From contig CAJYJO010000051.1 in NCBI GenBank assembly GCA_913774845.1, positions 1-35,312 of the forward strand: a stretch of 35,312 nucleotides of DNA, read 5' to 3'. Of the stretch, positions 1 to 35,312 are shown one piece after another. How positions within the stretch are numbered: position 1 is the stretch's first letter; the number at the start of each line of letters is the position of its first letter. The position numbers and the translations under genes were made by a program. Source of the stretch: an uncultured Microbacterium sp. (lineage in GTDB: Bacteria; Actinomycetota; Actinomycetes; Actinomycetales; Microbacteriaceae). The notes under the pieces are model-generated. The model worked only from the letters and a program-made list of their open reading frames with translations. It had not been told where the DNA came from and did not search any database.

Positions 1-2
1 TC

Positions 3-965
3 GTCAGCGGGGCCGCGTTCGGGATCGACCGCGTCGGTGACGGTTCCGAGGAGTGGCTCGAACGTGAGCTTCTCGGCGCTGTCGATGGGCAGGCGCGCGC
101 CGCGGTCGCCGCCGCCACCCCAGGCGCTGGCGCAGTCGCGGGCACAGCCGCAGGCGCGGGCGCGAGCTCGAGCGCAGCCACAGCCCTCGGCGCGGGCGCG
201 GGCGCAGCGGCAGCCGCAGCCGCAAGCGCGAGCGCAACCCAGGGCGCGGGAGCGAGCGCAGCCGCAGCCGCAGCCGCAGTCGCAGCCGCAGCCGCAGCTG
301 ATCTTCGCAGCGCCGACCAGGTGCGGGCCGACATCCTCGCCGACCTCCTCCTCACCGCCGCCCCCGACGCCGACCCCACCCGGATCGACGACGGCCCCGG
401 AGCGCTCGGCGCGATCCGAGCCCGGGTGCAGGTCGTCGTCCCGGCGCTGTCGGTTCTCGATCCGGCGCGGGAGAACATCGACCCCGCCGAACTCGTCGGA
501 CACGGCCCCATCGACATCCACACCGCCCAACGCCTCGCCGAGACGACAAGGGTGCCCTGGGACCGAGTCCTCACCCACCCCGTCACCGGGGCCGTACTCT
601 GCACCGACACCTACCAACGGACCGCCGCAATCGACCGATACCTCCGCGCCCGCGACCGACACTGCCGGTGGCCCGGCTGCACCGCCCCCGCCGTCCGCTG
701 CGAAGTCGACCACAACCTCGACTACGCCCTCGGCGGCAAAACCCACGTGTGCAACCTCTGCCACTTCTGCCAACGCCACCACACCCAGAAACAATTCACC
801 CGCTGGCAGGTCAGACAACTCCCCGGCGGGGTCATCGAGTTCACCTCACCCACCGGGCGGATCTACACCGACCACCCACTCCCATACTCACCAGCCGTGC
901 GATTCACGACCGACGACCCGCCGACGCCGCCCCGCCCTCAGGATCGAGAACCGATGCCGTTCTGA
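3..965 (+). CDS. HNH endonuclease-domain protein (DUF222/13E12 family), 5'-truncated by the window
   Basis: The frame is open from base 3 to the stop at 963-965 (at least 320 residues), so the start lies outside the window. The C-terminal ~120 residues carry a typical HNH nuclease domain: a CRWPGC knuckle, then CEVDH, GGKTHVCNLC and FCQRHH. These supply the histidine and cysteine ligands of a zinc-bound HNH fold. The part before it (LVGHGPIDIHTAQRLAE) resembles the DUF222 portion that precedes HNH in the actinobacterial 13E12 repeat family. Between the first ~37 visible residues and the DUF222-like part lies a roughly 60-residue Ala/Gly/Ser linker encoded by a GC-rich microsatellite. Members of this family are often multi-copy in Microbacteriaceae; their substrate and role are not established. 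The family assignment is firm; the activity is inferred from motifs only. Confidence 0.85.
   Translation, partial: VSGAAFGIDRVGDGSEEWLERELLGAVDGQARAAVAAATPGAGAVAGTAAGAGASSSAATALGAGAGAAAAAAASASATQGAGASAAAAAAAVAAAAAADLRSADQVRADILADLLLTAAPDADPTRIDDGPGALGAIRARVQVVVPALSVLDPARENIDPAELVGHGPIDIHTAQRLAETTRVPWDRVLTHPVTGAVLCTDTYQRTAAIDRYLRARDRHCRWPGCTAPAVRCEVDHNLDYALGGKTHVCNLCHFCQRHHTQKQFTRWQVRQLPGGVIEFTSPTGRIYTDHPLPYSPAVRFTTDDPPTPPRPQDREPMPF
124..300 (+). repeat. In-frame GC microsatellite encoding an Ala-rich linker
   Basis: This stretch is built from short units such as gcgggc, gcgagc and gcagcc. It ends in seven near-perfect GCAGCC hexamers at 258-299. In the reading frame of the HNH gene it encodes almost only Ala, Gly and Ser, with runs of seven alanines. 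Because the unit is 6 bp, length changes keep the frame, so it can vary the linker length but would not switch the gene off. Confidence 0.85.
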
Positions 966-1175
966 CCGTCGCCGATCACCGCCTACGAATTCGACCGGGA
1001 CCCGCGGGGACCGAACGCGTCGCCCATGCCCACGCGTCCCCGCCCAAGCCCGCGTCCCGGACCGAGCGACACCGCTGCCCTCTTCACCCCTCTTTCGGGG
1101 CCGATATCCGATGCCGTTCTGACCGTCACCGATCACCGCCTATGAATTCAACCGGGACCTGTGGGGACCGAACGC
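951..1175 (+). repeat. Direct repeat duplicating the 3' end of the HNH gene (951-1018 and 1108-1175)
   Basis: Two 68-bp copies lie 157 bp apart and differ at about five positions by eye. Copy 1 starts in the last codons of the HNH gene (Pro-Met-Pro-Phe-stop) and runs into the downstream spacer. Copy 2 again contains the same Pro-Met-Pro-Phe-stop codons, although no gene reads into it. The arrangement looks like a relic of a partial tandem duplication of, or recombination between, HNH paralogues. Confidence 0.85.
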
Positions 1176-1372
1176 ACACCCAAGCCCGCGCCCCCGCCCC
1201 GCCCACGCCCAAGCCCCCGCCTCGCCCAAGCCCAAGTCCAAGCCCAAGCTCAAGCCCAAGTCCACGCCTCTCCCAAGCCCCCGCCCCGCGAAAGCCCACC
1301 CCTCGCCCAAGCCCGAGCCCACCCCTCACCCAAGCCCACGCCCTAGCCCCCGCCCCCGCCTCCGCGCCGACC
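1176..1372 (+). repeat. Non-coding low-complexity tract, 6-bp period (cccaag / GGGCTT)
   Basis: The spacer 966-1409 holds no gene I can support. Its second half is a degenerate repeat of cccaag, cccacg and cccgcc units. Read on the minus strand it is a series of G-runs spaced by 2-3 bases (GGGCTT-like), a pattern compatible with G-quadruplex formation. Several reading frames are open here only because the tract lacks A/T-rich stops; their translations are simple Pro/Lys/Ala/Gln repeats. Confidence 0.8.
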
Positions 1373-1409
1373 GAACGCCCCCTTCACCCCGCCCTGCCAG
1401 GATGGACGG

Positions 1410-2222
1410 GTGCCCGACCATGACATCCGCCTGATCGCCGTCGACATGGACGGAACCCTCCTCGACGCCGACGGCAAGATCCCCGCTCCCCTCTGGGAGA
1501 TGCTGCCGCGCCTGGCGGAACGTGACGTGTCCTTCGTGCCCGCCTCCGGGCGCCAGATGGCGACGCTTCAGCAGGCGTTCGGCGCTGCCTCGAGCGAGAT
1601 GACGTTCATCGCCGAGAACGGCGCATACGTCGTCCGAGCGGGCGAGGAGGTGGCTGCCGACGTGATCGAGCCCGCCGTGGTCGAGCGCGCCATCCACCAC
1701 CTCCGTCACCTGGTCGCTGACGGCTACGATCTCGGCGTCGTCGTCTGCGGCAAGCGTTCCGCCTACATCGAGCGCACCGACGGCACCTTCCCCGCGCACG
1801 CGGCGACCTACTACGCCGCGCTCGATGCCGTCGACGACCTGCTCGATATCGACGACGACGTCCTCAAGATCGCGATCTACGACTTCGCACCCGCCGAGGA
1901 CAGCGTCGGACGCGCCCTCGATGAGATCGCCGCGACGCACCGCGTGGTCGTCTCGGCCCGCCACTGGGTCGACATCATGAACCCCGGTGTCGACAAGGGC
2001 GCCGCCCTGCGCCGCCTGCAGGACGCCCTGAGCATCGCGCCGGCCCAGACGGCCGCCTTCGGCGACTACCTGAACGACCTCGAGATGCTCGACGCCGCGG
2101 AATGGTCCTACGCGATGCAGAACGCCCACCCCGAGGTCGTTGCCCGCGCCCGCCACCGGGCACCCTCGAACGCCGACCACGGTGTCCTCACCACGATCGC
2201 AGAGCTGTTCCCGGCATCCTGA
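1410..2222 (+). CDS. Cof-type HAD-superfamily phosphatase
   Basis: This 270-residue protein belongs to the Cof/YbjI-like branch of the haloacid dehalogenase superfamily. These are cytosolic, Mg-dependent phosphatases of sugar phosphates or related metabolites. Motif I is DMDGT at residues 12-16 (Asp12 the predicted nucleophile, Asp14 the acid/base). A C-terminal GVDKGAAL segment supplies the motif III lysine region, and FGDYLNDLEML is motif IV. The stretch between motif I and the GVDKG segment is the type-II (C2) cap. The start is the GTG at 1410: it lies exactly 6 nt after a CAGGAT -10-like hexamer (1398-1403), matching the leaderless pattern seen elsewhere in the window, and no Shine-Dalgarno sequence is present. 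The substrate cannot be told from sequence. The next gene starts 143 bp downstream. Confidence 0.88.
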   Translation: MPDHDIRLIAVDMDGTLLDADGKIPAPLWEMLPRLAERDVSFVPASGRQMATLQQAFGAASSEMTFIAENGAYVVRAGEEVAADVIEPAVVERAIHHLRHLVADGYDLGVVVCGKRSAYIERTDGTFPAHAATYYAALDAVDDLLDIDDDVLKIAIYDFAPAEDSVGRALDEIAATHRVVVSARHWVDIMNPGVDKGAALRRLQDALSIAPAQTAAFGDYLNDLEMLDAAEWSYAMQNAHPEVVARARHRAPSNADHGVLTTIAELFPAS

Positions 2223-2365
2223 GCGACGGGCGTCCTCCCCGCGCACCGGCGAGCCGCAAAGCGCAGACGATTGGGTCATCACGGCTGAGGTCCGCCAAGC
2301 TGAGGCCGTGCGCGGGGGCGCACGGAGAGCGTCGACGTCGAGGTCGTCGCCTCAGAGGGGAAAAC

Positions 2366-3013
2366 ATGTCTGAGTCGGCTCTGCCCGCTGCCGGGTGGTA
2401 TCCAGCGTCGCACGCGAACGGAGAGCTTCGTTACTGGGACGGGTCCGCCTGGACGCAGCCCGTCGCGCCGCGCCTGAGCTTCATGAAGCGCACCGTCACG
2501 AGAAGGACCGGAGCCATCGTGGCGGGTTCGACCCTCGTCGCCGGTGTGCTGCTCGGTGCAGGGCTCGGCTCGTCCGGGTCGGCCTCGCAGATGGCATCGC
2601 TTGCGTCGCAGGTCTCCTCCCTCGAGACGGAGGTGACCGAGGCCGCGGAGACGGTCACGGACGCCAGCAGCGAGGTCGAGGAGGCGGTCGCGCAACTCGC
2701 CGCCGCGCGGGCGGAGGTCACGCGCGTCCAGGGCCAGCTCGACGCGTCGACGGCGACCGTCAGCGAGATGCAGACGGCGGCCACCGCGGCTCAGGCGGAG
2801 TTGGATTCGCGCGCCGCGCAGATCGCCGACCTGCAGGGCAAGGTTTCAGCCCAGCAGTCCGCGCCCGCACCGGCACAGCCGGCGGCTCCGACCACCACGT
2901 ACTTCGAGAACTGTTCGTCCGCGCGCGCAGCCGGCGCGGCGCCGGTCCGTCGGGGCGATCCCGGGTACGGAAAGCACCTCGATCGGGACGGCGACGGCGT
3001 CGGCTGCGAGTAG
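2366..3013 (+). CDS. DUF2510 - membrane anchor - coiled coil - Excalibur domain protein
   Basis: This 215-residue protein has a modular layout. Residues ~9-30 form a DUF2510 motif (GWYPAS...LRYWDGSAWT). A single membrane segment follows at ~47-70. A long Ala/Glu/Ser-rich coiled coil runs from ~73 to 163, then a Pro/Ala linker, and a C-terminal Excalibur domain at ~178-215. The last contains an EF-hand-like DRDGDGVGCE calcium loop and two conserved cysteines. The topology suggests an N-terminal cytoplasmic DUF2510 part with coiled coil and Excalibur domain outside the cell. Excalibur domains are calcium-binding modules of surface proteins; the exact role here is unknown. The ATG at 2366 is preceded by a good ribosome site (agagggga, ~2354-2361), which decides against longer upstream in-frame starts. 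The minus-strand PLP-enzyme gene ends 8 bp beyond, convergently. Confidence 0.8.
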   Translation: MSESALPAAGWYPASHANGELRYWDGSAWTQPVAPRLSFMKRTVTRRTGAIVAGSTLVAGVLLGAGLGSSGSASQMASLASQVSSLETEVTEAAETVTDASSEVEEAVAQLAAARAEVTRVQGQLDASTATVSEMQTAATAAQAELDSRAAQIADLQGKVSAQQSAPAPAQPAAPTTTYFENCSSARAAGAAPVRRGDPGYGKHLDRDGDGVGCE

Positions 3014-3021
3014 GCCGCGCG

Positions 3022-4224
3022 TCAGACGCCCGACGCCTCCAGCGCCGCCCCGAGGTCGGCGATGAGGTCACCGGCGTCCTCAAGGCCCACCGATAGGCGC
3101 AGGTGACCGTACCGGCGGAACTCGTCGGGGTAGGTCGCCGTGCGCGGACCGTCCGCGGCGGTGTGCACGATCAGGCTGTCGTCGTGTCCCAGCGAGAAGC
3201 CCGAGGTGATGAGGCGCAGCTGCGCGACGAAGCGGTTCTGCGCGTCCGGGTCGCCGGTCACCGCGAACGCCATCATCCCGCCGAAGTCCTCCCCGCCGAA
3301 CTGGCGGCGAGCGAGCTCGTGCTGCGGATGCGAGGGCAGGCCCGGATAGGCGACGAACGCGACGCGGTCGTCCTCCGCGAGGAACTCGGCCACCCGCTGC
3401 GCCGACGCGAAGTGCTGGCGAAGGCGGAGGGGGAGGGTCACCGACCCGCGCTGGATGAGCCACGCGTTGAACGGGGAGATCACTCCTCCGACGTCGACCA
3501 TCGCGTCGGCTTTGATGGGCTCGATCAGTTCCGTCCGTCCGATGACGGCCCCGCCCATCGCATCGCCGTGCCCGTTGATGTACTTCGTCAGCGAGTGCAC
3601 GACGAGATCGGCGCCGTCGGCGAGCGGACGGTAGAAGGGCGGCGGCGTGAACGTCGAATCGACCATCAGGATGGCCCCGCCCTCGTGGGCGATGTCGGCG
3701 AGCAGAGCGACGTCCGCGACCTTGGTCGTGGGATTGGCGATGGCCTCGACGCACACGAGACGGGTCTCGGGACGCATCGCCGCGCGCACGGCATCCGGAT
3801 CGGAGACGTCGACGAACGTCGCCTCGATGCCGTACCGGCGGGGGAGCAGCTCGGTCCACAGCCGCCAGGTCGCTTCGTAGACGACGTCGCTGACGACGAC
3901 GTGATCGCCCGCTCGCACGTGCGTGAAGAACACCGCGTGCAGCGCTGCGACCCCGGATGCCAGTGCCACCGCGTCCTCGCCGTGCTCGAGAGCCGCGAGC
4001 TTGCGCTCCAGAGCCTGCTGGTTGACGCCCGTGTTGCGCGTGTAGAGGCCGGGCGCGGTCGCCGACCAGCTGATCTCGCTGGGATCGTCGGGCAGGGCGA
4101 AGGAGTTCGACATCACGAGGGGTGTGCGCAGCGCTCGGGTGCTGTCGAGCTCGATGCCGCCGTGCACAGCGAGGCTCGCCTCGGCGAGGGTGTCGCTGAC
4201 GGTGCGGTCGGGGCGATCGGCCAT
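3022..4224 (-). CDS. Cys/Met-metabolism PLP-dependent enzyme (cystathionine gamma-synthase/lyase family)
   Basis: This 400-residue protein has the full length and hallmarks of the Cys/Met metabolism PLP family. These are an N-terminal substrate/PLP loop with YTRNTG, ALASGVAALH for the phosphate-binding region, an ANPTTKVAD variant of the family's ESxxNP motif, DSTF, the PLP lysine Lys214 in VHSLTKYINGHGD, and a C-terminal RLSVGLED. The family covers transsulfuration (cystathionine gamma-synthase, cystathionine lyases), O-acyl-homoserine sulfhydrylation and methionine gamma-lyase. I cannot choose between them from sequence alone. A strong ribosome site (AGGAAGGA, 4232-4239) lies 7 nt before the ATG. 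It is divergent from an amino-acid permease gene (start 4351), which suggests uptake or use of an amino acid, but this is inference. Confidence 0.88.
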   Translation of the reverse strand: MADRPDRTVSDTLAEASLAVHGGIELDSTRALRTPLVMSNSFALPDDPSEISWSATAPGLYTRNTGVNQQALERKLAALEHGEDAVALASGVAALHAVFFTHVRAGDHVVVSDVVYEATWRLWTELLPRRYGIEATFVDVSDPDAVRAAMRPETRLVCVEAIANPTTKVADVALLADIAHEGGAILMVDSTFTPPPFYRPLADGADLVVHSLTKYINGHGDAMGGAVIGRTELIEPIKADAMVDVGGVISPFNAWLIQRGSVTLPLRLRQHFASAQRVAEFLAEDDRVAFVAYPGLPSHPQHELARRQFGGEDFGGMMAFAVTGDPDAQNRFVAQLRLITSGFSLGHDDSLIVHTAADGPRTATYPDEFRRYGHLRLSVGLEDAGDLIADLGAALEASGV

Positions 4225-4350
4225 TCTGGCGTCCTTCCTGCCGCACCGGGGGGATTCGGTGCGCCCCGTTCAGCGTAGCCAGCGGTCATGAACTACTCTG
4301 ACCTGCGGTCGCCCGAATGCGCGGGCTCGACGACGAATGCGAGAAGCACC

Positions 4351-5802
4351 ATGAATCGACCCTCGGGTCCCTCCGTCGAGACCGCCGGAACGACCGAGCC
4401 GCGGCAGCTCCGCCGGGCGATGAATGCCCGCCACCTCGTCATGATCGCCCTTGGCGGCGTCATCGGGTCGGGACTGTTCCTCAGCTCGGGCTACACGATC
4501 GCGCAGGCGGGTCCGCTCGGCGCCGTGCTCGCCTATCTGCTCGGCGCGTTCGTGGTGTGGCTCGTCATGGTGTGCCTGGGCGAGCTCGCGGTCACCTACC
4601 CCGTGTCGGGTTCGATCCACATCTACGCCGCCCGGACGATGGGGCCCGCGACCGGATTCGCCACGGCGTGGCTGTACTGGCTGTGCTGGGTGGTGGCTCT
4701 GGGGTCCGAGTTCACGGCATCCGGAATCCTCATGCAGCGCTGGTTCCCGAACGTCGACGTGTGGGTGTGGTGCGTGGTCTTCGCGGCGGTGCTGTTCACC
4801 TTGAACGCCATCTCGGCGCGCGTGTTCGGCGAGACGGAGTTCTGGTTCGCCCTCATCAAGGTCCTGGCGATCGTCGCGCTCATCGTCCTCGGCGGTATGG
4901 CCATCTTCGGGTTCACCCCGCTGTCGTCCGAGCCGCACGAGGCAGTGCTGCTCAGCAACTTCGTCACGCCCGAGGGGCTCCTGCCCGCCGGTCTCGGCGG
5001 GGTGCTCATCACCTCGCTCGCGGTGTTCTACGCCTTCAGCGGAGCGGAGATCGTCGGTGTCGCCGCGGGCGAGACGAAGGACCCGGCCCGCAACATCCCG
5101 CGCGCGCTGCGCTCGACGGTGCTGCGCCTGCTGGTGCTGTTCGTGGGCTCGATTATCGTCATCGCCGCCCTTCTGCCGTACGACAAGGCGGGCGTCAGCG
5201 AGAGCCCCTTCGTCGAGGTGTTCGACATCGTCGGCGTGCCGTACGCCGCCGACATCATGAACTTCGTCGTCATCACGGCGCTGCTCTCGGTGGGCAACAG
5301 CGGGCTCTACTCGTGCGCCCGCATGCTTTTCTCGCTCGCCGAGGAGGGCTACGCGCCGCGCGCCTTCACCAAGCTGACCCGGCGCGGCATCCCCATGATC
5401 GCCCTGCTCGTCAGCCTCGCGATCGGCCTCGTGTCGCTGATCACGAGCGTCGTCGCCGCCGAGACGGTGTACATCGTGCTCGTGTCGATCGCCGGCTTCG
5501 CGGCGGTGGCCGTGTGGATGGCGATCGTCGCCGCGCAGTTCTTCCACCGGCGCGCGTTCCTGCGCGAGGGCGGCGATCTCTCCTCGCTCGCCTACCGCAC
5601 GCCGTTCTACCCGCTCGTGCCGATCCTCGCGTTCGTGCTGCTGACCGCGTCGATCGTCGCGATCGCGTTCGACCCGAACCAGGTCGCCGCCCTGTACTTC
5701 GGCATCCCGTTCGTGGGTCTGTGCTACCTCTTCTTCTGGTTGCGCTACGGACGCAAGGGCATCACGCCCACCCGCCGGGACGAAGAGGCGCCGGTCGCCT
5801 GA
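4351..5802 (+). CDS. Amino-acid permease, APC superfamily (AAT family)
   Basis: This 483-residue, 12-helix inner-membrane transporter has the diagnostic first-helix motif GGVIGSGLFLSSG with the unwound Gly-rich substrate site. A second conserved block, FSGAEIVGVAAGETKDP, lies in helix 6 and the following loop. It belongs to the AAT group (asparagine, GABA, aromatic and proline-type permeases) and imports an amino acid with protons. The frame is open from an ATG at 4288, but that start lacks a ribosome site and adds a 21-residue hydrophilic tail. The ATG at 4351, with gagaag just upstream (4339-4344), is preferred. It is divergent from the PLP-enzyme gene (126 bp between starts), and the amine oxidase gene follows on the same strand after a 118-bp spacer with its own promoter. 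Substrate is not predictable with confidence. Confidence 0.87.
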   Translation: MNRPSGPSVETAGTTEPRQLRRAMNARHLVMIALGGVIGSGLFLSSGYTIAQAGPLGAVLAYLLGAFVVWLVMVCLGELAVTYPVSGSIHIYAARTMGPATGFATAWLYWLCWVVALGSEFTASGILMQRWFPNVDVWVWCVVFAAVLFTLNAISARVFGETEFWFALIKVLAIVALIVLGGMAIFGFTPLSSEPHEAVLLSNFVTPEGLLPAGLGGVLITSLAVFYAFSGAEIVGVAAGETKDPARNIPRALRSTVLRLLVLFVGSIIVIAALLPYDKAGVSESPFVEVFDIVGVPYAADIMNFVVITALLSVGNSGLYSCARMLFSLAEEGYAPRAFTKLTRRGIPMIALLVSLAIGLVSLITSVVAAETVYIVLVSIAGFAAVAVWMAIVAAQFFHRRAFLREGGDLSSLAYRTPFYPLVPILAFVLLTASIVAIAFDPNQVAALYFGIPFVGLCYLFFWLRYGRKGITPTRRDEEAPVA

Positions 5803-5884
5803 CCCGCCGCGGGCTGTACACGGCGTCCATCCCGCGCCTCCTCGCACGCCGGAGTGGCGGATGCCGCGGCCTCGCCGCCCGCAG

Positions 5885-5916
5885 TAGCGTCGCCGCAACA
5901 GCGAGCACGCGGGAGG
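5885..5916 (+). promoter_or_regulatory. -10 element and ribosome site of the amine oxidase gene
   Basis: TAGCGT at 5885-5890 fits a TANNNT -10 element. A GGGAGGA ribosome site follows at ~5910-5916 just before the ATG at 5921. Unlike many neighbours, this gene would therefore have a leader of about 25 nt. No convincing -35 hexamer is visible. Confidence 0.45.
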
Positions 5917-5920
5917 ATCC

Positions 5921-7243
5921 ATGGAGACCGTCGACGTCGTCGTCATCGGGGCGGGTGTGTCGGGGCTGGCTGCGGCGCGCCTGATCGCGCGAAGCGGACG
6001 CCGGGTGGTCGTGCTCGAAGCCCGTGACCGCGTGGGCGGGCGTGTCTTCACCGACCGTTCCGGTGGGCACGTCACCGACCGCGGAGCCTCGTGGATCCAC
6101 GGCATCCACGACAGCCCGGTCGCGGCGGCGGCCCGCGCCTTCGGCATGCCGATGGTCGAGTTCACCGTCGGCGGGTATCAGCCCGACTCCCGGCCGCTGA
6201 CCTATTTCGACGCACGCGGCCGGCGTCTGGAGGCGGACGCGGTGCGCCAGTACGCGGCCGACATCCGCACGCTGAACGTCGCCCTTGCAAAGATCATCGC
6301 CGCGGCGGGGGCCGAGGCGACTTACGGCGACGCGGTCGAGCGCGCGCTCGCTGAGCAGGACTGGGATGCCGAACGCAAGGAACGCGTCCGCGAGTACAAC
6401 GACCGCCGCGCCCAGGAGCAGTACGGCGTCGGCATGGGCGAGCTCGGCGCGCACGGCCTCGACGACGACACGGTGAACGGTGACGAGGTCGTCTTCCCCC
6501 GCGGGTACGACGAGCTCGCGACGAACCTCGCCGCCGGCCTCGACGTCCGTCTCGAGCACCTCGCCTCGCAGGTCGACCGCTCGAGCGAGGGCGTGACCGT
6601 CGTGACCGACCGCGGCGTCTTCCGTGCTCGACAGGTCGTCATCACCGTCCCCGTCGGCGTCCTCCAGGCCGGGGATCTCCTGATCGAGCCGCCGCTGCCC
6701 GAAGCCCATCAGCGAGCCCTCGGTCTTCTCCGCATGAACGCGTTCGAGAAGATCGTGCTGCGCTTCGCCGAACGGTTCTGGGATGCCGGGGTCTACGGCA
6801 TCCGTCAGCTCGGCGACGAGGGGGAGTGGTGGCACTCCTGGTACGACCTGGGCCGTCTGCACGACGAGCCGGCTCTGTTGACCTTCGCGGCGGGGCCTGC
6901 CGCGGTCGCCACGCGCACGTGGACCGACGAGGACATCGTCGCCTCGACCATGACCCAGCTGCGCCGCCTCTACGGCGACTCCGTCCCGGATCCGTCGAGC
7001 GCGATCGTCACCCGCTGGCAGGACGACCCCTTCTCGCGCGGCTCCTACGCGTTCATGCTCCCCGGCTCGGTCGGCGCCGACCACGACGATCTCGCCGAGC
7101 CCGTCGACGGCGTGCTCCATCTCGCCGGCGAGGCGACGTGGGGCGACGACCCGGCGACGGTTCCCGGTGCCCTGCTCTCGGGACACCGGGCGGCCCAGAA
7201 CGTGCTCGGCGCCGACATCCCCGTCAGCGAGCTCTGGGCCTGA
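5921..7243 (+). CDS. FAD-dependent amine oxidase (monoamine/polyamine oxidase family)
   Basis: This 440-residue flavoenzyme starts with the dinucleotide-binding motif VVVIGAGVSGLAAA (residues 7-20), followed by VVLEARDRVGGRVFT, the family's second conserved block. GASWIHG near residue 60 is typical of polyamine- and monoamine-oxidase relatives. The C-terminus has the FAD-closing block LHLAGEATWGDDPATVPGAL. The family oxidises primary or secondary amines to an imine, with O2 giving H2O2. There is no signal peptide, so it should be cytosolic. The ATG at 5921 has a close GGGAGGA ribosome site. The upstream permease could supply an amine or amino-acid substrate, but the genes have separate promoters. 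The stop is only 4 bp from that of the convergent sulfurtransferase gene. Confidence 0.88.
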   Translation: METVDVVVIGAGVSGLAAARLIARSGRRVVVLEARDRVGGRVFTDRSGGHVTDRGASWIHGIHDSPVAAAARAFGMPMVEFTVGGYQPDSRPLTYFDARGRRLEADAVRQYAADIRTLNVALAKIIAAAGAEATYGDAVERALAEQDWDAERKERVREYNDRRAQEQYGVGMGELGAHGLDDDTVNGDEVVFPRGYDELATNLAAGLDVRLEHLASQVDRSSEGVTVVTDRGVFRARQVVITVPVGVLQAGDLLIEPPLPEAHQRALGLLRMNAFEKIVLRFAERFWDAGVYGIRQLGDEGEWWHSWYDLGRLHDEPALLTFAAGPAAVATRTWTDEDIVASTMTQLRRLYGDSVPDPSSAIVTRWQDDPFSRGSYAFMLPGSVGADHDDLAEPVDGVLHLAGEATWGDDPATVPGALLSGHRAAQNVLGADIPVSELWA

Positions 7244-7247
7244 CCGG

Positions 7248-8111
7248 TCACCGCGGATCCGGGCCCGTCGCGACCGGCAGCTCGGGGTGGTTCGACCACT
7301 GGCTCCACGACCCCGGGAACACCCGCGGCTCGAAGCCGGCGAGGCTGAGCGCGACCGCCTGGTGCGCCGCGGTCACCCCCGACCCGCAGTAGACGCCGAT
7401 GCTCACGCCGTCTTCGGCGCCGAGCATGCGGAACCGCGCCCGCAGCTCCTCTGCGGATCGGAAGCGTCCGTCCTCGCCCACGTTGTCGGCGGTCGGCGCG
7501 CTCACGGCTCCGGGAATGTGACCCGCGCGCGGATCGATGGGCTCGGTCTCGCCGCGATAGCGCTCACCGGCCCGCGCGTCGAGGAGCAGTCCGTCCTCGG
7601 CGAACGCCGCGACCTCGTCGAGCGTGAGCGACGGCAGCGCGCCGTACGACAGGTCGACCGTTCCGGGCGCCGGGGTCTCGGCATCCCCCTTCTCGAGGTC
7701 GTAGCCGGCGTCGGTCCACGTGCGCAGCGCCCCGTCGAGGAGGCGCACGTCCGCGAACCCGGCGAAGCGCAGAAGCCACCAGGCGCGCGCGCTCGCCGTG
7801 TTCTTCGCGTCGTCGTAGACCACCACGGTGTCACCCCGGCTGATCCCCCAGCGACGGGCCGTGGATTGCAGCTCCTCGACCGAGGGGAGCGGGTGCCGAC
7901 CCTCGGTGGCGGGGGCGTGGTGGTCGGCGAGGTCCTCGTCGAGGGCGACGTACTGCGCGCCGGGGATGTGTCCGAAGCGATAGTCGGGGCGCCCGTCGGG
8001 TCGATCGAGCCGCCACCGCACGTCGAGCAGGCGGACCGGCCCGCCGTCGTCGTATCGCCCCGAGGTCAGGGCGTCGTGCAACTCTTCGGCGGTGGTGAGG
8101 ATCGAGGCCAT
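7248..8111 (-). CDS. Tandem-rhodanese sulfurtransferase (thiosulfate/3-mercaptopyruvate type)
   Basis: This 287-residue protein has two rhodanese domains, the normal arrangement for SseA/CysA-type enzymes. The N-terminal domain (LLDVRWRL...GHIPGAQYV, then YDDAKNTASARAWW) has Asp where an active rhodanese has Cys, so it is the inactive structural half. The C-terminal domain holds the catalytic Cys242 in VYCGSGVTA. The six-residue loop CGSGVT is closer to 3-mercaptopyruvate sulfurtransferases than to the CRKGVT loop of thiosulfate sulfurtransferases, but assignment from the loop alone is tentative. The ATG at 8111 follows a CAGACT -10-like hexamer by exactly 6 nt and has no ribosome site, so translation is probably leaderless; this rules out the much longer upstream open frame. 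Confidence 0.88.
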   Translation of the reverse strand: MASILTTAEELHDALTSGRYDDGGPVRLLDVRWRLDRPDGRPDYRFGHIPGAQYVALDEDLADHHAPATEGRHPLPSVEELQSTARRWGISRGDTVVVYDDAKNTASARAWWLLRFAGFADVRLLDGALRTWTDAGYDLEKGDAETPAPGTVDLSYGALPSLTLDEVAAFAEDGLLLDARAGERYRGETEPIDPRAGHIPGAVSAPTADNVGEDGRFRSAEELRARFRMLGAEDGVSIGVYCGSGVTAAHQAVALSLAGFEPRVFPGSWSQWSNHPELPVATGPDPR

Positions 8112-8258
8112 GCCCCCAGTCTGACCCCTCGCCGGTGGTCGCGCCGCCCCGGCGGCGCCCGTCGAACGGGGTACCCGCCCGGCGTCGCGGCGTTTCGGTG
8201 CTGCCGTAGCGATCCCCCCTCCGACACCCGACCAGGGCGATCGCGATAGCGTCGGATC

Positions 8259-9230
8259 ATGGCCGTCTCCCTCCATCGGGCGCCCGTCGCCGACATCGCC
8301 CCGCTCACCCTCTACCGCATCCTGTGGATGCGCGTCGCCGTCTTCGTCGTCGAGCAGGAGGCCGCCTACCCCGAGATCGACGGTCGCGACATCGAGCCCG
8401 GCGCCGAGCTCCTCTGGGCGTCCGACGGCGACGACGTCCTGGCCACCCTCCGCGTCCTGCGCGAGACGGGCAACACCCGCATCGGTCGGGTCGCCACCGC
8501 CCCCGCGGCGAGGGGCCGCGGAATCGCCGCCGACCTCATGCGCGCCGCCGTCGAGCTCCTGGATGCCGAGGCCCCCGGCATCCCGATCCTGCTCGACGCG
8601 CAGGCCCACCTCGCCCCCTGGTACGGCCGATTCGGGTTCGTCGTGTCGGGGGCGCCGTTCGCCGAGGACGGCATCCCGCACGTGCCGATGCGGCGCACGA
8701 GCCTCACGACCGAGCGACTCGTGCTGCGGGAATGGACGCGGTCCGACGAGGACCATGCCTTCCTCTTCGACATGTACCGCCGGTCCGAGGTGCGACGGTA
8801 CCTCGGCAACGGTCAGGTCATGACGGAACCCGCGGAGGTCGTCGATCTGCTCGACCGCTGGCAGACGCTCGCCGAGGGCATCCTCGGTGTGCGCGCGGTC
8901 ACCACCGCCGACGGCGAACGTCTCGGTGCGGTCCTGCTCAAACGCATCCCGTGGTCGACCGCGGTCGACGGCGGCCGTGACGAGGACATCGAGATCGGCT
9001 GGCACGTCCACCCCGACGCGTGGGGGCACGGGTACGCGAGCGAGGCGGCAGCGGCGATGCTCTCCCTCGCGCACCGGAACGGGATCGATCGCGTCGTCGC
9101 GGTGACCAACCCGGCCAACCACGCCTCGGGCGCGGTGGCCGAACGGATCGGGATGCGGGCGATGGGCCGCACACGGGACTACTACGACGCCGAGTGCGAG
9201 CTCTACGTGTCCGAGATCGCTGCGCCCTGA
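8259..9230 (+). CDS. Two-domain GNAT acetyltransferase (ElaA-like + RimJ/RimL-like)
   Basis: The 323 residues contain two GNAT N-acetyltransferase domains. Residues ~1-147 look like ElaA: RVAVFVVEQEAAYPEIDGRD, then the acetyl-CoA loop VATAPAARGRGIA and WYGRFGF. Residues ~150-323 look like the RimJ/RimL (Acetyltransf_3) group: TERLVLREW at the start, IGWHVHPDAWGHGYASEA as the CoA-binding region, and ending with NHASGAVAERIGMRAMG. Both CoA loops look intact, so both halves could be active. The ATG at 8259 lies 6 nt after TAGCGT (8247-8252), indicating a leaderless message. Substrates are unknown; ElaA itself is poorly characterised, while RimJ/RimL relatives acetylate protein N-termini or small amines. 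Confidence 0.85.
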   Translation: MAVSLHRAPVADIAPLTLYRILWMRVAVFVVEQEAAYPEIDGRDIEPGAELLWASDGDDVLATLRVLRETGNTRIGRVATAPAARGRGIAADLMRAAVELLDAEAPGIPILLDAQAHLAPWYGRFGFVVSGAPFAEDGIPHVPMRRTSLTTERLVLREWTRSDEDHAFLFDMYRRSEVRRYLGNGQVMTEPAEVVDLLDRWQTLAEGILGVRAVTTADGERLGAVLLKRIPWSTAVDGGRDEDIEIGWHVHPDAWGHGYASEAAAAMLSLAHRNGIDRVVAVTNPANHASGAVAERIGMRAMGRTRDYYDAECELYVSEIAAP

Positions 9231-9234
9231 ACCG

Positions 9235-9456
9235 CTAGAGCTGGATGCCGTTGTCCTCGTCGTTGACGCCGACGTTGCGGCCGCGGCTCGACTCGAACGC
9301 GATCAGCCAGCCGATCGACACAGCGGCGGCGATCACGATCCCGAGCCAGACGTTCTGCCACACCAGCCCGAACAGGATGCCGAGCCCGAACAGCAGCACG
9401 CTGCCCAGAACCCAGTACGTGCGTCCGCGCGGCCAGCCCGTTCCCGTCTGCATCAT
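9235..9456 (-). CDS. Small two-helix membrane protein
   Basis: This 73-residue protein has a short basic N-terminus and two hydrophobic segments (about residues 14-31 and 36-50). A hydrophilic, acidic tail ends in NDEDNGIQL. I do not recognise a named family. The ATG at 9456 (the second of two adjacent ATG codons is also possible) follows TAGGCT (9463-9468, minus strand) by 6 nt, supporting leaderless expression and that this is a real gene. Its stop is 4 bp from the end of the convergent GNAT gene. Confidence 0.65.
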   Translation of the reverse strand: MMQTGTGWPRGRTYWVLGSVLLFGLGILFGLVWQNVWLGIVIAAAVSIGWLIAFESSRGRNVGVNDEDNGIQL

Positions 9457-9476
9457 GCGCCCAGCCTAGGGGCGAC

Positions 9477-9890
9477 TCAGTCGGCCTCGCCGACCGCGAC
9501 CATCCAGGCCACGCCGAAGCGGTCGACGAGGGTGCCGTACAGACCGCCCCAGGGCGGCACGTCGACGGGCATCTCGATGCGGCCGCCTTCGGCCAGCCCG
9601 GCGAACCATCCCCGCAGGACGTCTTCCTCGTCGCCGGTGAGGGCCAGAGAGAACCCGCCGGCCGGCGAGACGTCCATGCCGGACGGAGTGTCGGAGGCCA
9701 TGATCACGAAACCGCGGGGAGTGCGCAGTCGCGCGTGCATGACGAGATGACCCTCGCCCTCGTCGACGGGCAAGTGGAAGTCGTCGAAGCTGGCGACATC
9801 GAGATCGCCGCCGAACACGGAATGGTAGAACTCCATCGCCTCGCGGGTCGAAGAGCGGAACTGCAGATACGCCACGAGTGAAGTCGTCAT
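9477..9890 (-). CDS. VOC-fold protein, PhnB-like (glyoxalase/bleomycin-resistance superfamily)
   Basis: This 137-residue protein has the layout of PhnB-like VOC proteins: AYLQFRSSTREAMEFYHSVF at the start, HARLRTPRGFVIMASD in the middle, and ending YGTLVDRFGVAWMV. The family includes metal-dependent enzymes and antibiotic-binding proteins, and most small PhnB-like members have no known reaction. The start is put at the ATG 9890: it lies exactly 6 nt after a CACACT -10-like hexamer, whereas the ATG 15 nt upstream (9905) overlaps that element. The next upstream gene on this strand (glycosylase) ends 54 bp away. Confidence 0.8.
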   Translation of the reverse strand: MTTSLVAYLQFRSSTREAMEFYHSVFGGDLDVASFDDFHLPVDEGEGHLVMHARLRTPRGFVIMASDTPSGMDVSPAGGFSLALTGDEEDVLRGWFAGLAEGGRIEMPVDVPPWGGLYGTLVDRFGVAWMVAVGEAD

Positions 9891-9944
9891 GCCGACAGTG
9901 TGCACCGCCGGCCGGGCGCTGTCACCGGGGGGAGGGAGCGGGGC

Positions 9945-10931
9945 TCAGCGGTCGCGATGGTCCTCGGGGTGCAGGCGCGGACCGCGCCGCGGCTCGAGCG
10001 CCGACCCGGCGTAGATCAGGCGAATCACTCTCTGGCGGTGCCCGGCGAACGGCTCGAGCAGCTCGAGCATGCCGTCGTCGTCGGTGCGGTGCCCGGTGAG
10101 CGCGAATCCCACCTGATGGGCGAGGTGGTAGTCGCCGACGCTGACGGCGTCGGGATCGCCGAAGGCGCGGATGCGCGTCTCGGCGCTCGTCCAGATGCCC
10201 ACGCCGCGCAGACTGATGAAGACGCGGTCGCGCGCCTCGCCGTCGACCGCGGCGCTGGCCGCGCGCACCACCGACGCACCGCGCCGAGCGGTCTCGACGA
10301 TGGTGCGCGACTGCGGCGGCTCGAGGCCGGCGCGATGCCACGCCCACGACGGCACATGCCGCCAGCCGTCGACGTCGGGCGGGGCGAACATCGGCCGCGG
10401 GGTGGGCCCCGGTGCGCGCTCGCCGTACCAGGTGACGATGCTGCGCCAGGCCGAGAAAGCCTGCATGCTCGTGACCTTCTGCTCCATGATCGCGCTGACC
10501 AGGGCGTCGAAGACGAGATCGGTGCGCCCGATGCGCAGGTCGGGATGCCTGCGGTGCCATTCCGCCACGGAGGGATGCCGCGAGGCGTCGAAACCGTCGG
10601 GCTCGTCGAGTGCCCCGCACAGCGCAGGCAGCTGGTCGAGTGCCCAGGAGGCTCCCGGGCCCCATGCGGCCGCACGGACGCCCCCTCCCACGCGCTGCCG
10701 CAGCGCGACGGTCGCGACTCCCAGCGGTGTGCGACTCGCGCGCCACAGCACACCGCCGGCGTGCAGCGGCGCGGTGAGGGAGAACGTCGGGTCGTTGCCG
10801 CCGTGACGCTGCGCGAGCACGGCGCGCGCGATGTCGACCGGGTGCCGCGGCCGGTACTCGGTCTCGACCGGACGCTCGACAGGGGCGACGAGCTCACGCG
10901 TGACGCGCGCGCGAACCCCGGTCGATCTCAT
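9945..10931 (-). CDS. AlkA-like DNA-3-methyladenine glycosylase (HhH-GPD superfamily)
   Basis: This 328-residue protein contains an HhH-GPD base-excision glycosylase core. The block DLVFDALVSAIMEQKVT corresponds to the helix carrying the family's Gln motif. SLRGVGIWTSAETRIRAFGDPDAV is the helix-hairpin-helix, and VGDYHLAH supplies the catalytic Asp in the expected place. There is no iron-sulfur cluster motif (four Cys) at the C-terminus, which argues against the endonuclease III/MutY branch. Its role is removal of alkylated bases from DNA. The ATG at 10931 lies 6 nt after TAGGGT (10938-10943, minus strand). The winged-helix gene upstream ends 53 bp before, so read-through from it is also possible. 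Confidence 0.82.
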   Translation of the reverse strand: MRSTGVRARVTRELVAPVERPVETEYRPRHPVDIARAVLAQRHGGNDPTFSLTAPLHAGGVLWRASRTPLGVATVALRQRVGGGVRAAAWGPGASWALDQLPALCGALDEPDGFDASRHPSVAEWHRRHPDLRIGRTDLVFDALVSAIMEQKVTSMQAFSAWRSIVTWYGERAPGPTPRPMFAPPDVDGWRHVPSWAWHRAGLEPPQSRTIVETARRGASVVRAASAAVDGEARDRVFISLRGVGIWTSAETRIRAFGDPDAVSVGDYHLAHQVGFALTGHRTDDDGMLELLEPFAGHRQRVIRLIYAGSALEPRRGPRLHPEDHRDR

Positions 10932-10984
10932 GCCGACACCCTACGTCCCCCCGCCGACATCGCGGCATCCGGACGACGCGAGCG

Positions 10985-11713
10985 TCAGAAGCGGTCGGGC
11001 GAGGGGGTGCCGTGACCGTAGCGGATCGAGACGTCGGCGTGCCGGTCGAAGCGGTACCCGACGCCGCGGACGGTGCGCACGATGTCCTCGTAGACACCGA
11101 GCTTGGCGCGCAGACGACGCACGTGCACGTCGATCGTCCGCTCGCCCGGGGCGTCCTCGTCGGTCGAGCCCTCCCACAGGGATGCCACGAGCTCGGTGCG
11201 CTCGATCGTGCGGCCCTCGCGCAGCACCAGGTACTGCAGCAGCTCGAACTCCTTGAACGTGAAGGCCGCCGACTCGCCGTCGATGAGGACGCGCTTGCGG
11301 GAGATGTCGACGACGACGCCACCGGGGGCGCGATCCTCCTCGACGGGCTCATCCTTCGTGCGGGCGACGGCCGACGGTTCGTGCAGGGCGAGACGCACCA
11401 CGTCGACGTCGCGGCCTCCGGCGCCGGCGGGGGCCAGGGCCACCGTGGCGTACGTCTCGGCGGCGGGGGCGAGCTCGCCGAGGGTGCGACGCAGCGCCTC
11501 GACGAGAGTGCCGAGGCTCACGCCGGCGGCCGCGGCCTTCGCCTCGTCGATGCCGACGTAGAGCGCGAATCCGCGCGGGGCGGTGGTGGTGGGGACGGCC
11601 GGACGGGCGGCGGCGGGGGAGCCGACCGCGGGAGCCGCGGCGCGGGCCGGGGTGGTCTGCGAACGAGCGGTCGAGGCGGGCTGGGGGCGGTCCAGAACAG
11701 CGGAGAGCGACAT
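10985..11713 (-). CDS. Winged-helix (OmpR/PhoB-type) transcription regulator lacking a receiver domain
   Basis: The 242 residues end in a typical PhoB-type winged-helix DNA-binding domain (about 130-225): DISRKRVLIDG, FTFKEFELLQYLV, RTELVASLW, ERTIDVHVRRLRAKLG and the wing TVRGVGYRFD. The N-terminal half is not a response-regulator receiver, since no phospho-acceptor Asp region or receiver fold motifs are visible. Instead there is an Ala/Pro-rich disordered segment (~10-45), then a short domain starting RGFALYVGIDEAKAAAAG. It therefore probably senses something other than a histidine-kinase signal. AAGGA 10 nt before the ATG is a weak ribosome site. It sits 182 nt downstream of a leaderless Cys-rich leader peptide on the same strand, suggesting cysteine-dependent control of its expression. 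Confidence 0.82.
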   Translation of the reverse strand: MSLSAVLDRPQPASTARSQTTPARAAAPAVGSPAAARPAVPTTTAPRGFALYVGIDEAKAAAAGVSLGTLVEALRRTLGELAPAAETYATVALAPAGAGGRDVDVVRLALHEPSAVARTKDEPVEEDRAPGGVVVDISRKRVLIDGESAAFTFKEFELLQYLVLREGRTIERTELVASLWEGSTDEDAPGERTIDVHVRRLRAKLGVYEDIVRTVRGVGYRFDRHADVSIRYGHGTPSPDRF

Positions 11714-11895
11714 GAGGAGGAAGTCCTTGGGTGTGTGAACCCGGGCGTCGTCAGAGAGCGGGGTTCGACGGGAGGTGAGGGCCGGCGAGCAGCCGGGAAG
11801 CGGTGCCGGGATGCGCGTGATCGACGCGGATGCCGGACGACCGGAGGACGACGTCGGCGTTCAGAAGCACGAGTTCGTCGGAGCGAGGGTCGCGG
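11714..11895 (-). promoter_or_regulatory. Putative attenuation region between the Cys leader peptide and the regulator gene
   Basis: These 182 nt separate the leader-peptide stop from the regulator ATG and contain no gene. The transcript ends with a pyrimidine run including CCTCC directly before the start codon. This run could pair with purine-rich GGAGG-like segments, one of which (GGGAGG) lies inside the leader peptide frame. Such pairing would give a way to couple leader translation to access of the ribosome to the regulator gene. This is inference from sequence; I did not fold the RNA. Confidence 0.4.
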
Positions 11896-11997
11896 TTAGC
11901 GGCACATTCGACAACACATGACGGCACGGCCGGGCATCATCATGCCGGCAGTCCTGTTCGCCTCCCGGGCGGACAGAGAACGCGCAACGTCAGTCAT
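11896..11997 (-). CDS. Leaderless Cys-rich leader peptide (33 residues)
   Basis: This short frame begins MTDVARSLSA and ends VMCCRMCR-stop, with three Cys codons (TGT, TGT, TGC) in its last six codons. Its ATG lies exactly 6 nt after an AATAAT -10 element that has a TTGACG -35 box 18 bp upstream, so the mRNA should begin at or next to the A of the ATG. Small leaderless frames with clustered Cys codons near the stop are known in mycobacteria and other actinobacteria as Cys-rich leader peptides; ribosome stalling on scarce Cys-tRNA there controls downstream genes. Here the downstream gene is the winged-helix regulator. A plus-strand hypothetical frame overlaps but has no start signals. The gene call rests on promoter, frame and Cys clustering together. 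Confidence 0.72.
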   Translation of the reverse strand: MTDVARSLSAREANRTAGMMMPGRAVMCCRMCR

Positions 11998-12003
11998 GGG
12001 GGG

Positions 12004-12033
12004 ATTATTACGCATCGCGTCCAACAACGTCAA
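12004..12033 (-). promoter_or_regulatory. Strong sigma-70-type promoter of the Cys leader peptide
   Basis: On the minus strand the -35 box is TTGACG (12033-12028, 5 of 6 consensus) and the -10 box is AATAAT (12009-12004, 5 of 6), with an 18-bp spacer. Six C residues separate the -10 from the leader ATG at 11997. It is the best-matching promoter I saw in the window. Confidence 0.7.
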
Positions 12034-12182
12034 ATCGTGTCGCGGTCGTGCGTCGAGGGCGATCTGCTCAATGCGCGCGGGTCGTCGCCGCCCGCGTCGA
12101 GCATTCTGCTCGGCCGGGGGTTCGGCATCCGCTTCTCCCGATACTCACGGACTTCCCGGGCCGCGGGACGGGCCGACGGGCG

Positions 12183-12188
12183 TACCCT
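12183..12188 (+). promoter_or_regulatory. -10 element of the small GNAT gene; rest of 12034-12182 holds nothing recognisable
   Basis: TACCCT lies 6 nt before the ATG at 12195, the leaderless spacing repeated through the window. Between this element and the divergent leader-peptide promoter, bases 12034-12182 show no gene, hairpin or repeat that I can support. Confidence 0.5.
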
Positions 12189-12194
12189 CGCGAC

Positions 12195-12494
12195 ATGGCA
12201 GAACTGCACTTCGCCGACGACAAGACCGCATCGCGATTCACCCTGCACCAGGGCGACGACCTCGTCTCGGTCCTCGACTACCGCGACGACGGCCGGTCCG
12301 TCGCCCTCACGCGCGCCTTCACCATCCCCACCTTCCGTGGGCACGGCTTCGCCGCCGTCATCACCGAGAAGGCGGTCGATGCCATCGAGGCCGCCGGCGA
12401 TCGCGAGATCGTCCCCGTCTGCTGGTACGTGGGCGAGTGGTTCGAGGCGCACCCGGAACGCGCGGGTCTGCTGCAGCGCCGCTCGGCGGGCTGA
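12195..12494 (+). CDS. Small GNAT-fold protein, Acetyltransf_CG (YidJ/Gtt1-like) type
   Basis: This 99-residue protein matches the short GNAT-like family with a reduced acetyl-CoA fold. It has LDYRDDGRSVALTRAFTIP, then FRGHGFAAVITEKAVDAI as the CoA-binding helix, and EIVPVCWYVGEWFEAHPE at the C-terminus; the conserved Cys sits in the PVCWYV block. Such proteins occur widely in bacteria and animals, and their acceptor is largely unknown. The ATG at 12195 is 6 nt after TACCCT with no ribosome site (leaderless). Two small hypothetical genes follow on the same strand; the 95-bp gap contains a fresh ribosome site. Confidence 0.8.
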   Translation: MAELHFADDKTASRFTLHQGDDLVSVLDYRDDGRSVALTRAFTIPTFRGHGFAAVITEKAVDAIEAAGDREIVPVCWYVGEWFEAHPERAGLLQRRSAG

Positions 12495-12589
12495 ACGACC
12501 CCGAGGCCTACGCGCGTGCCGAGGGGCCGTCAACCCCCGGCGGACGCGTGAGGCTCGCGACCAAGCTGGAGACCTCGAAAGGGGGAGTC

Positions 12590-12799
12590 ATGACCGACGA
12601 CCGCGACCTGCCCGAAGGCGTCATCGACGCCGACCCGCCCGGCGGCTGGGAGAGCGGCGACATCGCCGACGGCGAGACCGCCGAGCGCAACGAGAACGCC
12701 AAGGGGTCACCCCGTCTCAACGACGCCGCCCCCTCGGACCCCATCGAAGGCGATGCCGCCAGCCAGGGCATCGACCCCGACCTGAGCACGGAGGACTGA
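12590..12799 (+). CDS. Small acidic hypothetical protein
   Basis: This 69-residue product is rich in Asp, Glu, Gly and Pro, with no hydrophobic segment and no recognised domain. It is predicted to be largely disordered. The ATG at 12590 is preceded by a strong purine run (aaaggggg, ~12578-12585), a better ribosome site than most genes here have. Its stop is followed after 1 nt by the ATG of the next gene, so the two are almost certainly co-transcribed and translationally linked. Function unknown. Confidence 0.65.
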   Translation: MTDDRDLPEGVIDADPPGGWESGDIADGETAERNENAKGSPRLNDAAPSDPIEGDAASQGIDPDLSTED

Positions 12800-12800
12800 C

Positions 12801-13118
12801 ATGTCGGACGAGACCCGGGCCCCCGAGCCCACCACCGGCCCCGACGGGGGCGCCGGCGCGGCCGACTCGGTCGGCGGCGCGCTGCACGCCGATCGCAAGA
12901 TCGCCCGGCCCGACGAGCAGTCGGAACCGGCCATGGACACCCACCCCACCGACGACGAGGCCCGCATCCAGGGTGTCGTGGTGCAGACCCGCGCCGACGT
13001 CGGAGACAAGAGCGAGGAGCGCATCGCCGACGTGCTGCGCCAGCGTTTCACCCAGATCGGGCTCGAGCTCGGCGACGACCGCATCCGCGCCCTCGCGGCC
13101 GAGGTGGCCGGAAACTGA
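12801..13118 (+). CDS. Small hypothetical protein with disordered N-terminus and helical C-terminus
   Basis: The 105 residues begin with a Pro/Gly/Ala/Asp-rich disordered half. The C-terminal ~45 residues look like two amphipathic helices (KSEERIADVLRQRF... and DDRIRALAAEVAGN). No family is recognised. A GGAGG ribosome site lies inside the end of the preceding 69-residue gene, one nucleotide separates the two frames, and a perfect 14-bp hairpin follows the stop. Together the pair forms a compact unit, possibly with the upstream small GNAT gene. Confidence 0.65.
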   Translation: MSDETRAPEPTTGPDGGAGAADSVGGALHADRKIARPDEQSEPAMDTHPTDDEARIQGVVVQTRADVGDKSEERIADVLRQRFTQIGLELGDDRIRALAAEVAGN

Positions 13119-13128
13119 GGCTCTCGAC

Positions 13129-13161
13129 GAACGCCCCGTCCCCGTCCGGGACGGGGCGTTC
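13129..13161 (+). terminator. Perfect 14-bp inverted repeat downstream of the small-gene cluster
   Basis: Arms at 13129-13142 and 13148-13161 are exact complements, with a 5-nt loop, 10 bp after the stop codon of the 105-residue gene. The following sequence has only a short T-run (gtttg), so termination may not be of the classic poly-U type. The hairpin separates this cluster from sbcD, which has its own -10 element. Confidence 0.65.
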
Positions 13162-13209
13162 GCGCGTTTGCTGCGAGGCGATGTCGGAGGGGCGACGTAC
13201 CGTGTCTGC

Positions 13210-14364
13210 ATGCGGATCCTGCACACCTCCGACTGGCACATCGGACGCACCTTCCACGGGCACCCGACCCTCGACGCGTTGCGCGGCGTGCTCGACGCGC
13301 TCGTCGCGCAGGTGCGCGAGCGCGCTGTCGATGTGGTCATCGTCGCGGGCGACGTCTTCGACTCCGCCGCGCCCTCGGCCGCGTGCTATCCGCTGCTCTC
13401 CCAAACCCTGGCCGCGTTGGCCGACACGGGCGCGCGCGTGGTCGTCACCAGCGGCAACCACGACTCAGCTGCCCGACTGGGCTTCCAGTCCGCTCTGCTG
13501 CGCGACGAGATCACGGTGGTCACCGACCCGATCACCATCGGAACGCCCGTGACGCTGACCGACGAGCACGGTCCCGTGCACGTGTACGGCATCCCCTATC
13601 TCGAACCCGCGATCGTGCGGCACCTGTGGAGCGGCGTCGAGCTGCGCAGTCAGGCGCAGACCATGGCGCACGCTCTCGACCTGGTTCGTGCCGACCTCGC
13701 AGAGCGCGGCGGGCGCTCGATCGTCGCCGCCCACTGCTTCGCCGCCGGTGTCGAGGCCACGCCGGGGGTGGAACGCGAGATCCGCCAGGGCGGTCTCGAC
13801 GTCGTGCCGCTGTCGGCCTTCGACGGCCCCGACTACGTCGCCCTCGGACACATCCACGGTCGGCAGCAGCTCTCCGATCGCGTGCGGTACGCCGGCGCCC
13901 CGCTGCACTACAGCTTCGGTGAGGCGGGCAAGCCGCGCGGCTCCTGGCTCGTCGAGCTCGACGCGACGGGCCTGAGCTCGGTCGAATGGCTCGAGCTGCC
14001 GGTGCCGCGTCCGCTCGTCACGCTGCGCGGCCGGCTCGACGACCTGCTCGACGACGAGCGCTTCGATGAGCACGTCGAGCACTGGGTGCGGGCGGAGTAC
14101 ACCGACGCCACGCCGCAGCCCGATCCGATGCGTCGGCTGCAGACCCGATTCCCCTGGTGCGCCACGGTCGTGCACCTGCCCCACGAGACCGTCCCCGACG
14201 ACGGAGCCGGCTACGCCCGGCGCGTCCGCGCCGCCCGCGACGACGCCGAGGTCATCGACGCCTTCCTGGTGCACGTCCGCGAGGGCGAGGGCGCGTCCGA
14301 CGCGGAACGCTCGCTCATCCGCGAGGTGCTCGACGCCCGCGCCGTGGCGGAGGCCCGCGCATGA
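13210..14364 (+). CDS. sbcD: SbcD, nuclease subunit of the SbcCD exonuclease
   Basis: This 384-residue calcineurin-type metallophosphoesterase has all the SbcD/Mre11 metal motifs: SDWHIG (Asp8, His10), AGDVFD (Asp48), SGNHDS (Asn83, His84), a downstream AHCF histidine, and ALGHIHGRQ. With SbcC it forms the ATP-dependent complex that cuts hairpins, blocked DNA ends and long palindromes. The ATG at 13210 lies 6 nt after TACCGT (13198-13203) and has no ribosome site, which rules out the long upstream in-frame extension. Its stop codon overlaps the ATG of sbcC (ATGA), so the subunits are translationally coupled. Confidence 0.95.
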   Translation: MRILHTSDWHIGRTFHGHPTLDALRGVLDALVAQVRERAVDVVIVAGDVFDSAAPSAACYPLLSQTLAALADTGARVVVTSGNHDSAARLGFQSALLRDEITVVTDPITIGTPVTLTDEHGPVHVYGIPYLEPAIVRHLWSGVELRSQAQTMAHALDLVRADLAERGGRSIVAAHCFAAGVEATPGVEREIRQGGLDVVPLSAFDGPDYVALGHIHGRQQLSDRVRYAGAPLHYSFGEAGKPRGSWLVELDATGLSSVEWLELPVPRPLVTLRGRLDDLLDDERFDEHVEHWVRAEYTDATPQPDPMRRLQTRFPWCATVVHLPHETVPDDGAGYARRVRAARDDAEVIDAFLVHVREGEGASDAERSLIREVLDARAVAEARA

Positions 14365-17363
14365 AGCTGCACCGTCTCGAGCTCGAGGGGTTCGGCCCGT
14401 TCCTCGAGACGCAGGAAGTCGACTTCGACGCCTTCTCCGCCGACGGGATCTTCCTCATCACGGGTCGCACGGGAGCCGGTAAGTCCAGCGTTCTCGACGG
14501 CGTCTGCTACGCGCTCTTCGGCGGCGTCCCGCGTTACGACGGCGTGGAACGCCGGTTGCGCAGCGATCACTGCGGTCCCGACGACACGACCCGGGTGACG
14601 CTCGAATTCAGCGCCGACGGAGAACGCTGGCGGGTCACCAGATCACCCGAGTTCGAGCGCCCGAAACGTCGCGGTGGCGGCACCACGAAAGAACCGCACC
14701 GCGCCCTGCTCGAGCAGCTCGCCCCCGAAGGGTGGACGGGGGTCGCCGCCCGTCCCGTCGACGTCGGCACCCGCCTCGACGAGATCCTGGGGCTCAGCCA
14801 GCAGCAGTTCCTCCAGGTCATCCTGCTGGCACAGAACCGCTTCGCCCGCTTCCTCCTGGCCAAGAACGACGAGCGGCTCTCCCTGCTGCGTACGCTCTTC
14901 GGCACCCGGTCCTTCGAGCAGTACGCCACACAACTCGATGAGCGCCGCAAACGCGCGCACGAGCGCCTCGCGGCCGAAGGCGTCGAGGTGTCGACCCTCC
15001 TCGACGAGGCCGAGCGTCTGGCCGCCGAGCTCGATGACGATCGCGCCACCGAACCCGACGAGACCGTTCCGACCGGCGTGACCGCCCGTCTCGCACGGGT
15101 CGTCCGGGCGGTGGAGCGGGCCGCCTACCGGGTCGACACCCTCTCGCTCGAACGTCGCGACGCCGACGCCCTCCTCGATGCGGCCCTCGCCGCCGAGCGC
15201 GAAGCGACGGTGCTGCGCGAACGGCAGCTCGAGCGGGTGAGCGTGCGCACGCGTCTCACCGATCTCGAGGGCGAGGCCGCGGTGATCGCGCAGGCGCGCC
15301 GAGAGGCCTTCGCCGCGAACGAGGCCGAGGCGATCCGTTCCGCCCTCGATGCCGCGGCCGGTGCGGAGCGCGAGCGCGCCGAGGCCGAGCGTCGTCACGA
15401 GATCGCCGTCGAGCGAGCCGAGCAGGTCGATGGCCCACTCGAGCTCGAACGACTGAGCGCCCGTGACGACGAGCTCACCGCCCTGATCGCACGGGGCGAC
15501 GCAGCCCTGCTCGCCGAACGAGAACTGGCCGTCATCGATGCCGAGACGCAGCGGCTGCAGATCCGCGTCGACGACCTCGACGCCGAGCGGGGGACTCTCG
15601 TCGAGGGTCGCGCCGACGTCCCCGAGGTGCTGCGCGTCTGGGACGAGCGACTCGCCGCCCTCTCGGGTGCGGACGCCCGCCGCGACGCCGTGCGGGCACG
15701 TCTCGACGACGCGCGACGTCGTCGGGATGCTGCACTCCAGGCGGAGAAGCTGCTCGCCGCCCGCGACCAGGCGGATCTGACGTCGCTCGTGCGCGCCGAC
15801 GAGCTGCAGCGCGCCGTCGAGGCGTGGTCGACGCTGCTGCGTCGGCGACTCGCCGGCGCGGCCGTCGAGCTCGCCCACGACCTCGTCGACGGGGAGCCCT
15901 GCGCGGTGTGCGGCGCCACCGAGCACCCTCGCCCCGCGCGCGGCGACGAGGTACCCGTCACGGACGACGAGATCGCCGCCGCCGAGGAACGCAAGAACAC
16001 TGCCGCCGAGAACGACCGGATGGCTGCGGACGCCGCGCGCGTGGCTCGCGACGACCACACACTCGCCGCCGCGCGGGCGGGCGGCGACGACGTGGCGACG
16101 TCGACCGCGCGGGTCCTCGCCGCCGAGGAAGAACTCGGCGCCGCCGAGGCCGAGGTGGAGGAGCACGAGCGGGTGCGGGCCGAACGCGCCCGCGCGGTCG
16201 ACCTCGACGTCGCGATCGGGGAGCGCATCGAGATCATCACCGCGCAGCTCGCGAGCGCCCGGCAGGAGCTCGCGCTGTCGGAGCAGCACGGCGAGGCTCT
16301 GCGCGAAGACGTCGCCCTCGCGCGCGGCGATTCCGCATCGGTCGCGGCGCGTCAAGGCGATCTCACCGCGCGCCGCGCGGCTGTGCGAGAGCTCCTGGCC
16401 GCCCGCTCCGAACGGGACGCGGCCGTCGAACGGCACCGGGCGGCCGCCGCCGCGCTCACCGCGCGAATCGCCGAGAGCTCGTTCTCCGACTCCGCGGCCG
16501 TCGTGTCCGCTCTGCGGACCGCCCCCGAGCGCCGCCGTCTCGACAGCGTCATCGCCGAGCACGAGGCCGCCCTGGTCTCGACCCGTCGACGTCTGCTCGA
16601 GCTCGAACTGCAGCTCGTCGACGCCGGCGACGATCCGGTCGACCTCGAGCCCTTCGCCGCTGCCGTCGCCGATGCCCGCTCGCGCGTCCAGGGCGCGGCC
16701 GCCGCCCACGCGGCCGCCGCCGCCCTCGCCGAACGACTGCGCTCCCTCGCGGAACGCGCGGATGCCGGCCACGCCTCCGTCGCTCGACTCTCCGACGAGC
16801 ACGCGATCGTCGCGCGTCTCGCCGACACCCTCGCGGGTCGCGCACCGAACACCCGGCGCATGACCCTCGAGACGTTCGTGCTCGCCGCCGAGCTCGAAGA
16901 GATCGTCGCCGCGGCCAACCTCCGCCTCGAGCACATGTCGTCGGGGCGCTACCGTCTGCAGCACACCGACGCCCTCGCCGCGCGCGGCGCCGCCAGCGGG
17001 CTCGGACTCGAGATCATGGACGCCTTCACCGGCCAGTGCCGACCCCCGCAGTCGCTGTCCGGCGGAGAGACCTTCCTCACCTCGCTCGCCCTGGCCCTCG
17101 GTCTCGCCGAGGTCGTCACGGCGCGGGCGGGCGGCATCCGGCTCGACACGCTCTTCATCGATGAGGGGTTCGGTTCGCTCGACGACGACACCCTCGACCT
17201 CGCCATGCGGACGCTCGACGAGCTGCGGCAGGGTGGGCGCACGGTCGGCGTGATCAGTCACGTCGCCTCGATGAAAGACCAGCTGCCGGCGCAACTGCAC
17301 GTCACGGCGACGCCGCGGGGACCGAGCATCATCCGTCAGGACGTGGGCGCCGCGCTCGTCTGA
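14361..17363 (+). CDS. sbcC: SbcC, ATPase subunit of the SbcCD exonuclease
   Basis: This 1000-residue SMC/Rad50-type ATPase is the usual length for SbcC. The N-terminal half-site has Walker A GRTGAGKSS at residues 35-43 and a Q-loop region (ILLAQNRFARFL). Two long Glu/Ala/Arg-rich coiled coils flank a zinc hook with Cys514 and Cys517 (CAVC). The C-terminal half has the ABC signature LSGGETFLTSLALALGLAE and Walker B LFIDEGFGSLD. It clamps DNA ends and gates SbcD nuclease activity. The ATG overlaps the sbcD stop by 4 nt. A very long antisense open frame exists here but is a composition artefact. Confidence 0.95.
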   Translation: MKLHRLELEGFGPFLETQEVDFDAFSADGIFLITGRTGAGKSSVLDGVCYALFGGVPRYDGVERRLRSDHCGPDDTTRVTLEFSADGERWRVTRSPEFERPKRRGGGTTKEPHRALLEQLAPEGWTGVAARPVDVGTRLDEILGLSQQQFLQVILLAQNRFARFLLAKNDERLSLLRTLFGTRSFEQYATQLDERRKRAHERLAAEGVEVSTLLDEAERLAAELDDDRATEPDETVPTGVTARLARVVRAVERAAYRVDTLSLERRDADALLDAALAAEREATVLRERQLERVSVRTRLTDLEGEAAVIAQARREAFAANEAEAIRSALDAAAGAERERAEAERRHEIAVERAEQVDGPLELERLSARDDELTALIARGDAALLAERELAVIDAETQRLQIRVDDLDAERGTLVEGRADVPEVLRVWDERLAALSGADARRDAVRARLDDARRRRDAALQAEKLLAARDQADLTSLVRADELQRAVEAWSTLLRRRLAGAAVELAHDLVDGEPCAVCGATEHPRPARGDEVPVTDDEIAAAEERKNTAAENDRMAADAARVARDDHTLAAARAGGDDVATSTARVLAAEEELGAAEAEVEEHERVRAERARAVDLDVAIGERIEIITAQLASARQELALSEQHGEALREDVALARGDSASVAARQGDLTARRAAVRELLAARSERDAAVERHRAAAAALTARIAESSFSDSAAVVSALRTAPERRRLDSVIAEHEAALVSTRRRLLELELQLVDAGDDPVDLEPFAAAVADARSRVQGAAAAHAAAAALAERLRSLAERADAGHASVARLSDEHAIVARLADTLAGRAPNTRRMTLETFVLAAELEEIVAAANLRLEHMSSGRYRLQHTDALAARGAASGLGLEIMDAFTGQCRPPQSLSGGETFLTSLALALGLAEVVTARAGGIRLDTLFIDEGFGSLDDDTLDLAMRTLDELRQGGRTVGVISHVASMKDQLPAQLHVTATPRGPSIIRQDVGAALV

Positions 17364-17397
17364 CCGCGCGCCGCGAACCCCCGTCTAGGCTGTTCGC

Positions 17398-17580
17398 ATG
17401 CGCAAGAGCACCCTGTGGACCATCCTCGGCGTCGTCGTCGCGGTGATCATCGCGTGGATCCTCGTCAACGTGCTGTTCTCGCTGATCGCTTTCGCGTTCC
17501 GCCTCCTCGCCGTGGCGGTCGTCGCTCTCGTCGTCTTCGTGATCCTGCGCGCCGTCTTCGCGCGCCGCGACGTCGACTGA
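17398..17580 (+). CDS. Small membrane protein, two hydrophobic segments
   Basis: The 60 residues comprise a short basic N-terminus (MRKSTLW), an almost continuous hydrophobic stretch from ~8 to 53 (two helices with a turn near Asn24/Phe31), and a basic-acidic tail (RRDVD). I know no function for it. The ATG at 17398 is 6 nt after TAGGCT (17386-17391), the same leaderless arrangement as neighbouring genes, which supports it being a real gene. It follows sbcC on the same strand after 34 bp. Confidence 0.68.
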   Translation: MRKSTLWTILGVVVAVIIAWILVNVLFSLIAFAFRLLAVAVVALVVFVILRAVFARRDVD

Positions 17581-17793
17581 GCCGGGGCGAGCCCGCCGGG
17601 CGCAGCACCGTCCCGCCTGACCCGGGTCGCTCCATCCGCGCCGCGCCGCGCTACCCGCCCCGCGCCCCGCTACCCGCCCCGCGCCCCTCTCCCGCCCCGC
17701 GGCCCGCCGCCCGCCCCGCGTCATCCGCACCGCGCCGCCCGTAGCGCCCGCCCGCCCCGGCGCAAGCCCGGCCGCGGTGTCGGAGGGGCGGAG
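17581..17793 (+). repeat. Low-complexity spacer with a 19-bp tandem repeat
   Basis: The spacer between the small membrane protein gene and the MFS gene holds no gene. Two exact 19-bp copies of a ctacccgccccgcgcccc-type unit stand in tandem at 17650-17668 and 17669-17687. They are followed by degenerate cccgccccgcg units to about 17760. It is almost free of A and T and resembles the simple-sequence tract near 1.2 kb. Confidence 0.75.
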
Positions 17794-17807
17794 TAGCGTC
17801 GCCGTCG

Positions 17808-19310
17808 ATGCCAGACAAGACGCCCACCGCCTCGAACCCCGCCCACCCCGTCACGCGCGACATCGTCCTGTCGCCGTCGCACCGCTGGAGGGCGTACTGG
17901 GTCGCGGTCGCGGTCGCGGCGCTGACCATCCTCGACCTCACCAAGGTCAACGTCGCCCTGCCCTCGATCGAGGCGGCCCTGGGCGCCGGTCCCACCGAGC
18001 TGCAGCTCGTGGTGTCCGGGTACATCCTGACGTTCGGCCTCGTCCTCGTCCCCGCCGGTCGTCTCGGCGACCTGCGCTCCCGGCGCGTGCTGTTCCTCGT
18101 CGGTCTGTCTCTGTTCCTCGTGACGAGTCTCGCGTGCGCGCTCGCACCCAACACCGCCGTGCTCCTCGCCGCGCGCCTCCTGCAGGGTGTGGCGGCCGGC
18201 ATCCAGATGCCCCAGGTGCTCGGACTCGTGCAGCAGCTCTTCCAGGGCAAGGAGCGCGGACGCGCGTTCGGCCTCTTCGGGGCGACGATCGGCATCGCGA
18301 CCGCCTTCGGTCCGACCCTCGGCGGCCTGCTCATCGCCATCGGCGGAGACACCGACGGGTGGCGGCTCATCTTCTGGATCAACATCCCGCTCGTCGCGAT
18401 CGTGATCGCGCTCGCGGCGTGGCTGCTGCCCGACACGAGGACGAAGTCGCGTCGACGCCTCGACCTCGACCCGGTGGGCGTGGTGCTGTTCGCCCTCACG
18501 ATCCTCGCCCTCATGTGGCCGTTCCTGTTCACCACCGGCAGCCCCGACGACGATCCCAACCGCTGGTGGTTCCTCGTGGCATCCGTGGTCTTCGCGGCCG
18601 CCTTCGTGTTCTGGGAACGCCGCTACGCCGAGCGCGACCGGATGCCGCTCATGCCGTTCTCGATCTTCTCGCTGTCGTCGTACCGCAACGGGGTGCTGAT
18701 CTCGACGGCGTACTTCTCCGCGGTGCCGGCGATGTTCCTGCTGGGCACGCTGTACCTGCAGGGTGGGCTGGGGCTCGAGCCGGTCTTCGCGGGCATGGTG
18801 ACCATCGGCTTCGCGATCGCGTCCGCCTGGAGTTCGTGGATCGGCGGGAACCTCGTCACGCGTCTCGGCCGCCCCCTCGTGGTGTGGGGCATCCTCGGCA
18901 TGGTCGCCACCGCCGGCGGTCTCGTGCTCGTCGCCCTGTTCACCACGCCGGAGTGGACGCCGTGGGCGATGGCGGGGGTGATGGTGCTCGGCGGCTTCGC
19001 CGGCGGGCTCGTCATCTCACCGAACCAGACGCTCACCCTCGCCGACATCCCCGTGCGCAGCGGAGGTGTCGCCGGTTCGGTGGGTCAGCTCGGCCAGCGC
19101 ATCGGCACCGCGGTGGGAACGGCGATCGCACTCGCCCTGTTCTACGCGACCGTCTACCGCGAGCAGGGCACCGTCAGCGACACGGTCGTGCTGTACCACG
19201 ACGCCTACGCGTCGGGCATGATCACGGTCGGCGTCTTCCTGGGCCTCGCTCTGATCGTCGGCGTCGCCGACCTGGCCGGCCGTGCCCGGTCGGGATCGCA
19301 GACGCCCTAG
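17808..19310 (+). CDS. MFS multidrug-type exporter (DHA2 family, 14 helices)
   Basis: This 500-residue membrane protein has the DHA2 (EmrB/QacA-like) pattern. Helix 1 contains LTILDLTKVNVALPSIEAAL, with the acidic residue typical of drug:H+ antiporters. Motif A follows helix 2 as GRLGDLRSRRVLF, motif B is RLLQGVAAGIQMP, and motif C is GATIGIATAFGPTLGG. WRLIFWINIPLV is characteristic of the DHA2 group. It should export small hydrophobic or cationic compounds in exchange for protons; the substrate is unknown. The ATG at 17808 lies 8 nt after TAGCGT (17794-17799), so the message is leaderless or nearly so. There is no regulator gene beside it. The nucleosidase gene ends 18 bp beyond, convergently. 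Confidence 0.9.
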   Translation: MPDKTPTASNPAHPVTRDIVLSPSHRWRAYWVAVAVAALTILDLTKVNVALPSIEAALGAGPTELQLVVSGYILTFGLVLVPAGRLGDLRSRRVLFLVGLSLFLVTSLACALAPNTAVLLAARLLQGVAAGIQMPQVLGLVQQLFQGKERGRAFGLFGATIGIATAFGPTLGGLLIAIGGDTDGWRLIFWINIPLVAIVIALAAWLLPDTRTKSRRRLDLDPVGVVLFALTILALMWPFLFTTGSPDDDPNRWWFLVASVVFAAAFVFWERRYAERDRMPLMPFSIFSLSSYRNGVLISTAYFSAVPAMFLLGTLYLQGGLGLEPVFAGMVTIGFAIASAWSSWIGGNLVTRLGRPLVVWGILGMVATAGGLVLVALFTTPEWTPWAMAGVMVLGGFAGGLVISPNQTLTLADIPVRSGGVAGSVGQLGQRIGTAVGTAIALALFYATVYREQGTVSDTVVLYHDAYASGMITVGVFLGLALIVGVADLAGRARSGSQTP

Positions 19311-19328
19311 ACCGCGACGCGCCTCGAC

Positions 19329-19886
19329 TCAGACGCCGTAGCGTGTGCGCAACTCCGCGCGCAGCGTGTGGCTGCAGCGCTCGACGACGACGTCCCACAG
19401 CTCGGTGGCGCCGTCCTGGGCGCGATCCGACACCGCGCGCAGGATGCGGATGGGCACGCCGAACTGTTGGGCGACCCAGATGAGCGCGTACGACTCCATG
19501 TCGACCAGGCTCGCTCCGAGAGCTCGGATGAGGGCGACGGTGTCGGGGTCGTCGACGAAGTGGTCGCCCGTGGCGATGACCAGTCCGTCGTGTCCGGTCT
19601 CGACGCGGGCGGGGAGCGAGACGTGCTCGCCGAAGGTGCCGTCGAGCCCCTTCACGTCGTGCTGGATGGCCCCGGCGATGTCGTAGACCCCGCCCTCGAC
19701 GGCGTCGTCGATCGCACCGGCGGTGCCGACCACGACGATCTCGTCGTAGGTGCCCGTCGACAGGGCACGTGTCAGGGCGGAGGCCGCGGGGATCTTCCCC
19801 ACCCCGGTGAGCAGCCGCTCGAATCCGGGGATGTCCTCCTCGAAGGCGACGAGTTCGGACGCATGGGCGGCGACGAGGAGCTTCAC
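19329..19886 (-). CDS. Nucleoside phosphorylase-superfamily nucleosidase (MTA/SAH nucleosidase-like)
   Basis: This 185-residue protein belongs to the PNP/UDP superfamily. It has VVVGTAGAIDDAVEGGVYDI (glycine loop and substrate region), TGDHFVDD, the ribose-binding LVDMESYAL (family DMExxA motif), and the catalytic-Asp block RAVSDRAQDG. MTA/SAH nucleosidases split methylthioadenosine and S-adenosylhomocysteine in the methyl cycle. This protein is shorter than the usual ~230 residues, so the exact substrate is uncertain. The GTG at 19886 is taken as start because it lies 6 nt after a GAGAAT hexamer and the protein begins directly with the first strand (VKLLVAAHASE). Confidence 0.78.
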   Translation of the reverse strand: MKLLVAAHASELVAFEEDIPGFERLLTGVGKIPAASALTRALSTGTYDEIVVVGTAGAIDDAVEGGVYDIAGAIQHDVKGLDGTFGEHVSLPARVETGHDGLVIATGDHFVDDPDTVALIRALGASLVDMESYALIWVAQQFGVPIRILRAVSDRAQDGATELWDVVVERCSHTLRAELRTRYGV

Positions 19887-19939
19887 CCGACCATTCTCGC
19901 CGACGGCGCACCCGGCCCAGGGCGTTCCCGCCGCCGGTC

Positions 19940-20884
19940 TCAGCCCTGGGCCGGCTCGGATGCGGCCGAGAGGCGGGCGATCTCGTCGCCGCTCAGATCG
20001 AGGGACGCGCTGGCGAGGAGGTCGGCGACCTGCTCCACCTTCGAGGCGCTCGCGATGGGGGCGGCCACGGTCGGCTGCGCCCGCAGCCACGCGAGGGCGG
20101 TCGTGGCGATCGACGCACCGTGCGCGTCGCCGACCTCCTCGAGCGCGTCGATCAGGGCGAGTCCCGCGGGGGTGGCGAGCTTGGCGGCGCCTTCTGCGCG
20201 GGGCGAGTCGCCCGTGGCATCCGCCGACCGGTACTTGCCGGTGAGGAATCCGCTGGCCAGGGCGTAGTACGGAACGAGCGACATGCCGTACTGCTCGGCG
20301 ACGGGGACGATGTCGCGCTCGACCTCGGTGCGGTGCACCAGGTTGTAGTGGGGCTGGATCGCGACCGGGAGGTCGGCCCCGGCGGCCTCGGCGAGCGAAA
20401 TCCACTCGCGGATGCGCGCGGCGGTGTAGTTCGACACCGCGACGTAGCGCACCAGCCCGTCGGACACGAGATCGGCGAAGCCGGCGACGGTCTCTTCGAG
20501 GGGGGTGTCAGCGTCGTCGAAGTGCGCGTAGTACAGGTCGATGGCCTCGACACCGAGGCGCGTGAGCGACGCCTCGGCAGCTGCTCGGACGTTCTTCGCG
20601 CTCAATCCGCGGAACTCGGGGTGCTGGCTGACCTTGGTGGCCACGACGACGTTCTCCGGCTTGCGGGAGGCGAGCCACTCGCCGATGAGCGTCTCGCTCT
20701 CACCGCCCGAGTTGCCGGGCACCCACGCGCTGTACGCGTCGGCGGTGTCGATGAAATCGCCGCCGCCCGCATGGAAGGCGTCCAGCACCGCGAACGAGGC
20801 GTCGCGGTCGGCTGTCCAGCCGAACACGTTCCCGCCGAGCGAGAGGGGGAGGATGTCGAGGTCGCTGCGTCCGATACGCGTCAT
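19940..20884 (-). CDS. Aldo/keto reductase
   Basis: This 314-residue TIM-barrel NADPH oxidoreductase has the family tetrad in place: Asp and Tyr in DTADAYSAW, Lys in VVATKVSQH, and His in LYYAHFDD. The cofactor-binding end is intact (PIASASKVEQVADLLA). It reduces aldehydes or ketones to alcohols; it resembles the YghZ/Tas-like group and no specific substrate can be inferred. A GGAAGG ribosome site sits 5 nt before the ATG at 20884, and this start is preferred over one 39 nt upstream. The leaderless nucleosidase gene follows 53 bp downstream on the same strand. Confidence 0.88.
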   Translation of the reverse strand: MTRIGRSDLDILPLSLGGNVFGWTADRDASFAVLDAFHAGGGDFIDTADAYSAWVPGNSGGESETLIGEWLASRKPENVVVATKVSQHPEFRGLSAKNVRAAAEASLTRLGVEAIDLYYAHFDDADTPLEETVAGFADLVSDGLVRYVAVSNYTAARIREWISLAEAAGADLPVAIQPHYNLVHRTEVERDIVPVAEQYGMSLVPYYALASGFLTGKYRSADATGDSPRAEGAAKLATPAGLALIDALEEVGDAHGASIATTALAWLRAQPTVAAPIASASKVEQVADLLASASLDLSGDEIARLSAASEPAQG

Positions 20885-20960
20885 GATGCCCTTCCGGTGG
20901 AGATTCGGTGACCTCCGGCACAACGACGTGCCCGGCGGCGGGATTCCCGGACGCGCCGTT

Positions 20961-21060
20961 CAGCTGCCGCCGGACAGGATTCCCGGTTCGCGCCGCTCGC
21001 AAGCCGCCGGACAGGATTGCCGAGACGCGCGGCTCAGCTGCCGCCGGAGAGGATGCCGAC
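20961..21060 (-). repeat. Three direct copies (~37-bp spacing) of a gene 3' end
   Basis: Copies of about 26 bp begin at 20961, 20999 and 21035. The last copy is the true 3' end of the 42-residue membrane-protein gene (coding Gly-Ile-Leu-Ser-Gly-Gly-Ser-stop on the minus strand). The first repeats that stop-spanning sequence nearly intact; the middle one has lost the stop. A weaker fourth match lies near 20929-20950. The copies lie downstream of the gene and are not translated. Confidence 0.75.
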
Positions 21061-21162
21061 GAGCCCGCTGATCAGCAGCCACAGGCCGACACCGGCACCC
21101 GCGAGCCAGATGACCACCGTTCCCGGCGGGTACTTCTTCTTGCCGCCGTCGGGCGCGCTCAC
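21034..21162 (-). CDS. 42-residue single-pass membrane protein
   Basis: The product starts MSAPDGGKKKYPPG and has one hydrophobic helix (about residues 15-38) ending LSGGS. The KKK cluster before the helix predicts an N-in orientation. The GTG start overlaps the stop of the upstream 65-residue gene (GTGA), so it is translated by coupling. No family is recognised. Its 3' end is repeated downstream. Confidence 0.62.
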   Translation of the reverse strand: MSAPDGGKKKYPPGTVVIWLAGAGVGLWLLISGLVGILSGGS

Positions 21163-21356
21163 GTGCGCACCATCATGATGATCGAGACGACGAGCACGGC
21201 GAGACCTCCGACGACGGCGATGGCGGCGATGACGGGCCCGCCACCGGCGAGGAAGGCCGTCACGCCCAGGGCGAGGAACAGCACGGCCACGACGATGCCC
21301 ACGACCTGGTAGATCCGATACCGTCGGTCGGCGGTCGTCGTCTTCTGATCGGTCAC
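21159..21356 (-). CDS. 65-residue two-helix membrane protein
   Basis: A hydrophilic N-terminus (MTDQKTTTADRRYR) is followed by two hydrophobic segments (about 16-36 and 41-62). The GTG start at 21356 is preceded by a strong GGAAGGGGG ribosome site 4-5 nt away. The stop overlaps the GTG of the 42-residue gene, forming a two-gene membrane-microprotein operon. Function unknown. A divergent DUF427 gene begins 102 bp away. Confidence 0.65.
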   Translation of the reverse strand: MTDQKTTTADRRYRIYQVVGIVVAVLFLALGVTAFLAGGGPVIAAIAVVGGLAVLVVSIIMMVRT

Positions 21357-21457
21357 GCTGCCCCCTTCCGCCCCAGGCTATCGAAAAGCGCCACCGCGTC
21401 CGCGCCGGTGTGGACGAATCCGCCCCGCGGCGACCGATCCCGGCGTACCGTGTTCGC

Positions 21458-21955
21458 ATGGTGCGCCCCGTTCCCGATTCCGTCCGCCCCGGCCAGGAAT
21501 CCGTGTGGGACTTCCCACGCCCGCCGCGCGTCGAGCGCGTGGCCCGGCGTGCGCAGATCGACTTCGGCGGTCGGCGCATCGTCGACACCGACGACGTCGT
21601 GCGGGTGCTCGAGACGAGCCACCCGCCGGTGTACTACCTGCCGATCGCCGCCTTCGGCGACGCGCTCACGCTGGGCGACGGGGCGTCGTTCTGCGAGTTC
21701 AAGGGCGGAGCTCGATACTTCGACGTCCACGGCGGCGGGGGAGCGGTCGCGCCGCGCGCCGCGTGGAACTACCCCCATCCCATGCCGGGGTACGAGATCC
21801 TCGAGGATCGCGTTGCGGTGTACGCCGGCCCGATGGACCGTGTCGTGCTCGGCGGCGAGACGGTCGTCCCCCAGCCCGGAGGGTTCTACGGCGGATGGGT
21901 GACCTCCGACCTCGCCGGCCCGTTCAAGGGGATCCCGGGCTCGATGGGGTGGTGA
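21458..21955 (+). CDS. DUF427 family protein
   Basis: The 165 residues match DUF427 (PF04248): an ESVWDFPRPPRVE start, VLETSHPPVYYLP, FCEFKGGARYFDV, AAWNYPHPMPGYE, and DRVAVYAGPMD. The family is a small beta-rich fold common in actinobacteria and fungi, with no firmly established activity. The ATG at 21458 lies 6 nt after TACCGT (21446-21451), supporting this start over the in-frame ATG at 21410. The gene is convergent with nadE. Confidence 0.85.
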   Translation: MVRPVPDSVRPGQESVWDFPRPPRVERVARRAQIDFGGRRIVDTDDVVRVLETSHPPVYYLPIAAFGDALTLGDGASFCEFKGGARYFDVHGGGGAVAPRAAWNYPHPMPGYEILEDRVAVYAGPMDRVVLGGETVVPQPGGFYGGWVTSDLAGPFKGIPGSMGW

Positions 21956-21969
21956 CCGCTCCCGCGGTC
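21954..21969. terminator. Short inverted repeat between the DUF427 gene and nadE
   Basis: GACCGC (21954-21959) and GCGGTC (21964-21969) can pair around a 4-nt loop exactly between two convergent genes; the left arm overlaps the DUF427 stop. With a 6-bp stem and no T-run this is a weak candidate for a bidirectional terminator. Confidence 0.35.
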
Positions 21970-21970
21970 G

Positions 21971-24031
21971 TCAGCGCCCCTCGAACGCCTGGGGCACCGC
22001 CGCGTGCAGCTCGGCGAGCCACGCGCGCGCGTTGCCGTCGGAGGGGGCACGCCAATCCCCACGCGGCGACAGCGACCCCGCCGGCGACACCTTGGGGCCG
22101 TTCGGGATCGCTGACCGCTTGAACTGCGCGAACCCGAAGAACCGCTGCAGGAAGACCTCGAGCCACCTCGCGACGGTGACGAGGTCGTACGCCGGGCGCT
22201 CGCCCTCGGGATAACCGGCCGGCCAGGTGCCGGCATCCGGATCCGACCAGGCGTGCGCCGCGAGGAAGGCGATCTTCGACGGACGAAATCCGAAGCGCAG
22301 AACGTGGTGGAGCGAGAAGTCGTGCAGGTTGTACGGCCCGATCCGGTCTTCGGTCGACTGCATGCGACCGTCCTGACCGGCGGGCACGAGCTCGGGGCTG
22401 ATCTCGGTGTCGAGCACCGACTGCAGCACCTCGACGGTGGCGGGGCTCAGCTCGCCCGCCGAGATCACCCAGCGGATGACGTGCTGGATGAGCGTCTTGG
22501 GGATACCCGGGTTGACCGAGTAGTGGCTCATCTGGTCGCCGACGCCGTAGGTCGACCACCCCAGGGCGATCTCGGACAGGTCGCCCGTGCCGATGACGAT
22601 GCCGCCGCGCTGGTTGGCCAGACGGAACAGGTAGTCGGTGCGCAGGCCCGCCTGCACGTTCTCGAACGTGACGTCGTGCACGGGCTCGCCGGCCGCGAAG
22701 GGGTGCGCCATGCGCGCGAGCATCTCGGATGCCGCGGGCCGGATGTCGATCTCCTCGATCGTGGCCCCGACGGCCTCGGCGAGGGCGATGGCGTTGCGCT
22801 TGGTCTTGTCGCTCGTGGCGAAGCCGGGCAACGTGAACGCGAGGATGTCGCTGCGCGGACGCCCCATGCGATCCATCGCGCGGGCGATGACGAGAAGGGC
22901 GTGGGTGGAGTCCAGGCCGCCGCTGACGCCGAGCACCGGCTTTGGATCGCCGATCGCCTGGAGCCGTTGGACCAGGCCCGACACCTGGATGTTGAATGCC
23001 TCGTAGCAGTCCTGGGCGAGCCGCGCGGGGTCGTCGGGCACGAACGGGAACCGGTCGAGCGCGCGGCGCAGACCGATGTCGGCCGCCGGCGGCGCGAGCT
23101 CGAACGACACGGTGCGGAACTCCGGCGCAGTCGACCGGCGGTTGTCGTCGAACGTGCCTTGGCGCAGACGGTCCTGGCGCAGACGATCGAGATCGACGTC
23201 GGCGACGCTGCGGCGCGGACCGTCGGGGAAGCGCTCCGTCGTGGCGAGGAGCTGCCCTCCCTCGTAGATCATGGTCTGGCCGTCCCAGGAGACGTCGTTG
23301 GTGGACTCGCCCAGGCCGGCCGCGGCGTACGCGTACGCCGCGAGGCAGCGCAGCGACTGCGACTGCGACAGCAGCGAGCGGTCGTCGGCGCGCCCGATCG
23401 TGATGGGGCTGCCCGACAGGTTGGCGAGCACCGTCGCCCCCGCCAGGGCCGCGCCCGACGACGGCGGGATCGGCACCCACACGTCTTCGCACACCTCGGC
23501 GTGCAGGGTGAGCCCGGGCACGTCGACGGCGTCGAACAGCAGATCGGGGCCGAAGGGCACCGTCTCGCCGAGGAGCGCGATGTGCTGGCCCGCCCGGTCG
23601 TCGCCGCGTGCGTACCAGCGGTGCTCGTAGAACTCGCGGTAGGTCGGCAGGTACGACTTGGGTGCGACGCCCAGGATCCGGCCGCGGTGGATCACGACGG
23701 CGCAGTTGAACAGGCGGTTGCCGTGCCGCAGCGGCGCGCCCACGAGCAGCACCGGGAGGAGATCGACGGATGCCGCCACCAGCCGCCCCAACGCCGTCTC
23801 GACCGCGTCGAGCAGCGGATCCTGCAGGACGAGGTCGTCGATCGCGTAGCCGGTGAGACAGAGCTCGGGGAAGACCGCCACCGCCACGCCCTCGGCGTCG
23901 CACGCGCGGGCGGACTCGAGGACGGCGTCGGCGTTCGTGGCCGGATCGGCGACCGCGACGGGAATGGTGCAGGCGGCGATCCGGGCGAAGCCGTGCCGGT
24001 AGACGCTCTCGAACGGCAGATCGGTGATCAC
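21971..24031 (-). CDS. nadE: NadE, glutamine-dependent NAD+ synthetase
   Basis: The 686 residues give the full-length two-domain enzyme typical of actinobacteria. The N-terminal nitrilase-type glutaminase has Glu in VFPELCLTGYAIDD, Lys in GVAPKSYLPTYREFYE and the nucleophile Cys in HAEVCEDVWVP. The C-terminal synthetase has the PP-loop GVSGGLDSTHALL and downstream GTGDLSEIALGWSTYG. It converts deamido-NAD+ to NAD+ using ATP and glutamine, in the cytosol. The start is the GTG at 24031, 6 nt after a CAGACT hexamer (24038-24043), so leaderless. The divergent nuclease/helicase gene begins 110 bp away. Confidence 0.95.
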   Translation of the reverse strand: MITDLPFESVYRHGFARIAACTIPVAVADPATNADAVLESARACDAEGVAVAVFPELCLTGYAIDDLVLQDPLLDAVETALGRLVAASVDLLPVLLVGAPLRHGNRLFNCAVVIHRGRILGVAPKSYLPTYREFYEHRWYARGDDRAGQHIALLGETVPFGPDLLFDAVDVPGLTLHAEVCEDVWVPIPPSSGAALAGATVLANLSGSPITIGRADDRSLLSQSQSLRCLAAYAYAAAGLGESTNDVSWDGQTMIYEGGQLLATTERFPDGPRRSVADVDLDRLRQDRLRQGTFDDNRRSTAPEFRTVSFELAPPAADIGLRRALDRFPFVPDDPARLAQDCYEAFNIQVSGLVQRLQAIGDPKPVLGVSGGLDSTHALLVIARAMDRMGRPRSDILAFTLPGFATSDKTKRNAIALAEAVGATIEEIDIRPAASEMLARMAHPFAAGEPVHDVTFENVQAGLRTDYLFRLANQRGGIVIGTGDLSEIALGWSTYGVGDQMSHYSVNPGIPKTLIQHVIRWVISAGELSPATVEVLQSVLDTEISPELVPAGQDGRMQSTEDRIGPYNLHDFSLHHVLRFGFRPSKIAFLAAHAWSDPDAGTWPAGYPEGERPAYDLVTVARWLEVFLQRFFGFAQFKRSAIPNGPKVSPAGSLSPRGDWRAPSDGNARAWLAELHAAVPQAFEGR

Positions 24032-24140
24032 GGATCCAGTCTGTCAGGACCCTCCGTCCTCGGCGTATCCCGGTTGCGCGACCGAGACCGCTGTGGACGG
24101 ATCGCACCGATGTCGGTGGCCCCGATTAGCGTGGGACACC

Positions 24141-27100
24141 ATGCGGTACATCGAACAAGACGGGCGGATCGTCTGGAGCGCCAGCGATCTCAAGGCGGCG
24201 GCCGAGTGCGAGTTCGCCTGGCTCCGGGCGATCGACGCGAAGATCGGCCGCATCGCTCCCGTCGACGATCCCGAAGACGCCACCCTCGAACGCGCGGCCC
24301 GTCTCGGCACCGCCCACGAGCTCCGCGTGCTCGACGACTACCGCGCCCGCTTCGGCGACGCGGTGCGCGAGATCCCCGCGGCACGCTCCTCCGATGCCGT
24401 CGCGCTCGCCGAGTCCGTGCGCCTGACCGATGCCGCTCTGGCCGACCCGGGCGCCGAGGTCGTCTATCAGGCGGCGTTCGCGACCGACGAGTTCGTCGGC
24501 TTCGCCGACTTCCTCGTCCGCGCCGACGCCGCCGGAGTCGACGGCGTCCGCCCGTGGGTCGTGCAAGACACCAAGCTCGCACGCCGCGCGCGGGTCACCG
24601 CGCTCATGCAGCTCGCAGCGTACGTCGATCAGCTCGACCGTCTGGGCGTCGCTCGTGCCGACGACGTGCAGCTGCTCCTCGGCGACGGCACGACCAGCAC
24701 CCACCGCGTCGACGACCTTCTCCCGGTCTTCGGCCTGCGGCGTGAGCGCCTGCGGGCGCTGATCGCCGACCGCCGCGTCGACGAGGGGCCCGCCGGTGCC
24801 GTCATCGCCTGGGGCGACGGCCGCGGCGACCTCGACGTCGTCGCGTGCGGGCGCTGCGCGACGTGCGAGCTCGAGGTCGTGGCGCACCGCGACCTCCTCC
24901 TCGTCGCCGGCATGCGGCCGGTCCAGCGCGACCTACTGCGCGCGGGCGGCATCCGCACGATCGACGATCTCGCCGCTGCCGCCTCACCGCCGGCGGCGAT
25001 GAGCGCCGACACCTTCGCCTCCTTGCGCACGCAGGCCCGTCTGCAGCTCGACAGCCCGGCGGGCGTCCCCGCAGCCGACGCCCCCCAACATGCCGTGCCC
25101 ACCTTCGAGGTGGTCGCGCCCTCCTCGCTCGGCGTCCTGCCGCGTCCCGATCACGGCGACCTCTTCTTCGACTTCGAGGGCGATCCGCTCTACACCGAGG
25201 GGCGCGGCGAGCAGTGGGGCATCGACTACCTCTTCGGCTGGGTCGACACCCGCGAGGTCTACGGGGCGCTCTGGGCGCACTCCTTCGACGAGGAGCGGGC
25301 GGCGCTCGAGCGCTTCCTCGACATGGTGGCGCTGCGTCGTCGGCAGTACCCCGACATGCACATCTACCACTACGCCCCCTACGAGCCGACGCACCTGCTC
25401 ACGATGGCGGCCCGCTACGGGGTGCGCGAGGCCGACGTCGACCGCCTCCTGCGCGACGGCGTCTTCGTCGATCTCTACCCCGTCGTGCGCCGCGCGCTGC
25501 GCGTCGGATCGCGGTCGTACTCCATCAAGAAGCTCGAACCGCTCTACATGGGAGTCGAGGTTCGCACGAGCGACGTGCAACGCGGCGACGACTCGATCGT
25601 GAAGTACGTCGAGGCACGGGCGCTCGCGGCCGACGGCGATGCCGAGGGCGCGCAGCGCGTGCTCGACGATCTCGCCGACTACAACCGCTACGACTGCGTC
25701 TCGACGCGCCGGCTGCGCGACTGGCTCGTCGATCGCGCGCGCGAGTCGGGAGCCGTTCCGGCCCGCGGCGCCGAGCCCGACGAACAGGCGTACGAGCCCT
25801 CGACGCGCGCGACCTCGCTGCAGCGGTGGGCCGCCGATGCCACCGAGCCCGATGCGACCGCGCTGCGTCTCGCCGCCGCCGCGATCGACTACTACCCGCG
25901 CGAAGAGAAGACCTACTGGGCCACGCACTTCCTGCGCCTGCGCGAGCCGGTGTCGGTGTGGGAAGAGACGCGCGACGTCGTCGTGGTCGACGCGGCCCGC
26001 TCCCGGGTCGTGGCCGACTGGCACTTCGCCGAATCGGGGCGCGGCTCCGAGCGCCGCCTCGTCGAGCTGCGCGGCGAGCTCGCCCCGGGCACTCGCCTGA
26101 GCGTGGATGCCGAGCCCTTCGCCGTCTACGACCTCCCGGCGCCCTTCCCGCTCGACGTCCGCCCGCGCTGGATCCACGGCGCGCGACGGGTGACGGTGCG
26201 CGAGGTGCTCGACGACGGGGTCATCGTCGAGGAGATCGCCGCCGACGGCGTCACGTGGGACGAGCTGCCTCTCGCCCTCACCCCGCCGGCCCCGCCGCGC
26301 GCCGGCAACCAGCAGAAGGCCATCGATGCCTGGGCCGACGCGGTGCTCGCCGCGGCTCCCCGCATCCCCGAGGGGGCGGCCGCCGACATCCTGCGCCGGG
26401 TGCCCCCGCGCACGCGCACGGGGACCCTCGCCCCGGTGACCTCCGTCGACGGCGCCGCCGGCGACGACGAGGTCGCCGCCATCGCGCGCAGCGTCGCCGA
26501 TCTCGACCACAGCTACCTCGCCGTGCAGGGCCCTCCGGGGACGGGCAAGACCTACGTGGGCTCGCACGTCATCGCGCGTCTCGTCGCCGAGCGCGGCTAC
26601 CGCATCGGCGTGGTGGCGCAGTCGCACGCGACGATCGAGCACATGCTCGATCAGGTCATCGCGGCCGGGGTACCGGCATCCCGGGTCGGCAAGGCCCCGA
26701 AAGACGCGAACGCTTCCCACGCGTTCACGGTCCTGCCCAAGAACGGCGTCGCCGCCTTCACGAACGAGAACGCCGCGCACGGATTCGTCGTCGGCGGGAC
26801 CGCGTGGGACTTCAGTCACGAGGCCCGCATCCCGCGGGGGAGTCTCGACCTGCTCGTGATCGACGAGGCGGGGCAGTTCTCCCTCGCCTCGACGATCGCC
26901 GTCTCGCTCGCTGCGCAGCGCCTGCTGCTGCTGGGCGACCCGCAGCAGCTGCCGCAGGTGAGTCAGGGCACGCATCCCGAGCCGGTCGATACGTCGGCAC
27001 TGGGGTGGATCATCGACGGGGCCGAGGTGGTGCCGCCCGAGCTCGGCTACTTCCTCGCACGGACGCGCCGGATGCACCCGGCCGTGGCCGAGCCGGTGTC

Positions 27101-27707
27101 GCGTCTGTCGTACGAGGGACGCCTCGCAGCCCACCCCTCGACCGCCCTGCGCCGACTAGAGGGGGTCGAGCCGGGCGTGCACGTCGTCCCCGTGCGCCAC
27201 CGCGGCAACTCCACGTGCTCGGTCGAGGAGGCCGACGAGGTCGTGCGTCTGGTCGCCGGGCTCGTCGGCCGCGAGTGGATCGGCGCCGAGGGCGGCGCGG
27301 GCGACTCCGCGACCGTGTGCGAGGCGCGAGCGCTCCGCCCCGACGACGTCATCGTGATCACGCCCTACAACGCCCAGCAGGTCGCCGTCGAAGAGGCCCT
27401 CGCCGCGGCCGGTCTCGCCGATGTGCCGGTGGGGACGGTCGACCGATTCCAGGGCAAGGAGGCCGTCGTCGCGATCCTCACCATGGCGGCGTCATCCGGC
27501 CGGGAAGCCCCCCGGGGTCTGGAGTTCCTCCTGCTGCGCAACCGCATCAACGTCGCGATCTCGCGTGCCATGCAGGCGGCGTACGTCGTGTACTCGCCCG
27601 CTCTGCTCGACGACCTGCCGCGCACGCCCGAGGGCGTGGCGCGCCTGAGCGGCTTCGCCCGCCTGGTCGACGCGAGCGCCGTGCGCGAACCTCAGGCGGT
27701 GACGTGA
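24141..27707 (+). CDS. TM0106-type RecB-like nuclease fused to a UPF1-like SF1 helicase
   Basis: The 1188 residues contain three parts. Residues ~1-280 resemble the TM0106 RecB-family nuclease, with YQAAFATDEFVGFADFLV followed by VQDTKLARRARVTALMQLAAYV, the PD-(D/E)XK-like core. Residues ~335-540 resemble an RNase H/DnaQ-like fold, with DLFFDFEGDP at the start and YNRYDCVSTRRLRDWL near the end. Residues ~770-1175 are an SF1 helicase: Walker A GPPGTGKT at ~797-804, DEAG at ~908-911, GDPQQLPQV, DRFQGKEAVV and NVAISRA. These motifs place it close to UPF1/Dna2-type 5'-3' helicases. It is probably a DNA or RNA processing enzyme; the physiological role is unknown. The ATG at 24141 lies 8 nt after TAGCGT (24127-24132). 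Confidence 0.88.
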   Translation: MRYIEQDGRIVWSASDLKAAAECEFAWLRAIDAKIGRIAPVDDPEDATLERAARLGTAHELRVLDDYRARFGDAVREIPAARSSDAVALAESVRLTDAALADPGAEVVYQAAFATDEFVGFADFLVRADAAGVDGVRPWVVQDTKLARRARVTALMQLAAYVDQLDRLGVARADDVQLLLGDGTTSTHRVDDLLPVFGLRRERLRALIADRRVDEGPAGAVIAWGDGRGDLDVVACGRCATCELEVVAHRDLLLVAGMRPVQRDLLRAGGIRTIDDLAAAASPPAAMSADTFASLRTQARLQLDSPAGVPAADAPQHAVPTFEVVAPSSLGVLPRPDHGDLFFDFEGDPLYTEGRGEQWGIDYLFGWVDTREVYGALWAHSFDEERAALERFLDMVALRRRQYPDMHIYHYAPYEPTHLLTMAARYGVREADVDRLLRDGVFVDLYPVVRRALRVGSRSYSIKKLEPLYMGVEVRTSDVQRGDDSIVKYVEARALAADGDAEGAQRVLDDLADYNRYDCVSTRRLRDWLVDRARESGAVPARGAEPDEQAYEPSTRATSLQRWAADATEPDATALRLAAAAIDYYPREEKTYWATHFLRLREPVSVWEETRDVVVVDAARSRVVADWHFAESGRGSERRLVELRGELAPGTRLSVDAEPFAVYDLPAPFPLDVRPRWIHGARRVTVREVLDDGVIVEEIAADGVTWDELPLALTPPAPPRAGNQQKAIDAWADAVLAAAPRIPEGAAADILRRVPPRTRTGTLAPVTSVDGAAGDDEVAAIARSVADLDHSYLAVQGPPGTGKTYVGSHVIARLVAERGYRIGVVAQSHATIEHMLDQVIAAGVPASRVGKAPKDANASHAFTVLPKNGVAAFTNENAAHGFVVGGTAWDFSHEARIPRGSLDLLVIDEAGQFSLASTIAVSLAAQRLLLLGDPQQLPQVSQGTHPEPVDTSALGWIIDGAEVVPPELGYFLARTRRMHPAVAEPVSRLSYEGRLAAHPSTALRRLEGVEPGVHVVPVRHRGNSTCSVEEADEVVRLVAGLVGREWIGAEGGAGDSATVCEARALRPDDVIVITPYNAQQVAVEEALAAAGLADVPVGTVDRFQGKEAVVAILTMAASSGREAPRGLEFLLLRNRINVAISRAMQAAYVVYSPALLDDLPRTPEGVARLSGFARLVDASAVREPQAVT

Positions 27708-27742
27708 GCCGGGCCGCCGACGCGAGCCTCAGGCGGTGCCGT
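27685..27742. repeat. 21-bp direct repeat spanning two convergent gene ends
   Basis: Copies at 27685-27705 and 27722-27742 match at about 19 of 21 bases. The first is the last coding sequence of the nuclease/helicase gene; the second is the end of upp read from the other strand. Whether this is a duplication or chance in GC-rich DNA cannot be settled by eye. Confidence 0.55.
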
Positions 27743-28361
27743 AGAGCCGGTCGCCGGCGTCGCCGAGACCGGGCACGATGTAGCCCTTCTCGTTGAGGCG
27801 CTCGTCGACGGCGCCGAGCACGAGGGTGACATCGTGCCCCTCGACCTGCTTCTCGATCGCGGCGACGCCCTCGGGTGCCCCGAGCAGGCAGATCGCGGTG
27901 ACGTCCTGGGCCCCGCGGGCGAAGAGGAAGTTGATCGCGGCGCCGAGGGAGCCGCCGGTGGCCAGCATCGGGTCGAGAACGAAGCACTGGCGGTCGCTGA
28001 GGTCGTCGGGGAGGCGCTCGGCATACGTCGTCGGCTCGAAGGTCTCCTCGTCGCGGACCATGCCGAGGAAGCCGACCTCGGCGGTCGGGACCAGGCGCAC
28101 CATGCCCTCGAGCATGCCCAGGCCCGCGCGGAGGATCGGCACGACGATGGGGCGGGGCTCGCTGATCTTCACGCCCATGGTCGTGGTGACGGGCGTCCGG
28201 ATCTCGATCGGGTCGACGCGCACGTTGCGGGTCGCCTCGTACGCGAGGAGCGTCACGAGCTCTTCGGTGAGCTGGCGGAACACCGGCGACGACGTCTGCA
28301 CGTCGCGCAGCACCGTGAGCTTGTGGGTGATGAGGGGGTGGTCGGCGACGTGGACACGCAT
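27729..28361 (-). CDS. upp: Upp, uracil phosphoribosyltransferase
   Basis: This 210-residue pyrimidine-salvage enzyme makes UMP from uracil and PRPP. It shows the standard Upp pattern: [31 protein letters not shown], the PRPP loop [15 protein letters not shown], and the uracil-binding C-terminus [17 protein letters not shown]. The ATG at 28361 lies 7 nt after TAGCCT (28369-28374, minus strand) and lacks a ribosome site. It is divergent from tadA with 57 bp between starts and convergent with the nuclease/helicase gene. Confidence 0.95.
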
Positions 28362-28418
28362 AGGCTCAAGGCTAACCGCTTCCCCCGCCCCGCTCAGCCC
28401 CCGTTCCCCGGAGCCTCC

Positions 28419-28880
28419 GTGATCCCGACCGCCCCCGACCTGGCCGCGATGCGTCGGGCGTTCGCGCTCGCCGACGCGGCGGCGGCCGACGGCGACGTGC
28501 CCGTGGGTGCGGTCGTGATCGACGCCGAGGGACGCGTCATCGGCGAGGGCCGCAACCTCCGCGAGGCGACCCACGACCCCACGGCGCATGCGGAGATCGT
28601 GGCGCTGCGGGAGGCGGCATCCCGGATCGGCACGTGGCACCTCGCCGACTGCACCCTCGTGGTCACCCTCGAACCGTGCGTCATGTGCGCGGGGGCCATC
28701 CTGCAGGCGCGGGTGCCCCGGGTGGTGTTCGGATCGTGGGATGCCAAGGCCGGCGCCGCGGGGAGCATGCACGACCTGCTGCGCGACCGTCGGCTGCCGC
28801 ACCGCGTCGAGGTGATCGGCGGGGTCGAGGAGGAGCAGGCGGCGGCGCGACTGAAGACCTTCTTCGAGCAGCGCCGCTGA
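28419..28880 (+). CDS. tadA: TadA, tRNA(adenine-34) deaminase
   Basis: The 153 residues have the zinc deaminase motifs His57-Ala-Glu59 (HAE) and Pro86-Cys87..Cys90 (PCVMC). The TadA-specific stretch DVPVGAVVI precedes them, and [15 protein letters not shown] follows. It converts A34 to inosine in tRNA-Arg(ACG), an essential decoding step. The start is taken as GTG 28419 with a weak GGAG 5 nt before; the ATG at 28449 is possible and would shorten the protein by ten residues. The gene ends 4 bp from the convergent oxidoreductase gene. Confidence 0.92.
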
Positions 28881-28884
28881 CCGC

Positions 28885-29814
28885 TCAGCGCGGCAGCAGC
28901 GGCAGGACCTCGGCGCCGATCTGGTCGGCGTGGTCGACGTCGCGGAGGTCCATGAGCTGGAAGTACACGCGCTCGGCCCCCAGCCCCCGCAAGCGTTCGA
29001 CCTTCTCGGCCACCTGCTCGGGCGTGCCGATGATGTTCGCCCCGTCGTCGAACTGCTCGCGGGTGCGCCCGATCGCTTCGAGGCGGCGCGCGATCCCGGC
29101 ATCGTCGGAGCCGACGACGGTGGGGAGCGCGACCGAGAGCTTCAGGGTCGAGGGGTCGCGGTCGATCGCCTCGCACGCGGCGCGCACCACCGCGAACTTC
29201 TCGGCGACGACGTCTTCGGCGACGAAGCCGATGTTGAACTCCGTCGCGTACCGCGCGGCCAGCGCCGGGGTGCGCTTCGGTCCGCCGCCGCCGACGATCA
29301 CCGGCAGGGGGGACTGCACGGGCTTGGGCAGCGCCGGCGCCCGGTCGAGGCGGTAGTGCTCGCCCTCGAACGTGAAGGTCTCGGCATCCGGGGTCGACCA
29401 CAGGCCCGTCACGACCTGCAGCTGCTCCTCGAGGAGGTCGAAGCGTTTGGCCGGGAAGGGGATGCCGTACGCCTCGTGCTCGCGGGAGAACCAGCCGGTC
29501 CCCAGGCCCAGCTCCACCCGCCCGCCCGACATCGCGTCGACCTGGGCGACCTGGATCGCGAGGATGCCGGGCACGCGGTACGTCACCGACGAGACCAGGG
29601 TGCCGAGGCGGATGCTCGAGGTCTCGCGCGCGAGACTGGCCAGCGTCGTCCAGGCGTCGGTCGGTCCGGGGAGCGGATCGCCCTCGCCCATGCGCAGGTA
29701 GTGGTCGGAGCGGAAGAAGCCGTCCAGACCGTGCCGCTCGGCCGAGCGCGCGAAGGCGAGCTGGTCGTCGTAGGTGAAGCCCTGCTGGGGCTCGGTGAAC
29801 AGGCAGTACTCCAC
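28885..29814 (-). CDS. Luciferase-like (LLM class) F420-dependent oxidoreductase
   Basis: This 309-residue TIM-barrel protein of the bacterial luciferase-like superfamily contains blocks typical of actinobacterial F420-dependent members: [52 protein letters not shown] and [19 protein letters not shown]420 rather than FMN is inferred from overall similarity; the substrate is unknown. GTG 29814 has a GGGAG site upstream and is the only plausible start near the N-terminus. It lies 24 bp downstream of the alpha/beta hydrolase gene on the same strand, so the two form an operon. Confidence 0.85.
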
Positions 29815-29838
29815 GTGGTGGCTCCCGGGGTCGCGGTG

Positions 29839-30951
29839 TCAGTCGGCCGAACGCAGGATGATCGCCTCGGTGGGCGGCGTCGGATCGGCCGGGCGACCGA
29901 CGTATCCGATGTGCTCGAGCAGGGCCCGGCGGAACTGCGCGGGACGCTCGAGGTGCACGGAGTGACCGGCTCCCTCGACGGCGACCTCGGTCACCGCGCC
30001 GCCCGCCGCAGCGTACGCGTCGAGGACGTCGCGGGTCTGCGAGACCATGGGCTGCGCGGGGGCGACGTCGGCACCGGGCCAGTCGGGGATCACGCCCAGG
30101 GCGCCCAGGTGGTGGGGGTCGGAGAACGACGCGTCGGAGACCACGGCGTCGGCGGTTCCGTGGATCCACAGGACCGCGGGCTTGCGATCGAGGTCGACGA
30201 TGCCCGAGACGTCGAAGTACTTCGGTGCGAGCGTGTTCAGCACGCCGGTGGTGCCGGGCGCGAAGCCGGGCCACGTCGAGGTCGCGACGACGTCGCCGGG
30301 GTAGTTCCCGCCGGCGGTCGAGGTGGAGAGCATCGCCTCGACCCACACGTCCTCGTGCCCGCTCTCGTACCCGGGGGCGACGTAGGTGGAGCGGAAGACC
30401 GACCGCGGCGACGTCGGGGCGTCGGCGGAGGTGTCGTGGTCGATCAGGCGCTGCACGAAGTCGGGGTTCGCCGCGCCGGCACCCACGCCGGCATCCTCGT
30501 CGTTCACGCGCGAGCCGTCGCGGCGCGTGCCACCGAAACCGTAGGGCGAGACGGGCGCCTGCAGGGTGAGCGAGCGCGCCGGGTGCTCGAGGGCGTACTG
30601 CAGCACGACGGCGCCGCCCAGCGCCCAGCCGACCAGGTGCGCGTCGGCCGCGCCCAGCGCGTGCAGGGCCGCGAAGAGATCGTCGCTGAAGTCGCGCACG
30701 CCCCGGGTCGCGTCGATGGGCGAGTGCTCCGTGCGACCGAAGCCGCGCAGATCGACCGCGAGCACGCGCAGGTCGCTGGGGAGGTCCTGCATGATCTCCT
30801 GCCACAGCAGAGAGGAGGCGACGCTGCCGTGCACGAACACGACGGTCTGGTCGGGGGCCGTGGCCTCGTCGTCGCCGACGCGTTCGAGCACGTTGACGCC
30901 CAGCCGGTCGGTCTCGACCAGTCGGGCGCGGATGCCGTCGAAGAGAGTCAT
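29839..30951 (-). CDS. Alpha/beta-hydrolase-fold protein with Ala at the nucleophile position
   Basis: The 370 residues show a standard alpha/beta hydrolase: VVFVHGSVASSLLW (oxyanion region, His41-Gly42), LAVDLRGFGRTEHS, the nucleophile elbow, HGTADAVV (acid Asp) and GAGHSVHLERP (catalytic His). At the elbow the sequence is VGWALGG: residue 110 is Ala (codon GCG) where active hydrolases have Ser, Cys or Asp. It may therefore be a non-hydrolytic member, use another residue, or have lost activity. The region between the elbow and the Asp is long (~150 residues) and suggests a large lid. A GGAGG ribosome site lies within a GGAGGaCCTCC palindrome before the ATG at 30951. It is first gene of an operon with the F420-type oxidoreductase. 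Confidence 0.82.
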   Translation of the reverse strand: MTLFDGIRARLVETDRLGVNVLERVGDDEATAPDQTVVFVHGSVASSLLWQEIMQDLPSDLRVLAVDLRGFGRTEHSPIDATRGVRDFSDDLFAALHALGAADAHLVGWALGGAVVLQYALEHPARSLTLQAPVSPYGFGGTRRDGSRVNDEDAGVGAGAANPDFVQRLIDHDTSADAPTSPRSVFRSTYVAPGYESGHEDVWVEAMLSTSTAGGNYPGDVVATSTWPGFAPGTTGVLNTLAPKYFDVSGIVDLDRKPAVLWIHGTADAVVSDASFSDPHHLGALGVIPDWPGADVAPAQPMVSQTRDVLDAYAAAGGAVTEVAVEGAGHSVHLERPAQFRRALLEHIGYVGRPADPTPPTEAIILRSAD

Positions 30952-31073
30952 GGGAGGTCCTCCGTGTCGCTCACCGGTGCCCCGGTACACCGCGTCCCGA
31001 GCCTAACGCGCCCCTCTCGCAGAAGCACTCGGGCTTGTCCCAGGCGCGGGGCGCACTTCATAGACTGGGGCGC

Positions 31074-31919
31074 ATGACGGATGCCACGACCTCCCTGCCC
31101 CCGATCGCGATCATCGGTGCGGGCTCGATGGGCGGAGCGATCCTCCACGGGCTCGTCGCCGCGGGGCTGACGGGCGGGGGAGTCACCGCGACGAACCGGA
31201 CGGTCGCCAAGGCGGCGGAGTTCGCCGGGCTCGAGGGTGTGACCAGCGTCGCGCTCGAGGAGGAGCCCGACGGCAACGCCCGTGCCGTGGCCGCTGCCGA
31301 CATCGTGCTCGTGGGCGTCAAGCCCGCGATGGTGCCCGACCTGCTCGACGAGATCGCTCCCCACCTGCGCTCCGGGGCGATCGTGGTGAGCCTGGCGGCG
31401 GGCGTCACCCTGGCCACCTTCGCCCGCCACCTGGGCGACGAGGTCGCGGCGCTGCGTTCGATGCCGAACACCCCCTCGCTCGTCGGCAAGGGCGTCACCG
31501 GTCTCGCCGCCGGAGACGCCGCCTCGGCGGACGATCTCGCGGTGGTGCGCCGGCTCTTCGAGACCGTGGGCTCCGTGGTGGAGGTCCCCGAGTCGCAGAT
31601 CGACGCGTTGTCGACCATCTCGGGTTCCGGACCCGCCTACGTGTTCCTGCTCGTCGAGCAGTTCACCGCGGCGGCCGAGCGGATGGGCTTCGACCACGAC
31701 CAGGCGCGTCTGCTCGCCGATCAGACCTTCATCGGGGCGACCGCTCTGATGGCCTCCGCCGACGTCGAACCCGCCGAGCTGCGCCGCCGCGTCACCAGCC
31801 CCAAGGGCACGACCGAGCGGGCCGTCGCGGTGCTGCAGGCCGCCCGTCTCGACGAGACGTTCACCGAAGCCGCCGAAGCCGCCCTCGCCCGGGCGAAAGA
31901 GCTCGCCGCCGGGAACTGA
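31074..31919 (+). CDS. proC: ProC, pyrroline-5-carboxylate reductase
   Basis: This 281-residue enzyme catalyses the last step of proline synthesis, reducing pyrroline-5-carboxylate with NAD(P)H. The Rossmann motif IAIIGAGSMGGAIL is at residues 11-24. The family signature region ISGSGPAYVFLLVEQF and the C-terminal RRVTSPKGTTERAV are intact. The ATG at 31074 follows TAGACT (31061-31066) by 7 nt and has no ribosome site, so the upstream in-frame ATG at 31035 is rejected. A DUF1905 gene follows after 1 nt, in the same transcript. Confidence 0.95.
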   Translation: MTDATTSLPPIAIIGAGSMGGAILHGLVAAGLTGGGVTATNRTVAKAAEFAGLEGVTSVALEEEPDGNARAVAAADIVLVGVKPAMVPDLLDEIAPHLRSGAIVVSLAAGVTLATFARHLGDEVAALRSMPNTPSLVGKGVTGLAAGDAASADDLAVVRRLFETVGSVVEVPESQIDALSTISGSGPAYVFLLVEQFTAAAERMGFDHDQARLLADQTFIGATALMASADVEPAELRRRVTSPKGTTERAVAVLQAARLDETFTEAAEAALARAKELAAGN

Positions 31920-31920
31920 C

Positions 31921-32208
31921 GTGCGTCTGCGCTTCTCGGGGCCGATCTGGTACTGGCGCGGTCCCGCACCGTTCCACTTCGTCACCGTGCCCGCCGCCGA
32001 GGCCGCGCTCATCGCCGGGATCGCCCCCGTCGTCACCTACGGCTGGGGCATGATCCCGGCATCCGTCACGATCGGCGCGACGACGGTGACGACCTCGCTG
32101 TGGCCGAAGGACGGCGGCTACGTCGTCCCCGTCAAGAAACCCCTCCAGGATGCCGAGCACCTCGGCGTCGACGACGAGGTCGAGGTCGTGCTCGACATCG
32201 ACGTCTAG
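31921..32208 (+). CDS. DUF1905 family protein
   Basis: The 95 residues match the small beta-barrel DUF1905 family: RFSGPIWYWRGPAPFHFVTVP, GWGMIPASVTIGATTVTTSL, VPVKKPLQDAEHLGVDDEVEVVL. Function of the family is not established. GTG start at 31921, 1 nt after the proC stop, means it is co-transcribed with proC and probably translated by re-initiation. Its stop TAG shares the CTAG tetranucleotide with the stop of the convergent potassium-channel regulator gene. Confidence 0.82.
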   Translation: MRLRFSGPIWYWRGPAPFHFVTVPAAEAALIAGIAPVVTYGWGMIPASVTIGATTVTTSLWPKDGGYVVPVKKPLQDAEHLGVDDEVEVVLDIDV

Positions 32209-32876
32209 CGGTCGAGGGCCGCGAACCGCTCGATGTCGCTGTTGGTGCCCGACACGATGATGAGGTCGTGGTTGGTGACCACGGTGTTCGCCTCGGCGTA
32301 GCGGAACGGGCGGCCGGGGCTCTTCACCCCGACGACGGTGACGTTGTACTTGGTGCGGACGCCGGATTCGTTGAGCCCGACGCCGCGCACGAGCCGCGGC
32401 GGGTACATCTTGGCCAGGACGAAGTCGTCGTCGAAGCGGATGAAATCGAGCATCCGACCGCTGACGAGGTGCGCGACACGCTCACCGGCTTCGGCCTCGG
32501 GGTAGATGACGTGGTTCGCGCCGACGCGCGCCAGGATCTTGCCGTGCGACTGCGAGACCGCCTTCGCCCAGATCTGCGGCACCTTCAGGTCGACGAGGTT
32601 CGCCGTGATGAGCACCGAGGCCTCGATCAGCGAGCCCACCGCCACCACGGCGACCTGGAAGTCCTGGGCGCCGATCTGACGCAGCGCGTCGATGTTGCGG
32701 GCATCGGCCTGCACGGCGTGCGTGACGCGCTCGGACCACTTCTGCACGAGCTCGAGGTTGCCGTCGACGGCGAGCACCTCGCGGTCGAGCCGGTCGAGCT
32801 CCCCGGCGCAGGCGGCGCCGAAGCGGCCGAGCCCGATCACCAGGACGGGCGCGTCGCTGCGAATCCGTTCAACCAA
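32205..32876 (-). CDS. ktrA: KtrA/TrkA-type RCK subunit of a potassium uptake system
   Basis: The 223 residues have an N-terminal RCK_N Rossmann domain (PVLVIGLGRFGAACAGELDR, then LAVDGNLELVQKW) and a C-terminal RCK_C domain. This is the one-Rossmann-domain size typical of KtrA rather than the double-length TrkA of E. coli. As a cytosolic ring it binds ATP/ADP and gates the membrane partner. It lies directly downstream of the channel gene with an 8-bp overlap, hence translational coupling. The gene ends in a CTAG that also provides the stop of the convergent DUF1905 gene. Confidence 0.9.
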   Translation of the reverse strand: MVERIRSDAPVLVIGLGRFGAACAGELDRLDREVLAVDGNLELVQKWSERVTHAVQADARNIDALRQIGAQDFQVAVVAVGSLIEASVLITANLVDLKVPQIWAKAVSQSHGKILARVGANHVIYPEAEAGERVAHLVSGRMLDFIRFDDDFVLAKMYPPRLVRGVGLNESGVRTKYNVTVVGVKSPGRPFRYAEANTVVTNHDLIIVSGTNSDIERFAALDR

Positions 32877-34311
32877 CGATCGGCCTTTCCACCGGCAGCG
32901 CGTACAGCTGCGAACGAGAAGACGCGGCGACCGCCGCGGCGAGAGTCACAGTACCAATGCGCCCCATGAACATCGTCGCCGCCAACACGTAGACGGCGGA
33001 ATCGGGCAGCTCGGCGGTCAGGCCGGTCGACAGCCCCACCGTGGCGAAGCTGGAGATGACGTCGAATAGCACGTACTCGATGGGCGCGTTGGTGATGCGG
33101 CTGATGATGACGGTCGACAGCGCCACGATGGTCGCGCCCCACGCCACGACCGACAGGGCCACGCGCTGCACGTCGCTCGGGATGCGACGGCCGAACGCCT
33201 GCACCGAAGGGCGACCCTTCGCCTCGGACCACACCGCCAGCGCCAGGACCGCCAGGGTCGTGACCTTGATGCCGCCGGCGGTGGATGCCGACCCCCCGCC
33301 GACGAACATGAGCATCGACCCGACGATGAGCGTCGCGCCGTTGAGGTCGCCGATGTCGATGACGCTGAACCCGCCGGACCGCGTCATCGCCGACAGGAAG
33401 AAGGCCTGGAAGGTGGTGTCCCAGGCGTCCATGCTGCCGAAGGTGAGGGGGTTGTCGTATTCCAGCAGCAGAATGACGCCCGCGCCGGCGACGAAGAGCA
33501 CCACGGTGGTGATGATCGTCAGCTTGGCGTGCAGCGACCACAGACGGAACCGCCAGTAGTGCCGCCACAGCGTGAAGATGACCGGGAAGCCGATCGATCC
33601 GAGGAAGACGCCCAGCATCAGCACGCTCAGCAGGAAGTAGTCCTTCGCGAACGGGGTGAGTCCGTCGGCGTTGGGGACGAACCCGGTGTTCGTGAACGCC
33701 ATGGCGGCGTAATACGGCGCCTCCCACAGAGCCACCAGTGGGTCGATGCCGCCGATGACGAGCGACGGGTAGATGAGGACGGTGAGCGCGGCCTCGATGA
33801 CGAGCGTCGACAGCGCGACGGTGCGCAGCAGCTGACCGACCTCCCCGAGGCGGACGGTCTGCCCCTCGTTGACGGGCCCGCCGTGCGCACGCAGCGGGTT
33901 GCTGTCGCCCGCGGCGATGAGCTTCGCGCGGAGCCCGAGACGCTTGGAGATGATCAAACCCAGGATCGACGCGAGGGTGAGCACGCCGAGTGCGCCGACG
34001 TTGACGCCGATGTAGGTGATGACGTGGCCCAGCGGCGACCACTGCGTGTACATGTTCACCGTCGACAGGCCGGTCACGCAGATGGTCGACACCGCCGTGA
34101 ACACCGCGTCGGCCAGGGGGACGCGCTGACCGTCGGCCGAGGCGGCGGGGAGGGAGAAGAGGGCCGTGAACAGCAGGATGAGCGTCGCGAAGACGAGGAC
34201 GGCGAACCGCGCGGGAGAGGCCGTCGTGAGGTTGCGCATGCGGTCCCATGCTTCGTAGGCGATGCGCCGCAGTCGCGTCGACAGTCGCGCCTCATTGGGC
34301 GTCGCCGCCAT
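32869..34311 (-). CDS. ktrB: KtrB/TrkH-type potassium channel subunit
   Basis: This 480-residue membrane protein has the four-fold M1-P-M2 layout of the Ktr/Trk/HKT superfamily. The pore loops with filter glycine regions are visible as STICVTGLSTV, FTNTGFVP, MTRSGGFSVIDI and FATVGLSTGLTA. The block GGGSASTAGGIKVTT follows the third pore. With the KtrA-like subunit it mediates potassium (or sodium-coupled potassium) uptake. The ATG at 34311 is preceded by GAGAGGAG (~34320-34327). The gene is divergent from an ArsR-type regulator gene, with overlapping promoter elements. Confidence 0.92.
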   Translation of the reverse strand: MAATPNEARLSTRLRRIAYEAWDRMRNLTTASPARFAVLVFATLILLFTALFSLPAASADGQRVPLADAVFTAVSTICVTGLSTVNMYTQWSPLGHVITYIGVNVGALGVLTLASILGLIISKRLGLRAKLIAAGDSNPLRAHGGPVNEGQTVRLGEVGQLLRTVALSTLVIEAALTVLIYPSLVIGGIDPLVALWEAPYYAAMAFTNTGFVPNADGLTPFAKDYFLLSVLMLGVFLGSIGFPVIFTLWRHYWRFRLWSLHAKLTIITTVVLFVAGAGVILLLEYDNPLTFGSMDAWDTTFQAFFLSAMTRSGGFSVIDIGDLNGATLIVGSMLMFVGGGSASTAGGIKVTTLAVLALAVWSEAKGRPSVQAFGRRIPSDVQRVALSVVAWGATIVALSTVIISRITNAPIEYVLFDVISSFATVGLSTGLTAELPDSAVYVLAATMFMGRIGTVTLAAAVAASSRSQLYALPVERPIVG

Positions 34312-34340
34312 GCGCCGCTCCTCTCGGTGACCGAACCCTC

Positions 34341-34371
34341 ATGGTACTCGGGCCATGGAGCCCGCTAATCT
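34341..34371. promoter_or_regulatory. Divergent promoter elements between ktrB and the ArsR-type gene
   Basis: Plus strand: TAATCT (34366-34371) ends 6 nt before the regulator ATG at 34378, a leaderless -10. Minus strand: a candidate TACCAT -10 (34346-34341) with a poor TTAGCG -35 (34368-34363), spacer 16 bp, would serve ktrB. The two signals overlap, so a regulator bound here could affect both genes. The ktrB promoter is low confidence. Confidence 0.4.
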
Positions 34372-34377
34372 GATGCC

Positions 34378-34773
34378 ATGGCGGACATCTTCGACGTGAT
34401 CGCTGACGGGACGCGTCGCGACATCCTTCAGCTCCTGCTCGATCGGGCGACCGGCGGGGAGCGCGGCACGAGCGTCTCGCAGATCGTGGCCGCGCTGGGC
34501 GTGAGCCAGCCCACGGTGTCCAAGCACCTCAAGGTGCTGCGTGAGGCCGAGCTGGTCTCGGTCCGCGAAGAAGGTCAGCACCGCTACTACAGCCTCGCCG
34601 TCGCCCCGCTCGACGAGGTCGACGACTGGCTCGTGCCCTTCTTCTCGGTGGATGCCGAGAACGAACCGGCCCTGCCGGAGTCGGCCGTCCACGCGGCCGA
34701 GGTCGTCGGCCGGGCTGCGGCCTCCGTCAAGCACTCCTTCTCGACGGCGCTGCGTAAGCTCCCCGGGCGGTGA
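34378..34773 (+). CDS. ArsR-family winged-helix transcription regulator
   Basis: The 131 residues begin MADIFDVIADGTRRDILQLL, typical of ArsR-type proteins. The HTH has VSQIVAALGVSQPTVSKHLKVLREAELV, and the wing is VREEGQHRYYSLAV. No cysteine metal-binding motif (CxC) is present in the DNA-binding helix region, so metal sensing is not supported. The ~50-residue C-terminal tail is hydrophilic. The ATG is 6 nt after TAATCT, leaderless. It is divergent from ktrB, whose expression it might control; its own regulation is also likely. Confidence 0.87.
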   Translation: MADIFDVIADGTRRDILQLLLDRATGGERGTSVSQIVAALGVSQPTVSKHLKVLREAELVSVREEGQHRYYSLAVAPLDEVDDWLVPFFSVDAENEPALPESAVHAAEVVGRAAASVKHSFSTALRKLPGR

Positions 34774-34779
34774 GCCGAT

Positions 34780-34805
34780 CGGATGCCGCTTGCGTACGGC
34801 ATCCG
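34780..34805 (+). terminator. Hairpin downstream of the ArsR-type gene
   Basis: Arms CGGATGCCG (34780-34788) and CGGCATCCG (34797-34805) are perfect complements around an 8-nt loop. They lie 6 bp after the stop, with no T-run following. The arms consist of two inverted copies of the octamer that is over-represented throughout the window. Confidence 0.5.
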
Positions 34806-34836
34806 GAATGCACGTTCGTCACAAGAAGCACACAGG

Positions 34837-34866
34837 TTTACAGGCGTCGCGCGCAGACCCTAGAGT
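34837..34866 (+). promoter_or_regulatory. Promoter of the BldC-like gene
   Basis: TTTACA (34837-34842) and TAGAGT (34861-34866) with an 18-bp spacer form a good sigma-70-type promoter. Transcription would start near 34873 and give a ~40-nt leader containing gaggggtgag before the ATG at 34913. Confidence 0.6.
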
Positions 34867-34912
34867 GTGCTCAGCATCAGAGGGTGGGTTCACCCGGAAC
34901 GAGGGGTGAGCG

Positions 34913-35104
34913 ATGGCCGAGCTGCCGGACGTGCGGTTCCTGACGGTCGCAGAGGTCGCCGAGCTCATGCGCGTGTCGAAGATGACGGTCTACCGTCTCG
35001 TGCACGCCGGAGAGCTTCCCGCGGTGCGCTTCGGGCGCAGCTATCGGGTGCCCGAATCGGCCGTCGTCGAAGCCGTGCAACGACCGGCGTCCGACGTCGG
35101 CTAG
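34913..35104 (+). CDS. bldC: BldC-like MerR-family DNA-binding protein
   Basis: This 63-residue protein is only a winged HTH of the excisionase/MerR type: FLTVAEVAELMRVSKMTVYRLVHAGELPAVRFGRSYRVPESAV. That size and pattern is the actinobacterial BldC group, which in Streptomyces binds tandem direct repeats cooperatively and holds back entry into development. In non-sporulating relatives the role is not settled. A leadered mRNA is predicted (ribosome site gaggggtg, 34901-34908). The gene end carries the -10 of the following ribosomal-protein gene. Confidence 0.85.
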   Translation: MAELPDVRFLTVAEVAELMRVSKMTVYRLVHAGELPAVRFGRSYRVPESAVVEAVQRPASDVG

Positions 35105-35107
35105 ACT
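35102..35107 (+). promoter_or_regulatory. -10 element upstream of the COX24-like gene
   Basis: TAGACT overlaps the TAG stop of the BldC-like gene and matches the TANNNT -10 pattern. The leader then contains a run of six T (~35119-35124) and a GAGG ribosome site (35177-35180), 6 nt before the GTG at 35187. No good -35 box is seen. Confidence 0.45.
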
Positions 35108-35186
35108 GATCCGAGGCTTTTTTCCAACGCCTGCTGTTCCCGGGGGCCGACATCGGCACCCAGACCCCGACTTAGTGAGGTTTTCC

Positions 35187-35285
35187 GTGGGTTCTGTCAT
35201 CAAGAAGCGCCGTAAGCGCATGGCGAAGAAGAAGCACCGCAAGCTGCTTCGCAAGACTCGTCACCAGCGCCGCAACAAGAAGTAA
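35187..35285 (+). CDS. Small basic ribosomal protein, AURKAIP1/COX24-domain (bS22-like)
   Basis: The product is 32 residues, almost half of them Lys or Arg: MGSVIKKRRKRMAKKKHRKL then LRKTRHQRRNKK. This is the actinobacterial AURKAIP1/COX24-domain protein; in mycobacteria the equivalent was seen as an extra protein of the ribosome (bS22). GTG start with GAGG at 35177-35180. The frame is complete and ends 27 bp before the window end. Codon use (many AAG, CGC, CGT) fits a highly expressed gene. Confidence 0.9.
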   Translation: MGSVIKKRRKRMAKKKHRKLLRKTRHQRRNKK

Positions 35286-35312
35286 GCGGCCACCACACCG
35301 AGCGCCTGTCCG

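Follow-up and report, generated by a model that had tools for sequence, protein, structure and literature searches.

The window, a 35,312-nucleotide stretch of DNA from an uncultured Microbacterium sp. with a genome of 3.37 Mb, carries on its minus strand a short Cys-rich frame with a promoter directly in front of it and the gene for a winged-helix regulator behind it (Table 1). The sequence-only reading had described a TTGACG-18-AATAAT promoter and a leaderless frame of 33 codons ending in VMCCRMCR and a stop; both are present where it placed them, in a layout shared by relatives. The run CCCCCC lies between AATAAT and the leader ATG at 11997, the A of which is the predicted transcript start. 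A gap of 182 nt (11895-11714) separates the leader stop from the regulator ATG at 11713. A promoter scan of 551 nt returns one site (shuffles mean 0.0, sd 0.2), and an Rfam search of 1,701 nt gives no match up to E 1. The leader holds no intrinsic terminator (0 found; 0.2 expected in shuffles), which sets it apart from a classical transcription attenuator.

Table 1. Features of the leader and regulator locus, in positions of the window.
Feature	Position	Strand	Basis
Regulator, 242 aa: variable N-terminal tail, conserved domain ~47-119, winged helix 147-222	10985..11713	minus	translation, Pfam, alignment
Regulator RBS AAGGA (11728-11724), ATG (11713-11711), second codon TCG	11708..11728	minus	sequence
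Hairpin GAACCC / GGGTTC immediately 5' of the RBS	11737..11766	minus	many listed loci, one Microbacterium clade
Leaderless Cys-rich leader frame, 33 codons, MTDVARSLSAREANRTAGMMMPGRAVMCCRMCR	11896..11997	minus	translation; relatives
Candidate sensing stretch ATG TGT TGT CGA ATG TGC (M C C R M C)	11902..11919	minus	sequence; codon table
Hairpin P1 inside the frame, just 5' of the Cys codons	11929..11949	minus	folding; paired variants
Candidate anti-RBS CGGCAUGA, the 5' arm of P1, forming 8 base pairs with UCAUGUCG (11715-11708)	11940..11947	minus	pairing tests
Hairpin P0 inside the frame (CUGU.CGCC / GGCG.ACAG)	11954..11976	minus	synonymous-variant folding
Promoter: -35 TTGACG 12033-12028, 18-nt spacer, -10 AATAAT 12009-12004	12004..12033	minus	sequence; relatives
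Putative site at which the regulator binds its own promoter: tandem 10-bp units CGACAC/TGACGT/GGACGC that overlap the -35	12017..12042	minus	pattern scan

The promoter architecture recurs across relatives. TTGAC stands 31-32 nt 5' of the leader ATG in 44 of 45 non-redundant promoters, in a search that allowed 26-35 nt; the 45th is a second in-frame ATG of one locus. By inspection, the ATAAT elements of the same genus end 6 or 7 nt before the ATG, as expected for a leaderless start. The locus thus shows two features of the Cys-rich leader class, an apparent leaderless start directly behind a promoter and several Cys codons near the stop that are kept in relatives. Members of the class stand before a cysteine or sulfur gene; here the gene that follows is the regulator, whose probable link to sulfur is described below.

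The regulator has Trans_reg_C as its sole Pfam domain (PF00486, residues 147-222, E 4.6e-20), which bears out the earlier description of a winged-helix regulator without a receiver. Domain searches give no match to a receiver with a phospho-acceptor, the C-terminal domain alone being recognized; of the two parts that define OmpR/PhoB proteins, the winged-helix output domain is present and the receiver is not. The conserved N-terminal domain spans about 73 residues and has no convincing relative among the sequences of solved structures (best E 0.005 over 23 residues). Among the papers listed by literature searches, which covered few subscription papers, none was recognized as dealing with this regulator or with a Cys leader before a regulator. 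In the window, one neighbor of the regulator is an acetyltransferase gene and another has no Pfam match. In three other loci (L106, L107 and L108) it lies just downstream of what, by eye, we take to be the end of upp (uracil phosphoribosyltransferase).

A search of 58 genomes finds some match to the regulator in all of them, outside the family mostly to the winged helix. Matches over the conserved domains occur in 34 of 35 same-genus genomes, the exception (G016) being a contig-end fragment. The N-terminal domain is narrower in range. It is found in 31 of 394 genomes of the class, namely 21 in f1, five in f6, one in f7, three in f38 and one weak match in f51 (f and g numbers being anonymous family and genus labels), and a phylum-wide search of 396 genomes finds it in nine, of which seven belong to f1 and f6 and the other two reach only E near 1e-3. 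The best 80 named matches to this domain are nearly all labelled Microbacterium, and f1 is therefore taken as Microbacteriaceae.

All 34 loci read from the genus, counting that of the window, have the leader frame; the genus sample comprises 35 genomes, and the fragment in G016 is not among the 34. It is likewise present in 77 of 77 assessable named loci, 69 by search and eight more by inspection, from a set of 80 in which L140, L145 and L188, with 3-146 nt of upstream DNA, were left out. This conservation rules out chance, even as the counts across relatives include kin and are not independent. In f1 the gap between leader and regulator measures 148-280 nt, save in one of 87.

Among 100 distinct leader frames, the first Cys position is Cys in 96 (TGT 85, TGC 11) and the second in 99 (TGT 60, TGC 39), while the third codon is TGT in 38 and TGC in 62, in a search that required R-M-Cys and so fixed the identity of the Arg, the Met and the third Cys. 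TGT and TGC swap freely. The third Cys is present in all 34 same-genus loci and all 77 named loci. The first is lost in L004 and L118, which share a peptide with Arg in its place (MRCRMCR), and in L164 and L166, which have Tyr. The residue preceding the Cys pair is Met in 93 of the 100 frames; the first Met codon of the MMM run is variable, with codons for I, T and L in its place. Conservation of the peptide is unusually high along most of its length. The sequence-only reading had named loss of the small frame or its Cys codons in relatives with the regulator as an outcome that would refute it; within the genus and three sister genera the opposite is seen, both being kept. The frame with its RNA is better conserved than a Cys run alone would be, and a few species have lost the first Cys.

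One codon of the leader behaves differently from its neighbors. In all 100 leaders CGA encodes the Arg between the Cys codons (codon 30, 11910-11908), where the search left the choice of codon open; elsewhere in the frame the Arg codons are CGC and CGT. Slow decoding or a constraint on the RNA could explain this constancy.

Beyond the genus the leader changes form. CCRMC is kept in the f1 sister genera g23, g24 and g26, and genus g25 retains one Cys (MRRMCA). Within family f6, the leaderless frame of genus g6 starts with GTG and ends in MRCCRMHA, and in genus g34 the leaderless frame has shifted to another reading frame with its Cys pair elsewhere. No Cys leader was seen in f6 genera g39 and g46, where the regulator is present, and the DNA upstream of the regulator in the f7 genome holds merely a frame with two separated Cys. 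In one g34 locus (L104) the motif TGTCGTCGAATGC is kept upstream of the regulator, with a GTG frame in the other reading frame carrying its own Cys pair, and a complementarity between TCGAATGC and GCATTCGA can be seen by eye in f6. Family f10 provides a case of its own: in the loci printed (L042-L045, ~1400-1560), a Cys-rich frame of the form ..SSMCCRMC[VC]E..CCL stands before cysK-cysE. In L042, cysK is above its cut-off, and the truncated cysE is below that of TIGR01172 and above that of NF041874 (serine acetyltransferase). The f10 frame has a purine-rich, SD-like stretch upstream and an inverted repeat AGCGCTGGC..GCCAGCGCT downstream, and shares MCCRMC with the window leader, to which it is otherwise unrelated.

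Folding of synonymous variants reveals an ordered RNA within the frame. In every one of 33 non-redundant leaders, P0 folds more stably than synonymous recodings do (mean z -1.7), and L049 has a compensatory variant of it, CUGA/UCAG. P1, whose loop is formed by the MMM codons, is more stable than the synonymous mean in 25 of 33 (z -0.63), with paired variants in L052, L056 (GUCGGC/GCCGAC), L063 and L184 (GCUGGC/GCCAGC). The two hairpins taken together scarcely beat synonymous variants (22 of 33, z -0.48), and 32 of 33 leaders show less structure at the Cys end than expected.

The P1 segment is also predicted to pair with the ribosome-binding site of the regulator. Cognate excess, the pairing of a segment with its own partner as against the partners of other species, was found for P1 and the RBS alone among 15 tests of leader and downstream segments (z -4.2, n=50). 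It holds within clades (z -5.2, p 0.0005, n=68), where two control pairs have none. A helix of at least 8 pairs between P1 and the RBS forms in 39 of 68 leaders, as against 4 percent of shuffles. A subset of species drives the effect, since against species with dissimilar P1 the own pairing is better in 39 of 68 only. In the window, the helix of CGGCAUGA with UCAUGUCG covers the regulator start codon. A direct pairing between the Cys codons and the downstream region was considered and rejected, as it yields many helices in single folds but no cognate excess.

These computations show that RNA structure in the leader is under selection and that P1 and the RBS change in a coupled manner. The co-variation makes masking of the RBS by the P1 segment the likely switch, with a ribosome stalled on the Cys codons lifting the mask. 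RBS masking is reportedly also the mechanism that Canestrari et al. 2020 give for mycobacterial polycysteine leaders. The geometry is imperfect, however: a ribosome with the first Cys codon in its A site should cover about nt 64-96. Reaching back only to about nt 64, it would just abut the anti-RBS, and by opening P1 it might free the anti-RBS instead, reversing the direction of the switch.

The regulator is probably tied to sulfur metabolism, to judge from its neighborhood in family f38, the boxes at siroheme reductase promoters and the contrast with operon-level leaders elsewhere. Its orthologs in three f38 genomes were found at E 5e-11 to 1.4e-13 with query A1, in which f38 is not represented. 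In the single genome examined, the next gene after the ortholog encodes a sulfate-binding protein over the TIGR00971 cut-off, and further on lies a permease over that of TIGR00969; the ORF lists of the other two genomes show the same gene start after the ortholog. Upstream of the f38 orthologs lies a frame, VPRLLLTQRRAVDLMRVASQLCR or a close variant, that matches NF042933 (Ms5788A family Cys-rich leader) at E 8e-8, under its cut-off, and exceeds the cut-off of NF042934 (general leader model, cis_reg_atten). At L192:4074-4700, in one of these genomes, two divergent leaders of the RRAVDLMRVAS type stand before the regulator and before its divergent neighbor, which is weakly YeiH-like (below cut-off).

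The genome of the window also encodes a siroheme nitrite/sulfite reductase (below all curated cut-offs) with two PAPS-reductase-family matches directly 3' of it. Reductase promoters were read in 24 f1, 12 f6 (13 loci, L208 and L320 being from one genome), 7 f7 and 32 other genomes, taken from the 146 of 297 genomes of the order that have the gene. The 32 comparison genomes belong to families where the regulator was not seen, as assigned by family-level searches and not genome by genome. A filter for Cys frames before the reductase is passed in 19 of these 32, counted as filter matches and not vetted one by one, as against three of 24 f1, one of 12 f6 and two of 7 f7 genomes. The f1 and f6 matches look accidental on reading, leaving no convincing Cys leader before the siroheme reductase in the 24 f1 or the 12 f6 genomes. 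Some regulator-less families mostly have no Cys frame at this position either (f8 1/5, f12 0/3, f18 0/4). Across the same order, varied Cys frames precede the reductase in L209, L210, L211, L213, L287, L290, L291, L296-L298 and L303-L309, and some of these (CCCVRCAMC, CSCQCSCR) are, by eye, unlike the Ms5788A model.

In place of a leader, f1 reductase promoters carry repeated boxes. Units resembling GTGACG, repeated every 10 bp, reach p<=0.033, from 60 shuffles per promoter, in 23 of 24 f1, 5 of 7 f7 and 4 of 12 f6 promoters and in 2 of the 32 others; the unit having been derived from f1 promoters, f1 cannot test it independently, and the other families serve as the control. The last unit lies 35-37 nt before TANNNT in 19 of 24 f1 reductase promoters, and the -35 match at 17 nt reaches merely 1-4 of 6 positions. 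Boxes at a fixed distance from the -10, together with a poor -35, form the layout of an activator site. The unit recurs at the leader itself, where in 45 non-redundant promoters it scores best, among 70 offsets, at 10 nt after the -35 (z 3.2). Across the whole window genome, the three-unit pattern with up to 2 mismatches gives 9 matches (reversed control 4), three of which fall in the reductase and leader promoters, the pattern having been designed with both kinds of promoter already in view. About half of the same-genus genomes have a siroheme reductase, 11 of 23 in one sample and 7 of 13 in another, and every same-genus genome read has the regulator with its leader, so that further genes must belong to the regulon. 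In five stretches of the window genome with cysK-like, sulfate and leader genes, a scan for Cys frames (at least 3 Cys in the last 14 residues) returned the leader and four unconvincing frames.

These observations support the cysteine-sensitive switch on a regulator that the sequence-only reading had suggested, and they can be assembled into a model. Transcription would start at the leader ATG, and the leader would be translated without a 5' untranslated region. When cysteine is ample, the segment just 5' of the Cys codons would pair with the regulator RBS and start codon and turn the gene off. When Cys-tRNA is short, the ribosome would pause at the three Cys codons, and the paused or queued ribosome would block pairing of the anti-RBS and allow the regulator to be made. 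The regulator would then activate the siroheme (sulfite) reductase operon by binding the tandem 10-bp boxes in front of it, and it would probably limit its own promoter, where the boxes overlap the -35. From these sequence patterns we infer the cysteine response, the direction of the switch, the DNA binding and the activation. As a whole, a Cys leader that sets translation of a dedicated, receiver-less regulator of sulfur assimilation is the best explanation of the locus, with a probability of roughly 0.7. Somewhat less secure, yet still favored, is its evolutionary extension: that in Microbacteriaceae ribosomal cysteine sensing moved from the sulfur operon to one dedicated activator, with a built-in anti-RBS relaying Cys-tRNA charging to the whole regulon and the same boxes making it self-limiting.

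The step at which the leader acts could be transcriptional instead, the position of the ribosome deciding Rho termination in the 182-nt gap with no sequestration of the RBS. The missing intrinsic terminator and the long leader-regulator gap agree with such a mechanism, and Rho has been suggested for Mycobacterium cys leaders (PMC1262725). A purely transcriptional switch, however, would make the co-variation of P1 with the RBS superfluous, and this mechanism is a minority possibility, about one chance in four by our estimate. The direction of the switch could also be opposite, the regulator being a repressor and cysteine starvation turning the leader off. In favor of this reading, P1 could be opened by the stalled ribosome, which would release the anti-RBS, and the boxes overlap the -35 of the regulator's own promoter, but the reductase boxes lie upstream of a promoter that lacks a good -35, at the fixed distance from the -10 typical of activator layouts, and we consider a repressor unlikely.

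The signal raises a similar question. The frame is rich in Met as well as Cys (MMM, M, CC-R-M-C), the Met before the Cys pair is strongly kept, and a Streptomyces lividans frame ending RCMCRRMCAF before metNIQ has been interpreted as methionine-dependent (PMC8079986); the similar ending leaves room for sensing of methionine, or of methionine and cysteine together. Against this, the first codon of MMM is variable and the run coincides with the P1 loop, the f10 CCRMC frame stands before cysK-cysE, and the f38 leader before the ortholog resembles the Cys-leader family, so that a methionine signal seems improbable, much as the repressor does. Least likely of all, and very improbable by our estimate, is that the frame encodes a functional Cys-rich small protein, binding metal or thiols for example, with the regulator protein as its target. 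The peptide is conserved over most of its length and its CCxxC could bind metal, yet the mid-frame conservation coincides with the two RNA hairpins, and the frame of f6 genus g34 uses another reading frame with the Cys pair elsewhere, while g25 has one Cys.

If the cysteine-sensing leader governs the regulator as proposed, control through a transcription factor would amplify one signal read by the ribosome to many promoters, whereas known cysteine leaders are local attenuators of single operons. Several nearby families keep an operon-level Cys leader, which makes the regulatory rewiring directly testable. The model also gives a likely function to an uncharacterized regulator found in every Microbacterium genome searched, and a DNA box with which to map its targets.

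Like PhoB/OmpR-type regulators, the protein has a Trans_reg_C domain, but the receiver is replaced by a short conserved N-terminal domain. Tandem direct repeats are typical binding sites of that type, and the likely tandem-repeat site here resembles them. On the leader side, the mycobacterial Ms5788A polycysteine leaders are likewise leaderless, with Cys near the stop and cysteine supply controlling the downstream gene. The window leader differs in lying outside the profile of that family, in the ordered hairpins inside its frame and in preceding a regulator and not an operon for an enzyme or transporter; NF042933 and NF042934 give no match for it up to E 1, or for a second Microbacterium leader up to E 0.01.

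The Cys leader peptides that Seliverstov et al. 2005 (PMC1262725) describe in Mycobacterium and P. acnes resemble the window leader in their Cys runs near the stop and in having no conserved terminator. They stand before cys or cbs operons, whereas here the siroheme reductase operon has no convincing Cys leader. The ending of the leaderless metL of Streptomyces lividans, RCMCRRMCAF, is similar both to MCCRMCR and to the MRRMCA of g25; metL precedes the methionine importer metNIQ and has been interpreted as methionine-dependent (PMC8079986), in contrast to the window leader before its regulator. A cysteine signal read by the ribosome and passed on through a transcription factor is what we judge to be new relative to the known Cys leaders.
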